A stretch of DNA of 64,000 nucleotides from Marinitoga aeolica (GTDB lineage Bacteria > Thermotogota > Thermotogae > Petrotogales > Petrotogaceae): NCBI RefSeq assembly GCF_029910535.1, contig NZ_CP069362.1:124001-188000 (forward strand), written 5' to 3'. This document shows, piece by piece, positions 1-64,000 of the stretch. Under the pieces are notes generated by a model. That model saw only the letters and a list, made by a program, of their open reading frames with translations, was not told the DNA's origin and made no database searches. The first letter of the stretch is position 1, and every line of letters starts with the position of its first letter. Made by a program: the position numbers and the translations under genes.

Positions 1-6
1 TTAATA

Positions 7-41
7 TTATCGGTAACGTTATCGGTAACCTTTACGATACC
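7..41 (+). promoter_or_regulatory. LacI-family operator cluster at head of galactoside operon
   Basis: Two overlapping near-palindromes with a central CG, the usual LacI-family layout, lie just before the first gene. They are GGTAACGTTATC at 12-23 and GTTATCGGTAAC at 18-29, and TTATCGGTAAC recurs at 7-17 and 19-29 with a 12-bp period. A third pair of half-sites, GGTAAC...GATACC, spans 24-41. The likely ligand is the LacI-type regulator encoded at 4910 in the same operon. The promoter itself is probably left of the window. Operator assignment is inference. Confidence 0.6.
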
Positions 42-64
42 CAAAAATTTATGGAGGTGTAATT

Positions 65-1285
65 ATGAAGAGGGGATTATTAGTATTATTAGTTGTTATT
101 TTGGCTTTTAGTGCTTTTGCTAAAACTAAAATAGTTATAAACAGTAACGCATCAGATCCTGCTCCAAGAGAAGCATTTAAACATGTTGTTGATATGTTTC
201 AAGAAAAATACCCAGATTATGAAGTAGTAGTAAACACATTCCCACACGAAGACTTCAAAACATTATTAAGAACATGGTTAAACTCAAAAGAAGCTCCTGA
301 TGTAGTTACATGGTTCGCTGGCGAAAGAATGAGATACTTTGCAGAAAAAGGATTATTATTACCATTAGATGATATATTTTCTGATAAGCCATTTGAAGCA
401 TATTTCCCAGCTTCATTCAAAAGCGCATCTGAATATGATGGAAAAATTTATTTCTTACCATTTACTTGGTACTGGTGGAGTGTATATTATAACACAGAAG
501 TATTTAAAAAATATAGTTTAACTCCTCCAGTTACATGGTCACAATTCTTACATGTTTGTGAAGTATTAAAAGAAAATGGTGTTACACCAATTACTATTGG
601 TACAAAATACTTATGGCCAACTGGTGGTTGGTTTGATTACTTAGATATGAGAGTTAATGGTTATAAGTTCCATATGGATTTAACAGCAGGTAAAATACCT
701 TATACTGATGCAAGAGTAAAGAAAGTATTTGAATATTGGAAACAATTAGTAGATAATGGTTATTTCTTAGCTAATCATTCATCATACACATGGCAAGATG
801 CTGCAAGTTTCTTATTTAGAGGAGAAGCAGGAATGTACTTAATGGGTCAATTCATTAAAGACGTTGCTCCTGCAGAAGTTAAAGATAAATTAGATTTCTT
901 TAGATTCCCAATAATTGATGGTAATGTTGGCGTTTATGAAGAAACTCCTATTGACGGATTTATGGTTCCTGCAAAGGCAAAAAATCCGGAAGGAGCAAAA
1001 GTATTTATTAAATTCTTAGCTTCAAAAGAAGTACAAGATATGTATTCAAAAGAATTAGGAAGATTAGCAGCTAATAAATATGTAACTCCTCCAGATGCAC
1101 ATGCTCAAAAAGGTTTAGATTTAGTATTAGCTTCAGATGGCGTTGCTCAATTCTATGACAGAGATACAGATCCAGAAATGGCAACATTTGGTATGAATAA
1201 ATTCGTTGAATTTATGACATTCCCACAAAGATTAGATATTCTTTTAAAACAAATGGAATTTCAAAGAAGAAAAATTTTTAAATGA
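65..1285 (+). CDS. Carbohydrate ABC transporter substrate-binding protein (CUT1 type)
   Basis: Family 1 extracellular solute-binding protein that captures a sugar and delivers it to the permeases encoded next. Residues 1-19 form a Sec signal peptide (MKRGL, hydrophobic core, FAFA-type cleavage site) with no lipobox cysteine, so it is probably soluble in the periplasm. The body has the usual architecture at 406 residues, with aromatic runs (FTWYWW near residue 140) typical of sugar-binding clefts. An RBS (GGAGGTG) at 53-59 supports the ATG. Because the operon encodes beta- and alpha-galactosidases, the ligand is probably a galactoside oligosaccharide; this is inferred from context. Confidence 0.9.
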   Translation: MKRGLLVLLVVILAFSAFAKTKIVINSNASDPAPREAFKHVVDMFQEKYPDYEVVVNTFPHEDFKTLLRTWLNSKEAPDVVTWFAGERMRYFAEKGLLLPLDDIFSDKPFEAYFPASFKSASEYDGKIYFLPFTWYWWSVYYNTEVFKKYSLTPPVTWSQFLHVCEVLKENGVTPITIGTKYLWPTGGWFDYLDMRVNGYKFHMDLTAGKIPYTDARVKKVFEYWKQLVDNGYFLANHSSYTWQDAASFLFRGEAGMYLMGQFIKDVAPAEVKDKLDFFRFPIIDGNVGVYEETPIDGFMVPAKAKNPEGAKVFIKFLASKEVQDMYSKELGRLAANKYVTPPDAHAQKGLDLVLASDGVAQFYDRDTDPEMATFGMNKFVEFMTFPQRLDILLKQMEFQRRKIFK

Positions 1286-1290
1286 TTTTA

Positions 1291-1314
1291 AGGAGGGGTT
1301 TCCCCTCCTTTTTT
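1291..1314 (+). terminator. Intercistronic terminator/attenuator after binding protein
   Basis: Perfect 8-bp stem AGGAGGGG / CCCCTCCT with a 3-nt loop and a T run, between the binding-protein gene and the permeases. Such hairpins allow more binding protein than permease to be made. The Liv operon has one in the same relative place (18882). Confidence 0.85.
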
Positions 1315-1342
1315 AAAAAAATTAGTTAAAGGTGGTTTTATT

Positions 1343-2218
1343 ATGAAGAAAAAATGGTGGATCCCTTATGCTTTTCTTGCATTACCATTAACTATGTATT
1401 TAATATGGGTAATTATTCCAATTTTTCAAACAGTTATTATAAGTTTTACCGATTGGGATAGCGTTTCTCCTTCATATAATTTTATCGGTTTAGAAAATTA
1501 TAAAATGCTCTTTTATGATTATTATTTTTTAACTTCCTTATTAAATAATATAAAATGGATGGTTGGCTTTGTAATAGTTGCAATCCCTATAGGATTAGGA
1601 ATTGCTATGCTTATGGATCAAAAGTTTAAAGGAAATAAATTCTTTAAAACTATGATGTATTTACCAATGACATTATCTTTTGTAGTTATTGGAGAAATCT
1701 GGACCTGGATACTTGAACCTAATCATGGAGTTATAAATGAATTTTTAAGAGGAATAGGATTAGGCAATTTAGCCAAGCCTTGGTTAAGTGATCCTAATTT
1801 AGTAACATATGCATTAATTTTTGCCGCATTATGGAGACAAATTTCATATGCAATGGTATTATTTTTGGCTGGACTTCAAAGTGTACCTACTGAGCAAGTC
1901 GAAGCTGCTTACGTGGATGGTGCAAATAGTTGGCAAAGATTTTGGTATGTTATATTACCAGCTTTAAGACCCGCTATGGTAATAGCTATAACTGTGAATA
2001 TAATTGACTCGTTAAGAGCTTTTGATATTGTGTTTGTTATTACAAGAGGAGGACCATTCTATTCTTCAAGTGTTATGGCAAATTATATGTATATAGAATC
2101 ATTTAATAATTATAATATGGGATATGGTGCTTCTATTGCTGTTATACAATTCTTTATCACATTAGGATTTATCATTTGGTACTTGATTAATTCCTTTAAA
2201 AAGGAGGACAATTTATGA
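1343..2218 (+). CDS. Sugar ABC transporter permease 1 (MalF/UgpA-like)
   Basis: Inner-membrane permease of a CUT1 sugar importer, 291 residues with about six membrane segments. The cytoplasmic EAA loop that docks the ATPase begins near residue 187 (EAAYVDGANSWQRFWYVILP). The first hydrophobic segment begins right after MKKKWWIP. It pairs with the permease encoded next, which overlaps its last 4 bases. No ATPase gene is in the operon, so a shared MsmK/MalK-type ATPase encoded elsewhere is presumably used, as is common for CUT1 systems. Confidence 0.92.
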   Translation: MKKKWWIPYAFLALPLTMYLIWVIIPIFQTVIISFTDWDSVSPSYNFIGLENYKMLFYDYYFLTSLLNNIKWMVGFVIVAIPIGLGIAMLMDQKFKGNKFFKTMMYLPMTLSFVVIGEIWTWILEPNHGVINEFLRGIGLGNLAKPWLSDPNLVTYALIFAALWRQISYAMVLFLAGLQSVPTEQVEAAYVDGANSWQRFWYVILPALRPAMVIAITVNIIDSLRAFDIVFVITRGGPFYSSSVMANYMYIESFNNYNMGYGASIAVIQFFITLGFIIWYLINSFKKEDNL

Positions 2219-3051
2219 CAAAAACTGCAATATATAAAAAATATTTATTTTACATATTATCAACAATAATTGTAATAATATGGCTTATCCCTTTTGTGAT
2301 AGCCGTATTGACTTCTTTTAAAACTATGGATGAAATTTCTTTCGGAGCTAATTGGTTTAGGCTACCAAAAAAATGGTCTTTAGAAGGATATATTACTGCT
2401 TGGAAAAATGCTCACATATATACATACTATTTAAATACATTTTTAATTGCTGCTGTTTCTACCCTTGGCGCATTATTTTTATCAAGCTTGGGAGCATATG
2501 CTTTAAGTTGGTATGACTTCAAATTAAGAAAACCTATATTAATTACTTTTGTAGCTGGTATGCTTATACCTTTTCAAATGCTATTAATTCCAGTATATAA
2601 ATTTTCTGTAAATACTGGATTATATGATACATATCCAGGATTAATACTATTCCATATAGCATTTCAGTTGGGTTTTTGTACTTTCTTTTTAAGAAATTTC
2701 ATGGTAACTATTCCAAAAAGTATATTTGAAGCAGCAAAAATTGATGGTGCAAATGATTTTAAAATATACTACAGTATTATGCTTCCATTAATTAAACCAG
2801 CAATTGCTGCTTTAGGAATTTTAGAATTCACATGGATTTGGAATGACTATTTATGGGCTTTAATATTAATTCAAAGTGATACTAAAAAACCTATAACTCT
2901 TGGTTTAACTACATTACAAGGGCAATGGGTAACTAGTTGGAATGTTATTGCTGCTGCATCAATATTAGCTGCAATTGTTCCTATAATTGTATTCTTAATG
3001 TTCCAAAAATACTTTATTCAAGGTTTAACTATGGGAAGTGTAAAAGGTTAG
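2215..3051 (+). CDS. Sugar ABC transporter permease 2 (MalG/UgpE-like)
   Basis: Second permease subunit of the galactoside importer, 278 residues. It starts with ATGA overlapping the previous stop, so translation is probably coupled. The EAA loop starts near residue 172 (EAAKIDGANDFKIYYSIMLP), and the C-terminus YFIQGLTMGSVKG is characteristic of MalG-type subunits. The RBS AAAAGGAGG is inside the preceding gene. The GH42 gene follows after only 12 bases. Confidence 0.92.
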   Translation: MTKTAIYKKYLFYILSTIIVIIWLIPFVIAVLTSFKTMDEISFGANWFRLPKKWSLEGYITAWKNAHIYTYYLNTFLIAAVSTLGALFLSSLGAYALSWYDFKLRKPILITFVAGMLIPFQMLLIPVYKFSVNTGLYDTYPGLILFHIAFQLGFCTFFLRNFMVTIPKSIFEAAKIDGANDFKIYYSIMLPLIKPAIAALGILEFTWIWNDYLWALILIQSDTKKPITLGLTTLQGQWVTSWNVIAAASILAAIVPIIVFLMFQKYFIQGLTMGSVKG

Positions 3052-3063
3052 GGAGGCAATAAT

Positions 3064-4905
3064 ATGAAAATATATGGTGCTGATTATTATCCCGAACATT
3101 GGCCTGAAGCTGATTGGGAAAAACATATTAAAATAATGAAAGAATTTGAGATTGAATGGTTAAGAATAGGAGAGTTTTCTTGGGCTTTTTTAGAACCAAA
3201 AGAGGGAGAATTCAATTTCGATCTTTTTGATAAAGCTATACCTATGTTAAAAAAGGAAGGATTTAAATTAATTTTAGGAACACCTACTCCAACACCACCT
3301 GCTTGGTTAATAAAAAAATATCCTGATATACTTCCAGTTGATGAAAATGGTCATGTCAGAGAATTTGGAAGCAGAAGGCATTACTGTGTTGATAATGAAC
3401 ATTTTATTTTTCATTCTCTTAGAATAACAGAAAAGTTTGTTGAAAGATATCATCAATATGCCGATATGTGGCAAATCGATAATGAATTTGGATGTCATGA
3501 AACAACTTATTGCTATAATGAGGAAACTAGAAAATCATTTATTAATTGGTTAAAAGAAAAATATAATACTTTAGAAAATTTAAATTATAATTGGGGTGGT
3601 GCGTTCTGGAGTCAATTATATTATGATTGGGATGAAATAACAATTCCTAAAAACACTCCAACATTTAAAAACCCACATCAAATGTTAGATTTTCATAAAT
3701 TTTCTTCTGATAATGTAATTAAATACTCAAAAATGCACAAAGAAATTATTAGAAAGCATTCAGAAAAACCTATAACTCATAATTTAATGGTAGATTTCTT
3801 TGATATTGACTACTTTAAATATGCAAAAGATTTAGATATTGTATCTTGGGATAATTATATTCCTACAAAAGAATATGATTTTTATCATCAAAGTGCAAAC
3901 CATGATTTAATGAGATCATTGAAAAAAATACCATATTTTGTAATGGAACAACAACCCGGTAGAGTAAATTGGAGAACAATAAACGACCAATATGCTCCTG
4001 AATATATTGAATTTTGGACTAAACAATCCTATTTACATGGAGCTGATGGAAGTATAGTTTTTAGATTTAGAGAACTACCATATGGCGCAGAACAATATCA
4101 TGGAGCTTTAGTAGAATACTCAGGAAATCCAACAGAAAGACTGATATATTATAAAAAATCTAAAAAAGAAACTCCTGATCATATAATTCCCAAAAAAGAA
4201 GTAGCAATATATTTTTCATATGAAAATGCCTGGATTCACAGAATTAATCATTTAAACACAACATTCAATTATTGGAATGCTATTGTTGAAATATATAAAG
4301 CAATTAAGATGTTTGGATATAATGTTGATTTTGTATATGGCGAAGATAAAATAGATGATTATGAATTAGTAGTTGTGCCATATGCAATGAATATAGACAA
4401 TGAATTTTTAAATTCTTTAATAAATTATAATGGAAAAATTATAATGACAGCTATGAGTGGAATTAAAGATGAAAGAAATTGGATTAACAAAGAAAAGTAT
4501 ATTGATTTATTTAATGAATTTGGAATAAAAATTGATGATTTTTCTGGAGAAAAAAATGTTGAAATTCTATATAACAATAATATATTAAATGGAGAATTTT
4601 GGGCGGATAAAATAGTTGTAAAAGATGCTGAAATAATTTCTGTGTTAAATAATACAGCTTTTAAAAACAATCCTATTATTACTAAAAAAGGAAATAACAC
4701 ATATATTGGTACGGTTTTAAATTATCTTGATTTTTCTCATGTTCTTTCTTTAGCATTATCTCCTAAAGTTTTAGGACAAGATATTTTAATTACAAATACA
4801 AATGATGGTATAATAATTTTAAATGCCAAAAGCTCAAAAAACACAATATACATTAATAACAAAAAGATTGAAATGGAGGCATTTGAAATTATAAAAAAGG
4901 GATGA
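3064..4905 (+). CDS. GH42 beta-galactosidase
   Basis: Retaining beta-galactosidase of glycoside hydrolase family 42, 613 residues, without a signal peptide, so it acts in the cytoplasm on imported galactosides. The N-terminal barrel carries the family signature YGADYYPEHWP (residues 4-14). The acid/base is E141 in the NEFG motif and the probable nucleophile is E295 in MEQQPG. The trimerisation-like middle domain and a short C-terminal beta domain follow. It is slightly shorter than many GH42 enzymes (about 650-690). It sits between the permeases and the LacI-type regulator. Confidence 0.93.
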   Translation: MKIYGADYYPEHWPEADWEKHIKIMKEFEIEWLRIGEFSWAFLEPKEGEFNFDLFDKAIPMLKKEGFKLILGTPTPTPPAWLIKKYPDILPVDENGHVREFGSRRHYCVDNEHFIFHSLRITEKFVERYHQYADMWQIDNEFGCHETTYCYNEETRKSFINWLKEKYNTLENLNYNWGGAFWSQLYYDWDEITIPKNTPTFKNPHQMLDFHKFSSDNVIKYSKMHKEIIRKHSEKPITHNLMVDFFDIDYFKYAKDLDIVSWDNYIPTKEYDFYHQSANHDLMRSLKKIPYFVMEQQPGRVNWRTINDQYAPEYIEFWTKQSYLHGADGSIVFRFRELPYGAEQYHGALVEYSGNPTERLIYYKKSKKETPDHIIPKKEVAIYFSYENAWIHRINHLNTTFNYWNAIVEIYKAIKMFGYNVDFVYGEDKIDDYELVVVPYAMNIDNEFLNSLINYNGKIIMTAMSGIKDERNWINKEKYIDLFNEFGIKIDDFSGEKNVEILYNNNILNGEFWADKIVVKDAEIISVLNNTAFKNNPIITKKGNNTYIGTVLNYLDFSHVLSLALSPKVLGQDILITNTNDGIIILNAKSSKNTIYINNKKIEMEAFEIIKKG

Positions 4906-4909
4906 TTAT

Positions 4910-5893
4910 ATGAAAAAAAATTATGTAACAATAAAAGATATTGCAGCTGCTGCTGGTGTTTCAATCAACACAGTATCTAGAGCATTAAATGATAAACCAG
5001 ACATTAATATTAAAACAAAAAGAAAAGTTTTAGAAATAGCTAAAGAAATGGGATATGTAAAAAATGTAACCGCTAGTTCTTTAAGAAATAGAAAAACAAA
5101 AACTATTGGTGTAATATTTGAAGATAGTTCAAACCCTTTCTTTGCAGAGGTTTTAAAGGGTATAGAAAAAGGTTCTAGAGAAAAAAACTATAATATTATC
5201 TTAATGAACACCGAAAAAAAATATGATTTAGAAAGAAAGGCTATTAAGTTATTATTGGAAAAAAGAGTTGACGGATTAATTATTACTCCTACACAAGAAA
5301 AATCTGAAGATATTAAAGAATTAATAAAAATAAATATCCCTTTTGTTGTGGTAGGAGTAAACTTTGAAAATATTGATATTGATGAAATATATTCAGATGA
5401 TTATTATGGTGGTTATTTAGCTGGAAAATATTTAATAGAAAATGGAAGAAAAAAGTTTATTATGCTAAACGGATTTAGCTATAAATCTGTAGCTAAAGAA
5501 AGGTATTTGGGTTTTAAAAAAGCGTTAGATGAATACAATATAAAAGACTTTACTGTATATGAATTAGAAGAAGGATTAGAAAATGCTTATTTAAAAATTA
5601 AAGAATTAATAGAAAAAAATATTTTCTTTGATGGATTATTTTGTTATAATGACATTTTCGCATTTGGAGCAATAAAAGCATTATATGAGAATAATATAAA
5701 AATCCCAGATAAAGTTAATGTAGTAGGTTTCGATGACATTGCGTTTGCAAACGTACTTAACTTAACTACAATAAGAATTAATAAAGAAAAACTTGGATAT
5801 GACGCATTTCATAGATTATATAAAAAAATAAAAGGCGATAAAAATAGAATAAAGGAAAAATTAGGTGTTGAGTTAATAATTAGAAATACTTAG
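4910..5893 (+). CDS. LacI/GalR-family transcriptional regulator
   Basis: Cytoplasmic regulator, 327 residues. The N-terminal helix-turn-helix is at about residues 5-25 (VTIKDIAAAAGVSINTVSRA), followed by the hinge helix and a periplasmic-binding-protein-like effector domain (TIGVIFEDSSNPFFAEVLKG onward). The gene is inside the galactoside operon, 4 bp after the beta-galactosidase. It most simply acts as an autoregulated galactose/galactoside-responsive repressor acting on the CG-centred operators at 7-41. The effector identity is inferred from the neighbours. Confidence 0.92.
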   Translation: MKKNYVTIKDIAAAAGVSINTVSRALNDKPDINIKTKRKVLEIAKEMGYVKNVTASSLRNRKTKTIGVIFEDSSNPFFAEVLKGIEKGSREKNYNIILMNTEKKYDLERKAIKLLLEKRVDGLIITPTQEKSEDIKELIKINIPFVVVGVNFENIDIDEIYSDDYYGGYLAGKYLIENGRKKFIMLNGFSYKSVAKERYLGFKKALDEYNIKDFTVYELEEGLENAYLKIKELIEKNIFFDGLFCYNDIFAFGAIKALYENNIKIPDKVNVVGFDDIAFANVLNLTTIRINKEKLGYDAFHRLYKKIKGDKNRIKEKLGVELIIRNT

Positions 5894-5903
5894 GAGGTAC
5901 TAT

Positions 5904-7571
5904 ATGAATATATTAAATAATTATTTTGATGGTGAATATTTGGAATTTAATAAAGATAATTATAGCATTAAATTAAAAATAGAAAAAATACCTGAAGGAT
6001 ATATTATTAGAGGAAAAGTGAAAGGGAAATTAGGTAAAATAGATATTTTTGATGATTTTGCCGATGAAGATTTGTTTATTAACAATTGGCAAAGTTGGAG
6101 TCCGACAAAAAAAATAAAGGTTTTGAATTATAAATATAATATTCCTGATGATTGGAAAAAAACTGCTAAATATAGTGCTCATCCTATGCCAGAGTATTTA
6201 GAAAATAATATTATTTCAGACTATTTTATTGCTAAAAAAAATAAAGTATATGGATTTTTAACTTCAAAAATTGCTCATCCTTTTTTTGAAGTTAAAGATA
6301 ATAAAATTATTGCATGCTTAGAATATTTCGAGAAAAATGCTGATGAGTATATTGATATAGAACCATTAATAATTTTAGAAAATAATGAAATGGAAAAATT
6401 ATTAGAAATTTATGCTGATTACGTTAAATTCGAAAATAATCCAAAATTTTCAAAATGGAACCCTGTTGGTTGGTCTTCTTGGTATCATTACTATGAAGAA
6501 CTAACTTGGCAAGATACTTTAAAAAATTTAGAATTATCAAAAGAATATAATTATGAAGTATTTCAATTAGATGATTCATGGCAAAAAGATATTGGTGATT
6601 GGATTCCTAAAGATTCATTTCCAGGTTTTGATATAATTGCTAATAAAATTAAAGAATATGGCTATATTCCGGGATTATGGTTAGCTCCTTTTAGTGTATC
6701 AGAAATTTCTGAAGTGTTTTTAAAACATAAGGATTGGTTAGTAAAAGATGAAAATGGAGAACCTAAGGTTGCTTATATAAATTGGAGAAAAAACATATAC
6801 GCATTAGACACTACTCATCCTGAAGCACAAGAACATTTAAAAAATATTTTTTTAAATATGAGAAATAATGGAATTCATTATTTTAAAACAGACTTCTTAT
6901 TTGCTGGTGCAATTCCAGGAAAAAGATATGTAGAGGTTACTCCTATTGAAGCATATAATATTGGAATGAAAATAATCAGAGAAGCCATTGGTGAAGATTT
7001 TATATTGGGATGTGGCGCTCCTATTTTACCATCAATAGGATATGTTGATGGGATGAGAATTAGTGCTGACACTGCCCCATTTTATAAGCCAAACGATCTT
7101 GATTTTGTTTATCCAAATGCTTATTATGCATTAAGAAACGTTATTACTAGATATTTCATGAATGGAAAATGGTGGTGGAATGATCCAGATTGTTTGATTT
7201 TAAGAACTGAAGATACTGAATTAAACGATAAAATTATTGAAATGTATTCCTATGTATCTGGCTTATTAAATAATATGATTCTACAAAGTGATGATTTATC
7301 AAAAACTATTAAAAAAGATGTATATTTTAATTCATTAAAATTAAGAGGCGGAATACCTCATGTTAAAGGACTAATGAATGATAATTATTCATTTGAAATT
7401 GAAGCTTTTAATACTAATATTGGTAATGTAAAAATGCATGTTGACTTAGAAAAAATCAATTTTAAATTAGAATATGATGAGGACTATCCACAATTAAATA
7501 AAAATACTGTATTAAGAGAAGAAGATAATAGATTATTTCACTATTATGAGGAGAGGGATAACAATGCTTGA
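5904..7571 (+). CDS. galA: GH36 alpha-galactosidase (Thermotoga GalA type)
   Basis: Retaining alpha-galactosidase, 555 residues, close in length and architecture to the Thermotoga maritima enzyme. It has an N-terminal beta domain (about 1-180), then a (beta/alpha)8 barrel with FQLDDSWQ and a short C-terminal domain. The predicted nucleophile is D330 (YFKTDF) and the acid/base is D389 (RISADTAPF). There is no signal peptide, so it cleaves melibiose- or raffinose-type sugars inside the cell. It is 10 bp behind the regulator gene and its last 8 bases overlap the chosen galT start. Confidence 0.93.
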   Translation: MNILNNYFDGEYLEFNKDNYSIKLKIEKIPEGYIIRGKVKGKLGKIDIFDDFADEDLFINNWQSWSPTKKIKVLNYKYNIPDDWKKTAKYSAHPMPEYLENNIISDYFIAKKNKVYGFLTSKIAHPFFEVKDNKIIACLEYFEKNADEYIDIEPLIILENNEMEKLLEIYADYVKFENNPKFSKWNPVGWSSWYHYYEELTWQDTLKNLELSKEYNYEVFQLDDSWQKDIGDWIPKDSFPGFDIIANKIKEYGYIPGLWLAPFSVSEISEVFLKHKDWLVKDENGEPKVAYINWRKNIYALDTTHPEAQEHLKNIFLNMRNNGIHYFKTDFLFAGAIPGKRYVEVTPIEAYNIGMKIIREAIGEDFILGCGAPILPSIGYVDGMRISADTAPFYKPNDLDFVYPNAYYALRNVITRYFMNGKWWWNDPDCLILRTEDTELNDKIIEMYSYVSGLLNNMILQSDDLSKTIKKDVYFNSLKLRGGIPHVKGLMNDNYSFEIEAFNTNIGNVKMHVDLEKINFKLEYDEDYPQLNKNTVLREEDNRLFHYYEERDNNA

Positions 7572-8529
7572 AAGACGATTTAATCCTATTACTGGAGAAT
7601 GGGTTATGATTTCTTCCTCCAGGCAAAAAAGACCTAATTTACCCAAAGATAGTTGTCCTATTTGTCCAGGAGTATTAGAACTACCTGGAGAATATGATTT
7701 GGTAAGTTTTGAAAATAGATTTCCCGCTTTAAAAAAGGATGCTCCAAATGTTGAAAATAATAGCAATGTATTAATTAAAGATAAATCTCAAGGAATTTGT
7801 GAAGTTGTGGTATATACTGAAAAACATAATTCAGAGTTATCTTATATGCCTATATATCAAATAGAAAAATTAATTAATATGTGGGCTGATAGAACTAAAG
7901 AATTATCTTCATATGAATTTATAAAATATGTATTTATTTTTGAAAATAAAGGCAAAGAAGTTGGTGCAACTTTACCTCATCCTCATGGTCAATTATATGC
8001 ATTTCCATTTTTGCCTCCTAGAATTCAACTAAAAATAGAATCATTGGAAAAATGGTATAGTGAAAAAAACTCTTGTGCAATATGTGATATTGTAAAGGAA
8101 GAAAAAGAACAAAATGAAAGAATTGTATATGAAACAGAAAATATTATTGCTTTAGTTCCGTTTTATGCTAGATATCCATATGAGGTGCATGTATACCCTA
8201 AAAGACATGTAGAAACAATATATGAATTATCAAATAAAGAGAAAAAAGAATTTGCTGAAGTGTTAAGAGTAATAACAAATAAATATAATGGTTTGTTTAA
8301 TATGCCATTTCCATATATGATGATGTTTTTCCAAAAACCTTTTAATATCAATAAGACTACTCATTTCTTCCATTTTCATGTGGAGTTTATTTCTCCAATG
8401 AGGGGCCCAAATTTAATTAAATGGGTAGCAAGTGTTGAAAGTGGAACTTGGGCATTTATTAACCCTATCGAACCTGAACAAGCTGCTAAACAATTAAGGG
8501 ATGTTGAGGTGAAACTTGATGAAATATAG
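7564..8529 (+). CDS. galT: Galactose-1-phosphate uridylyltransferase
   Basis: Leloir enzyme exchanging UMP between UDP-glucose and galactose-1-phosphate, 321 residues, HIT superfamily. Zinc-binding CPIC is at 31-34. The active-site motif HPHGQ is at 139-143, with H141 the expected uridylylated histidine. A second conserved HFHVEF lies near the C-terminus. An upstream in-frame ATG at 7546 is less likely, because the RBS AGGAG (7549-7553) lies 10 bases before the ATG at 7564. The reading frame overlaps galA and galK. No galE follows here. Confidence 0.93.
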   Translation: MLERRFNPITGEWVMISSSRQKRPNLPKDSCPICPGVLELPGEYDLVSFENRFPALKKDAPNVENNSNVLIKDKSQGICEVVVYTEKHNSELSYMPIYQIEKLINMWADRTKELSSYEFIKYVFIFENKGKEVGATLPHPHGQLYAFPFLPPRIQLKIESLEKWYSEKNSCAICDIVKEEKEQNERIVYETENIIALVPFYARYPYEVHVYPKRHVETIYELSNKEKKEFAEVLRVITNKYNGLFNMPFPYMMMFFQKPFNINKTTHFFHFHVEFISPMRGPNLIKWVASVESGTWAFINPIEPEQAAKQLRDVEVKLDEI

Positions 8530-9568
8530 AGCTCCCGGTCGTATAAACATAATAGGAGAACATACAGATTACAATGATGGGTATGTTTTGCCATTTGCAA
8601 TTGATAAACATATCTATTTAGATATAAAAAATTCTGATAAATTCACTTTTTCTTCAAAAAATTCCAATGAAAAAATTTCTTTAAATAATTTACAAAAAAC
8701 AAATACTTGGGCTGATTATATAATAGGTGTTATATTAGAATTAGAAAAAAAAGTTGGTAAAATACCTCCCTTTTCATTTAATATACATTCTAATCTTCCA
8801 ATAGGAGCTGGACTTTCTAGTTCAGCTGCTTTGGAAGTTGTTTCTGCTTATGCATTAAATGATATTTTAAATTTAAATTTATCTTTAGAAGAATTAGCAT
8901 TAATTGGATGGAATGCAGAAAATAAATTTATAGGTTTAAATTGTGGAATTATGGATCAATATGCAAGCGCTTTATCTAAAGAAAATCATGCTTTATTCAT
9001 TGACACTTTTACAAAAAAACATGAATTAATTCCATTAAACTTGAAAGATTACAATTTCTATATTATAAATTCTGGCGTTAAACATGAATTAGGAAATTCT
9101 GAGTATAATATTAGAAAAAAACAATGTGATGAAGCATTAAAAGCATTAGGAAAAAATTCTTTTAGAGAAATAACTTATGATGATTTAGAAAAATTAGAAG
9201 GAATCAGTTATAAAAGAGCAAAACATGTTTTAGATGAAAACAATAGAGTTTTAAAAACGATTGAAGCCTTAAAAAATGATAATATTGAATTAATTGGAGA
9301 ATATTTATTTGAATCACACGAAAGTTTAAAAAATTTATATGAAGTTTCATGTGAAGAAATAGATTATATAATTGATAATTTAAAAAATAAGGTTACTGGA
9401 GCACGTATTGTTGGTGGAGGATTTGGAGGTTCAGTATTGGTTTTATCTAAAGACGATGAATTCGAAAAAGTTATAGACAATTTAAAATATGAATATAATA
9501 AAAAATATTCAATAGAAATAGAATATTTCAAAGTTAAAAATTCAAATGGAGTTGAAAAATACATTTAA
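8519..9568 (+). CDS. galK: Galactokinase
   Basis: GHMP-superfamily kinase that phosphorylates galactose at C1 with ATP, 349 residues. The N-terminal sugar-binding signature GRINIIGEHTDYNDGYVLP begins near residue 7. The phosphate-binding loop is PIGAGLSSSAALE and the C-terminal GHMP motif is GARIVGGGFGGS; CGIMDQYA carries the catalytic aspartate. The ATG at 8519 is preferred over the adjacent TTG at 8516 because GAGGTGA (8506-8512) is well spaced. It overlaps galT by 11 bases and ends the operon. Confidence 0.95.
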   Translation: MKYRAPGRINIIGEHTDYNDGYVLPFAIDKHIYLDIKNSDKFTFSSKNSNEKISLNNLQKTNTWADYIIGVILELEKKVGKIPPFSFNIHSNLPIGAGLSSSAALEVVSAYALNDILNLNLSLEELALIGWNAENKFIGLNCGIMDQYASALSKENHALFIDTFTKKHELIPLNLKDYNFYIINSGVKHELGNSEYNIRKKQCDEALKALGKNSFREITYDDLEKLEGISYKRAKHVLDENNRVLKTIEALKNDNIELIGEYLFESHESLKNLYEVSCEEIDYIIDNLKNKVTGARIVGGGFGGSVLVLSKDDEFEKVIDNLKYEYNKKYSIEIEYFKVKNSNGVEKYI

Positions 9569-9570
9569 AA

Positions 9571-9597
9571 AACGGCAACCACTTTAAGGTTGCCGTT
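9571..9597 (+). terminator. Terminator of the galactoside operon
   Basis: Perfect 10-bp stem AACGGCAACC / GGTTGCCGTT with a 7-nt loop, 2 bases after the galK stop; the T tail is weak (AATTTTA). The 9598-9849 stretch beyond it holds only the promoter of the next gene. Confidence 0.85.
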
Positions 9598-9696
9598 AAT
9601 TTTATGGCACGAAAATTCATATTCTGCGAAGTAAAATTTTTTTACTATTATTATTAATATTAAATATATGATTTTTTTCACTTAAAATAAAAAGTA

Positions 9697-9725
9697 TTGA
9701 CTTTAGAGTCATTTTATGGTATTAT
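9697..9725 (+). promoter_or_regulatory. Sigma-70-type promoter of the NSS transporter gene
   Basis: TTGACT (9697-9702) and TATTAT (9720-9725) are separated by 17 bases. The leader to the start codon is about 115 bases and very AT-rich, with no recognised riboswitch. Confidence 0.6.
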
Positions 9726-9849
9726 ATAATTTGATTAACGTGTATGAAATATTTTTCACACTATTTGTCATATAATGATGTCAAAAGTAATATATATTAT
9801 AATAGAGAAATATTTTTTATAAAATTTTAACATGAGAGGAGTGATATTC

Positions 9850-11364
9850 GTGGCAAGGCAAAAGTGGGGTTCAAGGTGGGCTTTTGTTTTAGCAGCTATA
9901 GGTTCAGCTGCTGGATTAGGTAACGCATGGCGTTTCCCTTATATGGCATATCAAAACGGTGGAGGAGCTTTCTACATTCCTTATTTTGTAGCATTATTCA
10001 TTGCGGGTATTCCCATCTTAATGGCCGAATTTGCTATTGGTCAAGGATTCCAATCAAGTGCTCCAAAAGCATTAGGAAAAGTTTCTAAAAATGCTGAATT
10101 TATTGGTTGGTGGGCTGTTATTACAGGTTCTATTATTACATTTTATTATAATGTAATTATGGCTTGGATCTTCAATTACTTATATCATTCATTAGGTGTT
10201 GCTTGGAAAAATGATCCTAAGGGATTTTTCTTTGGAGATTTCTTAAAATTAACTGATGGGCCTGGACAATTAGGCGGATTAAGATGGCCTATTGTTATTG
10301 GATTATTAATCTCATGGTTATGGATATATATGATTTTAAGAAAAGGTACAGAATCTGTTGGAAAAACTGTTATGTGGACTGTACCATTGCCTGTAGTTTT
10401 ATTGCTATTATTGGGTATTAGAGGAATAACATTACCAGGTGCTGCAACAGGTTTAAATTATTTATTCCAACCAAATTTTGCTAAATTAGCTGATGCAAGA
10501 GTTTGGGCTAATGCATTTGGTCAGATTTTCTTTTCATTAAGTGTTGCTTTCGGTATCATGATTGCATATGGAAGTTATAATAGCAAAAAAAATGATGTCG
10601 CTAATAATGCAATCATCACTGCATTAGGAAATTCTGCTACATCTTTCTTAGCCGGTATAGCTGTTTTCTCAGTATTAGGATATATGGCTCAACAAATGAA
10701 CGTTCAGGTAAATGAAGTTGTTAGTGGTGGTGTAGGATTAGCATTTGTTGTTTATCCACAAGCAATATCATTAATTCCAGGTGGTCCTATTGTACAATCA
10801 ATTATAGGCTTGGCATTTTTCATTATGTTGCTGACACTTGGTATTGATTCTGCTTTTTCATTAGTAGAAGCAATCGAAGCTGCTGCTGGTGACAAATTTA
10901 AAGTTAACAAAAAATCTTTCTTAATTGGATTTTCAATATTAGGATTTATTTTTGGTTTATTATTTGCTACACAGGGTGGTTTATACTGGTTAGATATAAT
11001 AGATCATTTTATGGGGACATATGCATTATTAGTTGTTGGTATTCTTGAATCAATTGTAATCGGATGGATATTTGGTGCAGATAGATTAAGAAAATACATA
11101 AATTCAGTATCAGAAATAAAAATTGGCGGATGGTTTGATCTTTCACTAAAATTTGTTATTCCTATTGTATTGATCATAATTTTAGGACTTAATATATTTG
11201 ATGAAATCAAAAATCCATATGGTGGCTATCCAGCATGGGCATTGGCAACAGGATTTATCGTATTTATATTGGTACCTATTTTGGCAATTATATTTGCTAA
11301 AATGCCATCTAAAGACGAGAAGTATAGTGTCCAGGTTACAGAAATTACTTTAGAAGAAGAGTAA
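9850..11364 (+). CDS. Na+-dependent transporter, NSS/SNF family
   Basis: Neurotransmitter:sodium symporter family (LeuT/MetP fold), 504 residues from the GTG at 9850, about 11-12 membrane segments. The N-terminus has the signature WGSRWAFVLAAIGSAAGLGN followed by WRFPY, which forms part of the Na+ and substrate sites. The GTG has AGGAG at 9837-9841, so the ATG at 9832 (MRGVIF) overlaps the RBS and is probably not used. A tiny membrane-protein gene follows after 12 bases, which points to the MetP-MetS subgroup importing amino acids such as methionine or alanine. Substrate is inferred. Confidence 0.93.
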   Translation: MARQKWGSRWAFVLAAIGSAAGLGNAWRFPYMAYQNGGGAFYIPYFVALFIAGIPILMAEFAIGQGFQSSAPKALGKVSKNAEFIGWWAVITGSIITFYYNVIMAWIFNYLYHSLGVAWKNDPKGFFFGDFLKLTDGPGQLGGLRWPIVIGLLISWLWIYMILRKGTESVGKTVMWTVPLPVVLLLLLGIRGITLPGAATGLNYLFQPNFAKLADARVWANAFGQIFFSLSVAFGIMIAYGSYNSKKNDVANNAIITALGNSATSFLAGIAVFSVLGYMAQQMNVQVNEVVSGGVGLAFVVYPQAISLIPGGPIVQSIIGLAFFIMLLTLGIDSAFSLVEAIEAAAGDKFKVNKKSFLIGFSILGFIFGLLFATQGGLYWLDIIDHFMGTYALLVVGILESIVIGWIFGADRLRKYINSVSEIKIGGWFDLSLKFVIPIVLIIILGLNIFDEIKNPYGGYPAWALATGFIVFILVPILAIIFAKMPSKDEKYSVQVTEITLEEE

Positions 11365-11376
11365 GGGGGCAGAAAT

Positions 11377-11478
11377 ATGACAGGAAGTGCTATATTTTTT
11401 ATGATTTTTGCCGGTGTTGTTTTATTTGGTGGTTTAGGTTGGTCTTTAAACATAGCAGCTAAAGCTAATAAAAAATAA
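11377..11478 (+). CDS. MetS-like small subunit of NSS transporter (33 aa)
   Basis: A 33-residue protein starting MTGSAIFFMIFAG and ending AAKANKK, with a single membrane helix (about residues 5-26) containing the WGG-like bend LFGGLGWS and a short basic tail. GGGGG at 11365-11369 provides an RBS and the gene is 12 bases after the transporter. Short one-helix proteins of this kind accompany NSS transporters; in Corynebacterium MetS is needed with MetP. The size, helix, basic tail and position all fit. It is too short for usual gene callers. Confidence 0.8.
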   Translation: MTGSAIFFMIFAGVVLFGGLGWSLNIAAKANKK

Positions 11479-11495
11479 TCTTATAAAATAATTTT

Positions 11496-11527
11496 AAGTG
11501 CAACGTTTTATAACGTTGCACTTTTTT
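11496..11527 (+). terminator. Intrinsic terminator after the NSS-MetS operon
   Basis: Perfect 12-bp stem AAGTGCAACGTT / AACGTTGCACTT with a 4-nt loop, followed by a T run (11522-11527). Confidence 0.92.
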
Positions 11528-11561
11528 GTTATAATCTAATAAAAAGAAAGGAGATTCCTTT

Positions 11562-12470
11562 ATGAAATATTATAACTTAAAGTCATTATATATTGAAAAT
11601 GAGTATATCAAAGTGGATGTTATACCAGAACTAGGTGCAAAAATTGCATCCATATATTATAAACCACAAAAATTTGAGGTTTTATTCCAGCCGCCAAAAA
11701 AAAGGTACAAAATTGCAAGATATGGTGATTCTTTTGAAAAATATGATACTTCTGGAATTGATGAAATGTTTCCAAATATAGATGAAGGCATTTATCCTTT
11801 TGAAGAATTTTATGGCAAAAAACTGCCTGATCATGGTGAATTATGGAGTATTCCGTGGAAATGTAAAAAAATACATAATAGTATATTTTGTGAAGTTAAA
11901 AGCCCTAAATTTAATTATATTTTTAAGAGAACTATTGAATTAAATAATAATAGTATTACATTCAATTACTCAGTAAAAAATCTAAACAATCATTTATTTA
12001 GAGGATTTTGGGCATTTCATGGACTACTTGCAATAGACAATAATAGCGAAATTATTTTAGATGGTATAAATAAAGTACTAAACATAAAAAAAGATAGTAA
12101 ATATTTAGGAAATGGAGAAAACATTTGTGATTACCCCATATATAATAATTATTATCTAAACAAATTTTTACCTGTTGAATCTAAAAATACGGAAAAATTT
12201 TATTTATTAGATAAAATTGACTCTGCAGAAGTTACTTTAAATAATAATAAATTGTTATACGAAATTTATTTTAAAGATATTCCTTATGTTGGAGTATGGA
12301 AAAATGAAGGTGGTTTTAAAGGTGAATATAATTGTGCAATAGAACCATGTAATGGTTTCTATGACTCGCTTGAAATAGCCAAAAAACATGGAAAATACTT
12401 AACTTTTGAGCCAAATGAAGAAAAAAATTGGTGTCTAACCATAACACTTAAAAATTTTTTTAATTTATGA
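11562..12470 (+). CDS. Aldose 1-epimerase-like protein (galactose mutarotase superfamily)
   Basis: 302-residue cytoplasmic protein of the galactose-mutarotase fold. The probable catalytic histidine is in the PDHGELWSIPWK motif near residue 90, and the C-terminal FEPNEEKNWCL region fits the family. Typical GalM proteins are longer (about 340) and differ in the N-terminal part, so it could act on another sugar or be a sugar-phosphate epimerase. Location 2 kb from the Leloir genes is suggestive, but it has its own RBS (AAAGGAG) and lies after a terminator. Confidence 0.75.
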   Translation: MKYYNLKSLYIENEYIKVDVIPELGAKIASIYYKPQKFEVLFQPPKKRYKIARYGDSFEKYDTSGIDEMFPNIDEGIYPFEEFYGKKLPDHGELWSIPWKCKKIHNSIFCEVKSPKFNYIFKRTIELNNNSITFNYSVKNLNNHLFRGFWAFHGLLAIDNNSEIILDGINKVLNIKKDSKYLGNGENICDYPIYNNYYLNKFLPVESKNTEKFYLLDKIDSAEVTLNNNKLLYEIYFKDIPYVGVWKNEGGFKGEYNCAIEPCNGFYDSLEIAKKHGKYLTFEPNEEKNWCLTITLKNFFNL

Positions 12471-12499
12471 TATAATATAATTAGGAAAACTAATTATAT
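12471..12499 (+). promoter_or_regulatory. -10 box and 10-bp inverted repeat upstream of alcohol dehydrogenase
   Basis: TATAAT at 12471-12476 overlaps a perfect inverted repeat ATATAATTAG / CTAATTATAT (12475-12484, 12490-12499; 5-nt spacer). No good -35 is seen. The repeat could be an operator or a leader hairpin; regulator unknown. Confidence 0.45.
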
Positions 12500-12513
12500 A
12501 AGGGGGTGTTTGA

Positions 12514-13686
12514 ATGAAAAATTTTGTTTTTCATAATCCAACAAAATTAATCTTTGGAGAAAATACCATAAAAGAAATTGGTAAAGAAATTAAAAATCAT
12601 GGTATTAAAAAAATTTTATTGCACTATGGTGGAGGTTCAATAAAAAAGAATGGCGTTTATGATGTTGTAATTAATTCGCTTAAAGAAAATAACATAGAAT
12701 GGATAGAAGTGTCTGGAGTTAAACCTAATCCCAGATTATCTAAAGTATATGAAGGTATTAAAATTGCTAAAGAAAACAATGTAGAAGGCATTTTAGCTGT
12801 AGGTGGTGGAAGTGTTATAGATTCTTCAAAAGCTATAGCTGGAGGATTTTATTATGATGGAGATATTTGGGATGCATATTCTGGGAAATATAATATAGAA
12901 AAAGCTTTACCTCTTTTCACTGTTTTAACTCTTTCAGCTACTGGTTCCGAAATGAACGGAAACTCTGTCATTACCAAAGAAGAAACTAAGCAAAAATGGG
13001 CAACTCATTCTAAGGCATTATATCCAAAAGTTTCTATTATAGATCCAACTGCACAATACACATTACCTACAAAACAAACTATAAATGGTGCTGTTGATGC
13101 GATAAGTCATGTAATGGAATATTATTTTGATGGAACTCCAGGAACAGAAATTCAATCACAAATAGCAGAAGGTATTATTAGAACAGTTATAAAAAGTACA
13201 GAAATTTTATTAAATAATCCTAAAGATTATGATGCTCGCTCTAATTTAGCTTGGAGTGCAACTTTAGCTTTAAATGGATTGTTGATGGCTGGATCTTCTG
13301 GAGGTGATTGGTCTAGCCACGGATTAGAACATTCTGTCTCTGCATTATTTGATATAGCTCATGGTGAAGGATTGGCTATTATATTCCCAGCATGGTTAGA
13401 ATATGTAAAAAATGAAGATATTGATAAATTTGATAGATTTGCTAAAGAAATATTCAATATAGATACGGGAAATCCTTCTACAGATGCTAAACTTGGAATT
13501 GAAGCTTTAAAAGAATGGTATAAAAAAATAGGACAACCAATTTCATTAAAAGAAATAGGAGCTACAGAAAACGATATTGATAAATTAGTTGAAAATGCTG
13601 TTCAAAGAGCTCCAATGGGTAAGCTTAAAAAATTAGGCGAAAAAGAAATAAGAGACATATACCTTATAGCATTAAATAATAAATGA
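12514..13686 (+). CDS. Iron-containing alcohol dehydrogenase (BdhA/YqhD-like)
   Basis: Group III NAD(P)H-dependent alcohol/aldehyde reductase, 390 residues, cytoplasmic. The N-terminal nucleotide-binding half contains GGGSVIDSSKAIA. The metal site is D195 and H199 (DAISH), H269 (SHGLEH) and H283 (AHGEG). The N-terminus FVFHNPTKLIFGE is typical of butanol-dehydrogenase-like members, so aldehyde disposal during fermentation is a likely role. Starts at ATG behind GGGGG (12502-12506). Monocistronic, followed by a shared terminator. Confidence 0.92.
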   Translation: MKNFVFHNPTKLIFGENTIKEIGKEIKNHGIKKILLHYGGGSIKKNGVYDVVINSLKENNIEWIEVSGVKPNPRLSKVYEGIKIAKENNVEGILAVGGGSVIDSSKAIAGGFYYDGDIWDAYSGKYNIEKALPLFTVLTLSATGSEMNGNSVITKEETKQKWATHSKALYPKVSIIDPTAQYTLPTKQTINGAVDAISHVMEYYFDGTPGTEIQSQIAEGIIRTVIKSTEILLNNPKDYDARSNLAWSATLALNGLLMAGSSGGDWSSHGLEHSVSALFDIAHGEGLAIIFPAWLEYVKNEDIDKFDRFAKEIFNIDTGNPSTDAKLGIEALKEWYKKIGQPISLKEIGATENDIDKLVENAVQRAPMGKLKKLGEKEIRDIYLIALNNK

Positions 13687-13706
13687 CACCCATCAGGGTG
13701 TCATTT
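13681..13706. terminator. Bidirectional terminator between alcohol dehydrogenase and TetR gene
   Basis: Perfect stem AAATGACACCC / GGGTGTCATTT (11 bp, 4-nt loop) between convergent genes; it contains both stop codons (13684-13686 on plus, 13701-13703 on minus). Confidence 0.88.
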
Positions 13707-14813
13707 CAATATTCCACGGGATAAATATTCTGATAGTTTCATCAAAAAATCTTCTTTATTTTTTATAGTATTTTCAAATAAATACTCAATACCCGTATAA
13801 TGTGAAATACCCATTAAAAACATCGCTGTCATTTCTTTATTATCATTTTTAATATTTTCTAAATTTTCTAAATATCCTTTTTTAAAATCTTCATAATATT
13901 TTTTTACTTCATCCTTAACGACAAATTCAGCTTCTCTTATTATCTCGTAATAGTTTCTATTTTTAGAAAAAAATTCTAAAAACAAATATATACCGACAAT
14001 TTCTTTTTCCAATCTATTCAAATGTTCAGGTATATTCCTTGAAATGAAAAATCGCGTTTTACGACTTATTTGTTTTACAATCTCCCTTAAAAATTCTTCT
14101 TTGCTTGAAAAATAAATATAAAATGTCCCTACAGCAAGATTAACATAATTTGTTATCTCAAAAATTTTAACCTTATGAAATCCCTTTTTACTAAAAAGTT
14201 CTATGCCTGCTTCTATTAAAACTTGCTTTGTTGTTTTTTCTAATTCTTCACAATCCCTAATATTCAAATTAAATAAATTTTCTTTTACTTTTTCTTCAAA
14301 AATACCATTAAAAATCATGTCATAAAAATTTTTTTCTTCTAGATTGATCCATCCATATGATGACATAATCCCTAAAAATCTCAATCCACCTATTATATAT
14401 ATGTAATCTACTTCATTAATTTTTCTATCAAAAATTTTTTCTAATATGTCAATATATATATTTCTAAGTTTTTTTTCATATTTTGGAAATCGATATTGTC
14501 CTTCTCTAAAAATTGTCACAAGAGGTTTATATTTTATTGCTGCTTCAAATACTATATTGAAAAATGATTTTAGTTTTTCTTCTACAGTATTACCATAAAA
14601 TTGATAAAATTCCTTTTCAAATACATCTAATAAATCTTTTAATAAAAACTCAAAAAGTTCTTGTTTATTTTTAAAATAATTATAAAATACGCCATTTGAT
14701 AATTCAGCATTTCTACAAATTTCAGCTACGGAAACGGTATCATACCAGCGTTTTGAAAATAATTCAATTGCAGATTCAATAAGTTTTTCTTTTACATTTC
14801 TCTTTTTTTTCAT
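13701..14813 (-). CDS. Tandem TetR-family regulator (two TetR modules in one chain)
   Basis: One chain of about 370 residues carrying two complete TetR-type DNA-binding domains. The first is at about residues 5-55 (AIELFSKRWYDTVSVAEIC, then SNGVFYNYFKNKQELF). The second is at about 195-245 (GIELFSKKGFHKVKIFEIT, then AVGTFYIYFSSKEEFL). Each is followed by a helical ligand-type domain. Normal TetR proteins are about 190-220 residues. The two recognition helices differ. The ATG at 14813 has GGAG 8 bases upstream and is preferred to the TTG at 14834. It is the last gene of the acyl-CoA/Liv cluster and probably controls it. Confidence 0.88.
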   Translation of the reverse strand: MKKKRNVKEKLIESAIELFSKRWYDTVSVAEICRNAELSNGVFYNYFKNKQELFEFLLKDLLDVFEKEFYQFYGNTVEEKLKSFFNIVFEAAIKYKPLVTIFREGQYRFPKYEKKLRNIYIDILEKIFDRKINEVDYIYIIGGLRFLGIMSSYGWINLEEKNFYDMIFNGIFEEKVKENLFNLNIRDCEELEKTTKQVLIEAGIELFSKKGFHKVKIFEITNYVNLAVGTFYIYFSSKEEFLREIVKQISRKTRFFISRNIPEHLNRLEKEIVGIYLFLEFFSKNRNYYEIIREAEFVVKDEVKKYYEDFKKGYLENLENIKNDNKEMTAMFLMGISHYTGIEYLFENTIKNKEDFLMKLSEYLSRGILK

Positions 14814-14830
14814 AGCATCAACTCCAAAAA

Positions 14831-16531
14831 TCAAAAATTTTTCATTATCTCCTTAAATAACTCAGGATCTTCAACAATTACAGAATGTCCTACATGTTCA
14901 ATAATTTTTATTTCGCCTTTTAAATATCGAATAGTGTTTTTAGCCATTTCTTCAGTTATTAATAAATCCTTTTTACCCACAATGAATAAAACTTTATTCT
15001 TATAATTTTTTGCTAAATTTACATAATTAATTTTTTCTAATGCTCTTGCATTTCCTGTAAAACATTCTTCTTTCATTAATAATGCTTCATTAGTTAATTC
15101 ATCGAGGAGTTTTTCATCTTTATTTTCTGGCATAATTCCATTTAAAGCTTGTTTTAATAATGTTTTATTACCTTTATACATTTCCAAAATAGGGTAATAT
15201 TCCTCAGGTGTTTTTAATCCGTCAATTGGTGCTGAATCAATCAAAATCATTTTTTCGGATTTTTCTGGGTATCTAAAACTTAAAGATTGAGCAACTGCTC
15301 CTCCCAAAGAATGTCCTACTATAATAGCTTTTTCTATCTGTAATTTATCCATAAACATTTTCACATAATCTGCATATAAATCTATATCACATTTTTCTAT
15401 TCTATCACTTCTACCAAAATTAGGTAAATCCATGGCATATGTATGATATCCTTCAATATCCATAACTTTTTGATACCAACGAGCAGATGCAAAATTTCCA
15501 TGTATCATTATAACAGGTTTTCCATTACCATTCTCATAATAACAAATTTTCTTATTGTTAACTTCAATATATTTTTCCCCCATATTTTTTCGCCTCCATG
15601 CACTTTTTTTTATTTTAACATATGGTATCTCAAAATACTTATAAAATCCCATTAATAATCCGTAAAAAATACCTTTTGGAAAAAACAACACAAATATTAT
15701 TAATAGTGTTCCAAAAATTAAAGACATTGGTATTGAAGATCTTGAAAATAAAAATGGTAATCCAGTTATAATGGTAGCGCCTATTAATCCCCCATGTATT
15801 GTAGAAATCCCTCCTATAATAATCATAGCTAATAAATTCAATGATGTGGATAAACCAAAATCAGATGGAGAAACATATCCTAATGTATGCGCATATAATG
15901 TTCCAGAAATTCCACCTAAAATAGCACTAATAACAAATGCATGAAGTTTTATATATGATATATTTATCCCATAGGCTTTAGAAGCCACTTCGCTTTCTCT
16001 TACCATTTTATATTTTATACCAATAGGTGAATTTACTATTTTTAAAGCAAAAAAAGTTAATATAACATAAAAAATTAAATTAATTATATACATTCCAAAG
16101 TCATTTTTAATTAATGATGGTATATTTCTTAATCCTATATGTCCACCCAGTGGTTCTATTGCACCTATTAATTGCTCAATTGCAATACCAAATGCCATTG
16201 TAGCAATTGCTAAGTAAAATCCTTTTAATCTCAGAGCTGGCAATCCTATTAACAATCCTAATATTGCTGATAATACTATAGAAATAAATAAATTTACAAC
16301 AAAAGGCATATGAAAATTTAAAGTTAAATATGCTGTAGTATATGCACCAATTGCCATAAATGCTCCATGACCAATAGAAATTTGTCCAGCATATCCCGAT
16401 ATAATATTTAAACCTAATGCAGATATAGAAAATATTAAAATACTTGAAAAAATCAATAAAATAAATGGTTTAGATATAAATATTAAACCCAATATTACAC
16501 CAAATAATAAAATATATAATGATTGCTTCAT
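14831..16531 (-). CDS. LivM permease fused to an alpha/beta hydrolase
   Basis: 566-residue open frame joining two unrelated domains. Residues 1-300 are a LivM-type inner-membrane permease (GLNIISGYAGQISIGHGAFM, later GGISTIHGG and FFPKGIF). From about 317 on it is a cytoplasmic alpha/beta hydrolase with oxyanion motif MIHGNFAS, nucleophile elbow GHSLGG and the C-terminal histidine in EHVGHSV. At the junction a perfect RBS (GGAGG, 15593-15597 on minus) precedes an in-frame ATG at 15583. The hydrolase could therefore also be made alone, as 250 residues. The ATG at 16531 has GGGAG upstream and follows the livH stop directly. Confidence 0.87.
   Translation of the reverse strand: MKQSLYILLFGVILGLIFISKPFILLIFSSILIFSISALGLNIISGYAGQISIGHGAFMAIGAYTTAYLTLNFHMPFVVNLFISIVLSAILGLLIGLPALRLKGFYLAIATMAFGIAIEQLIGAIEPLGGHIGLRNIPSLIKNDFGMYIINLIFYVILTFFALKIVNSPIGIKYKMVRESEVASKAYGINISYIKLHAFVISAILGGISGTLYAHTLGYVSPSDFGLSTSLNLLAMIIIGGISTIHGGLIGATIITGLPFLFSRSSIPMSLIFGTLLIIFVLFFPKGIFYGLLMGFYKYFEIPYVKIKKSAWRRKNMGEKYIEVNNKKICYYENGNGKPVIMIHGNFASARWYQKVMDIEGYHTYAMDLPNFGRSDRIEKCDIDLYADYVKMFMDKLQIEKAIIVGHSLGGAVAQSLSFRYPEKSEKMILIDSAPIDGLKTPEEYYPILEMYKGNKTLLKQALNGIMPENKDEKLLDELTNEALLMKEECFTGNARALEKINYVNLAKNYKNKVLFIVGKKDLLITEEMAKNTIRYLKGEIKIIEHVGHSVIVEDPELFKEIMKNF
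15581..15597 (-). promoter_or_regulatory. Internal ribosome binding site and start for the hydrolase domain
   Basis: Reading the minus strand: GGAGG, then 9 bases, then ATG (15583), in frame inside the livM-hydrolase fusion. The site looks like a former separate gene start. It implies either a lost livM stop or production of both fused and free hydrolase. Confidence 0.6.
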
Positions 16532-16532
16532 C

Positions 16533-17411
16533 TTAAACTCTCCCTTCAAAACCTTTAGAAAATATTCCAGAGGGCTTTACCACTAACATAATAATAATTA
16601 AAGCTAACACTATAGATAATTGAAAATCAGGAGAAATATACATACCAACTATTTTTTCAAGTATCCCTAAAATAATCCCACCAAAAATAGCTCCAAATAA
16701 ACTAGAAAAACCACCTAAAACACCCGCAGTAAATCCATATAATTGCATATTAATCATCATATTAGGATGTATATATTCTTTAGGAGCTATTAAAATACCT
16801 ACTAAAGCAGAGAGCATAATTCCTATACCCCACACTATGGAATCTATTTTGTTTATACTAATTCCTACTACACCAGCACCAATTTCATCTTGAGATCTTG
16901 CTCTTATTGCAGTTCCTAATTTAGTAAATTTCAAAAATAATGCCATTATAATAGCCACCGAAAGCGAAATAATTGTAATTCCCAAATCATTTATAGGCAT
17001 AACTAATATATTTTCTCCTAAATGCATTATTAATGGTGGACCTGTAAATAATTCTGGAAAAGATTGATAATCAGTTCCCCAAATTAATACACTCAGTCCT
17101 TCAAATATCATCAATAATCCTAAAGTAACAATTAACATTCCACCATGAGATATATGTTTTATAGGTTTTAGTATTTTATCTATTAAATATCCAAGAAAAA
17201 ATCCGAAAAATAATGCTGACAATATTGATATAATTAAACTATTAGTAATTGTATATATTGTAAATGCAAAAAATGTTGCTATCATTCCTGCATGTCCATG
17301 AGCAAAATTCATAACTCCCACACTTCTAAATATTAAAGCTATTCCAAAAGCCATTAGTCCATATAATGCTCCTTGTGGTATTCCTAAAATAATACTCTGT
17401 AATATCAACAT
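16533..17411 (-). CDS. livH: Branched-chain-type ABC transporter permease LivH
   Basis: Inner-membrane permease of the HAAT/Liv family, 292 residues, about eight membrane helices. The N-terminal signature GIPQGALYGLMAFGIALIF and VMNFAHGHAGM are diagnostic. It pairs with the LivM half of the downstream fusion. The start ATG at 17411 is 5 bases after the livF stop. The substrate class of such importers includes branched-chain amino acids, urea and short carboxylates; the surrounding acyl-CoA genes leave the cargo open. Confidence 0.92.
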   Translation of the reverse strand: MLILQSIILGIPQGALYGLMAFGIALIFRSVGVMNFAHGHAGMIATFFAFTIYTITNSLIISILSALFFGFFLGYLIDKILKPIKHISHGGMLIVTLGLLMIFEGLSVLIWGTDYQSFPELFTGPPLIMHLGENILVMPINDLGITIISLSVAIIMALFLKFTKLGTAIRARSQDEIGAGVVGISINKIDSIVWGIGIMLSALVGILIAPKEYIHPNMMINMQLYGFTAGVLGGFSSLFGAIFGGIILGILEKIVGMYISPDFQLSIVLALIIIMLVVKPSGIFSKGFEGRV

Positions 17412-17416
17412 TTACC

Positions 17417-18109
17417 TCACCTACCAAGATAAGCTTTTTTTATTTTTTCATCTTGAAGCATTTTTTTAGCATTGCCTGAATGTACTATTTTACCTGTTTC
17501 CAAAATATATGCTCTATCACTTATTTTTAAAGCTTTAATAGCATTTTGCTCAACTAACAAAATAGAAATTCCTTCTTTTTTTAATTCAATTAATACATTA
17601 AATATTTCATCAACTATAATAGGGGCTAAACCTAAAGAAGGCTCGTCAAGCATCAATATTTTGGGATCACTCATTAATGCTCTTCCAACAGCTAACATTT
17701 GTTGTTCTCCGCCAGATAATGAACCAGCAAATTGTTTTTTTCTATCTTTTAAAATTGGAAAAAGGTTATACACCTTTTCCAAATTATTTTTTTCATCTCC
17801 ACGAATAAAACTTCCCATTTTCAAATTTTCTTCAACATTTAATCCTGGAAAAATCCTTCTATTTTCCGGGCAAAGTATAATACCCCTTTTTACTAATTTT
17901 TGAGTGTTTTCTTTAGAAATATCTTCCTCATTAAAAAATAATTCTCTTTTACTTTTTACTAATTTCAGAATTCCAAATAATGTTGATGTTTTACCGGCGC
18001 CATTAGCACCTAATATAGAAACTATTTCTCCTTTTTTTATTTCAAATGAAATACCTTTAACTGCATTTACATGACCATAATTAACTATCAAATTATTTAT
18101 TTTAAGCAT
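17417..18109 (-). CDS. livF: Liv-type ABC transporter ATPase LivF
   Basis: Cytoplasmic ATPase, 230 residues. Walker A GANGAGKTST is near residue 36, followed by the LivF hallmark GIILCPENRRIFPGLNVEENL, signature SLSGGEQQMLAVGRAL and Walker B ILMLDEPSLGLAP. The second ATG (18109) is chosen, since the first at 18115 sits only one base behind GGGGGAG. The chosen start overlaps the livG stop by 8 bases. It works as a heterodimer with LivG. Confidence 0.92.
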   Translation of the reverse strand: MLKINNLIVNYGHVNAVKGISFEIKKGEIVSILGANGAGKTSTLFGILKLVKSKRELFFNEEDISKENTQKLVKRGIILCPENRRIFPGLNVEENLKMGSFIRGDEKNNLEKVYNLFPILKDRKKQFAGSLSGGEQQMLAVGRALMSDPKILMLDEPSLGLAPIIVDEIFNVLIELKKEGISILLVEQNAIKALKISDRAYILETGKIVHSGNAKKMLQDEKIKKAYLGR

Positions 18110-18860
18110 TCTCATTCTCCCCCAAATATACTTTTATTACTTCTTCATTATTAGCTATTTCATCAGGCGTTCCTTCTGCAATTTTTTCTCCAAAACTCAT
18201 AACAGTTATTTTATCTGAAATGTTCATAACCAAACTCATATCATGCTCTACTAATAATATAGTAATTTCTCTTTTTTTATTAATTAATTTAAAGATATCT
18301 TCAATTTCGTTGGTTTCTTCAGTATTTAATCCTGCAGCTGGCTCATCAAATAAAATAATTTTCGGTTCTGAAACTATAGCTCGAGCTATTTCTATCCTTT
18401 TTAAAATACCATACGAAAGTTGCGTTGGATAAGAAGATAATCTATTTTTTATACCTAATAACTCAGCAATTCCAAGAATTTTATCCCTAATATCTTTTTC
18501 AAAACTTTTTGATTTCCCATTAATCAATTGAATAATATCTCCATTAAAATTATGTACAATACCAGAATATATGTTCTCATACACATTTAAAAAATTAAAT
18601 AATTGCAAATTTTGAAATGTTCTTGTTATTCCTTTATATATTATTTCTTCAGGCTTAACTTTTAATAAATTTTTTCCTTGGAAAATTACTTCACCACTTA
18701 CAGGTTTTACAACACCTGTTATTACATTAAATAATGTGGTTTTGCCAGCACCATTCGGACCAATTAATGAATGTATTTTCCCTTTCTCAATAGTCATGCT
18801 CATATTCTTTACTGCAGTTAAACCACCAAATTTAACTGTTACATTTTTTATTTCAAGCAT
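18102..18860 (-). CDS. livG: Liv-type ABC transporter ATPase LivG
   Basis: Cytoplasmic ATPase, 252 residues from the ATG at 18860, which has AGAGGTGA just upstream; the longer frame to 18908 runs through the terminator hairpin and is not used. Walker A GPNGAGKTTLFN, the LivG motif GITRTFQNLQLFNFLNVYENI, signature LSYGILKRIEIARAIV and Walker B IILFDEPAAGLN are visible. The signature LSYG is a variant of LSGG seen in LivG proteins. Coupled to livF. Confidence 0.92.
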   Translation of the reverse strand: MLEIKNVTVKFGGLTAVKNMSMTIEKGKIHSLIGPNGAGKTTLFNVITGVVKPVSGEVIFQGKNLLKVKPEEIIYKGITRTFQNLQLFNFLNVYENIYSGIVHNFNGDIIQLINGKSKSFEKDIRDKILGIAELLGIKNRLSSYPTQLSYGILKRIEIARAIVSEPKIILFDEPAAGLNTEETNEIEDIFKLINKKREITILLVEHDMSLVMNISDKITVMSFGEKIAEGTPDEIANNEEVIKVYLGENENA

Positions 18861-18881
18861 TATTTCACCTCTTTTAATAAA

Positions 18882-18898
18882 GCGGGGGATACCCCCGC
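18882..18898 (-). terminator. Intercistronic terminator/attenuator after the Liv binding protein
   Basis: 7-bp GC stem GCGGGGG / CCCCCGC with a 3-nt loop, followed on the minus strand by TTTATT, between the binding-protein gene and livG. Probably lets more binding protein than transporter be made, as in the sugar operon. Confidence 0.8.
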
Positions 18899-18911
18899 AA
18901 AATATCAATTA

Positions 18912-20084
18912 TTATTTATCATAATAAATCCAATTTGTCATTTGTGTCCAAACACCTTTTCTAACTCTTAGTACATACATTGATTGCTTACCTAATCTAC
19001 AAGTATTATCATTTGGATCATATGGTTTATATGTTATTTCATGAGCTAACATCCCAGACCATTTATTCATGCTTTCCAGCGCTTTCACTAAATTTTCTCT
19101 AGTTAAATCTTTACCTGCTCTTTGTAATCCTTCAACAAAAACTTCTGCTGCTATCATACCAGCAATAGCATATGCATTAGGCATTTGATTATAATATTTT
19201 TTATAAATTTGGAAAGGTTTTAAATCAGGTTTAGAAAAATCTACATTTACCCATGCCATAGCTTCTACACCTTCTGCAGCGTCTTTGGCTAAATATATAT
19301 AAGAAGCATCTGAATTAGCGTAAGTTAATACATATTTTTGTCTTTTTAATCCATATTGTTTTGCCTGTTTTACAAAATTAACTGATTGAGGTATAAATAA
19401 CATTACAGCAATTGCATCTGGTTGCTTTGCAATTAATTTAGTAATTTCTGTTGAGAAATCGTTAGCAGTTGGATTAATCGCAATAGTTTCTACAGGCTTC
19501 ATTCCATATTTATCTTTTAATGTTTCTAGTGCAGATTTTAAAAATTCTTTACCGGCATCATCATTTCTATATACTATAGCTATTTTTTTTGATCTTTTTG
19601 TTTTGACTAAATAATTCATTACAATATTACCTTCCAAAGTATAATTCGGTTGAACTGGAAATATATATTTTTTAGGTGGTATAGCTAATAATGATGATCC
19701 ACTAGCCTGATATACATATGGAACCTTTTTTTCGTTTACATAATCCATTACTGCTAAGTTTCCCGGAGTTCCTAATCCACCTACTAATGCAAAAACCTTA
19801 TCATTTTCTATCATTCTTTTTACTTCAACTGTAGTTTTTGCAGGATTAAATTGGTCATCAGCAACTATCAAATTAATTTTTCTTCCATAAACTCCACCAT
19901 TTTCATTAATGTAATTAAAATATGCATTCATGCCATTTGCAACACTTTGACCAATAACTGCAACTGGTCCAGACATAGCCTGAAATGTTCCTATCTTTAT
20001 CTCTGTATCAGTAACTCCATCTTCTGCAAAAACAAAACTCATCATTAAAACAATACTTAAAACTACTAATAATACCTTTTTCAT
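18912..20084 (-). CDS. Liv-type ABC transporter substrate-binding protein
   Basis: Periplasmic type-1 binding protein (LivJ/AmiC family), 390 residues. A signal peptide occupies about residues 1-20 (MKKVLLVVLSIVLMMSFVFA), and the mature protein opens with VTDTEIKIGTFQAMSGPVAV, the family start. It captures the cargo for the Liv-type transporter. The cargo could be a branched-chain amino acid or a short acyl compound, since the gene lies between a CoA-transferase gene and the permeases. An RBS (AAGGGGGG) precedes the ATG. Confidence 0.92.
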   Translation of the reverse strand: MKKVLLVVLSIVLMMSFVFAEDGVTDTEIKIGTFQAMSGPVAVIGQSVANGMNAYFNYINENGGVYGRKINLIVADDQFNPAKTTVEVKRMIENDKVFALVGGLGTPGNLAVMDYVNEKKVPYVYQASGSSLLAIPPKKYIFPVQPNYTLEGNIVMNYLVKTKRSKKIAIVYRNDDAGKEFLKSALETLKDKYGMKPVETIAINPTANDFSTEITKLIAKQPDAIAVMLFIPQSVNFVKQAKQYGLKRQKYVLTYANSDASYIYLAKDAAEGVEAMAWVNVDFSKPDLKPFQIYKKYYNQMPNAYAIAGMIAAEVFVEGLQRAGKDLTRENLVKALESMNKWSGMLAHEITYKPYDPNDNTCRLGKQSMYVLRVRKGVWTQMTNWIYYDK

Positions 20085-20097
20085 TCTAATACCCCCC

Positions 20098-21411
20098 TTA
20101 TAAATATCCTAATTTTTTAGCTTCTTTTTTTAATTCATCTCTAAAATCCGGATGAGAAATATTTATCATTGCTTTTACCCTTTCTCTAAAACTTTTACCC
20201 CTTAAATGTGCAACTCCATATTCAGTTACCACATAATCCAAATCTTGCCTTGGAACAGTTACATAAGAACCTTGAGGTAACATAGGTACAATAGTTGAAA
20301 TAGTACCTTTTTTAGCTGTAGATCTTAATGCTATAATACCTTTTCCATTCTTACTCATCACAGCACCTCTATGAGTATCCAATTGACCTCCTGTACCAGA
20401 ATATTGTCTAGTACCAAGTGACTCCGAACATACTTGACCGCTTAAATCTATAGTAATAGCTGTATTAATACTTACCATATTATCATTTTTAGCTATAATA
20501 TATGGATCATTGACATACCGTCCTCTCATAATCCATACTCCTGGATTGTTATTTAACCATTCATACATTCTTTTTGTCCCTAAAGCAAATGTACAAACAA
20601 ATTTACCTTTCCAAAGTGTTTTTTTCATATTAGTTATTGCTCCAGATTCAAAAAGATCTATCATCGATTCTGTAAACATTTCAGTGTGAATTCCTAAATC
20701 CTTTTTATGATTTAATAGCTTTGCAACAGCATTAGGAATACCTCCTATTCCTATTTGTAATGTTGAACCATCATCTACTAATTCTGATATATATTGTGCA
20801 ATTATTTTTTCTGTTTCAGTTGGTTCAACAATAGGTAATTCTGGTATATCCCATGAATTTTCCACAATGTAATTTGCTTGTGATATATGTACTTGAGTTT
20901 CACCATGTGTCCAGATAAATTTATCATTTACTTCTAAAATTACCATATCAGCATTTTCCAAAACATCAAGTTCATATACATTGGATATACCTAAATTAAA
21001 ATAACCAGTTTTTTCATGCATTGGTGTAACTGTTCCCCAAAATATAACTATATTACCCTCTTCTTTTTCAGCCATTAATTTGTCAGTTCCTGCCATATGC
21101 AAATTATTCGGTATAAAATCAACTGTATTTAATCCCATTTTTTGCGCTTTTCTTGTAGGAGGACTTAAAAACCAGGAATGATTGTCATATACATCTTCAT
21201 ATTCTTCATTCATAAAAAAATCATATTCCTTCATATTCAAACAAGTAACTACTTTTAGTCTTTCAAAATGTTTTTTATACTTGTGCAAATTTTCTAATAA
21301 TCCTTGTGCCTCTGCAGAAGCTAAACCAGTTATAATAGTTGCTCTTTTAGGCAAAGAAAGAATAACTTCTTCTATATTTTTTAACCTATTTTCATACATA
21401 GCTTTCCACAT
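20098..21411 (-). CDS. Acetyl-CoA hydrolase/CoA-transferase family protein (Cat2/4HbCT-like)
   Basis: 437-residue cytoplasmic CoA-transferase of the acetyl-CoA hydrolase/4-hydroxybutyrate CoA-transferase family. It has the N-terminal domain, then GIGGIPNAV and the catalytic-glutamate region HTEMFTESMID, and the C-terminal VTEYGVAHLRGKSFRERV motif with the closing ISHPDFRDELKKEA. It would activate or release a short-chain acid as its CoA ester (acetate, butyrate or acetoacetate type). It is 4 bases downstream of the FabH-like gene. The acid is not identifiable from sequence. Confidence 0.88.
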   Translation of the reverse strand: MWKAMYENRLKNIEEVILSLPKRATIITGLASAEAQGLLENLHKYKKHFERLKVVTCLNMKEYDFFMNEEYEDVYDNHSWFLSPPTRKAQKMGLNTVDFIPNNLHMAGTDKLMAEKEEGNIVIFWGTVTPMHEKTGYFNLGISNVYELDVLENADMVILEVNDKFIWTHGETQVHISQANYIVENSWDIPELPIVEPTETEKIIAQYISELVDDGSTLQIGIGGIPNAVAKLLNHKKDLGIHTEMFTESMIDLFESGAITNMKKTLWKGKFVCTFALGTKRMYEWLNNNPGVWIMRGRYVNDPYIIAKNDNMVSINTAITIDLSGQVCSESLGTRQYSGTGGQLDTHRGAVMSKNGKGIIALRSTAKKGTISTIVPMLPQGSYVTVPRQDLDYVVTEYGVAHLRGKSFRERVKAMINISHPDFRDELKKEAKKLGYL

Positions 21412-21415
21412 ATTA

Positions 21416-22429
21416 TCACCCCTTAAATTCTCCCCATTTTACAACTGCAGATGCCCAAACAAAACCTAAACCAGCACCTACCATTACTATATTGTTACCA
21501 TCTTTAATTTTTCCAGATTTCAAACCTAATTCAATTGATAATATTTGATCATTTTGTCCAATATGACCATAATTTTCCAAATAAATAGATTGTTCTTCTC
21601 TTAATCCTAATTCTTCTAAAACAGCATAATGTGCAGAACGTTTAAAGTGCAATATTGCTAAATAATCAATATTCTTTCGAGATAGTTTGGATTTTTCTAA
21701 AGATTTATCAATTACATAATAAAAATTTGGCATTGTTTTTTCTTTTAGTTTTTCTTTAAAACTTTCAACATCTCTAACAACAAAATGCAATCTATTTACA
21801 TCTTTTTCTTCCATTGGCCATTTTTTTGTTCCACCAACTTCTACTACACAATCTTCTGAAAAAGAACCATCACCTTTAAAAGCTGTACCTAGAATCACAT
21901 TTTTATTATAATTTTTTCTTAAAACCATAGCAGCCCCACCTGCGCCAATATCAAACATAAAAGAGGTTTCTTTTACATTATAATTAATTAAATCCCCGTT
22001 TCTATAACCACTTACCAATAATACAGTATTCAAATCTTCATTAGCAATCATCATTGAGCGAGCAACTTCCATACCGCTCATCATAGAACCACACATTGCT
22101 TCCATATCAAATGACCAAGCATTTACTGCACCTATTTCATTTGCTACTTTTAAACCAGCTAACCAACATGGATAATCCTTATGTTGTCCACCATTCCATA
22201 TTATTAAATCAATTTCTTCAGGATTTATATCAGCATTTTCTATTGCCTTTTCTGCTGCTTTTATACCCATATAACTTGTTGTATCATTAGGTCCTGGAAT
22301 AGGTTTCTTTAAAACACCAAACTTTTCTTTAATAACCTCAATTGGTATTTTACTTTTTTCCGATATTTCTTCTGCTGTAATATAAGTTTCTGGTATATAT
22401 GTTCCAATTCCCATTATTCCAACATTCAT
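21416..22429 (-). CDS. FabH-like beta-ketoacyl synthase III family protein
   Basis: Thiolase-fold condensing enzyme, 337 residues. The nucleophilic cysteine is C113 (MEAMCGSMM). The usual His-Asn pair is present as LHFKRSAH and as YGHIGQND in place of the NYGN type. The start VGIMGIGTYIPETYIT is typical of FabH. Between a thiolase and a CoA-transferase gene it more likely condenses or cleaves acyl-CoA than serves general fatty-acid synthesis, which is normally clustered with plsX and fabD. Substrate unknown. Confidence 0.85.
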   Translation of the reverse strand: MNVGIMGIGTYIPETYITAEEISEKSKIPIEVIKEKFGVLKKPIPGPNDTTSYMGIKAAEKAIENADINPEEIDLIIWNGGQHKDYPCWLAGLKVANEIGAVNAWSFDMEAMCGSMMSGMEVARSMMIANEDLNTVLLVSGYRNGDLINYNVKETSFMFDIGAGGAAMVLRKNYNKNVILGTAFKGDGSFSEDCVVEVGGTKKWPMEEKDVNRLHFVVRDVESFKEKLKEKTMPNFYYVIDKSLEKSKLSRKNIDYLAILHFKRSAHYAVLEELGLREEQSIYLENYGHIGQNDQILSIELGLKSGKIKDGNNIVMVGAGLGFVWASAVVKWGEFKG

Positions 22430-22450
22430 TATTTCACCTTCTATTTATTA

Positions 22451-23656
22451 TCACAAATTTTTAATAACAATAGCAGTACCCATACCTCCACCAATACATA
22501 ATGATGCTAATCCATATTCTAAATTTCTCTTTTTCATTTCATATAATAACGTTACTGTTATTCTGTTTCCTGATGCTCCTATTGGATGTCCTAATGCTAT
22601 TGCTCCTCCATTTACATTTGTCCTTTCCATAAACCATTCTTTTGTTACTCCATATTTTTCACTGAGTTCTTTTATTACTGCTATTGATTGTGCTGCAAAT
22701 GCTTCGTTTAATTCTAATAGTTCCATTTGTTCTAATTTTATTCCTTTTTTTTCTATTAAGTTTGTTATCGCTGCTACTGGTCCTATTCCCATTATACTTG
22801 GATCTACTCCTCCTTGTTCATATGCTATTATTTCTGCTAATGGTTTTAGTCCATATTTTTTTACTGCACTTTCTGATGCAAGTATCATCGCACTTGCTCC
22901 ATCGTTTATCCCTGATGAGTTCCCTGCTGTTACTGTCCCATCTTTTTTGAATGCTGGTCTGAGTTTCGCTAATGTTTCTTTTGTTGTTCCAAATCTGGGA
23001 TATTCGTCTGTGTCAAATATTTTTGTTTCTTTTCTTGTTTTTATTTCTATTGGTACTATTTCGTCTTTGAATTTCCCTTCTTTTATCGCTTTTTCTGCTC
23101 TTTGCTGACTGATTGCTGCAAATTCATCTTGTTCTTCTCTTGTTAATCCATATTTTTCTACTAAGTTTTCTGCTGTTATTCCCATGTGATATTGATTGAA
23201 TACGTCTGTTAATCCATCATATACCATGTGATCTATCATTTCTATATTTCCAAATTTTAGTCCAAATCTTGCTTTTGCTGGTAGTAACATCGGTGCGTTT
23301 GACATGCTTTCCATTCCTGCTGCTACTACTATTTCTGCATTTCCTAATTTTATTTCATTTGCTGCTAACATTATTGCTTTCATTCCACTTCCACATACCA
23401 TATGTACTGTGTATGCTGGTTTTTCTACTGGTATTCCTGCATATATCGCTGCTTGTCTTGCTGGTCCCATTCCTTGTCCTGCCATTAATACGTTTCCTGC
23501 TACTGTGTGATCTACTTGTTCTGGCGCTACTCCTGCTTGTTCTAATGCCGCTTTTATTGCTTCTGCTCCTAATTCTGCTGCTTTTTTATCTTTTAATGTC
23601 CCTCCAAAACTTCCTATTGCTGTCCTTTTTGCTCCTACTATATATACTTTTTCCAT
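22451..23656 (-). CDS. Acetyl-CoA acetyltransferase (thiolase)
   Basis: Thiolase interconverting two acetyl-CoA and acetoacetyl-CoA, 401 residues. C88 (HMVCGSG) is the acylated cysteine; the second pair is H in ALGHPIGASGNR and C in LASLCIGGGMGTA. The ATG at 23656 has AAAGGGGG upstream, and the longer frame to 23743 is not needed. Codons are almost all A-ending (GCA, GTA, ATA, GGA) up to about position 22500. The last ~15 codons return to the T-ending style of the neighbours. This suggests transfer plus recombination. Confidence 0.94.
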   Translation of the reverse strand: MEKVYIVGAKRTAIGSFGGTLKDKKAAELGAEAIKAALEQAGVAPEQVDHTVAGNVLMAGQGMGPARQAAIYAGIPVEKPAYTVHMVCGSGMKAIMLAANEIKLGNAEIVVAAGMESMSNAPMLLPAKARFGLKFGNIEMIDHMVYDGLTDVFNQYHMGITAENLVEKYGLTREEQDEFAAISQQRAEKAIKEGKFKDEIVPIEIKTRKETKIFDTDEYPRFGTTKETLAKLRPAFKKDGTVTAGNSSGINDGASAMILASESAVKKYGLKPLAEIIAYEQGGVDPSIMGIGPVAAITNLIEKKGIKLEQMELLELNEAFAAQSIAVIKELSEKYGVTKEWFMERTNVNGGAIALGHPIGASGNRITVTLLYEMKKRNLEYGLASLCIGGGMGTAIVIKNL

Positions 23657-23785
23657 TTCTTTTCCCCCTTTGTTCCTTCTCTTATTTTTTTTCATACGTA
23701 ATGCCCAAGATCTGATAGTTCTCGATATATTATTGGAATTCAAAAATAAAACGAATGAAAACTCGAAGGTTGTTTGATCTTCATA

Positions 23786-23983
23786 AAAGAAAATTTATAA
23801 AAATAATGTGATGAACCATTGAAAATTCCCGAGAAAATTCGAATGGAGCAGGTCAATTTTGCATGGATGCAAAATTGAGTGAAGCCGAACACGGATGTGA
23901 GTCTGACACGACCTGCTAAAATGAGAATTTTCGAGGACTCAGAATTTTCACCTGGTGAAGAGCATTATTTTATAATTTTCTTT
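23786..23983 (-). repeat. Fold-back repeat copy A (diverged subtype, inside acyl-CoA cluster)
   Basis: About 198 bp between the FabG-like and thiolase genes. It shares with copies B-D the core hairpin CAATTTTGCAT CC ATGCAAAATTG and the TTCGG...TTC element, but has its own matched ends (AAAGAAAATTTATAAAAATAA / CATTATTTTATAATTTTCTTT) and its own P4 stem GCAGGTC / GACCTGC. Orientation relative to the upstream gene (FabG-like) is the same as in the other copies. No flanking terminator duplication is seen. It fills most of the 347-base gap. Confidence 0.8.
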
Positions 23984-24003
23984 ACTTTTTTGGACATCCA
24001 TTT

Positions 24004-24741
24004 TTATAGTACTAATCCACCATCTACACTTATTACTTGTCCTGTTATGAAACTACTTTCATCACTTGCGAGGAATAATGCTGTGTTTGCTATTTCTTTT
24101 GCTTCTCCCATTCTTTGTAATACTGTTTTGCTTTTTACTAATTCTATTACTTTTTCTGGTAAATCTTTTGTCATTGGTGTTTTTATGAATCCTGGTGCTA
24201 TTGCATTTACTCTTACTTGTGCTCCTTTTCTTGCAAATTCTTTCGCCCATGTTTTTGTCATTGCTATCACTCCACCTTTTGTTGCTGCATAATTTGTTTG
24301 TCCTATGTTTCCATATATCCCTACTACTGATGATATGTTTATTATTGATCCTTTTCCTGCTTTCATCATTTCTGGTCCAAATTGTTGGGTCATGTTAAAT
24401 ACTCCTTTTAAATTTACATCTATTACCATGTCCCAATCTTCTTCTGTCATTTTTTGTATTAATGCATCTCTTGTTATCCCTGCATTATTTACTAATACAT
24501 CTACTTTTCCTTCTTCTGCTATTACTTTTTCTTTAAATTCTGCTATTGCTTTTCTATCTGTTACACTTAATTTATATCCTTTTACATTTTCATATTTGCT
24601 TTCTAATTCTTTTAATCCTTCTTCGTTTAAATCACATGCATATACTACTTTTGCTCCTTCTTCTGCAAATCTTTCTACCATCGCTCTTCCTAATCCCCTT
24701 GCTCCTCCTGTTACTATACATACTTTCCCTTCCATTCTCAT
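24004..24741 (-). CDS. fabG: 3-oxoacyl-ACP/acetoacetyl-CoA reductase (FabG-like SDR)
   Basis: Short-chain dehydrogenase reducing a beta-ketoacyl thioester with NAD(P)H, about 245 residues. The cofactor loop TGGARGLG is at 11-18, NNAG at 85-88, and the catalytic residues are S138, Y151 and K155 (YAATK). NAGITRDALIQKM is typical of FabG. With the thiolase, it could make 3-hydroxybutyryl-CoA from acetyl-CoA. AGGAGG lies 9 bases before the ATG at 24741; an ATG at 24735 is possible. Codon use is A-ending throughout, as in the thiolase. Confidence 0.9.
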   Translation of the reverse strand: MRMEGKVCIVTGGARGLGRAMVERFAEEGAKVVYACDLNEEGLKELESKYENVKGYKLSVTDRKAIAEFKEKVIAEEGKVDVLVNNAGITRDALIQKMTEEDWDMVIDVNLKGVFNMTQQFGPEMMKAGKGSIINISSVVGIYGNIGQTNYAATKGGVIAMTKTWAKEFARKGAQVRVNAIAPGFIKTPMTKDLPEKVIELVKSKTVLQRMGEAKEIANTALFLASDESSFITGQVISVDGGLVL

Positions 24742-24766
24742 TCCTCTTTCCCTCCTGTTTCTAATA

Positions 24767-24807
24767 TATGAATCATTTCTCATTATTTATGAATCACTTC
24801 TCATTTT
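24767..24807 (-). repeat. Two 20-bp direct repeats upstream of the acyl-CoA cluster
   Basis: TATGAATCATTTCTCATTAT (24767-24786) and TATGAATCACTTCTCATTTT (24788-24807) repeat with a 21-bp period, two helical turns, in the leader of the first gene of the cluster. Each unit has outer ATGA/TCAT symmetry. Candidate operators for the tandem TetR protein; inference. Confidence 0.55.
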
Positions 24808-24972
24808 AACTCTTTTTACATTTAAATAAAAATACATTAACAGTGAATTATCTTATATTTTAGTTGATTATTTTAATTTAAAGATAATTATTGCTTATTT
24901 ATTTAATATTTCTTTTTTTGATTTTTTATATTTTATGTTATAATTAAATAAAAATATTGAGGGGTGATTCAT
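24808..24972 (+). promoter_or_regulatory. Divergent intergenic region with -10 box for the hydrolase gene
   Basis: Very AT-rich 165 bases separating divergent transcripts. On plus, TATAAT (24939-24944) lies 28 bases before the start; -35 could be TTTTTG (24915-24920) or TTGATT (24918-24923), neither with ideal spacing. No clear minus-strand promoter was recognised. Confidence 0.5.
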
Positions 24973-25755
24973 GTGTTTTTTGAAGAATTGGGTATATATT
25001 ATGAAGTTTATGGAGAAGGCGATCCATTAATATTATTAAATGGAATAATGATGAGTACTGTAAGCTGGTCAGAACATATAAGATTTTTAAGCAAATATTT
25101 TAAAGTAATAGTTTATGACATGAGAGATCAAGGAAGATCGGAAAAATTAAATGGAGGATATAATATATCAATTCATTCGGAAGATTTAAAAAAATTAATA
25201 GATTATTTAGGTTTTAAAAAAGTAAATTTACTTGGATTATCCTATGGGGGTCAGGTTGCGGAGATTTTTGCTTCTAAATATCCTGAATACATTGATAAAT
25301 TAATATTATCAAATACTACTTATAAGGTGGATAATTTTTTGACTTCTATTGGAGAAGCTTGGAAAGTTGCTGCGAAAAGTTATAATGGTGAAGTATTTTT
25401 TGACCTTGCTTTACCTTTTATTTATTCAAAAACTTTTTACAATAATAATTTTGAATGGCTACAAAATAGAAGAAAAATATTTAAAGAATTGCTAACAAAA
25501 GAATGGTTTGATAGTTTTATTAGATTAGCATCATCAAATACTACTTTTGATGTTTCTGATGATTTAGAAAAAATTAAATGTGAAACATTATTAATAGCTG
25601 CAGATGAAGATATAATTACTCCAATTTCTGACATGATATATATTAATAACAAAATTAAAAATTCAGAACTTATAATAATAAAAAATGCTGGCCATGCAGC
25701 ATTTTTAGAAAAATTAAATACATATTGTAATTTAATTAAAGGTTTTTTGATATAA
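24973..25755 (+). CDS. Alpha/beta hydrolase
   Basis: 260-residue cytoplasmic alpha/beta-hydrolase-fold protein. It has the strand-turn LILLNGIMMSTVSWSEH (oxyanion region), the nucleophile elbow GLSYGG, an acid region ADEDIITP, and the catalytic histidine in NAGHAAFLEK. It resembles the hydrolase half of the LivM fusion in size and fold but is a different sequence. The GTG at 24973 has GAGGGG 8 bases upstream, so the GTG at 24964 is disfavoured. Divergent from the acyl-CoA cluster; esterase or thioesterase activity is possible, substrate unknown. Confidence 0.85.
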   Translation: MFFEELGIYYEVYGEGDPLILLNGIMMSTVSWSEHIRFLSKYFKVIVYDMRDQGRSEKLNGGYNISIHSEDLKKLIDYLGFKKVNLLGLSYGGQVAEIFASKYPEYIDKLILSNTTYKVDNFLTSIGEAWKVAAKSYNGEVFFDLALPFIYSKTFYNNNFEWLQNRRKIFKELLTKEWFDSFIRLASSNTTFDVSDDLEKIKCETLLIAADEDIITPISDMIYINNKIKNSELIIIKNAGHAAFLEKLNTYCNLIKGFLI

Positions 25756-25771
25756 ATATATAATTAATAAT

Positions 25772-26344
25772 TTAAAAAATAAGAGTGATCAATACTGGAA
25801 TTAAAATTGAAAGGATAACTCCTTGACCAAAGCTTATGAGTATTTTTTCTTTTTTTACACTTTTAGATACAACTCCAAGTAACGTATCCATAGCTGGAGC
25901 ACCAGCTATTCCAATAGCACCATGCTCAGAAAATTTTGCGTATAATGGAATTAAAAGTATTCCCATTATTTCTCTAAATACATTTGATAAGAAAGCTACC
26001 GCTCCAAGAAAAGGTGAATACATTGAACTTATCATTACACCAGATAGAGAATACCATCCCATTCCTGCTGCGGCTCCAAGGGCCTCTTTAAAATCCAATT
26101 GTGTAAAAAATGAAACAAATCCTCCAAAAACAAGACTTCCTATTATTACCAAAAATGTTTGAACAAAAATAACTTTTAAACTACTTTTTATTTTTAATAA
26201 AATTTTTTCTTCAGAACCAATATCAACACCAACAGAAAATACAAGAATCATAAGTAAAATAGTAATTAAATTTTCCGGAATGGGGATATTAATAAAATAC
26301 CCCAGAAAAATTCCTAAAGCTACTGATGAAATTAATAATATCAT
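25772..26344 (-). CDS. LysO-type exporter, C-terminal half (split gene)
   Basis: 190-residue membrane protein corresponding to the larger C-terminal part of LysO/YbjE (DUF340), the E. coli lysine exporter. Conserved features include FSVGVDIGS, ALGAAAGMGWYSLSG and AGAPAMDTLLGVV. About five hydrophobic helices. The start ATGA overlaps the stop of the gene for the N-terminal part, so the two are translated together and presumably assemble. Other bacteria encode both parts in one chain of about 300 residues. Confidence 0.85.
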   Translation of the reverse strand: MILLISSVALGIFLGYFINIPIPENLITILLMILVFSVGVDIGSEEKILLKIKSSLKVIFVQTFLVIIGSLVFGGFVSFFTQLDFKEALGAAAGMGWYSLSGVMISSMYSPFLGAVAFLSNVFREIMGILLIPLYAKFSEHGAIGIAGAPAMDTLLGVVSKSVKKEKILISFGQGVILSILIPVLITLIF

Positions 26345-26616
26345 TTTTTATCACCTTTATTCAAAAATATTTTTTCATATATTGTAGGTAATAAGGCGCT
26401 ACCAATTATAGCAAATAAAGCTATTAAAAAAGATAAATAACCTATTTCAGATAATTGTTTTATTAAATTTTTATCAGATCCCAATTCAAAACCCATAAAA
26501 AACAGTAATAAAACAGTTGATATAGTTATAACATTCCATTTTTTTAAAAATTTTAATTTACCCTTCATACCTAAGAGAAAACCAATTAAAAATGCAATTA
26601 ATATCAAGTAAAGCAT
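26341..26616 (-). CDS. LysO-type exporter, N-terminal half (split gene)
   Basis: 91-residue membrane protein with three hydrophobic segments, matching the N-terminal module of LysO (LIGFLLGMKGKL, then LLLFFMGFELGSD). ATG at 26616 is preferred to the upstream frame at 26649 because GAGGTGAT sits 5 bases before it. It overlaps the partner gene by 4 bases. Amino-acid export is known for the intact family; here it is inferred. Confidence 0.82.
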   Translation of the reverse strand: MLYLILIAFLIGFLLGMKGKLKFLKKWNVITISTVLLLFFMGFELGSDKNLIKQLSEIGYLSFLIALFAIIGSALLPTIYEKIFLNKGDKK

Positions 26617-26640
26617 TAAAATCACCTCATTACAAAAAAT

Positions 26641-26658
26641 GGGCAACACTAGTTGCCT
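26641..26658 (-). terminator. Terminator upstream of the split LysO genes
   Basis: Minus-strand stem GGCAAC / GTTGCC with loop TAGT and T run (TTTTTT), after the 26700 gene and before the LysO pair. Confidence 0.75.
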
Positions 26659-26699
26659 ATTTAAATTTCATCATATAAATTAATAAAATTTTAATTTCA

Positions 26700-27323
26700 T
26701 CAATGTGCATTTTTATAATATAAATCAATTATTAATTTCACTTCGCCTGACCCTTTATCAAGCATTTTAGCTATTTCATTTACACTCATTCCTTTATTGT
26801 AATAATCAATTATTTTTTCTTTTAAAATTTGCTCTGGACTTTTTTGAACCCCATGTTTTTCCTCACTTGATTTTTCATTTTTAAACGTATTTTGAAGATT
26901 GTAATATTCGTTTGTTACTATCTTTTTCTCTTCTCTTTTTATTTCTGGAACTTCGATATTTCCAGAATCAACACTGGAAAAATGAGATTTTTCTTTCTTT
27001 ACTCTTTCAAATGTTTTAATTCTTTTTAATTCATCATTCTTTTTTTCCAAATCTGTTAACATAGAAAATGATTTCATATAAGCTTCATCTGCGTCTTTTA
27101 TTAATTGATCTAAAATTTCAATTTTATTATCTAATGCTCTTAACCTTGAAGATGTAATTTTTTGAAATCTTGCTAATAAAGTATTTGATTGATCCTCAAT
27201 TGAGGAATCAATAGATATAGAAAAATTATTAAATTTTCTCCATAATGATATTAACAAAGATAAATTAATCAAAGATACAATTGATAATAGTATTAACCAT
27301 ATAAAAATAATGAATGTTACCAT
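26700..27323 (-). CDS. Membrane-anchored coiled-coil protein with C-terminal HTH-like segment
   Basis: 207 residues. One N-terminal membrane helix (about 3-29) is followed by a long charged coiled coil (about 35-115), a linker, and a C-terminal segment IIDYYNKGMSVNEIAKMLDKGSGEVKL with helix-turn-helix character. This layout resembles the DUF6115/DUF2802 family found in Thermotogota and Firmicutes, for which no firm function is known. It starts 2 bases after the stop of the 27326 gene (same operon). No enzyme motif. Confidence 0.65.
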   Translation of the reverse strand: MVTFIIFIWLILLSIVSLINLSLLISLWRKFNNFSISIDSSIEDQSNTLLARFQKITSSRLRALDNKIEILDQLIKDADEAYMKSFSMLTDLEKKNDELKRIKTFERVKKEKSHFSSVDSGNIEVPEIKREEKKIVTNEYYNLQNTFKNEKSSEEKHGVQKSPEQILKEKIIDYYNKGMSVNEIAKMLDKGSGEVKLIIDLYYKNAH

Positions 27324-27325
27324 TT

Positions 27326-27931
27326 TTACTTCCTTTCTAATATTACATCTGGAAATTGAATTTCACCAGTATTCTTCCACAATAAATATTTTTCTGTAAT
27401 CTCTGTTGGATTAGGTATTACCTTAGTAAATTCCCAATTTTCGGGTTTATATATATATAATGTAGCATTTTCTAAATTTATTTTCTGATCGCTTAACGAA
27501 AATTCATATTGATTGTTTCCAATTTTCTGAATAAATCCTTTTATTTCTGATCTTTCCACTACATTTATTTTATATCCATCACTTACTGTTACTGTAGATT
27601 GAACACTTATTAATTCAAAATTTCTACCTGTTTTTTTAGTTAAATTTGCAATAAAGTCTTCATATACTTTTCTTTTTTCAGAATCAGGCTTTTTATAACT
27701 GGCTAATAACGTATTATATGATTTTTCATCCTGAGCTTGAACAACAACTTTTGAAAGCATAACTACATTACCATTATCTTTTATATAATAATAATTATCA
27801 TTACCTACTATGTCAAAATTCACTCGAGCATTTTTAGCCATAAATATATTTATAATACTAATACCTGCTATGAATATTAAAGCTATTATGATAAAATTCG
27901 TCGATCCTTTTTTTTGTGGTTTTTCTGACAT
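27326..27931 (-). CDS. Single-pass membrane protein of unknown function
   Basis: 201 residues with one N-terminal membrane helix (about 12-30) after a short basic cytoplasmic start (MSEKPQKKGS), then a predicted extracytoplasmic beta-rich domain of about 165 residues. No cysteine, no catalytic motif. It may belong to a Thermotogota-restricted family such as DUF4897, but this could not be confirmed. AAGGAGGT precedes the ATG. It is the first gene of a two-gene operon and is divergent from trpS. Confidence 0.6.
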   Translation of the reverse strand: MSEKPQKKGSTNFIIIALIFIAGISIINIFMAKNARVNFDIVGNDNYYYIKDNGNVVMLSKVVVQAQDEKSYNTLLASYKKPDSEKRKVYEDFIANLTKKTGRNFELISVQSTVTVSDGYKINVVERSEIKGFIQKIGNNQYEFSLSDQKINLENATLYIYKPENWEFTKVIPNPTEITEKYLLWKNTGEIQFPDVILERK

Positions 27932-27972
27932 TCAAATACCTCCTTGAAATTTTATATTTTCTTATTATATAA

Positions 27973-27989
27973 TACCACAAAATGTGGTA
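27973..27989. promoter_or_regulatory. Perfect inverted repeat in the trpS divergent region
   Basis: TACCACA AAA TGTGGTA, a 7-bp perfect palindrome with a 3-bp spacer, between divergent start codons and beside AT-rich -10-like sequence (TATAATA at 27968-27974). Possible operator; regulator unknown. Confidence 0.4.
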
Positions 27990-28026
27990 AAATTAAAGGA
28001 GTATCTGGAAAAAAGGAGGAGATTAC

Positions 28027-29004
28027 ATGAGAATATTGAGTGGAATGCGTGCAACTGGAAAATTACATTTAGGACATGTTTTAGTTCTAGAAGATTGGAA
28101 AAAACTCCAAGATGAAGGTAACGAAACATTCTTTTTCGTTGCTGATTGGCACGCTTTAACTACCCATAAAGAGGAAAGCCATATAATATATCAATCTACT
28201 CTTGATATAGTGCGAGGTTATTTAGCAGCAGGAATAAATCCAGAAAAATCTGTTATTTTTGTTCAATCTGCTATAAAAGAACATGCTGAACTATACTTAT
28301 TATTTAATATGCTTGTTTCTGTAAGCAGATTAGAAAGGATTCCCACATATAAAGAATTAAAAGAAAATCTGTCAAATAGGGATTTATCGACAGCTGGTTT
28401 TTTAACTTATCCCGTATTACAAACTGCAGATATATTGGTATATAAAGCTACGGGAGTTCCAGTTGGGGAAGATCAATTATATCATATTGAATTAAGTAGA
28501 GAAATTGCAAGAAGATTTAATAATTTATACAAAGAAGTATTTCCTGAACCAAATCCTATTGTTACAAGAATACCAAAACTTCCAGGAACTGATGGAAGGA
28601 AAATGTCCAAGAGTTATGGGAATATTATAATGATAGACGAAACATCGGAAAGTTTAAAGAAAAAAATTATGCCTATGATGACAGATCCTGCAAGAATGAG
28701 AAGAACAGACCCTGGCGATCCAGAAAAATGTCCAGTATGGAATTATCATAAAGCTTTTACTCATAATCAGGAAGAATTAGAATGGGTTGTAAAAGGGTGT
28801 AAATCTGCAGGAATCGGTTGTGTGCAATGTAAAAAAGTATTATTAAAAAACATGGAAGAAAGGCTAAAACCTATCTGGGAAAATTATGAAAAAATTTCAG
28901 ATGAAGATGTGTTAAATGTTATTCATGAAGGAAATAAAAAAGCCTCAGAAGTTGCAAAAAAAACGTTATCAGAAGTTAGGGAGGCTATGAATCTTAGGTG
29001 GTGA
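28027..29004 (+). CDS. trpS: Tryptophan--tRNA ligase
   Basis: Class I aminoacyl-tRNA synthetase charging tRNA-Trp, 325 residues, cytoplasmic. The HIGH-equivalent is HLGH at 14-17 and the KMSKS loop is at 192-196. FFFVADWHAL and PVGEDQLYHIELSREIARRFN belong to the TrpRS catalytic core. AAAAGGAGGAG precedes the ATG. It leads an operon with scpA, scpB and rluB. The cysteines at GCKSAGIGCVQCKK near residue 257-269 could bind a metal, as some TrpRS do. Confidence 0.96.
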   Translation: MRILSGMRATGKLHLGHVLVLEDWKKLQDEGNETFFFVADWHALTTHKEESHIIYQSTLDIVRGYLAAGINPEKSVIFVQSAIKEHAELYLLFNMLVSVSRLERIPTYKELKENLSNRDLSTAGFLTYPVLQTADILVYKATGVPVGEDQLYHIELSREIARRFNNLYKEVFPEPNPIVTRIPKLPGTDGRKMSKSYGNIIMIDETSESLKKKIMPMMTDPARMRRTDPGDPEKCPVWNYHKAFTHNQEELEWVVKGCKSAGIGCVQCKKVLLKNMEERLKPIWENYEKISDEDVLNVIHEGNKKASEVAKKTLSEVREAMNLRW

Positions 29005-29010
29005 AAGTTT

Positions 29011-29688
29011 ATGTTTTCAGATTTAACTATTGAATTGGATATATTTTCTGGTCCTTTTGAAGTTTTGGTTGATTTAATAAAAGAAAAAAAAATACCCGTG
29101 AGATTATTATCTGTTTCAAAAATAGCAGATATTTTCAATAGTTATATTGAAAAAAATTTTGATAATCTTGATGATATTGGAGAATTCTTAAGAATTGCCT
29201 CATATCTAACTTTGTTAAAATCAAAAGAGTTGTTGCCACGTTCTGAAGAGGACAAGGATTTTACAAGACAGCGAAATACCTTATATAATATTATTGAAGA
29301 TTATGAAAAAATTAAAGAAACAATGGAAAGAATTCAAAAGGATTTTGGAAAAAACAATATGAAAAAAGCTATAAAAATAAAAGCTGCAAGATTTGACAAA
29401 AACAAAATTCATGAACAATTAGAGTTTTACATGCACGATTATTTACAAATTCAACGAAAATTAGAAATTTTAAGAGAAAGTTTTACCGTAGAAGAAGCAA
29501 TTGAAGAATTAAAAAATAAAGAAAGATTTACTTTAAAAGAATTATACATTATTTCAAATCAAGAAAGGCTTAAATTCATTGTTTATTTCCTTGCATCTTT
29601 AGTTCTTGTAAGAAATGGACTGCATTATGTAAATGAAAATTATGAATTTATAAAAAATAAGGAAGAGGTGGCAGTAAGTGCAAAATAA
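29011..29688 (+). CDS. scpA: Segregation and condensation protein A
   Basis: Kleisin subunit of the SMC-ScpAB condensin complex, which compacts and segregates chromosomes; 225 residues. The N-terminus IELDIFSGPFEVLVDLIKE and the LRIASYLTLLKSKELLP segment are the kleisin N-terminal signature that binds the SMC neck. A C-terminal winged-helix segment follows. The gene follows trpS after 6 bases and overlaps scpB by 11 bases. Confidence 0.93.
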   Translation: MFSDLTIELDIFSGPFEVLVDLIKEKKIPVRLLSVSKIADIFNSYIEKNFDNLDDIGEFLRIASYLTLLKSKELLPRSEEDKDFTRQRNTLYNIIEDYEKIKETMERIQKDFGKNNMKKAIKIKAARFDKNKIHEQLEFYMHDYLQIQRKLEILRESFTVEEAIEELKNKERFTLKELYIISNQERLKFIVYFLASLVLVRNGLHYVNENYEFIKNKEEVAVSAK

Positions 29689-30208
29689 GCATCTTATGCC
29701 TATTATCGAAGCAATGTTATTTTCAAAACCAACAGGATTTAGTTCTAAAGAAATCGCTGAAAAATTAAATGAAACAGAAGAAAAAGTTAATACAATATTA
29801 ATAGATATATGGGAACATTATAATTCTGAAATACATGGTATAGAACTAGAAAATTTTGAAGGAAAATATAGATTTACAATAAAAAATGAAATTAAATCTA
29901 TTTTAAATCCCAAACCAAGAACTTTTTCTCTTACAGAATCTCAATTTGAAATATTAGCTATATTATTGTTAAACGGTCCTTCTTCTACAACAGAAATAGA
30001 GAAATCACGAGGAAAATCTTCCTATCATCAAATAAAAAAATTAATGGAAATGGGATTGGTTATAAAAAAGAAAAAAGAAAATACTAAAAATCGTTATTTA
30101 TATGATTTATCTGAAATGTTTTTTGAATTATTACCAGAAAAAACTATAAATGAATTAAGAGGTGCTAAAATTGATAAAGCTTCAAACGTTTCTCCAAAAG
30201 ATAGGTGA
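29678..30208 (+). CDS. scpB: Segregation and condensation protein B
   Basis: Winged-helix partner of ScpA in the SMC complex, 176 residues. The start MPIIEAMLFSKP and two tandem winged-helix domains (about 1-85 and 90-165, second with SSYHQIKKLMEMGLVIKKK) fit the family. The GTG start overlaps the scpA end. The gene overlaps rluB by 38 bases from the rluB TTG, a common Thermotogota/Firmicutes arrangement (scpA-scpB-rluB). Confidence 0.9.
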   Translation: MQNKHLMPIIEAMLFSKPTGFSSKEIAEKLNETEEKVNTILIDIWEHYNSEIHGIELENFEGKYRFTIKNEIKSILNPKPRTFSLTESQFEILAILLLNGPSSTTEIEKSRGKSSYHQIKKLMEMGLVIKKKKENTKNRYLYDLSEMFFELLPEKTINELRGAKIDKASNVSPKDR

Positions 30209-30917
30209 AGGGTCTAGAAGAGAAATTGGAAATTTAATTGTATCAGGAAAAGTTAAAGTTAATGGTGAAGTTATTAGAGAACCGTGGTTTAAGGTTGTTG
30301 AAGAAGATATTATAGAAATATATGATAAAAAAATCCATGTGAAAGATAAAATTCAAGAAACAGAAAATTATGTATATTATTTAATTCATAAACCTGTGGG
30401 GTATTTATCTGCATTAAAAGATGATAGGGGAAGAAAAACTATTACAGACTTAATAAAAGGGAAAATAAATGAGCACGTTTTTCATGTTGGAAGATTGGAT
30501 TATAATACTTCTGGTTTAATGTTGCTTACAAATGATGGTGATTTAGCTAATATGCTTCTTCATCCAAAAAGAAAAATATATAAAACATATAAAGCTTTGA
30601 TTAATAAGCATATAAAAGAAAAGGATTTAAAAAAATTAGAAGATGGGTTAGTTATTGAAGGTGGATATAAAACTCAACCTGCAAAAATAGAAAAAGTGCA
30701 AAAAAAAGGTAAATATTCCGAGGTTACTCTCAGCATTCATGAAGGGAAAAAACGCCAGGTTAGACTTATGTTTAAAGCTCTTGGATTTAATGTTTTAAAG
30801 CTTAAAAGAATTAAATTTGGCCCCTGGTCTATAGATGAAGTAAGAAATCCTGGAGATATTAAAAAGCTTGATACAAAGGAAATTGAAATATTTAAAAAAT
30901 ACTTAAAAGGAAGCTAA
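30171..30917 (+). CDS. rluB: 23S rRNA pseudouridine synthase RluB-like
   Basis: RsuA/RluB-family pseudouridine synthase, 248 residues from TTG 30171; a GTG at 30162 is possible but overlaps the RBS AAGAGGTG (30157-30164). An N-terminal S4 RNA-binding domain (about 1-55) is followed by the catalytic domain with D110 in GRLDYNTSGL. The C-terminal SEVTLSIHEGKKRQVRLMF is typical. Its stop codon lies in the loop of the terminator hairpin that is duplicated around repeat copy B. Confidence 0.92.
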   Translation: MIKLQTFLQKIGEGSRREIGNLIVSGKVKVNGEVIREPWFKVVEEDIIEIYDKKIHVKDKIQETENYVYYLIHKPVGYLSALKDDRGRKTITDLIKGKINEHVFHVGRLDYNTSGLMLLTNDGDLANMLLHPKRKIYKTYKALINKHIKEKDLKKLEDGLVIEGGYKTQPAKIEKVQKKGKYSEVTLSIHEGKKRQVRLMFKALGFNVLKLKRIKFGPWSIDEVRNPGDIKKLDTKEIEIFKKYLKGS

Positions 30918-30927
30918 TGCTTCCTTT
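30907..30927 (+). terminator. rluB terminator, first copy (left flank of repeat B)
   Basis: Stem AAGGAAGC / GCTTCCTT around the rluB stop, followed by a short T run. An exact 21-bp copy is at 31160-31180 on the other side of repeat B. Confidence 0.85.
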
Positions 30928-30932
30928 AGTTT

Positions 30933-31158
30933 TAGACAAAGTACAAAATAAAATAATCAAAATAATATTCGCTCATCCAGTGAAAATTCTTATTCCTCAA
31001 AAATGCTCATTCTTGCCTGTCGCTCAAACTCACATCCATGTTCGGTTTCGCTCAATTTTGCATCCATGCAAAATTGTCAGGCTCCATTCACATTTTTTCG
31101 GGAATTTCCAAGGATTCTCTCATATTATTTTTTCATATTTTATTTTGACAGCAGTCTG
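30933..31158 (+). repeat. Fold-back repeat copy B, between rluB and glgB
   Basis: 226 bp running from TAGACAAAGTAC to CAGTCTG. The ends pair (CAAAATAAAATA / TATTTTATTTTG), then GAAAATTC-type arms, then AAAAATG / CATTTTT, GCCTG / CAGGC, and an inner hairpin CAATTTTGCAT / ATGCAAAATTG with a CC loop. Exact 21-bp copies of the local terminator abut both sides (30907, 31160). Same orientation relative to the upstream gene as copies A, C and D. Fills most of the 364-base gap before glgB. Confidence 0.88.
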
Positions 31159-31159
31159 G

Positions 31160-31180
31160 AAGGAAGCTAATGCTTCCTTT
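31160..31180 (+). terminator. rluB terminator, second copy (right flank of repeat B)
   Basis: Exact 21-bp duplicate of 30907-30927 with a longer T run after it. The pair looks like a target-site duplication made by the repeat. Confidence 0.85.
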
Positions 31181-31193
31181 TTTATTATTCCCC

Positions 31194-31221
31194 TTGACAG
31201 ATGAATTTTTTGTGTTATAAT
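31194..31221 (+). promoter_or_regulatory. Consensus promoter of glgB
   Basis: TTGACA (31194-31199) and TATAAT (31216-31221) separated by 16 bases, just right of the duplicated terminator. Leader of about 55 bases to the start codon. Confidence 0.8.
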
Positions 31222-31281
31222 TAAATAAAAGCAATAAAGTTTAAAAATCTCTTTTTTTTACACATATTCGGGGGTGATGAC

Positions 31282-33480
31282 ATGGGTACTATGTTAAATG
31301 AAGAAATGATAAAAATTGTAAACGCGGAACATTTTGATCCATTTTCTGTCTTAGGCATTCATAAATTAAATGAAAGTGAAATTGTTATTAGAACATTTCA
31401 CCCTTTTGCTGAAAGTATTGAAATAGTTAATCTTGACACAAAAACTAAAAGAAAATACAAAATGAATAAAATTCATCCTGATGGATTATTTGAAAGAGTT
31501 TTAAAAAGAAAAACTTTCTTTAAATATGAATTTTTATATACTGATAAAGAAAATAATAAATGGTCTTCACGCGATCCATATAGTTTTTTACCAGTATTAA
31601 CAGACTATGATTTATATCTTTTTAATGAAGGAAATAATCATAAAATTTATGAAAAATTAGGTGCTCATCCTATGAAAATTGATGGGGTTGAAGGTACATA
31701 TTTTGCAGTTTGGGCTCCTAATGCTAAAAGAGTTAGTGTAGTTGGAAGCTTTAACAATTGGGATGGAAGAGTTCACCAAATGAGAGTTCTTGGTTCATCA
31801 GGAGTTTGGGAAATTTTTATACCTCTTGTTCAAGAAGGTGATTTATATAAATTTGAAATAAAAACAAAAGATGGAAATATTCTTTTAAAATCTGATCCTT
31901 ATGCTTTTTATACAGAATTAAGACCTAAAAATGCCTCTATTGTTTATAATTTTCATAATAAATATGAATGGAAAGATCAAAAGTGGTTGGATAAAAGAAG
32001 AGAAACTAATTGGTTTGAAAAACCTATTTCTATATATGAAGTTCATTTAGGATCATGGAAGAAAAAGGATGACGGGTTTTTAAATTATAAAGAATTAGCT
32101 CATGAACTTGTAGAATATGTGAAAGAACATAATTATACCCATATTGAAATACTGCCTATTTTAGAACACCCATTAGATGAATCATGGGGATATCAGGTAA
32201 CTGGATATTTTTCACCTACAAGCCGATATGGGAAACCTGAAGATTTTATGTATTTTGTAGATTATATGCATCAAAATAATATAGGGGTCATTTTAGACTG
32301 GGTACCTGGACATTTTCCAAAAGACGCTCATGGTTTAGGGAAATTTGATGGAACCGCCTTGTATGAACACATGGATCCAAGATTAGGGGAACATCCAGAT
32401 TGGGGCACATATATTTTTAATTATGGTAGAAATGAAGTTAGAAATTTCTTAATATCCAATGCGTTATACTGGCTTGATAAATTTCACATAGATGGTTTGA
32501 GAGTTGACGCTGTAGCTTCAATGTTATATCTTGATTTTAGCAGAAAAGATGGCGAATGGGTTCCAAATGTTTTTGGAGGAAGGGAAAATTTAGAAGCTAT
32601 TGAATTTTTGAAATATTTTAACACTGTTACCCATCAATATTTTCCTGGAATTTTAACTATAGCAGAAGAATCCACAGCATGGCCTGGGGTTTCAAAACCT
32701 GTAGATTTTGGTGGTCTTGGATTTTCAATGAAATGGAACATGGGGTGGATGAACGATTCTTTACGTTATATTTCTAAAGATCCATTATACAGAAAACATC
32801 ATCAAAATGATCTAACCTTTTCTATGGTTTATGCTTTTGCAGAAAATTATATTCTTGTTTTATCACATGATGAAGTTGTTCATGGTAAAGGCTCTATGAT
32901 TAACAAAATGCCTGGTGATTATTGGCAGAAATTTGCAAATTTAAGATTGTTTTATTCTTATATGTTTGCTCATCCTGGAAAAAAATTGTTATTTATGGGG
33001 AATGATATAGCTCAATTTAATGAATGGAGCTGTAAAAAATCTTTAGACTGGAATTTATTAGATTTTGATTCCCATAGAAAAATGCTTCAATTAATTACCG
33101 ATTTAAATAAGTTATATATTGAAAATCCTGCTTTGTACGAACTTGATCATAGCCCAGATGGTTTTGAATGGATAGATTATAATGATGCTGAAAATAGTGT
33201 TATTTCATTTATAAGGAAAGGTAAAAACGCTGATGAATTAATAGTTGGAGTGTTTAATTTTACACCAGTAGTTAGATATAATTATAGAATCGGAGTTCCA
33301 AGAGAAGGATTTTATAAAGAAATATTAAATACTGATTCTGAAATTTATTGGGGAAGCAATATTGGAAATATGGGTGGATTATATGCAGAAAAAATCCCAT
33401 TTCACGGCAGAGATTATTCTATAAACTTAACGTTACCTCCACTTGCGGGAATGTATTTTAAATGGCAACCTAAAAAATAA
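31282..33480 (+). CDS. glgB: 1,4-alpha-glucan branching enzyme
   Basis: GH13 glycogen branching enzyme, 732 residues, cytoplasmic. Two N-terminal beta domains (CBM48 [20 protein letters not shown] near 140) precede the barrel. The catalytic triad aligns with the E. coli residues: D409 (LRVDAVAS), E462 (AEES) and D530 (SHDEVVHGK). GGGGTGATG precedes the ATG. It has its own strong promoter and a terminator at 33486, so it is transcribed alone. glgP lies 28 kb away. Confidence 0.96.
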
Positions 33481-33485
33481 TAGCT

Positions 33486-33507
33486 AAAGCTCCCATACGG
33501 GAGCTTT
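33486..33507 (+). terminator. glgB terminator
   Basis: Perfect 9-bp stem AAAGCTCCC / GGGAGCTTT with loop ATAC, 5 bases after the glgB stop. Works for either strand with weak T tails. Confidence 0.85.
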
Positions 33508-33584
33508 GTTATATTGTTTCTACATAATCTCCACTATAGCTTATTAAAGAAAACCTGAAAATTCAAAAATTAAGTAAAAAGTTC

Positions 33585-34847
33585 TTATAATTTCTCACCA
33601 ACTAATAAAATCATTAAATCATTTACATTTGTACCTGTAGGGCCTAATTTTAATAATGCATTTGCTTCTTTTAATCCATTATAAGTATCATTATTTTCTA
33701 AAAAAACTAATGGATCTATTACCTTTTTTCTAAGACTTAAAATTGTGTTACCATCAACAATGCCACCAGCAGCATCAGTTGGTCCATCTGTTCCATCAGT
33801 TCCAATAGAAGCAAAAACTATATTATTTAATCCTTCTACTTCTAAAGCAAAAGAATATGCTAATTCCTGATTTCTTCCACCTAAGCCATTTCCTTTTACG
33901 CTTACAACTGTTTCGCCACCTGCAATTATTGCGCATGGTTTCTTTATTGGATTATCTGATTTTAATTCCTCTAAAGCTATATTTGCAAAAAACTTTCCGG
34001 CTTCTTTAGCTTCACAATTCAATGTTGTTGTTAATAATAATGTATTATATCCCAACTCTTTAGCTTTATTTATTGCTGAATCACATGCTACTTTTACACT
34101 ACCAATTATTATATGCTGAGCATTTGATATATTTTTTGGTGTTTCTTTCTCCAGAGCTTTCTTGAGGTTCTCATTCATTTTAATATCATATCTTTTCATT
34201 ATTTCTAAAACTTTTTCTGTAGTTATTTCATCTTTATAAGTAGGGCCAGATGCTATACTATCTAGTCTATCTCCTAAAACATCTGAAAGAACTAATGCAT
34301 AAATTTTTTTGGGGTATGCCAGTTCAGCAAGTTTACCTCCTTTTACTTTTGATAATCTTTTTCTTATAGCATTTATTTCTGTAATATCTGCACCTGATCT
34401 TAAAAGCTGATCTGTAATATCTTGTAAATCTTCTAATGTTATTCTTTCTTCAGGCAATTCGAATAAAGCTGATCCACCACCAGAAATTAAAAATAATATG
34501 CCATATTCATCATTCAAATTCTCTATTAATTCAAGAGCTTTCTCTGTCGCTCTAATTGAATTTTCGTCTGGAATTGGATGCCCAGCTTCATAAATTTCAA
34601 TATCTTCAATATTTCCCTGACTATGATAATATTTTGTAATAACTATACCATTTTTTATTTTTCCTTTTAGTTCTTCTTTAGCAGCATTGGCCATTCTCCA
34701 TGCTGCTTTTCCAATAGAAAGAAGAAATAATTTTTCTTCTTTAATATTTAATTTTTTCAAATTACTTTTTACAGCATTTTCTGGTAAAACAGATTCAATA
34801 GAATAATCAATTATTTCTTTTAAATCACCTATTAAAATCTTACTCAC
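33585..34847 (-). CDS. Glycerate 2-kinase (MOFRL/GckA type)
   Basis: 420-residue cytoplasmic kinase of the GckA/MOFRL family, converting glycerate to 2-phosphoglycerate with ATP. Conserved blocks include LLSIGKAAWRMANAA, EAGHPIPDENSIRAT, LISGGGSALFELP, ALVLSDVLGDRLDSIASGP and the C-terminal MOFRL stretch (SIGTDGTDGPTDAAGGIVD). Starts at ATG after GGAG. It lies downstream of the lytic transglycosylase gene, separated by repeat copy C. Confidence 0.93.
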   Translation of the reverse strand: MSKILIGDLKEIIDYSIESVLPENAVKSNLKKLNIKEEKLFLLSIGKAAWRMANAAKEELKGKIKNGIVITKYYHSQGNIEDIEIYEAGHPIPDENSIRATEKALELIENLNDEYGILFLISGGGSALFELPEERITLEDLQDITDQLLRSGADITEINAIRKRLSKVKGGKLAELAYPKKIYALVLSDVLGDRLDSIASGPTYKDEITTEKVLEIMKRYDIKMNENLKKALEKETPKNISNAQHIIIGSVKVACDSAINKAKELGYNTLLLTTTLNCEAKEAGKFFANIALEELKSDNPIKKPCAIIAGGETVVSVKGNGLGGRNQELAYSFALEVEGLNNIVFASIGTDGTDGPTDAAGGIVDGNTILSLRKKVIDPLVFLENNDTYNGLKEANALLKLGPTGTNVNDLMILLVGEKL

Positions 34848-34885
34848 TCCTTTCCACTTTATAATTTTATTATAACATATATATA

Positions 34886-34914
34886 AAAGGAATCGCTATG
34901 TGATTCCTTTTATA
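34886..34914 (-). terminator. Terminator copy on glycerate-kinase side of repeat C
   Basis: Stem AAAGGAATCGC / GATTCCTTT-type hairpin with flanking TATA. It repeats 35142-35170 with 28 of 29 bases identical (T at 34901, C at 35157). Confidence 0.85.
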
Positions 34915-34917
34915 CTG

Positions 34918-35134
34918 TTGACAAAATAAAATATGAAAAAATAATATGAGAGAATCCTTGAAAATTCCTGAAAAAATATGAATGAAGCCGGATAAAATCA
35001 CATGGATGTGATTTTAAGCGAAGCCAATCAGGATGTGCGTCTGAGAGCCCGGCGAGAATGAATATTTTTGAGGATTAGAATTTTCACCGGATGAACGAAT
35101 ATTATTTTAAATATTTTATTTTGTACTTTGTCTA
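34918..35134 (-). repeat. Fold-back repeat copy C, between lytic transglycosylase and glycerate kinase
   Basis: 217-bp core from TTGACAAAATAAAATATG to GTACTTTGTCTA (minus orientation TAGACAAAGTAC...). The inner hairpin is TAAAATCACAT / ATGTGATTTTA where copies A, B and D have CAATTTTGCAT / ATGCAAAATTG. P4 is GCCGG / CCGGC where B and D have GCCTG / CAGGC. All these differences are paired. Near-identical 29-bp terminator copies flank it. It fills most of the 318-base gap. Confidence 0.88.
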
Positions 35135-35141
35135 CAAACTG

Positions 35142-35170
35142 AAAGGAATCGCTATGCGATTCCTTTTATA
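35142..35170 (-). terminator. Terminator of the lytic transglycosylase gene (gene-side flank of repeat C)
   Basis: Hairpin GGAATCGC / GCGATTCC with T-rich arms, overlapping the stop codon (35166-35168). This is the functional terminator position; its duplicate is at 34886. Confidence 0.85.
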
Positions 35171-35756
35171 TTATTGGATATTCTATGGTTATTTGAGCTA
35201 TTTTATATACTACTTTATCAAGATAATACGAATTTCCTCCACCATTATACCATCCTATTGCATGTGTAATATCACCATGTAATTCTTCTAAATAATAAAG
35301 ATAAGCTGTTCCAACTAAAACATTATATTTCGGGTCATATAATAATCTATCTTTTATCCATTTCAAATCAAGTTTATCATATCCATATTTTTTAAATTTA
35401 TCAATATACATCTCTACAATATATTTTGCTGTTTCTGGTCTAATTTGCATATATCCAACTTCACCATATGAGCCTATCACATTTCTAAAACTGGTTTCTA
35501 TATCCATAATTGAGGTTATTAATAATGGAGATATACCAAATTCTTTTGATGCTGTTAAGACACTTTCAGCTAATAACACCTTTCTTTCCGGTTTCAATTC
35601 TTTACCTGTTGTAAGTTTATATTCCCTGTTCATAAAATCCATTAAAAATAATTTAATATTCGTTTCATTGGTTAAATTATAACCTTTAACTTCTCCATAA
35701 GTGATTACGGATAAAAATACCATTAATATTAAAATATACTTTCTTATATGCACCAC
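35166..35756 (-). CDS. Lytic murein transglycosylase (SLT domain)
   Basis: 196 residues. A signal peptide (about 1-22, ILILMVFLSVITYGE) exports a goose-lysozyme-like SLT domain. The catalytic glutamate is in SIMDIETSF near residue 70, followed by GEVGYMQIRPETAKY and AIGWYNGGG, the SLT motifs. It would cleave peptidoglycan in the periplasm. The start is uncertain: the two GTG codons at 35756 and 35753 sit almost on top of GGAGG. Stop overlaps the duplicated terminator. Confidence 0.87.
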   Translation of the reverse strand: MVHIRKYILILMVFLSVITYGEVKGYNLTNETNIKLFLMDFMNREYKLTTGKELKPERKVLLAESVLTASKEFGISPLLITSIMDIETSFRNVIGSYGEVGYMQIRPETAKYIVEMYIDKFKKYGYDKLDLKWIKDRLLYDPKYNVLVGTAYLYYLEELHGDITHAIGWYNGGGNSYYLDKVVYKIAQITIEYPII

Positions 35757-35763
35757 CTCCGTG

Positions 35764-37206
35764 CTAAATTTCTATTATTAAAGTTGAATATCCTCCAATT
35801 TTTGCTATATCTTCATTTATTTCTGCAAAACCAAATATTCTATATGATTTATATTTGTTTAAAGTAATTTTACTTTTTTGAGGTTTAATGTTATGATATA
35901 CTAAAAAGTTTCTTTCATTTAATTTTAATCCATATTTTACAATAAATCTATCATTATTTAAACCATAAATTCTAGCATTCTCTATCCATTTATTTTCTTT
36001 TCTAAATCTTGCAAGGTTTTTAACATGGTTCAATAATGAATTATTATCTTTTAATTGTTCTTCAACAGAAATACTAGAATATGGTGGATTATATTTACAT
36101 CCTTTCCATTCTGTTTGTCCTAACCCAAACCCTGATTCATACCACTGCATTGGTTCTTGTGAATCTTCAGTAAAATTAACATCTATTATTTCTCCACGCA
36201 TTCCTATCTCTTCGCCGTAAAAAACAAAAGGATACCCAGGTAATGTAAATAAAATATTAAAAGCCATTTTTGACATCTCTGAATTTTCATCAAAACCTGA
36301 TATTAATCTCTCCATATCATGATTGGTAAAAAAATTACCAGAAATTGATTCAACATCACCACTTATATAATGTCCCAATGTTTCTCTTATTCCATTAACT
36401 AAAATTTTAGGATCATGATATTTTATTGTATCTTTTATAAAATATGAAAGTGGAAAATTAAATTCTACATCAAAGAGACCATGATATTTTTTTACAACAT
36501 CAGGAGAATCCCAAATTTCACTTATAATAATCGCATCAGCTTTTATACTTTTTATATAAGATGTCATTTCTTTCCAGAATTCTATATTTTTTTCATGTTG
36601 ATATTTAAATCTCATATTTTCCCTATCGTAATCAAATATATGTTTTGCAGCATCTAGTCTGAATCCATCTACACCTAAATCAAGCCAAAATTTAAATACA
36701 TTTTTTATTTCTTTCCATAATTCTTTATTTTCAAAATTCAAATCTGGAGAAGAAGAACCAAATAATCCATAAAAATATTTATCTTTATATTTGAACCATA
36801 TTAAACTATCATCCCAGTGCCTCTTTTCATTTAAATCTGTTTTTTCATTAGCCCAGATATAATAATCCTCATATTTTTTGTCTCCTGCAATAGCTTTTTG
36901 AAACCACTCGCATTTTACAGAAGTGTGATTAATAGGTATATCCAAAACTATTTTAATATCTCTTTTATGAGCTTCTTTAATTAATTCTTTGAAATCTTCT
37001 AAAGTACCATAAGATGGATTGATTGAATAAAAATCAATTACAGTATATCCGTGAAATGCAGCCGATTGCATTATAGGTAATAACCAAATACCTTCCACGC
37101 CTAATTTTTTTAAATAATCAAGCTTTGCAACAATACCTTTTATATCTCCTATCCCATCATTATTAGAATCATAAAAAGATCTTACAAACAATTCGTAAAA
37201 AAACAT
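35764..37206 (-). CDS. GH13 alpha-amylase family protein
   Basis: 480-residue cytoplasmic enzyme (no signal peptide) with a GH13 barrel starting FYELFVRSFYDSNNDGIGD. The catalytic triad is nucleophile D185 (FRLDAAKH), acid/base E230 (SEIWD) and D297 (TNHDMERL). A short C-terminal beta domain follows. It resembles maltodextrin-cleaving amylases or alpha-glucosidases and could work with glgB and glgP on internal glucans; exact specificity is not clear. Divergent from the HD-GYP gene and 7 bases upstream of the transglycosylase gene. Confidence 0.9.
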   Translation of the reverse strand: MFFYELFVRSFYDSNNDGIGDIKGIVAKLDYLKKLGVEGIWLLPIMQSAAFHGYTVIDFYSINPSYGTLEDFKELIKEAHKRDIKIVLDIPINHTSVKCEWFQKAIAGDKKYEDYYIWANEKTDLNEKRHWDDSLIWFKYKDKYFYGLFGSSSPDLNFENKELWKEIKNVFKFWLDLGVDGFRLDAAKHIFDYDRENMRFKYQHEKNIEFWKEMTSYIKSIKADAIIISEIWDSPDVVKKYHGLFDVEFNFPLSYFIKDTIKYHDPKILVNGIRETLGHYISGDVESISGNFFTNHDMERLISGFDENSEMSKMAFNILFTLPGYPFVFYGEEIGMRGEIIDVNFTEDSQEPMQWYESGFGLGQTEWKGCKYNPPYSSISVEEQLKDNNSLLNHVKNLARFRKENKWIENARIYGLNNDRFIVKYGLKLNERNFLVYHNIKPQKSKITLNKYKSYRIFGFAEINEDIAKIGGYSTLIIEI

Positions 37207-37261
37207 AATATATCCCCTTTCTATGATATAATATTTTTGAAACTATTAAAGAGGTGGAATT

Positions 37262-38992
37262 ATGAAAAACTTATCAATGCATAAAATAACTTTACAAACT
37301 TTTATTATTATAATAGCATCTTTTTCTCTTTCTTTTATTATCATATCATCTTTTTTAAAACAAAACGAGCAAGTAAATAAATTTTATGAAAATATAAAAT
37401 TAACAGTTGAAGTTGTCAATGATGTTTTAGTAAACGATTTTGAAAAAGCAATAATAAATTATAGTTTTTCAGATATAAATCCATCTTTTATTTCAATGAC
37501 AAACCCTATAAAATCAAGTAATAACGAACTAATAAAAAAATTTTTTGCTATTAATATATTTTATATCGGAAAGAAAAACAATTATCTATATTTTAAAATA
37601 ATAAATAAAGATATTATTAAATATCTCAAACTTGATTTAATTCATTTTTTAGATATTCATTTTTCAAATTTAGATTTAAATTTTAATTATTATATTACAG
37701 ACAATAATAATATTTTTGTTTATGGGAATAAGTCTTTTTATGAAAAATATAATAATATACAATATATTAAAGATATTTATAAAATAAAATCTTTCTATAC
37801 TACTAAATTAGATTTTTTCAAAATTAATAATAAACCTCTTTTAAAAATTTATGTTTTTTTTAAACCAAGCATTTTTGATTTCCCTTTGAATTATATAAAA
37901 ACATTTTTATTCTCAATTATTCTTACAATTATCATATCTTTAATATACCATTTTTATCTTTTCCGGTTTATAATGTTTAAATTTAATTTAAATAAAGAAT
38001 TAATAAAAAAAATTACTTTAAATTCCATTATTGAAAAAGAAGACGATTTTGAAATAATCGATACATCCATACCTGAATTTAACGAGCTTTTTCAAGATTT
38101 TTTTAGAATAATTAATACATTAAAATTACCACTTAAAAATGCATTATCTGAAAATAAAAAATTAAGAGCAAATATAACTAAAACCGAAAAAGAAAATTTA
38201 GCAATTCTCACATTTCTCTCAACTTTTAAAAAATTTCTATATGGTAAAAACAATTATAGAACATTTGATTTGACTATAAAAAGGTTAAATGAAGAACTCC
38301 CATTTGAATCTGAATTATTAAAACAAAATTTAAATAATCTATTCAATAAATTAAGTATTAAAATTATAGAAATAGAAAATATAAAAAATAATTATTATTC
38401 ACAACTGGAAATTTTATTTAATATTATTGGTTCAATGTCTGAAATAAAAGAATATGATGTAACTCATAATATATTAATGGGTAAAATTTCTTATTACCTA
38501 GGCGAAAAACTCGAATTAAATGAGATACAACTAAAAAGTCTTTATTATGGTGCCAAAATTCATGATTTAGGAAAGATTTTCATTCCAGATAAAATTCTTT
38601 TAAAAAATGGAAAACTAAATAATGAAGAATGGAATATTATAAAAAAACACCCTAAATACGGACTCATAATATTGAATAATTTAAAAATTTACCCTTTTCT
38701 AAATATCGGAAAAATTATTATTTCACATCATGAAAAATGGAATGGTAAAGGCTATCCCTACGGATTATCAGAAAAAGAAATACCCCTTGAAGGCAGAATC
38801 GTTTCCATTGTTGATTCATTGATAGCTTTAATTACAGATAGACCATATAGAAGCGCTTATTCATATGAAGATGCTTTAAAAATAATAGAATTAGAATCAG
38901 GAAAAAGTTTTGACCCAGAGTTAGTTTCTATTCTTTTAAAACACAAAAACCAAATTAAAAATATAATAGAACAGGAATTAAATAAAAAATAG
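37262..38992 (+). CDS. Membrane HD-GYP domain protein (probable c-di-GMP phosphodiesterase)
   Basis: 576 residues. Membrane helix 1 (about 10-31), an extracytoplasmic sensor region (about 32-213), helix 2 (about 214-240), then a cytoplasmic helical segment and a C-terminal HD-GYP domain with H434-D435 (KIHDLGK), HHEKWNGKGYP and the GYP at 497-499. The full set of metal and signature residues is visible, so hydrolysis of cyclic di-GMP (or a related dinucleotide) is likely. TATAAT at 37227-37232 is a plausible -10. Sensor ligand unknown. Confidence 0.9.
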   Translation: MKNLSMHKITLQTFIIIIASFSLSFIIISSFLKQNEQVNKFYENIKLTVEVVNDVLVNDFEKAIINYSFSDINPSFISMTNPIKSSNNELIKKFFAINIFYIGKKNNYLYFKIINKDIIKYLKLDLIHFLDIHFSNLDLNFNYYITDNNNIFVYGNKSFYEKYNNIQYIKDIYKIKSFYTTKLDFFKINNKPLLKIYVFFKPSIFDFPLNYIKTFLFSIILTIIISLIYHFYLFRFIMFKFNLNKELIKKITLNSIIEKEDDFEIIDTSIPEFNELFQDFFRIINTLKLPLKNALSENKKLRANITKTEKENLAILTFLSTFKKFLYGKNNYRTFDLTIKRLNEELPFESELLKQNLNNLFNKLSIKIIEIENIKNNYYSQLEILFNIIGSMSEIKEYDVTHNILMGKISYYLGEKLELNEIQLKSLYYGAKIHDLGKIFIPDKILLKNGKLNNEEWNIIKKHPKYGLIILNNLKIYPFLNIGKIIISHHEKWNGKGYPYGLSEKEIPLEGRIVSIVDSLIALITDRPYRSAYSYEDALKIIELESGKSFDPELVSILLKHKNQIKNIIEQELNKK

Positions 38993-39010
38993 CGGCCTAG
39001 CCGCTATTTT
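38986..39010. terminator. Bidirectional terminator between HD-GYP gene and mnmG
   Basis: Perfect 11-bp stem AAAATAGCGGC / GCCGCTATTTT with loop CTA. It contains the stop of the HD-GYP gene and meets the mnmG stop at 39004. Confidence 0.9.
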
Positions 39011-40878
39011 GATTTTAAATACATTGTCAAATTCATAATATCTGCAGGTGTTATTCCAGGAATTCTCATTGCTTGACCAACCGATTTCGGCCTTACTTTA
39101 CTTAATTTTTCAACAGCTTCGAAAGCTAAATTTGGTACCTGTTTATAATCTATATTTTCAGGTATTTTCTCTTTTTCCAGATTTTTCATTCTTTCAACAT
39201 CTTCCATCATTCGTTTTATATAACCACCATATTTTATTGATATCTCAACCTGTTCTAACAACTCAGAATCTTTAATTGGCATTGGATCAAGTTCTATTAA
39301 ATCTGCATATAATACTTGAGGTCTTTTTAATATTTCATATAAACTCATACCGTTTTTAATTGGAGATGTTCCTTTTTTAACCAAAATATCATTTATTGTA
39401 TTATTTGGTTTTACTTTAATTTTTTTCAATCTTTCTATTTGTTCATCAATATCTCTCTCAAGTCGTAAAACTTTTTCATAAAATTCTTTAGGTATCAAAC
39501 CATATTTATAACCATATTTTGCTAATCTCAAATGAGCATTATCATGTCTTAATAACAACCTAAATTCTGCTCTTGAGGTCAATAATCTATATGGTTCATT
39601 TGTACCTTTTATAATTAAATCATCAATTAACACACCTATATATGATTCAGATCTTGCAGGAACAAACGGTTCTTCTCCCCTAATTTTTAAAGCCGCATTA
39701 ATTCCAGCAATTAATCCTTGCCCAGCAGCCTCTTCATAACCACTAGTCCCATTAATCTGTCCGGCAAAAAATAATCCTTCAACTATTTTTGATTCTAAAG
39801 AATGTTGAAGTTGATCAGGATATGCAAAATCATATTCTACTGCATATGCTGGCCTTACGATAATTGCATTTTCAAGGCCTGGAACACTTCTTACCATTTG
39901 TATTTGAGCTTCATATGGCAAACTCGTACTTAGCCCATTAATATAATATTCCTTTGTTCTTCTTCCCTCTGGTTCAATAAACAATTGATGAGAATCTTTA
40001 TTGAATTTTACAACCTTATCTTCTATTGAAGGACAATATCTTGGTCCTACACTTTCAATAAGCTTTACATCGCCATACAAAGGAGAAAACATTAAATATT
40101 TTTTTATTATATCATGTGTTTCTTTTGTAGTTCTTGTAAGCCAACATGGATAATCTTTATCCAAAACCTTTGGCTTAGAAAAATAGGAAAAAGCTAATGG
40201 TTCATCTGCTGTATCCTGCCTTTCCATTTTTGAAAAATCAATACTATCTTTTAAAATCCTTGCTGGCGTTCCTGTCTTAAATCTTCCAAGTTTGATTCCA
40301 TTTTCTATCAATGATTTACTTAATCCATTAGCAGGAAAATCTCCCATTCTACCAGATTCAAACACACTTCTTCCAACAAAAATTTTACCTCTCAAAAAAG
40401 TTCCAGTAGTTAAAATCACAGCTTTTGCTTCATATTTTGCACCTAATTCTGTTATAACCCCTTTCACTTTTCCATTTTCTACAACTAATTCTTTAACAAG
40501 ACCATATCTTAATAATAAATTTGGTGTAGAATGCAATATTTCTTTCATATTTTGAGAATAATCGTATTTATCAATTTGAGCTCTTAATGCTCTTACAGCA
40601 GGACCTTTTTTTGTATTTAACATCCTGATATTAATCATATTTTTATCTGTAACTTTTGCCTGTAGTCCTCCTAAAACATCTATTTCACGTGTAACAATTC
40701 CTTTAGCAGGACCACCAATAGCAGGATTACATGGAGCCCAACCTACATTATCTAGATTAATTGTCAGTAATAATGTCTTCATACCCATTTTAGCGGAGAC
40801 ATAAGCTGCTTCAATTCCTGCATGACCTCCACCAACTACAATAACATCATATTTCAAGTCATCTTCAAAATTTATCAC
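39004..40878 (-). CDS. mnmG: tRNA uridine-5-carboxymethylaminomethyl modification enzyme MnmG
   Basis: FAD-dependent subunit of the MnmEG complex that modifies U34 of tRNAs, 624 residues. The N-terminal Rossmann motif is VIVVGGGHAGIEAA, followed by the family signature GPAKGIVTREIDVLGG and MLNTKKGPAVRALRAQ. The C-terminal domain ends SVGQAMRIPGITPADI. The GTG start at 40878 has GGAGGG 6 bases upstream. Cytoplasmic; mnmE is not in the window. Confidence 0.96.
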   Translation of the reverse strand: MINFEDDLKYDVIVVGGGHAGIEAAYVSAKMGMKTLLLTINLDNVGWAPCNPAIGGPAKGIVTREIDVLGGLQAKVTDKNMINIRMLNTKKGPAVRALRAQIDKYDYSQNMKEILHSTPNLLLRYGLVKELVVENGKVKGVITELGAKYEAKAVILTTGTFLRGKIFVGRSVFESGRMGDFPANGLSKSLIENGIKLGRFKTGTPARILKDSIDFSKMERQDTADEPLAFSYFSKPKVLDKDYPCWLTRTTKETHDIIKKYLMFSPLYGDVKLIESVGPRYCPSIEDKVVKFNKDSHQLFIEPEGRRTKEYYINGLSTSLPYEAQIQMVRSVPGLENAIIVRPAYAVEYDFAYPDQLQHSLESKIVEGLFFAGQINGTSGYEEAAGQGLIAGINAALKIRGEEPFVPARSESYIGVLIDDLIIKGTNEPYRLLTSRAEFRLLLRHDNAHLRLAKYGYKYGLIPKEFYEKVLRLERDIDEQIERLKKIKVKPNNTINDILVKKGTSPIKNGMSLYEILKRPQVLYADLIELDPMPIKDSELLEQVEISIKYGGYIKRMMEDVERMKNLEKEKIPENIDYKQVPNLAFEAVEKLSKVRPKSVGQAMRIPGITPADIMNLTMYLKSK

Positions 40879-40994
40879 AAAATTCCCTCCATAATTTTTA
40901 TAGTATTTTAATATATTATACTATCAATATTTTTCTTTTGCTATTAAAGTTTGTGAATTTTAATTGTAATTATTAAATATTTTTTTCCTCAATT

Positions 40995-42053
40995 TTATTT
41001 TTCTGGTAATAAAAACCTCTTTGAAGCAAATATCAAAAGAAAAATCCCACCAAATAGCATAATTCCATTAATTAACAGGAATATATTTAAGTCCATTAAC
41101 TCTATTCCAGATATATATCTTAAAGAATCCACAATATATTTTATAGGAAAAAGATATGATATGATTTTAAGGGTTTTTGGTAAAAATTCAATAGGAAAAT
41201 AAATTCCTGAAAAGAACATCATTAAAGTAAAAAATATTGATGCAGCATTTTGAGCAGTTTCACTTTTTTTAAATAAAAATAAAAATAGTAGCCCAAATCC
41301 CATCATTCCTATCGTAGAGGTAAAAGATAATAATAGATATAATGGCCAATTAATAACTATTGAAAGATTAAATATGATTGTACTAGAAAATATTAATATT
41401 AAAAGAGATATAAAACTTATGAATATTCTTGTTAATGTAATTCCAATAACAAATGTATAAGATTTAATTGGGACAAGTATAAATCTCTTTAATACATTTA
41501 ATCTTTTATATCTTCCAAAAACTGTAATTACAGAAAACATTCCATTTGATAATAAAGATATAGCTATTACTCCTGTTAAAAGATAATCAATATAACTTGT
41601 TTTAACTTTTGTTAGAAGAACATTTTTTTCATTTATTTTTATATAATTAAAATTTTTTGTGGTATTATCTTTATTTAAAATTGCTTTCTTTATATTTAAT
41701 TCTAATCCCTGAATTAAAGAAGTATTATTCATATTTGTTTCATCATAATAAATTGTAACTTTCTTCCCTTCAATAATTACACCAACATCATAATTCCCAT
41801 TTTTAATGTTTTTAGGTACATCTTCAATATTATCAATATTAATAATTTTATATATATCTGATAAGTCTTCTATAATATTTTTATCTTCAGAATATATAGC
41901 TACACTCATTAAAGAATTAGAATATTGATCATTAAATACAAAACCAAATATAATTAAAAAAATCAAAGGAAAAAATAATGTAAAAAATAGTTCAGCTTTA
42001 TTCCTCAAAGCTTCTTTTGTGATGTATTTTGATAACCAAAAAATTTTATTCAT
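40995..42053 (-). CDS. ABC-2 type transporter permease
   Basis: 352-residue ABC-2 exporter subunit. One N-terminal membrane helix (about 20-42), an extracytoplasmic domain (about 45-165), and five C-terminal helices with FSGIYFPIEFLPKTLKIISYLFP, typical of DrrB/YhfR-type permeases. Overlaps the upstream permease gene by 8 bases, so the two form a heterodimer with the ATPase at 43169. Last gene of the six-gene PspC/LiaF operon. Cargo unknown; lipid or antimicrobial peptide export is possible. Confidence 0.85.
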   Translation of the reverse strand: MNKIFWLSKYITKEALRNKAELFFTLFFPLIFLIIFGFVFNDQYSNSLMSVAIYSEDKNIIEDLSDIYKIINIDNIEDVPKNIKNGNYDVGVIIEGKKVTIYYDETNMNNTSLIQGLELNIKKAILNKDNTTKNFNYIKINEKNVLLTKVKTSYIDYLLTGVIAISLLSNGMFSVITVFGRYKRLNVLKRFILVPIKSYTFVIGITLTRIFISFISLLILIFSSTIIFNLSIVINWPLYLLLSFTSTIGMMGFGLLFLFLFKKSETAQNAASIFFTLMMFFSGIYFPIEFLPKTLKIISYLFPIKYIVDSLRYISGIELMDLNIFLLINGIMLFGGIFLLIFASKRFLLPEK

Positions 42054-43164
42054 ACCCTAACACCTTCTTATAATTTAAAGAGAAAAGCAAAATTGAAATA
42101 AATAACCAGATTGTAGGGACTACATATATCCAAATATTACTAAATGGTGCAATATTAAAACCTACTAAACGTCTCATCCCTTCTACTAAATACGTAACTG
42201 GATTAATATATACATACCATTTAATTATCCATGGTATATTAAATATAGGAAAATATAATCCGCCCAAAAACATAGAAACTTGAAACAAAATATTTATTAA
42301 TACCATTGATGTGGATAATTTTTTTGATATTGATACAAATATTAGACCTATTGAAAATAACACAATTAAGGCATATATATAAAATGCTATAAATTCTATG
42401 GTAAAAAACTTATTTGACACTTTCATAAAAATACTTTCAATAACAACAAAAATACTTGAAATTAAAACCATTAAGATACTACTAATAACTACGGCAAAAA
42501 AGTATGATGAACCTCTTATTGGAACTAATAAATACCTTTTATTAACGCCTTTTTCCCTTGAAAATAGAATATTAAAAGGTATATTAAAAAATGAAACAGA
42601 CATAATAGATAACATTAATATTCCTGGAAATACAAAATCTTTATATGAAAATTTACCTTTTAAAGAATTGACAGAAACCCTTTCTATTTCAATATCATCC
42701 TTGATATTTTTGACTCTTTTTATCATTTCTATATTAACATAATCCATAAATATCTTAATTATATCTTTTGATATATTCGAACCGCTTCTTCCTTCAACAT
42801 AATATAAATCTACCTGTGGATTTATGTCATTTATTAAGATTAATGTTTTAGGAATAAATAAAACAGCATCTAATTTTCGTGATTTTAATTTTTCTATAGC
42901 TTCATTTAAATTTTTTATTTCTGTTTTATTCATTGGCATATTATCAAAAGTTTTTGATAAAATAGTTTTAGATAGTATATTTATATTTTTTTCATATACT
43001 ATACCTACATTAAAATCTTTAATATTTAATTCATTAGGTTTTCCAAAGATTGAAACTAAAATCATAAAAAGTATTAATGGAAAAACAAATGACCAAAAAA
43101 ATGTATCGAATTCTCTTATATCATTTTTAAATTGATAATATGCAAGCTTTAATATTTTTTTCAT
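42046..43164 (-). CDS. ABC-2 type transporter permease
   Basis: 372-residue ABC-2 exporter subunit, the same architecture as its downstream partner: helix at about 20-42, soluble extracytoplasmic domain, then five or six C-terminal helices (with LGGLYFPIFNIPWIIKWYVYINP). The start is 4 bases after the ATPase stop and it overlaps the next permease gene. Paralogous to it, probably from an old duplication. Role as for the partner. Confidence 0.85.
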   Translation of the reverse strand: MKKILKLAYYQFKNDIREFDTFFWSFVFPLILFMILVSIFGKPNELNIKDFNVGIVYEKNINILSKTILSKTFDNMPMNKTEIKNLNEAIEKLKSRKLDAVLFIPKTLILINDINPQVDLYYVEGRSGSNISKDIIKIFMDYVNIEMIKRVKNIKDDIEIERVSVNSLKGKFSYKDFVFPGILMLSIMSVSFFNIPFNILFSREKGVNKRYLLVPIRGSSYFFAVVISSILMVLISSIFVVIESIFMKVSNKFFTIEFIAFYIYALIVLFSIGLIFVSISKKLSTSMVLINILFQVSMFLGGLYFPIFNIPWIIKWYVYINPVTYLVEGMRRLVGFNIAPFSNIWIYVVPTIWLFISILLFSLNYKKVLGYE

Positions 43165-43168
43165 ATTA

Positions 43169-44068
43169 TCATTCCCTTAACGAACGTCCTGTTAAACTTA
43201 AAAAAACGTCCTCTAAATTAGGTTTTCTAATAACAATGTTATCTACAGAAATATCTTTTTGTTTTGAAAATTCAAGTATATCAAATAATGTCTTTTCTAA
43301 ATCATTAGTGCTTATTTCCAATTTGTCGTTTAAAATAATTCCATTAAAATTATTTTTGAATAATTCAGGATTATTGGTTTGAAAAATAATAACAGACTCT
43401 TTTTTTAAGGATTTTATTAATTCTTCTACATTTCCTTTAACAATTATTTTCCCACTATCGATAATATGAATAGTATCAGATAAATATTCTGCTTCTTCCA
43501 TATAATGTGTAGTTAGAATAATAGTTTTTCCTTCTTTTTTTAATTCTAAAATTAAATCCCATATCATGTGCCTTGCTTGTGGATCCAACCCCGTTGTAGG
43601 TTCATCCAAAAAAACTATTTCTGGATCATTCACTAAAGCAACTGCAATAGCTAATCTTTGTTTTTGACCACCAGATAATTCTTTAATTTTAGAATCCTTT
43701 TTTTCATTTAACAAAAATTTAGATATTAATTTATTTACATCATATGATTTGTTATATAATCCACTAAACATTTTTAATGTTTCAAGAACTGTCAAATTTT
43801 CCAAAAAAGAACTACTTTGTAATTGAACGCCAATTCTTTCTTTGATATAAAAATCTTCTGGAGAATAATATTTTTCAAAATATATTATTTCCCCATCATC
43901 TTTTTTTCTTAATCCTTCTATTATTTCTAAAGTAGTTGTTTTTCCAGCACCATTTGGACCTAGTAATGAAAAAATTTCGCCTTTTTTCACAAAAAAAGAT
44001 ATTCCGTCAACTGCTTTTACATTTCCATAATGTTTTTTTAAGTTTTTAACTTCAATAATATTATTCAT
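43169..44068 (-). CDS. ABC-2 type transporter ATPase
   Basis: 299-residue ATPase of the DrrA/CcmA class. Walker A GPNGAGKTTT, Q-loop QLQSSSF, signature ELSGGQKQRLAIA and Walker B VFLDEPTTGLDP are present. The C-terminal 75 residues form the extra domain of this class (NLEDVFLSLTGRSL). Overlaps the 44061 membrane-protein gene by 8 bases. Drives export through the two permeases that follow. Confidence 0.92.
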   Translation of the reverse strand: MNNIIEVKNLKKHYGNVKAVDGISFFVKKGEIFSLLGPNGAGKTTTLEIIEGLRKKDDGEIIYFEKYYSPEDFYIKERIGVQLQSSSFLENLTVLETLKMFSGLYNKSYDVNKLISKFLLNEKKDSKIKELSGGQKQRLAIAVALVNDPEIVFLDEPTTGLDPQARHMIWDLILELKKEGKTIILTTHYMEEAEYLSDTIHIIDSGKIIVKGNVEELIKSLKKESVIIFQTNNPELFKNNFNGIILNDKLEISTNDLEKTLFDILEFSKQKDISVDNIVIRKPNLEDVFLSLTGRSLRE

Positions 44069-44543
44069 TATGCCCCCTTCTTTTTATTAATATATTTATT
44101 CCAATTCCTATAAATAATAGCCCAATAATATAATTCCATATATTAATTTTTATTAATTCTTGCAGGAAAAATATAATTGAAAGACCACTTAGAAAAATTA
44201 TAGGGAATATATATTCTTTTAATTTTTTAGTTACTATAGACATTTGTAATAAACCAATTGCAGGAGCAAGTATAAAACCAGGCCAGAGATATTCCATTGA
44301 ACTATATCCTAAAAAAGCAGACAAATAAAATATGACACCTAAAGTTATTAATATACCCCCTGGAACCAATCCACCAGGATTTTTCTTATATTTAAAATAT
44401 AAATATTCAAATCTAAATCCTAAAATTAATAATATTGAAGGCCAAATATAATTCCAATTTAAGTTAATATCTATTATATTAGATATTATTAAATACAATC
44501 CTAATAATATTAAAATTAAACCACCAAATATACTATTTTTCAT
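44061..44543 (-). CDS. LiaI/LiaF-like membrane protein
   Basis: 160 residues, about six hydrophobic segments in two-helix hairpins. It starts FGGLILILLGLYLIISN, the DUF5668-type LiaI/LiaF membrane repeat, and has the WPSILLILG motif twice in variant form (WPGFILAPAIG). Proteins of this type accompany envelope-stress systems. Located between a LiaF-like gene and the exporter ATPase; overlaps the latter. Function inferred from company. Confidence 0.75.
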   Translation of the reverse strand: MKNSIFGGLILILLGLYLIISNIIDINLNWNYIWPSILLILGFRFEYLYFKYKKNPGGLVPGGILITLGVIFYLSAFLGYSSMEYLWPGFILAPAIGLLQMSIVTKKLKEYIFPIIFLSGLSIIFFLQELIKINIWNYIIGLLFIGIGINILIKRRGHNE

Positions 44544-44547
44544 ATAA

Positions 44548-45378
44548 TCACTCCCCTGAATCTATATTTATATTTAAAACACCTGCATCTATATTTCCTT
44601 TAAATACAGCATCCATATTTTTTATTAAATCATCTGATATTTTAATAGTTTTTATTCCACCATCATAATTTAAATTATATGTAGTATTCTTAGGAATTAT
44701 TAAATTAATTTTTGAAACTCCGCTATTAATATCTAAATATAAACTTTCTTTAAATTCATTTATTATTCCTTTTAAATTGCTTACACCAGCATTTATAGAC
44801 AACATTTTAATTATATTACTTACATTATTTAATTCTACATTTGCAACTCCACTATCTATATAAATATTATATAAGTATTTTTCAGGTATATTTATGTAGA
44901 TTTTATATCCTTTACCTATAATTTTTTGTTTTTTAAAGAATATATCATTACCCTTTTTATCTATATTTAATAACATTGGTCCATAATAATATCCTGAAAT
45001 CTTATCCGATACATTATCAGTATTTATTTCTAAGTTAAGTGCAGATAAATCAAAATATAAATCTAAAGCATCTGAGTCAGGTAATATTTCAAACTCCATT
45101 TTTTCATAATTTTTATAATTATTAAAATTAAGGTTAATAATGTTTTTATTAAAATTCCAGAATACTAATAATAATAAAAATATAGCTACTAAAAATATAT
45201 TTAATCCTTTTAACCATTTTAATTCTTTGGATAAAATAGATATACCAATGATTATTAATATAAACGGCCAAAACTTAGTGAAATTAATCCCTATTCTTAA
45301 AATTAAATCGATGTTAAAACCTTGAACAACAAATAAAATACCTAAAATTATAAAAAATAATCCAACTATATATCTCAT
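44548..45378 (-). CDS. LiaF-like membrane protein with C-terminal beta-helix (DUF4097-like)
   Basis: 276 residues. The N-terminal four-helix membrane region (about 1-82, with FWPFILIIIGISILSKEL) is followed by a repetitive beta-rich extracytoplasmic domain. Repeats such as IDSGVANVELNNV, INAGVSNLKG and INSGVSKINL recur about every 20-22 residues, which suggests a beta solenoid. It follows the PspC gene after 1 base. LiaF-type proteins restrain envelope-stress signalling; here no LiaRS pair is in the window. Confidence 0.8.
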   Translation of the reverse strand: MRYIVGLFFIILGILFVVQGFNIDLILRIGINFTKFWPFILIIIGISILSKELKWLKGLNIFLVAIFLLLLVFWNFNKNIINLNFNNYKNYEKMEFEILPDSDALDLYFDLSALNLEINTDNVSDKISGYYYGPMLLNIDKKGNDIFFKKQKIIGKGYKIYINIPEKYLYNIYIDSGVANVELNNVSNIIKMLSINAGVSNLKGIINEFKESLYLDINSGVSKINLIIPKNTTYNLNYDGGIKTIKISDDLIKNMDAVFKGNIDAGVLNINIDSGE

Positions 45379-45379
45379 T

Positions 45380-45778
45380 TTATTTCTTCCCCCTTATAAT
45401 TAGATATATTCCAAAAACCAAAAACAATATTCCAAAAATAACGCTAAAAGATACTATATGAGGAAAAAAGTTATTTAATATGAATATTATTCCCAAGATC
45501 AAAAAAGTTAGTCCTATAAACAAATTATTTCTTTCACTATATTTATGTTTATTAAAATTTTTTTCTGATTCATAAACATTTTCATCAGAAATTGCAGGTT
45601 CTTCAGGAATAATTATCCACGCTATAATATATAACAAAATTCCAATACCATCAATTAGTATTAAACCTAAACATATTAACCTAACAAGTGTTGAACTTAT
45701 TTCAAAATATTCTGCTAAACCTCCACACACTCCACCTAAAAACTTATCCTTACGTGAGCGATATAATTCTTTTTTCAT
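45380..45778 (-). CDS. PspC-domain membrane protein
   Basis: 132 residues. The N-terminal PspC domain (about 1-60) reads RSRKDKFLGGVCGGLAEYFE, with a membrane helix, and the C-terminal half adds a two-helix LiaF-like hairpin (GLTFLILGIIFILNNFFP). First gene of a six-gene operon with LiaF/LiaI-like proteins and an ABC-2 exporter. Probably senses or buffers membrane stress; inferred from the PspC family. Confidence 0.85.
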   Translation of the reverse strand: MKKELYRSRKDKFLGGVCGGLAEYFEISSTLVRLICLGLILIDGIGILLYIIAWIIIPEEPAISDENVYESEKNFNKHKYSERNNLFIGLTFLILGIIFILNNFFPHIVSFSVIFGILFLVFGIYLIIRGKK

Positions 45779-45855
45779 ACCATCACCCCTCTTATTTTTC
45801 TCTTATCTTTAATTATATACTACTTTTATTATATTTTAAATATTAAAATGATATA

Positions 45856-45901
45856 TTGTCATTTTTTCATAGTAAAATGACAAATAATTATGTGATATAA
45901 T
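45856..45901. promoter_or_regulatory. 10-bp inverted repeat in the divergent PspC region, with a -10 box
   Basis: TTGTCATTTT (45856-45865) and AAAATGACAA (45874-45883) form a perfect 10-bp inverted repeat with an 8-bp spacer. TATAAT (45896-45901) is a good -10 for the plus gene at 45924. Candidate operator for an envelope-stress regulator; none is encoded nearby. Confidence 0.5.
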
Positions 45902-45923
45902 TTGATTCGAGAGGAGGGATATT

Positions 45924-46460
45924 ATGAAATTAAACTTTTTAGCTTTACAGTTCAATACATTAGATAATCTGGAAGATAATCTGGAGTTTATTGAAGGAAT
46001 TATGGACTTTGTTTATCACAAAAAATTATCTTTTTTCTTTATTAATGGTAATCCATTTAAAAATGGTAACATAAACGAAGAGGAATTTGAACAAATCACT
46101 GATTTCCTATCAGCATTGTCGGATTATAATAATTGCACTATAGTTACTGCACAAACATATCAAAAAAAATATAAACTTTTTATTCAAAAGCCATACGAAG
46201 AATTAGAAATAACTAAATTTTTCGAATTTGAACTAAATAATGGAAAAAAATTATTAATTAACTCAGATATTCAGAATGAAAAAAATTATCTTAACATTCA
46301 TATTAACCCTAATTTTGAAATTCAGAATCTAGAATTATTAAAAAAAGTTGAAAATTATCTATATTTAACTCAACCAGTTTTAGGAAAAACAAAAATAAAA
46401 ATAGGTGGACAAAAATGGTTAGGCGGAAATACCGAAGGTTATTTATATTTCTCCTGGTAA
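45924..46460 (+). CDS. Degenerate nitrilase-like protein, function unknown
   Basis: 178 residues, no membrane segment. The start LNFLALQFNTLDNLEDNLEFIEGIM and FFFINGNPF resemble the first strands of carbon-nitrogen hydrolases, and the last third (YLTQPVLGKTKIKIGGQKWLGG) the end of the family fold. The catalytic Glu-Lys-Cys set is not recognisable and the chain is too short. So either a decayed homologue or a protein with a reused fold. It overlaps the metallopeptidase gene by 46 bases. Low certainty. Confidence 0.5.
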   Translation: MKLNFLALQFNTLDNLEDNLEFIEGIMDFVYHKKLSFFFINGNPFKNGNINEEEFEQITDFLSALSDYNNCTIVTAQTYQKKYKLFIQKPYEELEITKFFEFELNNGKKLLINSDIQNEKNYLNIHINPNFEIQNLELLKKVENYLYLTQPVLGKTKIKIGGQKWLGGNTEGYLYFSW

Positions 46461-47248
46461 TTGTTGTACTTAATTTTTTTAAAATGATTTTTATTACAGA
46501 TAATATTATTTATATTATTAATATTTCTTATAACCCTAAAACAGAATTTATAACTGGGCATCAATATTTTAATGGTTTTTTCATGTACAAAAAGTTTAAC
46601 CTAGAAAAAAATGCTCTTTTAAAATTCAATTCGATTGGAATACCATATTTTATTAATTTATCAAATAATATTCTGATAAAAAAGGCCGAAAATAACATTT
46701 TCATATTTCATGAAAAGAATATACATAATTTTAAAGTTGAAAATTTGACTTTTAAATCACAAATTCCGCTTAATATCATCCAGCTTACAAACATCATAAA
46801 ATTCCTAAAAAACATTGATATAAATATTCCAAAAAATTTATTTATTCTGGAAACTCAATATAAACAGTCTTTTTTTGTTCCTAAAAATTATATATTCATT
46901 CGTCCAAAGGATATAAAAAATGGCATTTTTGTTCATGAGCTCTCTCATTATACTTTTGGATATAAAATCCAAAGAAAAAACAAAAATGATATCTGGCCTG
47001 AAATAATTTGCGAGGCTATAAGATTAAAATACTTATCTTTATACGATTATAATTTATATAATGAAATATTAAATAAAAAGACTGATACTCCAGATCAAAC
47101 ATATTCTCAAATATTAAAATATCCATTAATTTTAAAAAAATTGAACACTTTTATTTTTGAAATGAAGAATAAATATAACAACACTTCTTTATCAGATCAG
47201 GATTTTTTTAAGTTTTATTATTATTTTGAAAGGAGAGAAAATAATTGA
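46415..47248 (+). CDS. Membrane-anchored zinc metallopeptidase-like protein
   Basis: 277 residues. A basic start and single membrane helix (about 9-27) put the rest outside the cytoplasm or inside the periplasm. The zinc motif HELSH is at 174-178, followed by WPEIICEA with E196 or E200 as candidate third ligand, so it could be a gluzincin. No family was recognised. It overlaps the previous gene by 46 bases and the exchanger gene by 4 bases, so it is translated as part of an operon. Confidence 0.65.
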   Translation: MVRRKYRRLFIFLLVIVVLNFFKMIFITDNIIYIINISYNPKTEFITGHQYFNGFFMYKKFNLEKNALLKFNSIGIPYFINLSNNILIKKAENNIFIFHEKNIHNFKVENLTFKSQIPLNIIQLTNIIKFLKNIDINIPKNLFILETQYKQSFFVPKNYIFIRPKDIKNGIFVHELSHYTFGYKIQRKNKNDIWPEIICEAIRLKYLSLYDYNLYNEILNKKTDTPDQTYSQILKYPLILKKLNTFIFEMKNKYNNTSLSDQDFFKFYYYFERRENN

Positions 47249-48204
47249 TATTAGATATCGTTTTAATTATTGCTGGTATGTTCCTATTAATAAAAGGAGC
47301 TGATTATTTAATAGAAGGATCTGTAGGTTTTTCAAAAAGAATTGGGGTTTCTGAATTATTTACAGGTTTAACCCTTGTAGCTTTTGGAACTAGTGCCCCA
47401 GAACTCTTTGTTAGTATAAGCGCCGCACTAAACGGTTCAGCTGGTATTGCTTTAGGAAACGTTATTGGAAGCAATATTACAAATATAGCTTTAATTTTAG
47501 GTTTATCTTTAATGATTAAAAAAAGTACAATTCCAAAAAGCACTTTATATTATGAAATCCCTTTTGTAATACTCATATCTTTAACTCTTTTATTTATGTT
47601 GTTAGATGGAAATAGCGCTTTATCAATATATGACGGGTTTATCCTATTAACTTATTTGATTATCTTTATAGCTTATATGTATAACATGGCAAAAAATGAT
47701 AAAAGCATTCAGGAACAATTGCTTGAAGAAATTCAGGAAGTAAAAATTAAGACTATGTCATGGAATAAAATAATTTTTTTAGTTTTATTGGGCATCGTGA
47801 TGTTGGCAATTGGTGGAGAAATAAGTGTTAGAGGAGCTTCTCATTTTGCTAAAACACTTGGTTTAACCGAAACACTCATTGGTGTAACCATTATTGCAAT
47901 TGGAACTTCTTTACCAGAATTAGTCACAAGCATAATCGCAGCTAAAAAAGGAACAAATGATATATTAATAGGTAATTTAGTTGGTTCAAATGCTTTTAAT
48001 ATATTAGTTGTATTAGGAATAACTGCAAGTATTCATCCTGTTATACCTGATAGAAGTGTAATTTTTGATGCATATTATATGGTCGGGGTAATATTTCTCA
48101 CAGAACTATTTTTACTTAGAAAAAGAGAAGCTGGATTCTGGAAGGGTTTAATCCTTTTCTTATCATATTTATCATACATAATTATTAACTTAAGATTAGG
48201 ATAG
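47245..48204 (+). CDS. Na+/Ca2+ exchanger family protein (CaCA, YrbG-like)
   Basis: 319 residues, about ten membrane helices in two inverted repeats. The alpha-1 motif is [20 protein letters not shown] with [11 protein letters not shown]; the alpha-2 motif is [20 protein letters not shown] with [11 protein letters not shown]. The paired glutamates in these motifs bind the cation. TTG start with AGGAG 9 bases upstream, overlapping the previous stop. Exports Ca2+ using Na+ or H+; the ion was not deduced. Confidence 0.92.
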
Positions 48205-48215
48205 GAGGGGAAAAA

Positions 48216-48899
48216 ATGAAAGTTTATTTTCTAGGGCATGCTGTTGTTTATATTGAAGCTAGTAAAAAAATAATAATTGATCCTTTTTTAAGTGGAAATC
48301 CTCAAGCTAAAAAAAACATTGATGATTTTAAAGAATTAGATTATATTTTAGTTACTCATGGTCACGGAGACCATATTGGAGATACTATCGAACTAGCCCA
48401 AAGAACAAATGCAACAGTAATTTCCAATTTTGAAATTATAAATTATTTGAGTTTTAAGGGATTAAAAAATTTACATCCTATGCATATTGGAGGAAGAAAA
48501 AAATTTGATTTTGGATCAATAAAAATGACTCCTGCTTTACATGGTTCTGGTATCTTCGAAGGAAATAACATTATATATGGCGGAAATCCTGGTGGATTTA
48601 TTATAGAGATAGACGGGGAAAAAATTTATCATTCAGGAGATACCGGCTTAACTAAAGATATGGAATTGTTAGAATTGGAAAAGATAGATTTAGCTTTTCT
48701 GCCAATTGGAGGAAACTTTGTCATGGATGTGGAAGATGCGATTGTTGCAACAAAAATGATTAAACCAAAAATAGTAGTTCCTTTTCATTATAATACATGG
48801 GAAATAATAAATGCCGATGCCGATGGTTTTAAACGAAAAGTTGAAAGTTTAAAAATAAAATGTGAAATATTAAATCCTGGTGATTATATAGAACTTTAA
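48216..48899 (+). CDS. Metallo-beta-lactamase-fold hydrolase, UPF0173 family
   Basis: 227 residues, cytoplasmic. Metal ligands are in [10 protein letters not shown] (residues about 47-56), HGSG, HSGDTG and the late PFHYNTW. The UPF0173 family is a widespread MBL-fold group with no settled substrate. It has GGAGG before the ATG, 11 bases after the exchanger gene. Alternative: a UlaG-like lactonase. Confidence 0.88.
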
Positions 48900-48991
48900 A
48901 AATCTTCATCTTGTTAACTGTTTTTCTTTAATATTTAAATTCATTTTGTTAAAATCCTCCTGAAATAAAAATTTTTAAAGGGGGTAGAATT

Positions 48992-49264
48992 GTGAAAGCG
49001 TATTACTTCGCTAATAAAACTTGTAGAACTTGTAAAGGCTTATGGCCAAAGGTAGAAAATCTTATGAGTGAAAACAACATTGAATTAGAATATGTAGATG
49101 TTGAAGAAAAACCTGAAGTTTCCGGTCAAATGCTGGTCTTCTCTGTTCCAACATTGGTCTTTGTAGACGAAGACAATAAAGAAATAAACAGATTTTATAG
49201 AAATTTTGGTATGCATGAAGTTCAAAGCTTTATCGATAGATATTTATCAATAATGAATTCATAG
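48992..49264 (+). CDS. Thioredoxin/glutaredoxin-like protein
   Basis: 90 residues, thioredoxin fold. Redox motif CRTC at 11-14 after a short first strand (MKAYYFAN), and the cis-proline VPTLVF. Short like the Thermotogota/archaeal mini-thioredoxins. GTG start with GGGGG upstream. Single gene; a terminator overlaps its stop. Reduces disulfides or acts as a trafficking partner for metals; not defined. Confidence 0.87.
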   Translation: MKAYYFANKTCRTCKGLWPKVENLMSENNIELEYVDVEEKPEVSGQMLVFSVPTLVFVDEDNKEINRFYRNFGMHEVQSFIDRYLSIMNS

Positions 49265-49291
49265 GCTCGTTTAAATACGAGCCTATTTTTT
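49261..49291 (+). terminator. Terminator of the thioredoxin-like gene
   Basis: Perfect 10-bp stem ATAGGCTCGT / ACGAGCCTAT, 6-nt loop and an 8-base T run. Confidence 0.93.
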
Positions 49292-49367
49292 TTGAAAAAA
49301 CAAAGAAACATTTTATAAACGTTGATATGTTAGAATAGCTATAGATATTACGGAAAGAAGGAATAAA

Positions 49368-49808
49368 ATGGAAGCTATCCTAACATTTATTGGATTATTG
49401 GTTGTAATTTCATTTTTCTTTAGATTTATTGGCGCGATATTTATTATGTTATTTAGATATCCTATATTATTATTATTTGTTATATTAGGAATATATTTCT
49501 TATTCAGAAATTTCAGATTTAGATTCTATACTTATAAAACAAGAGAAAATCCATATAGAAATTATGGGAATCAATCTCAAAGTAATTATGGCTCCCAAAA
49601 TTACTACGATTTAAGGCAGAAATATGATTATTACAGATCTTTATTTAACTTACCAGAAAATTTCACTAAGGATGAATTAAAGAAACGATTCAGAGAATTA
49701 ACGAAAAAATATCATCCTGACAAATGCCCTGATAATAAGGAAAAATGTGAAGAACAGTTTAAAAAAATTAATGAGGCATATGAATTTTTATTAAAATATG
49801 CAAAATAA
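49368..49808 (+). CDS. Membrane-anchored J-domain protein
   Basis: 146 residues. Two N-terminal hydrophobic segments (about 3-24 and 27-47) are followed by a Tyr/Asn-rich linker and a C-terminal J domain (about 85-145) with the HPD tripeptide (KKYHPDKCPDNKEKCEEQF). An inverted J-domain arrangement, with the J domain at the C-terminus, as in DjlA-like or TerB-associated proteins. It could recruit DnaK to the membrane. Two bases before the TTG of the next frame. Confidence 0.85.
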   Translation: MEAILTFIGLLVVISFFFRFIGAIFIMLFRYPILLLFVILGIYFLFRNFRFRFYTYKTRENPYRNYGNQSQSNYGSQNYYDLRQKYDYYRSLFNLPENFTKDELKKRFRELTKKYHPDKCPDNKEKCEEQFKKINEAYEFLLKYAK

Positions 49809-49825
49809 TTTTGGAGGTGATTGGT

Positions 49826-50494
49826 ATTACTATTTGGGGAAAAATGTTTCAGAGATTCAACCCTATAGAAGAAATTATCAAGCATGCCCGTGTTGTTGAA
49901 GAAGCTTCTGATTATTTACCAGAACTCTTTGAAAGATATTTAAACGGAAAACCCATCGATGATTTAGTAAATAAAATCGATAAACTCGAAGATGATGCAG
50001 ATGATATAAAGAGAAATTTTAGGCAATTTTTAAAAAAAGGATATTTATACAGATTTGAAAGATCTGAATTATTAAATTTTATTGACTTACAAGACAAAAT
50101 AATTGATTTAATTGAAGATGTTGCAAAAAAAATGACATTTAACAGAATAAACTTTGATGAAGAACATAAAAAAATGATTTATTCAGTTGTTGATGAAATA
50201 GAAAAAATGCTTGATCATTTTAAGAAAACTGTTAAATACATAAATGTAATTCTTGATTCTGATTTCTCTAAAAACACTATATCTTCTGAAGAAGAGGATA
50301 TTAATGAAATGAAATGGTTTGAAAAAGATATAGATAATAAATTATTTAAATTTGGAAAATGGTTATATTCTCAAAAAGAAACATTACATCCTGTTGATTT
50401 TCTTTATATTAGAGAATTAATATTATTACTAGCAAGAATAGCAGATGTTGCTCAAAATGTTTGTGATAGAGTTCATATACTTATCAATGAGTAA
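49826..50494 (+). CDS. DUF47/PhoU-like phosphate transport accessory protein
   Basis: About 222 residues of an all-alpha, PhoU-like protein that accompanies PiT transporters. Characteristic: FNPIEEIIKHARVVEEASDYLPELF, then KLEDDADDIKRNF and DLQDKIIDLIEDVAKK. The start is unusual: an excellent RBS GGAGGTGA (49813-49820) is followed 5 bases later by ATT 49826, in frame (M-T-I-W-G). A TTG at 49811 overlaps the RBS, and an ATG at 49844 is 26 bases from it. The PiT gene follows after 12 bases. Confidence 0.82.
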   Translation: MTIWGKMFQRFNPIEEIIKHARVVEEASDYLPELFERYLNGKPIDDLVNKIDKLEDDADDIKRNFRQFLKKGYLYRFERSELLNFIDLQDKIIDLIEDVAKKMTFNRINFDEEHKKMIYSVVDEIEKMLDHFKKTVKYINVILDSDFSKNTISSEEEDINEMKWFEKDIDNKLFKFGKWLYSQKETLHPVDFLYIRELILLLARIADVAQNVCDRVHILINE

Positions 50495-50506
50495 AGGAGG
50501 AAGACT

Positions 50507-51721
50507 GTGACTATTATACTTATAATAGGATTATTGATTGGTTTTGGAATGGCTTTAGCGATTGGAGCTAATGACGTTGCTAATTCTATGGCTACTGCAG
50601 TTGGTGCAAAAGCTATAACTCCAAAACAAGCTGTTATTATTGCGGGTGTTCTTGAGTTTGTTGGTGCTACTTTCTTTGGAAAACAGGTTACAGATACTAT
50701 CAGAAAAGGTATTTTACACTTAGACATATTGGCAGATCCAAAATTAGTTATCTGGGGTTCTATGGCTGCATTGTTAGGAGCAACTATATGGCTTGCAATT
50801 GCAACTTATAAATCCTGGCCTGTTTCGACAACTCATTCTATTGTTGGTGGTATGGTTGGATATGGTATTGCAGCCGGTGGTATTGCTGTAGTCAATTGGT
50901 CTAAAATCGTTACTATTACATTAAGTTGGTTAATTTCTCCTTTAGTTGGTTTAGTTGTTTCTTTCTTTATGTTCAAAGCTATTTCTGCAACTATTCTTCA
51001 TAGTAAAAATATAAAGAAAAATTCAAAAATTTGGATTCCTTTCTTTCTTGGTTTAGCTGCATTTATTATAGGTCTTTCATTTATTGTAAAAGCTCTTCAT
51101 ATGCCTATTAACTTTAAAGCTATTATTTATGCTATATTATTTGGTGCTCTAACTTCTTTAATAATCATGATATATATTATTTCAAAATTAAAAAATGTTT
51201 CAGATGATCCTTATGTATACGTTGAAGAGATATTTAGAAAATCACAGGTTGTAACTTCTTGTTATGTTGCCTTAGCTCATGGTGCTAATGATGTTGCTAA
51301 TGCAATAGGACCTGTAGCTGCAATTTATGCTGCAGTTGTAACAGGTACAGTGGGTGCTAAAGCTGAAATACCAAGATATATTCTTGCTTTAGGTGGGTTA
51401 GGAATAGCTATTGGTGTCGCAATTTGGGGTAGCAGAGTTATGAAAACAGTTGGTACAGAAATTACCGAATTGAATAACTCAAGAGGCTTTTCTATAGATT
51501 TTTCAACCGCTACTACTGTATTATTAGCTTCAAATATGGGAATGCCGATTTCTACAACTCATACTGTTGTTGGTTCTGTTATTGGTAATGGTTTAGCAAG
51601 AGGTACTGGTTCTATTAATCTTGGAGTAATTAAAGATATTTTTGTATCATGGTTTTTAACCGTACCAGCTGCTGCTATCGTTTCTTATATCATATTTAAA
51701 GTTTTTGCATTATTTATCTAA
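50507..51721 (+). CDS. pit: Inorganic phosphate transporter, PiT family
   Basis: 404 residues, about ten to eleven membrane helices in two inverted halves, each with the PiT signature: GANDVANSMATAVGAKAIT near residue 20 and AHGANDVANAIGPVAA near 262. Imports phosphate with H+ or Na+. GTG start with AAAGGAGG upstream. Forms an operon with the DUF47 gene. Terminator at 51762. Confidence 0.94.
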   Translation: MTIILIIGLLIGFGMALAIGANDVANSMATAVGAKAITPKQAVIIAGVLEFVGATFFGKQVTDTIRKGILHLDILADPKLVIWGSMAALLGATIWLAIATYKSWPVSTTHSIVGGMVGYGIAAGGIAVVNWSKIVTITLSWLISPLVGLVVSFFMFKAISATILHSKNIKKNSKIWIPFFLGLAAFIIGLSFIVKALHMPINFKAIIYAILFGALTSLIIMIYIISKLKNVSDDPYVYVEEIFRKSQVVTSCYVALAHGANDVANAIGPVAAIYAAVVTGTVGAKAEIPRYILALGGLGIAIGVAIWGSRVMKTVGTEITELNNSRGFSIDFSTATTVLLASNMGMPISTTHTVVGSVIGNGLARGTGSINLGVIKDIFVSWFLTVPAAAIVSYIIFKVFALFI

Positions 51722-51761
51722 AATAGTTACATTCTTTAATTAATTGAATTATTAATTTGAT

Positions 51762-51795
51762 AAAATAGTCTTGCAAATTGCAAGACTATTTTATT
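51762..51795 (+). terminator. Terminator between PiT and phosphofructokinase genes
   Basis: Stem AAAATAGTCTTGC / GCAAGACTATTTT (13 bp, loop AAATT) with T-rich tail, ending just before the next RBS (GGGAGGAG). Confidence 0.87.
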
Positions 51796-51811
51796 TTTGG
51801 GAGGAGATAAT

Positions 51812-53032
51812 ATGAAAAACGCATTATATGCTCAATCAGGCGGAGTTACAAGTGTAATTAATGCTTCTGCTTATGGTGTAATCAAGGCTGCTTTAAACTC
51901 AAAAGATATTGATAATATATACGTTGCTATTAATGGAATAAACGGCGTTTTTAACGAACAGCTTGCTGACATGAAAAAAGAAGATCCAGAACAAATAGAA
52001 TTATTGAAATTTACTCCATCAAGTGCATTTGGCTCCTGTAGAAGAAAATTAAAAACAGAAGAAGATTTCATAAAAATATTTGAAGTGTTTGAAAAATATA
52101 ATATTCATTACTTTTTTTACAATGGTGGAAATGATTCAATGGACACTGTTAATAAAATTCACAAATATGCTCAAAAAATAGGTTATGATTTAAAAGCTAT
52201 AGGTGTTCCTAAAACTGTAGACAACGATTTACCAGAAACAGATCATACTCCTGGTTTTGGATCTATTGCAAAATATTTATCTGTTGCAATTTTAGAAGGA
52301 ACATTGGATGTTAAAAGTATGGCAGCAGATTCAACCAAAGTATTTATTTTAGAAACAATGGGAAGACATGCAGGCTGGGTTGCAGCATCTACCGCATTAG
52401 CCAAAAGACATGAAAGTGATGGTCCTCATATCATTTTAATGCCAGAAGTTCCTTTTAACAAAGAAAAATTCTTTGAAAAAATCAAAGATACTATATCCAA
52501 ATATGGATATTGTTCTATAGCCGCTTCAGAAGGTATAAAATATAAAGATGGTTCATTCGTTTCTGCAAGAGGATATCAAGATAATTTCGGGAATGTTCAA
52601 CTTGGTGGTATTGGTTCAACTTTAGCAAATATGATAAAAACAGAATTGAATATAAAAACACATTATGCAGTTCCAGATTATTTACAAAGAAGTGGAAGAC
52701 ATATATCAAGTCAAGTTGATGTAAATGAAGCTATTAATGTTGGAGCTATGGCAGTAAAATATGCATTAGAAGGAAAAAGTGGTTTTATGGTTGGCATAGA
52801 AAGACTTATGAATTCACCTTATTTGAGTACAACTAAATTAATTCCACTTGATAATGTTGCAAATGAAACAAAATTAATTCCAGAAGAATATATAACAGAA
52901 GATGGAATGTTTGTCAATGAAAAATTTATTGAATATGCTTTACCTTTAATTGAAGGAGAATATTATCCACCATATTTAAATGGTATTCCAGTATATGCAA
53001 GATTAAAACTCGAAACAATTAATAAAAAATAA
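51812..53032 (+). CDS. pfp: Pyrophosphate-dependent 6-phosphofructokinase
   Basis: Glycolytic PFK, 406 residues. The donor-selecting residues are of the PPi type: GGNDS at 105-109 has Asp108 where ATP enzymes have Gly (GGDGS), and PKTVDND at 133-139 has Lys134 where ATP enzymes have Gly. D137 is the catalytic aspartate. GRHAGW and PEVPF complete the signature. The ATG at 51812 has GGGAGGAG; the TTG at 51797 is its shadow. It would save ATP in sugar fermentation. Confidence 0.9.
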   Translation: MKNALYAQSGGVTSVINASAYGVIKAALNSKDIDNIYVAINGINGVFNEQLADMKKEDPEQIELLKFTPSSAFGSCRRKLKTEEDFIKIFEVFEKYNIHYFFYNGGNDSMDTVNKIHKYAQKIGYDLKAIGVPKTVDNDLPETDHTPGFGSIAKYLSVAILEGTLDVKSMAADSTKVFILETMGRHAGWVAASTALAKRHESDGPHIILMPEVPFNKEKFFEKIKDTISKYGYCSIAASEGIKYKDGSFVSARGYQDNFGNVQLGGIGSTLANMIKTELNIKTHYAVPDYLQRSGRHISSQVDVNEAINVGAMAVKYALEGKSGFMVGIERLMNSPYLSTTKLIPLDNVANETKLIPEEYITEDGMFVNEKFIEYALPLIEGEYYPPYLNGIPVYARLKLETINKK

Positions 53033-53040
53033 AAACAATA

Positions 53041-53077
53041 AATCCTGGTTGTGATTTAAACAACCGGGATTTATTTT
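53041..53077 (+). terminator. Terminator of phosphofructokinase gene
   Basis: Stem AATCCTGGTTGT / ACAACCGGGATT (one G-T pair), loop of 7, followed by TATTTTTA. Confidence 0.85.
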
Positions 53078-53116
53078 TAAGACAAAGTAAGGTATAATAT
53101 TTTTGAGGTGAGCATT

Positions 53117-55090
53117 ATGAATAAATTCAAATTGTATTCCAAATACAAACCACAAGGTGATCAACCTGAAGCTATTAAAAAATTAATAGAAGGAATTGAA
53201 AAAAACTATAGATTTCAAACACTTCTTGGTGTTACTGGTTCTGGAAAAACATTCACCATGGCTAATGTAATAGAAAAATTAAATAGACCTACTTTGATAT
53301 TATCCCCAAATAAAATCTTAGCAGTCCAATTATATAGAGAATTTAAAGAATTTTTCCCAGAAAATAAAGTTGAATTTTTTATCAGTTATTATGATTACTA
53401 CCAACCTGAAGCATATCTTCCAGGAAGGGATATGTATATTGAAAAAGATGCAAGTATAAATGATGTTTTACAAAAAATGCGATTATCAACGTTAAAATCT
53501 GTTTTAACAAGAAGAGATGTTATTGTAGTAGCAAGTGTTTCTACTATATATGCTTCAGGTAATCCTGAAGATTTTGCCGGAATAAATTTAAAACTAGAGG
53601 TTGGAAAAGAATATAATAGGAGATTTATTTTAGAATCTTTAGCAAAAATGCTATATACCCGTTCAGAAGATAAACATACTGGTGGCGTTTTTAGATTTAA
53701 AGGTGATATCTTAGAAATTTTTCCACCTTATGAAGATTTTGGAATTAGAATAGAATTTTTTGATGATGAAGTTGAAAAAATATATTCATTTGATATATTA
53801 AATAGAACAAAAATAGAATTTTTTGACAAAATTACCGTGTATCCAGCAAGTGAATTTGTCACAACTGAAGAAAAAATAAAAAAAGCTATTGAATCAATTA
53901 GAAATGAATTAGAAATAAGAGTTGAAGAGTTTCAAAAAGCTGGAAAATTATTGGAAGCTCAAAGAATTAAGCAAAGAACTTTAATGGATATGGAATTGTT
54001 AGAAACTCTAGGACATTGTAAAGGTATAGAAAATTATTCCAGACACTTTGATAATAGAATGCCTGGTGACCCTCCCTGGACATTATTAGATTATTTTGAT
54101 AAAGATTTTATAACCTTTATTGATGAATCGCATATTGCACTTCCTCAGTTAAGAGCAATGTGGGCGGGAGATCATTCTAGAAAGAAAAATCTTATAGATT
54201 ATGGTTTTAGATTACCTTCAGCTTTTGATAATAGACCATTAAAATTTGAAGAATTTTTAGAAAGAGTAAAACAAACTATATTTGTCTCAGCTACTCCTGG
54301 TCCATTCGAATTAGAACACTCTGAACAAATAGTTGAACAAATAATTAGGCCAACTGGATTAATTGATCCAGAAGTTGTTGTAAAACCAACAATAGGTCAA
54401 GTTGATGATTTTATTGCAGAATTACAAAAAGTAATTAAAAGAAATGAAAGAGCAATTGCTGTGGTGTTAACAAAAAAAGATGCAGAAATGCTTTCAGATC
54501 ATTTGAATTTATTAGGAATAAAATCTACATATTTACATTCAGAATTAGATGCAATGGAAAGATCAGAAGTAGTAAGAAAATTACGAAGCGGAGATGTCGA
54601 TGTTGTTATAGGAGTTAATTTATTAAGAGAAGGACTAGACCTTCCGGAAGTATCTTTAGTTGCTATAATGGATTCAGATAGAGAAGGTTTTTTAAGATCA
54701 GAAACAACATTAATTCAAACAATAGGTCGTGCAGCGAGAAACATTAATGGTAAAGTAATATTATACGCAGATAAAATTACTGACGCTATGCAAAATGCAA
54801 TATACGAAACAAATAGAAGAAGAAAATTACAAATGGATTATAATGAAACTCATGGTATTAAACCAAAATCAATTATAAAAGAATTACCTAAAAATATATT
54901 TGAGCAATTTATGGAAAAGGTAGAAAAACCAGAATTCATATTCGAAGTAGCAGAAGGTACAACTCCAAATGAGTATATACAATTACTTGAAATGGAAATG
55001 TTTAAAGCTGCCTCTGAATTAAGATATGAAGACGCAGCAAAATACAGAGATGAAATTAAAAAAGTAAAGAAAAAATATCGGCTTAAATAA
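53117..55090 (+). CDS. uvrB: Excinuclease ABC subunit B
   Basis: UvrB helicase of nucleotide-excision repair, 657 residues. Walker [11 protein letters not shown] near residue 38, the beta-hairpin [12 protein letters not shown], helicase motifs VSATPGPFE and [13 protein letters not shown], and the C-terminal UVR motif ([19 protein letters not shown]) are visible. ATG 53117 has GAGGTG 8 bases upstream; the GTG at 53108 is inside it. The gene is followed by a LexA/CI-like repressor gene on the opposite strand. Confidence 0.97.
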
Positions 55091-55119
55091 AGAGAACTCG
55101 TTGAGTTCTCTTTATTTAA
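55083..55119. terminator. Long bidirectional terminator after uvrB
   Basis: Perfect 17-bp stem (AAAGAGAACTC / GAGTTCTCTTT at its core) with loop GTT, containing the uvrB stop (55088-55090). The following 120 bases to the repressor stop hold no recognised element. Confidence 0.9.
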
Positions 55120-55239
55120 AGTGTATCCTTTTGGTATTAATAGTGCACACTCTAAAAATAATCAATAGGATACCTAAAATATGATACCAATATATATTTT
55201 CATTTCTGAAGAAAGAACCCGTTAACCTTTTTCATACAA

Positions 55240-55872
55240 TCACCCATATCTTCTATATAAGCTTACAACTTTACCTACGATTTCCCATTTTAAATCATCT
55301 GTTAATATTATTGGATCATATTTCTGATTTAAACTATACAACATTGCAGGACCATCCATAGTTTTTCTATAAACTTTAACTAATGCATCTGCTCCATCAT
55401 TTATTAATGCTACTACTCTATTACCAGATTCTATATACGCATTTGTATCTACAATAACGTAATCACCTTCTTTTATTTCTGGTTCCATACTATCTCCTAC
55501 AACTTCAACAGCAAATTCTCCTCTAGAACCTAATGGAATATATATTTCATCGACAGGATAATCAATAGGCTCTGCTACACCTGAAAGACCTGCAGCAACC
55601 TTTTCATATACTGGAATTTTTTTCATATTAAAATTATTTTCATTTTCATTTTCAGAATATTTGTCAATTCCCAGTATATAGTCTGCTGGAACATCAAAAA
55701 ATTTTGATAATTGAATAACAACTTCTGATGATGGTAAATTAAATCCAGCTTCAATCCTATAAACACTATTCCCCGCAATTCCAATAATTGCTCCTAATTT
55801 TTCTCTTGAAAGTTTTTTCCTTTTCCTTAACATCTCTATTCTTTTTCCAATAATATTGTTTTCTTTCGCCAC
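55240..55872 (-). CDS. LexA/CI-like self-cleaving repressor (XRE HTH + S24 peptidase)
   Basis: 210 residues. An N-terminal XRE helix-turn-helix (about 8-66) is joined to a C-terminal S24 domain. The scissile bond is A94-G95 (KVAAGLSG), with S128 (GDSMEPEI) and K166 (ALVKVYRK) as the dyad, 38 residues apart. It would be inactivated by RecA-stimulated self-cleavage. Opposite uvrB and divergent from a small gene; an inverted repeat at 55903-55926 is a likely autoregulatory operator. No phage genes are nearby. Confidence 0.9.
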   Translation of the reverse strand: MAKENNIIGKRIEMLRKRKKLSREKLGAIIGIAGNSVYRIEAGFNLPSSEVVIQLSKFFDVPADYILGIDKYSENENENNFNMKKIPVYEKVAAGLSGVAEPIDYPVDEIYIPLGSRGEFAVEVVGDSMEPEIKEGDYVIVDTNAYIESGNRVVALINDGADALVKVYRKTMDGPAMLYSLNQKYDPIILTDDLKWEIVGKVVSLYRRYG

Positions 55873-55902
55873 AATATCACCTCTCTTTCTATATATATAT
55901 TA

Positions 55903-55926
55903 TACACTATTTTCTACTATAGTGTA
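55903..55926. promoter_or_regulatory. Candidate operator of the LexA/CI-like repressor
   Basis: TACACTAT / ATAGTGTA, a perfect 8-bp inverted repeat with an 8-bp spacer, 30 bases upstream of the repressor start in its promoter zone. A second pair GTTACTA (55943) and TAGTAAC (55978) lies nearby. Confidence 0.6.
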
Positions 55927-56048
55927 GATTTGTTACTTAAAAGTTACTATTTCTTAATTGATTTTAAGTCTTCTTTGTAGTAACATATAATCAAGATACA
56001 ATAAGGTAGAATTATCAATATAAAAAAATACTTTAAGGGGGTAATATT

Positions 56049-56288
56049 ATGATTAAAACAAATGAGTTGTTGAAATGGTATGAAGAAAAGAGGCATTATT
56101 TCAAAAAATTCCTATTAAATTCTGAAAATAATAAATACTTATTAGAACTAATTGGTTTAGATAACAAAATTACAGAAAAAGAAATAATTAATTTTAATTC
56201 AATCGAAGAATTGGAAAAATATATCAAAATTGTTTTTGATAATGAAATAAAACAGATGTTTAAAAACAAACAACCTCTTTCAGCATAG
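56049..56288 (+). CDS. Small protein of unknown function (79 aa)
   Basis: 79 residues, soluble, acidic-basic mixed and helical (LLKWYEEKRHYFKKFLLN). RBS AAGGGGG and a bidirectional terminator right after the stop support expression. No family recognised. Divergent from the LexA/CI-like repressor with the operator candidates between them, so it could be a repressor-controlled gene. Confidence 0.6.
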   Translation: MIKTNELLKWYEEKRHYFKKFLLNSENNKYLLELIGLDNKITEKEIINFNSIEELEKYIKIVFDNEIKQMFKNKQPLSA

Positions 56289-56295
56289 ATTAAAA

Positions 56296-56315
56296 AAGAG
56301 CCCGCAAGGGCTCTT
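56296..56315. terminator. Bidirectional terminator between small gene and iorB
   Basis: Perfect 8-bp stem AAGAGCCC / GGGCTCTT with GCAA tetraloop. Confidence 0.9.
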
Positions 56316-56324
56316 AATTTCACA

Positions 56325-56903
56325 TTATCCATTATATACTTTCTCAAATAATTCCAGATTATTTTTTAAAACATCTCCTGTTAATAAATCATTTACAGCT
56401 AATAAATAATGTTCTTTTTCTACATTAGGAATTAATTTATTTTTTGCCATAGTTGCTAATACTGCCATATTTTGCATTCTCGCGTCACTTAAATCATTTA
56501 TATATACTTTTATTAAATCAATATTCCTTCTTTTTGCTTCTTTTTCTACAATCTCGTTTTCTATTTCTTTTGCTTTTCTCAATCTAACATCTAATGGTTG
56601 CCATACAGCATCATAATAAATTACTGTAGAACCATTCTTTGAATAATCATTCATTCCTCTTAGTGCTTCATGCCTCTCAAGAGCCACTACTAAATCAGCT
56701 TGACCCTTCATTATCAAAGGAGAATTTATATTTTCTCCTATCCTAATATTAGAAGAAACGGTACCTCCTCTTTGAGCTAAACCATGAGTATCAACACCTC
56801 TAACATTTAACCCGGCTTTATCTGCTGCACGTATAATCACTTCACTTAATAAACCTATACCTTGACCACCAACACCAATTAAATATATATTAAATGCTTT
56901 CAT
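56325..56903 (-). CDS. iorB: Indolepyruvate:ferredoxin oxidoreductase beta subunit
   Basis: 192 residues, gamma-domain-type subunit of the 2-oxoacid oxidoreductase family. The N-terminal LIGVGGQGIGLLSEVIIRAA and GVDTHGLAQRGGTVSSNIRIG are signatures. With IorA it oxidatively decarboxylates aryl pyruvates from aromatic amino acids, giving aryl acetyl-CoA and reduced ferredoxin. The gene overlaps iorA by 1 base. Cytoplasmic. Confidence 0.93.
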   Translation of the reverse strand: MKAFNIYLIGVGGQGIGLLSEVIIRAADKAGLNVRGVDTHGLAQRGGTVSSNIRIGENINSPLIMKGQADLVVALERHEALRGMNDYSKNGSTVIYYDAVWQPLDVRLRKAKEIENEIVEKEAKRRNIDLIKVYINDLSDARMQNMAVLATMAKNKLIPNVEKEHYLLAVNDLLTGDVLKNNLELFEKVYNG

Positions 56904-58789
56904 TATTTATCACCTTCTTTAGATACTATTTTAAAAGATAATGCGTTTGTTGGACAAGTTTGAATACATGAACCATCGCCTATACATAAGTCTTCTTGTA
57001 CCCAAACATCACCTTCAGGAGTAATTTGATATGCAGGACAACCAAAATCACTAATACATACATATTGATGATCACATTTATCTGTTACTTCCACCTTATT
57101 ATTTCTAAAAGTTCCTTTTCTTCTTTGTTCTCTCGTCAGTTTTAACATACATGGATGTTTTGCAATAATAACCTTTAAACCTTCTTCTTTTTGTGCTTCT
57201 AATACATACTCTCTTAGCTTTGTTTGTTGATATGTATCCACTTCTTTAATATATTTAATTCCTAATCCTTCAAGCATCTTTTTAATAGGTATAGCTTCTG
57301 TTGGACCATTTATATTTTTTCCTATTGAAGGTAAGTCCTGATGACCTGTCATCGCTGTAGTTCCATTTTCCATAATAATTAATGTTAAATTATGTTTATT
57401 AAATATAGCATTTATTATACCAGGAATACCAGCATGGAACAAGGTAGAATCTCCTAAGAAAGCAACAACATTTCTTGTTTTATTAAATAATGATAAACCA
57501 GCACCTGTTGAAGTAGAATGTCCCATTGATAATAAAACCTGACCCATATTATATGGCTCTAAATATCCCAAAGTATGACATCCAATATCTGCTACAGTAA
57601 TATCCGTATCTTTCAATGCATATTTAATAGCATGAAAAGCGGATCTATGACCACAACCAGGACATAATTGTGGAGGTCTTGGATTCAATTTTACTTGTGG
57701 AATTTCCATTTTAATATCTGGTAATAAATCTGGCCAGGTTTTTTTCAAAATATCATATACCTTATCAGGTTTATATTCACCTATCCAATCTTCTATATCA
57801 ACTTTACCAATTATATTTGTATAAATTTTATTTTCATAGGCTAATGTTTTTATATCTTTTTCCATTATGTCATCCAATTCTTCGATGATTTTTATTTCTT
57901 CATGATTTTTCAAAAATCCTATTATTTTTTTCTCCGGTAAAGGATTAACTATTCCTATTTTTAATATATCTACTTTTTCATTAGCATATTCTAAAACATC
58001 CAATAATGAAAGATAAGGTAATCCGGAAACTATGATTCCTCTTTTTTTGTTCCCATTGTCAATAATTTCATTAAATTTAGAATTATTTGATATTTCCTTA
58101 AATTCTTCTAATCTTTTTAAAGCCATTCTTTTCATATCTAATGCTCTTGCAGCAATTGGAATATGAGGAGCGTTTATATGATCAAATTTAGGAGTATAAT
58201 CATATTCTTCTATTTCTAATTTATCGAAAGTAATTTTCTCTTTTGCATGACATACATGTGTTGTTAAACGTAGTATAACCGGCATGTGTTTTTCTTTAGC
58301 TATTTTAGCAGCTTCTTTAAACATTTCATATACTTCTTTTGGAGAATTTGGTTCATACATAGGAATATATGAAAGTTTAGAAAAATGTCTATTATCTTGT
58401 TCATTTTGAGATGAATTAGCTCCTGGATCATCTCCTAGAACTATTACCATTCCACCTTGTAAATCAAATAATCCTAATTGAACAAAAGAATCAGCTGCTA
58501 CATTTAAACCAACACTTTTAAAAAATACAGTGGATAAATGTCCATTCATAGCGGCACCAAAAGCTACTTCAGTAGCTACTTTTTCGTTAACGGAAAATTC
58601 AAAATACATTGGATTTTTATCTTTTGGAATACTTCTTATACCTTCAGCGATTTCTGGTGTAGGAGAACCAGGGTATGAAGTTACTACTTTAACACCTGAT
58701 TCTAACATAGCTCTAACCAAAGCATGATTGCCCATTAATATTTCAGTAATTGGTTCTTTAGAAATTAGTATTTCTCCTAAAGTTTTCAC
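56903..58789 (-). CDS. iorA: Indolepyruvate:ferredoxin oxidoreductase alpha subunit
   Basis: 628 residues. The N-terminal pyrimidine-binding half has SYPGSPTPEIAE; the TPP half has GDSTLFHAGIPGI and MENGTTAMTGHQ. The C-terminal ferredoxin-like end has CDHQYVCISDFGCPAY and CIGDGSCIQTCPTNA: the second cysteine of each cluster motif is replaced (Gln and Asp). The GTG at 58789 has GGAGGG upstream; the longer frame to 58837 is not used. It uses ferredoxin as acceptor. Confidence 0.94.
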   Translation of the reverse strand: MKTLGEILISKEPITEILMGNHALVRAMLESGVKVVTSYPGSPTPEIAEGIRSIPKDKNPMYFEFSVNEKVATEVAFGAAMNGHLSTVFFKSVGLNVAADSFVQLGLFDLQGGMVIVLGDDPGANSSQNEQDNRHFSKLSYIPMYEPNSPKEVYEMFKEAAKIAKEKHMPVILRLTTHVCHAKEKITFDKLEIEEYDYTPKFDHINAPHIPIAARALDMKRMALKRLEEFKEISNNSKFNEIIDNGNKKRGIIVSGLPYLSLLDVLEYANEKVDILKIGIVNPLPEKKIIGFLKNHEEIKIIEELDDIMEKDIKTLAYENKIYTNIIGKVDIEDWIGEYKPDKVYDILKKTWPDLLPDIKMEIPQVKLNPRPPQLCPGCGHRSAFHAIKYALKDTDITVADIGCHTLGYLEPYNMGQVLLSMGHSTSTGAGLSLFNKTRNVVAFLGDSTLFHAGIPGIINAIFNKHNLTLIIMENGTTAMTGHQDLPSIGKNINGPTEAIPIKKMLEGLGIKYIKEVDTYQQTKLREYVLEAQKEEGLKVIIAKHPCMLKLTREQRRKGTFRNNKVEVTDKCDHQYVCISDFGCPAYQITPEGDVWVQEDLCIGDGSCIQTCPTNALSFKIVSKEGDK

Positions 58790-58810
58790 ATTATCCCTCC
58801 TTGATAATAT

Positions 58811-58839
58811 AATTGGAATGGGAAAAACCCATTCCAATT
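58811..58839 (-). other. Hairpin between ferritin-like gene and iorA
   Basis: Perfect 12-bp stem AATTGGAATGGG / CCCATTCCAATT, 5-nt loop, overlapping the ferritin-like stop. On the minus strand it lacks a T run, so it is more a processing or attenuation element than a full terminator. Confidence 0.55.
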
Positions 58840-59338
58840 AATATAATGGTGTGAAGTTCATATTTGTCCAATATTCATCTGATAATCTTTTATAGTATTC
58901 ATATAATGTATCTCTATGATGTTCTTCCCACTTAGCTAATTTTAAAAATAATTCTTTAGCCTCTTTATCTTCTACACTTTCTGCTGCTTTTAAATAGAAT
59001 TTCATAAAATCGTCTTCTATCATGTATCCCATTTTTAATACAGTTAAATCCAAAGTCATATTACTTACTGTTCCACCAGTGATTTCTTCTAATTCTCTCT
59101 TTTCAAAAATATTCTCTTGAGATTCTTCAAAATCAACTTCTAACGATTCACTATTTTCATATGTTTTTATTAACCTTTTAATATATTCAACGTGACCTTG
59201 TTCCATGTTTGCTAAAGTATGAAAAATTGTTTTTAATTCTGGGTTAGATAAACTATCCATTTTAGCTTTATAAAATTCTCTTCCTTCAATTTCTTTTGTT
59301 AATGCATAATTTAAAATTCCTATAATACCTTTTTCCAT
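58838..59338 (-). CDS. Ferritin-like (rubrerythrin-type) diiron protein
   Basis: 166 residues, four-helix ferritin-like domain. Candidate iron ligands are the glutamates of EIEGREFY (residues about 16-23), EQGHVE (about 47-52), EDDFMKFY and WEEHHRDTLYEYY. There is no rubredoxin domain, so it is a truncated-type rubrerythrin. Such proteins reduce peroxide or oxidise/store iron. Located directly upstream of iorAB, a strictly anaerobic pathway. Start ATG at 59338 with AAGGGGGG. Confidence 0.85.
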   Translation of the reverse strand: MEKGIIGILNYALTKEIEGREFYKAKMDSLSNPELKTIFHTLANMEQGHVEYIKRLIKTYENSESLEVDFEESQENIFEKRELEEITGGTVSNMTLDLTVLKMGYMIEDDFMKFYLKAAESVEDKEAKELFLKLAKWEEHHRDTLYEYYKRLSDEYWTNMNFTPLY

Positions 59339-59414
59339 ATTTAATCCCCCCTTAGAATTTTATACATTTGTAATTATATCATATTTTTATTAATTTTAAA
59401 AATTAAAAACTAAA

Positions 59415-59446
59415 AAAATGACTGCAGCGTGAAGCTGCAGTTATTT
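59415..59446 (-). terminator. Terminator copy, far side of repeat D
   Basis: CTGCAGC / GCTGCAG hairpin with A/T-rich arms. It repeats 59678-59709 with 30 of 32 bases identical. It may also terminate glgP transcripts that read through the repeat. Confidence 0.85.
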
Positions 59447-59453
59447 CAGACTG

Positions 59454-59671
59454 TTGACAAAATAAATATGAAAAAATAATATGAGTGAATCCTTGAAAAT
59501 TCCCGAAAAAATGTGAATGAAGCCTGACAATTTTGCATGGATGCAAAATTGAGCGAAACCGAACATGGATGTGAGTTTTCGTGACAGGCGAGAATAAACA
59601 TTTTTGAGGATTAAGGATTTTCACTGGATGAGCAAATATTATTTTGATTATTTTATTTTGTACTTTATCTA
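59454..59671 (-). repeat. Fold-back repeat copy D, between glgP and ferritin-like gene
   Basis: 218-bp core; read on minus it begins TAGATAAAGTAC and ends TTTTGTCAACAG. The inner hairpin is CAATTTTGCAT / ATGCAAAATTG and P4 is GCCTG / CAGGC. Near-identical 32-bp terminator copies flank it. Same orientation relative to its upstream gene glgP as copies A-C. It fills most of the 372-base gap. Confidence 0.88.
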
Positions 59672-59677
59672 AAAATT

Positions 59678-59709
59678 AAAATAACTGCAGCGCGAAGCTG
59701 CAGTTATTT
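59678..59709 (-). terminator. glgP terminator (gene-side flank of repeat D)
   Basis: Stem AACTGCAGC / GCTGCAGTT just after the glgP stop, with A/T-rich arms; the duplicate is at 59415. Confidence 0.87.
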
Positions 59710-59710
59710 A

Positions 59711-62278
59711 TTATTGTGGATATTTAACAAAACCTATTAAATAATGTTGATATGGCATAATTGGATTGTATGGTACAACTCTCACATTCCATCCATATTG
59801 TCCTCTTTCATCTACTTCGAATTCACCTTCATATAAATAAGTATCTTTATTTACTTCTTTTACAAGTTTCATATCAAATGATTTTAAAGAGATTACTTTA
59901 TTATCTTCTAATTTAGCCAATACAATTTGAGTTAATATAGAATCTGGACCTATACCTGGTAAATATACTTCTGCTTTTACTTCTATTTTTCCTTCTGTTG
60001 CATATACAACATCCTCATTTACATTAGACAACACTTTTATTCTAATACTATCCCAATTTCTTTCTAATAACTCTACCCAGCTGGCAAATCTTCTTGCAAT
60101 TTTAAAATCTTCTTTTATAAACTTTTCACCTAATTCAGCTGCTGTCATATATAATTTTTGTGTATATTCTTTTAACATCCTATGTGTGTTAAAGAATGAT
60201 GTGACAGATATAATAGATTCTTTCATTATTTTTATCCATTCTCTTGAAACACCTAATTCTTCATTATGGTCATAATATAACGGTACAATTTCTTTTTCTA
60301 AAGTATTGTAGATAGACACACTGTCAATTCTATCCTGTAATTCTAAATCTGTATAGTCTCTTTCATCTCCAATAGCCCATCCATTTTTTCCATTGTATCC
60401 TTCTACCCACCAACCATCTAAAACACTAAAGTTAGGGGAACCATTCATACCTGCTTTTTGACCACTTGTCCCACTAGCTTCTCTTGGCCTTCTTGGGTTA
60501 TTTAACCATATGTCAACACCTGAAACCAAATGTCTTGCTACATTCATATCATAATTTTCTATAAATACTATTTTATCTTTAAATTCAGGCATTCTCGATA
60601 TTTCATAAATTCTTTTAATTAATTCTTGACCTGGCTTATCAGCAGGATGAGCTTTACCAGCAAATATCAATTGAACAGGTCTTTCAGGATTATTTAATAT
60701 TTTCTTTAACCTATCCAAATCTTTGAATATTAATGTAGCTCTCTTATATGTTGCAAATCTTCTTGCAAACCCTATTGTTAAAGCATTTGGGTTCAAGATT
60801 TCTTCAATTTCTTCTAATTGTTCTACAGTTTCACCATGTCTCATTCTCTGCAATTTAGTTCTTTCATGTATAAAGGAAATTAATTTTTTCTTTAGATATT
60901 TTCTAACATTCCACAATTCTTCATCTGGAATATTATCAATCTTTTTCCATAAATCAGGATCGTCAATCTTTTCATGCCAATCTCTTCCAAGATAATTAGT
61001 AAATAAATCCTGCAATTCTTTTGAAATCCATGTTGTTGCATGAACACCATTTGTAACATGAGTAATAGGTACTTCTACAGCTTCTAATCCTTTCCAGATA
61101 TCTTTTGCTAAATCCCTTGAAACTTCTCCATGTAATTTACTTACTCCATTTGCTCTAGAAGATAAATTTAAAGCTAACGTTGTCATAGAGAATAATTCCG
61201 AACCATCTGGTCTTATTTCTGCACCTAAATCTAAAAATTCCCTTCTAGAAGCCTTTAACTGTGGCCAATAATTTTTAAAATATCTATCCATTAAATGAAA
61301 TGGAAACGCATCATGTCCAGCAGGAACCGGTGTATGTGTTGTAAATACAGCGCTTGATTTTGCTGCCTGAACCGCTTCTCTAAAAGATAATCCTTTTTCC
61401 TGAACAAATTCTCTTATTCTTTCTAATCCTAGAAATGCAGAATGTCCTTCATTCATATGCCATACAGATGGGTTATATCCCATTGCTCTTAATGCTCTAA
61501 CTCCACCTATACCCAATAATATTTCTTGTCTAATTCTCATTTCTTGATCTCCGCCATATAATTGGTAGGTAATCATTCTATCTTCTGGGTCATTTTGTGG
61601 AATATCAGTATCTAAATATATTAAATTAATTCTTCCAACTTGTAATTTCCAGATTTTTGCATAAACCTTTCTATTATCCATTTCTACTGTAACAAACAAT
61701 TCATTTCCTTCTTCATCTTTTACAGGAATAACAGGGAAATTATCAAAGTCATATGGATTGAATATAGCTTCCTGCCAACCTTCAGAATTTATTCTTTGTT
61801 CAAAATATCCCTGTTTATATAATAAACCCACTGCAACTAAAGGAATTCCTAAATCACTTGATGATTTCAAATGATCACCAGCTAAAACACCTAATCCACC
61901 AGAATAATTTGGGAATGATTCATGAAGTCCATATTCTGCACAAAAATATGCAAATTCCCCACCCTTATATTCTCTATGAGTTGATTTAAACCATGTGTTT
62001 TCTGCTTTCATATATTTATCAAATTTTTCAATAACTTGAGAATACAATGAAACAATAGCTTGATTCTCTGATGCTTCATTTAATTTTTTCTGACTTACTT
62101 TTTTTAAAAACAATACAGGGTTTCTATTTACATCAACCCATAAGTCTTCATCTATTCTTTCAAATATCTCTTGTGCATCATAATTCCATGTCCACCAAAG
62201 ATTCTTACTTAATTCTGGTAACCTGGATAATTTTTCAGGTACCTTAGGTAAAACATTTATCTTTGAAATAAATTCCAT
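59711..62278 (-). CDS. glgP: Alpha-glucan (glycogen) phosphorylase
   Basis: GT35-type glycogen/maltodextrin phosphorylase of the DUF3417 class, 855 residues. The N-terminal LPELSKNLWWTWNYDAQEIFERI identifies the class. The body has WHMNEGHSAFLGLERI and THTPVPAGHD, and the pyridoxal-phosphate lysine is probably in EASGTSGQKAGMNGSPNF. It releases glucose-1-phosphate from glycogen. ATG 62278 follows GGAGGGAGGAC. Its end is next to repeat copy D. Confidence 0.95.
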   Translation of the reverse strand: MEFISKINVLPKVPEKLSRLPELSKNLWWTWNYDAQEIFERIDEDLWVDVNRNPVLFLKKVSQKKLNEASENQAIVSLYSQVIEKFDKYMKAENTWFKSTHREYKGGEFAYFCAEYGLHESFPNYSGGLGVLAGDHLKSSSDLGIPLVAVGLLYKQGYFEQRINSEGWQEAIFNPYDFDNFPVIPVKDEEGNELFVTVEMDNRKVYAKIWKLQVGRINLIYLDTDIPQNDPEDRMITYQLYGGDQEMRIRQEILLGIGGVRALRAMGYNPSVWHMNEGHSAFLGLERIREFVQEKGLSFREAVQAAKSSAVFTTHTPVPAGHDAFPFHLMDRYFKNYWPQLKASRREFLDLGAEIRPDGSELFSMTTLALNLSSRANGVSKLHGEVSRDLAKDIWKGLEAVEVPITHVTNGVHATTWISKELQDLFTNYLGRDWHEKIDDPDLWKKIDNIPDEELWNVRKYLKKKLISFIHERTKLQRMRHGETVEQLEEIEEILNPNALTIGFARRFATYKRATLIFKDLDRLKKILNNPERPVQLIFAGKAHPADKPGQELIKRIYEISRMPEFKDKIVFIENYDMNVARHLVSGVDIWLNNPRRPREASGTSGQKAGMNGSPNFSVLDGWWVEGYNGKNGWAIGDERDYTDLELQDRIDSVSIYNTLEKEIVPLYYDHNEELGVSREWIKIMKESIISVTSFFNTHRMLKEYTQKLYMTAAELGEKFIKEDFKIARRFASWVELLERNWDSIRIKVLSNVNEDVVYATEGKIEVKAEVYLPGIGPDSILTQIVLAKLEDNKVISLKSFDMKLVKEVNKDTYLYEGEFEVDERGQYGWNVRVVPYNPIMPYQHYLIGFVKYPQ

Positions 62279-62376
62279 GGAAAGTCCTCCCTCCAAAATT
62301 TAATATATCCAATACATATTATACCAAAAATTATTGATTTTGTGCAATAATCATAGAAATTTAACTTTAATTAAAA

Positions 62377-63714
62377 TTAATTACTATTATTTGCCTTTAA
62401 AAACGCAAAATTTTCAATATGAAAAGTATTAGGAAACATATCAAAAGGCCTTATAAATTCTATATTATAGAATTTACTTAATTTTGATAAATCTCTTGCC
62501 AGAGTTGTTGAATCACAAGATAAATAAAAAATATTTTTTGGTTTCAATTGTAAAATTTTGGTTAAAACTTCTTTACCAAGCCCACTTCGAGGTGGATCAA
62601 CAATCAATAAATCTATTTTTTTATTATAATCTTTTATAAATTCTTCTACATCCGCTTTAATAAATGTAGTATTTTTTATACTATTTATATTTGAATTAGA
62701 ATGTGCTGCTTTAACAGAAACTCCATTACTTTCTACACCAGTTACATGTTTAAACAATGGAGCTAAATATATTGAAAACAATCCAACACCAGAATATAGA
62801 TCCAGTAAATTACCAGAAATTTTTTCTTCTTTTACTATTCTTATAAATTCATCTAAAATCTTTTTAGTTACGTTGTAATTATTTTGAAAGAAAGCTGTTG
62901 GTGGAATTTGGTATTCAAATCCATCAAACTCTTCTCTTATTACACCTTCTCCTTTTATAGTTTTATATGGACCTCTTAAAACAACAGAATCAGATCCATT
63001 CATAACATGAATAATCGAATTCGCTCTTATATTTTGTTTTATTAATTCTTTAAATTTTTTATAATTGCTAATATATTCTGTTTTAGTAATAAATATACTC
63101 ATTATTTCATTCTTAGAAAATGATTTTCTAAGAACCAGATGTTTAAATTCTCCTCTTCTAGATTTTGGATTATAAATTTTTAAATTCAATGCTTCAAATA
63201 TCTTTTTAGTTTCATGAATAATCTTATTAAATTCTTTTGGAGCAATTAAACATTTTTTTATATCTATAATTTCATTACTATTTCTCTTTTTAAGACCTAT
63301 TTTTATCTCACCTTTATCATAAGAAAAAGCAAATTCCATTTTACTCCTATAGTGGTTTATTTCATTAGAACCTACTGCATCTAAAACAAGAGAATCGTCT
63401 AATTTACCTATTCTTCTTATTTGTTCTTTAACAATGTTTGTCTTTATTTTTAGTTGCTCATTATAATCAAGATCCAATAACTGACAACCTCCACATTCTT
63501 GAAAATGTGGGCAGGTTGTTCTATTTCTATATGGAGATTTTTCTAAATATTCTACTACTTCTGCAAAATACACATCTTTTTTATTTCCTTTTACTTTTAT
63601 TTTTACAAATTCCCCTGGATAAGCATGTTCAATCATATATATCTTATTATCATACCTCGCAAAACCATATCCTCCGTTTACAATTTTCTCCACAACAACA
63701 TCTATAGTTTCCAT
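62377..63714 (-). CDS. rlmD: 23S rRNA (uracil-5-)-methyltransferase RlmD/RumA-like
   Basis: 445 residues. An N-terminal TRAM domain (about 1-55) is followed by an iron-sulfur cysteine set (CPHFQECGGCQ) and the methyltransferase domain with LLDLYSGVGLFSIY, IVDPPRSGL and the catalytic cysteine in YLSCDSTTLARD. It methylates a uridine C5 in 23S rRNA or tRNA using SAM; which one cannot be told. ATG 63714 has GAGGTGAT upstream, with GTG at 63723 lying in it. Confidence 0.9.
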   Translation of the reverse strand: METIDVVVEKIVNGGYGFARYDNKIYMIEHAYPGEFVKIKVKGNKKDVYFAEVVEYLEKSPYRNRTTCPHFQECGGCQLLDLDYNEQLKIKTNIVKEQIRRIGKLDDSLVLDAVGSNEINHYRSKMEFAFSYDKGEIKIGLKKRNSNEIIDIKKCLIAPKEFNKIIHETKKIFEALNLKIYNPKSRRGEFKHLVLRKSFSKNEIMSIFITKTEYISNYKKFKELIKQNIRANSIIHVMNGSDSVVLRGPYKTIKGEGVIREEFDGFEYQIPPTAFFQNNYNVTKKILDEFIRIVKEEKISGNLLDLYSGVGLFSIYLAPLFKHVTGVESNGVSVKAAHSNSNINSIKNTTFIKADVEEFIKDYNKKIDLLIVDPPRSGLGKEVLTKILQLKPKNIFYLSCDSTTLARDLSKLSKFYNIEFIRPFDMFPNTFHIENFAFLKANNSN

Positions 63715-63801
63715 TTTAATCACCTCTTAAATTATTCTATTTTCATTATATCATATATTTCATTTTTTGCCGTTTTTCTGATAAAATATAGTATATGGAA
63801 A

Positions 63802-64000
63802 TTAAAAACCTTTAGCTTTTAATCCCTTCATTATTAAGTCAGATATCTTTATATAATAAAATTTTATTACAACAAATGTTGATGCCCCAATCAAAGGCCA
63901 CAAATATTCAAACATTTTTATATTAAAAAAAGATTTATACATAAAATAGGATGATGCCACTGGTACGAGAAAAAATATAATGTGGGGTATTTTATTTTTT
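63802..64000 (-). CDS. Partial membrane protein, runs off the window
   Basis: Open frame from the right edge to a stop at 63802-63804. The visible 65 residues hold two hydrophobic segments (IIFFLVPVASSYFMYKSFF and EYLWPLIGASTFVVIKFYYI) and a basic tail ending KGLKAKGF. Upstream part lies outside. No family recognised. The stop is followed by ordinary AT-rich sequence to the rlmD start. Confidence 0.5.
   Translation of the reverse strand, partial: KNKIPHIIFFLVPVASSYFMYKSFFNIKMFEYLWPLIGASTFVVIKFYYIKISDLIMKGLKAKGF

Follow-up and report, generated by a model that had tools for sequence, protein, structure and literature searches.

The end of an rluB-like gene in this genome raises the question of how one and the same terminator hairpin came to stand on both sides of a repeat. 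We analysed a window of 64,000 nucleotides, which corresponds to bases 124001-188000 of a 2,444,241-bp genome (G000). At this locus, here called copy B, two 21-bp hairpins with identical letters (AAGGAAGCTAATGCTTCCTTT) lie 253 bp apart and enclose a fold-back repeat of ~230 bp, as the initial annotation had described (Table 1). A terminator scan placed a - strand terminator at 30927-30906 in the left hairpin and a + strand terminator at 31158-31181 in the right one, and the upstream gene retains its stop codon, which falls inside the hairpin. The fold-back core noted earlier is real, but its former limits (30933-31158) had to be revised: the element proper spans about 30928-31158 and is bounded by terminal inverted repeats, namely CAGACTGCTGTCAAA at 31144-31158 on the - strand and AGTTTTAGACAAAG from 30928. 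Copy B contains no transposase gene, its largest frame being a 95-aa chance ORF that enters the flanking sequence. The same layout is seen at copies C and D, each with its own, different hairpin, again in line with the earlier description. We conclude with high confidence that copy B is a MITE and that a DDE transposase of the IS1182 family, acting in trans, mobilised it; the enzyme would join the element to a hairpin at its 5' feet and thereby duplicate the hairpin.

Table 1 Features of copies B, C and D in the window
Feature	Position	Strand	Remarks
Copy B target hairpin, first copy	30907..30927	.	- strand terminator score; reaches into the end of the rluB-like gene, stop codon included
Copy B MITE	30928..31158	-	Ends are degenerate IS1182-type terminal repeats
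Rfam RF01731 (TwoAYGGAY) match inside copy B	30977..31124	-	43.6 bits, gathering 43
Copy B target hairpin, second copy	31160..31180	.	T-tract kept; + strand terminator score
Copy C target hairpin, first copy	34886..34910	.	25 bp; AAAGGAATCGCTATG[T/C]GATTCCTTT
Copy C MITE	34911..35141	+	
Copy C target hairpin, second copy	35142..35166	.	1 mismatch
Copy D target hairpin, first copy	59416..59446	.	31 bp
Copy D MITE	59447..59678	+	Begins with CAGACTGTTGACAAA, the same letters as at the left end of the G007 autonomous IS
Copy D target hairpin, second copy	59679..59709	.	2 mismatches

A blastn search of the 2.44-Mb genome with the copy B core returned 58 matching pieces, representing about 45-50 copies. 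When the flanks of these copies are read in a single orientation, constant ends appear (CAGACTGTTGACAAA...TTTGTCTACAAACTG), which are imperfect inverted repeats of one another; the family thus combines the short length (~230-240 bp), multiple copies and terminal inverted repeats of a MITE. The hairpin beside the element is terminator-like and differs from locus to locus, while being the same on both sides within a locus. Specifically, an automatic search for duplications adjoining the MITE ends yielded 22 credible cases besides copy B (C and D included), 11 of which are letter-perfect, and at least 23 copies in this genome carry a locus-specific hairpin on both sides. The duplication, whose absence from most copies had been regarded beforehand as evidence against insertion, holds for most copies with intact ends. 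Additionally, scanning the genome for the end pattern revealed further copies with other interiors.

The hairpin is unlike or absent on one side at L008, L010, L012, L036, L039, L043 and L188. The few copies with different side hairpins (L036, L039, L043) would suit an alternative in which the element carries its own hairpins, or in which both adjacent genes already had terminators that gene conversion later made similar. However, recombination between copies, which probably occurred at L188 and, in the window's genome, at L036, L039 and L043, is a better explanation of unlike hairpins, and the agreement of hairpins within loci, together with their difference between loci, also argues against this alternative. 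L043 (G000:C1:1139804-1139862) is a mini-element of ~60 bp with both ends and with differing side hairpins, ACTTGGATTATACCAAGT and AGCCAGGGTTATCCCTGGCT.

Next, we used the adjacent genes to locate the loci orthologous to B, C and D in six further species of the genus, and read empty sites where the orthologue has a conserved intergenic region. One hairpin terminator and no element was found at the site of copy B in G006, G007, G009 and G010, and at the site of copy C in G005, G006, G007, G008 and G010, while the site of copy D holds a single hairpin terminator in all six relatives. As an example, G006 has TTTAAAAAGTGGAAGTTAATACTTCCACTTTTTTATTCCC in place of the window's hairpin-element-hairpin arrangement. 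Since the empty B, C and D sites in these sister species hold a single terminator, the hairpin was duplicated upon insertion, which bears out the earlier proposal of an insertion that duplicates the whole terminator; a target site duplication and empty sites, as expected of a MITE, are therefore both present. Empty sites with one hairpin are not what resident hairpins or gene conversion would leave, and an autonomous IS shows the same layout in a different genome (see below). We consider that alternative extremely improbable.

The element had been taken to be non-autonomous, and this assessment stands: in addition to copy B lacking a transposase, none of IS1182 type was detected in the window's genome, from which PF05598 (DUF772) is absent, and no autonomous copy was found there by isolated element ends or by duplicated hairpins in the stretches examined. 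Mobilisation in this genome is therefore historical. Two ends lying 3.4 kb apart (L091/L090) were considered as a single large element and rejected, as they are separate MITE-type insertions or remnants around ordinary genes. The initial annotation had suggested looking for a relative that carries a transposase between such ends, and one is present in the same genus. In the draft genome of a sister species (G007), the degenerate end pattern gave 35 matches, mostly about 80 bases from contig ends, as is typical where a repeated element interrupts an assembly. This element is an autonomous IS of the IS1182 family with ~17-18 copies. It begins with CAGACTGTTGACAAA, identical to the MITE over 15 bp, and its inverted right end reads CAGATTGTAGACAAA, whereas that of the MITE reads CAGTTTGTAGACAAA (14/15 identical). 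Its reading frame starts with MLTIRKEHKRNQYEMMITIDDLVPEDHLVRKIDKVIDF and ends with ...ERVFADLKEKHAMRWTTLRGHERV...; these N- and C-terminal fragments, the parts of the gene that the data cover, both match NCBIfam NF033551 (IS1182 family transposase) as their only or best hit. Against this model (cut-off 270 bits), relatives that are full-length and have ends of this type reach 478.6 and 470 bits, and one of them combines DUF772 (PF05598), DDE_Tnp_1_6 (PF13751) and PF01609. Further IS1182 copies or remnants occur in G009 and G010, the one in G010 likewise with a hairpin pair, now decayed. The autonomous partner expected of a MITE is thus found in G007, with remnants in G009 and G010, and not in the window's own genome.

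All 29 of the G007 IS ends examined adjoin a hairpin. When left ends were matched to right ends, 12 pairs had an identical palindrome of 18-31 bp, perfect in 12/12. The resemblance between MITE and IS is confined to the terminal ~15 bp; since the two differ beyond that, the MITE is not a simple deletion derivative of the G007 IS. The ends of the IS (L143, L126) have subterminal hairpins on both sides, CCCGCTTCTAG...CTAGAAGCGGG by a promoter-like TTGACA and CCCCATCC...GGATGGGG at the 3' end, which perhaps guard against read-through. With a DDE IS1182 transposase and matching ends in hand, an assignment to IS110/IS1111 or IS200/IS605 was rejected. Likewise, insertion at hairpins in the manner of a group IIC intron or of IS200/IS605 was rejected, because duplications are present and the parent has a DDE transposase, and so was stem-loop replacement of the IS1272 type, in which the stem-loop is lost without duplication, because here it is present on both sides.

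The same behaviour extends beyond the genus. We scanned public genomes for the N-terminal transposase peptide and, with two other Thermotogota genomes added, found complete elements in Lachnospiraceae, Anoxybacillus, Testudinibacter and others, with ends CAGACTGT[A/T]GACAAA or near, and with duplications that are again palindromes. The IS1182-type duplications tabulated from several phyla were chosen as detectable direct repeats and so do not measure the fraction of all insertions, and some of them were trimmed by hand by one or two bases to fit the palindrome. In 28/28 the midpoint coincides with the axis of the palindrome to half a base, at lengths of 18-31 bp. The feet have five or more complementary bases in 27 of these 28 duplications versus 575 of 200,000 random segments of the window. 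Taken together, our data demonstrate that the MITE and the autonomous IS insert at palindromes, mostly bidirectional intrinsic terminators, and that the duplicated palindrome measures about 17-31 bp and, for the autonomous IS, is exactly axis-centred; palindrome targeting, as described for some members of the IS1182 family, is thus found in the parent element. Earlier, the element was thought to insert at intrinsic terminators as such; the duplication stands, but the target is better defined as the palindrome, i.e. the stem-loop, and not termination. Two IS1182 copies in G067 have short non-palindromic duplications of 10 bp and 7 bp, so the preference for hairpins is strong without being absolute. 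The loci are L180 (G067:C1:1127300-1130400; ATCTTATTAG, 10 bp) and L184 (G067:C1:1993800-1996900; CACTTTG, 7 bp), and these duplications are possibly the outcome of the enzyme on linear DNA.

A transposase with a long stagger and no recognition of structure could also yield long duplications, with terminators merely tolerated as landing places through selection against insertions in genes. Terminators do lie between genes, where insertions do little harm, and long variable duplications are known for some other IS families (IS1634/IS1549); a literature search for IS1202-type long duplications yielded nothing useful. A structure-blind stagger, however, would give off-centre duplications, so the centring of 28/28 cases, nearly all with complementary feet over 18-31 bp, disfavours this explanation, and we consider it very unlikely.

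Recognition of the hairpin itself, which we prefer, would also account for the variable length. In DDE transposons, the length of the duplication is normally fixed by the spacing of the active sites on linear DNA. Here it follows the palindrome, which suggests that the enzyme sees a cruciform four-way junction, since linear DNA would give a fixed stagger. As judged from the sequences, the transposase would recognise a stem-loop or a cruciform, probably an extruded one; it would connect the element's 3' ends with the hairpin's 5' feet on both strands, and gap repair would then copy the hairpin. The constant feature would be the geometry of the four-way junction, as the feet of a cruciform are always adjacent, and not a linear distance, so that the length of the duplication could vary. 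The layout suggests that the enzyme selects its target by DNA shape and not by sequence, and the tracking of palindrome by duplication length makes target recognition by shape directly testable.

Such an insertion would split a bidirectional terminator into two outward halves, with the T-tract for + transcripts at one end and that for - transcripts at the other. Because each outward half keeps the T-tract of one direction, both neighbouring transcripts could presumably still end, and the insertion would be nearly neutral; terminators could hence serve the element as safe sites at which termination is preserved. We think it reasonably likely that terminator splitting gives the MITE a near-neutral landing site and spreads the TwoAYGGAY-type structured RNA that it bears.

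Duplication of a whole, often palindromic repeat is also known from CRISPR integration by Cas1-Cas2, which is alike in that one respect and has no relation in sequence or enzyme to the MITE. The closest known systems are IS1272 and TnSha1 of staphylococci, which have an IS1182-family transposase and likewise target stem-loops, often terminators, with no fixed sequence (PMC4923244, PMC5678879). In those systems part or all of the stem-loop is removed with no target duplication, whereas the present elements leave the stem-loop complete and duplicate it. Stem-loop duplication is drawn as a hypothetical alternative to IS1272 replacement in PMC5678879 (Fig. 13, route 3b-4b-6b), and the present loci supply natural examples of that route. 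For palindrome-targeting IS1182 members, the two papers refer to Siguier et al. 2015, and PMC5678879 notes that the targeting was given there without detailed data; as far as these members are described there, the palindromic targets are alike, and we document here the exact hairpin duplication, the empty sites and a matching MITE. In view of this known preference of the IS1182 family, the long terminator-centred duplications, which the initial annotation had called unusual, are less mysterious. The ISMac2-related MITEs of Methanosarcina are also small non-autonomous derivatives of the IS1182 family, but their direct repeats are very short or absent (4 and 0 in the table of PMC3852290) and are not hairpin duplications. 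SPRITE, BOX and RUP of pneumococcus are small dispersed elements too, one of them associated with terminator-like sequence (reviewed in PMC10969869); SPRITE, however, is itself terminator-like, whereas here the terminator is host sequence duplicated at insertion. Our literature search, whose scope excluded subscription reviews and ISfinder, found no paper that describes an IS1182 element or a MITE duplicating a hairpin. Palindrome targeting by IS1182 and replacement by IS1272 are already known and duplication of the whole stem-loop is newly documented, part of which may be in ISfinder or reviews.

The interior of the MITE matches a described RNA family. With the covariance model of RF01731, copy B passes the gathering threshold and copy D, at 42.5 bits, falls just below it. 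The window's genome has 24 matches at E <= 0.001, about half of them above the cut-off, and 13-15 matches occur in each of three relatives. Among 21 genomes of the family, matches are found in this genus only (G000, G005, G006, G008, G009), and none in the other genera searched. An alignment of 14 copies shows double changes that preserve the pair at 14 of 70 predicted pairs. The Rfam match and these compensatory changes would fit a dispersed regulatory RNA gene that needs a downstream terminator and is not a transposon, and a promoter-like TTGACA-17-TAATAT in copy D (59454-59482) has been counted in its favour, although it lies in the terminal repeat and such motifs are no more frequent than expected by chance. 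An RNA core nevertheless leaves the terminal repeats, the hairpin duplication and the empty sites unexplained, and the same ends move a transposase gene without any TwoAYGGAY core. The other interiors found between MITE-type ends in the window's genome likewise suggest transposition without this core. We therefore regard an RNA gene in place of a transposon as highly improbable; both may be true in the sense of a transposon that carries a structured RNA.

Rfam annotates RF01731 as cis-regulatory. In this genus it behaves as a dispersed repeat, which suggests that a family so labelled is here part of mobile DNA. TwoAYGGAY-related interiors also occur in repeats with other ends. Copy A (23785-23985), for example, has the interior in common with copy B and lacks B-type ends and hairpins; together with L013, L015, L016, L017 and L018, it has a TwoAYGGAY-type interior within a different outer sequence, without flanking hairpin duplication. 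Finally, the long copies L029, L033, L037 and L038 have the appearance of nested insertions, with one repeat type inside the other.
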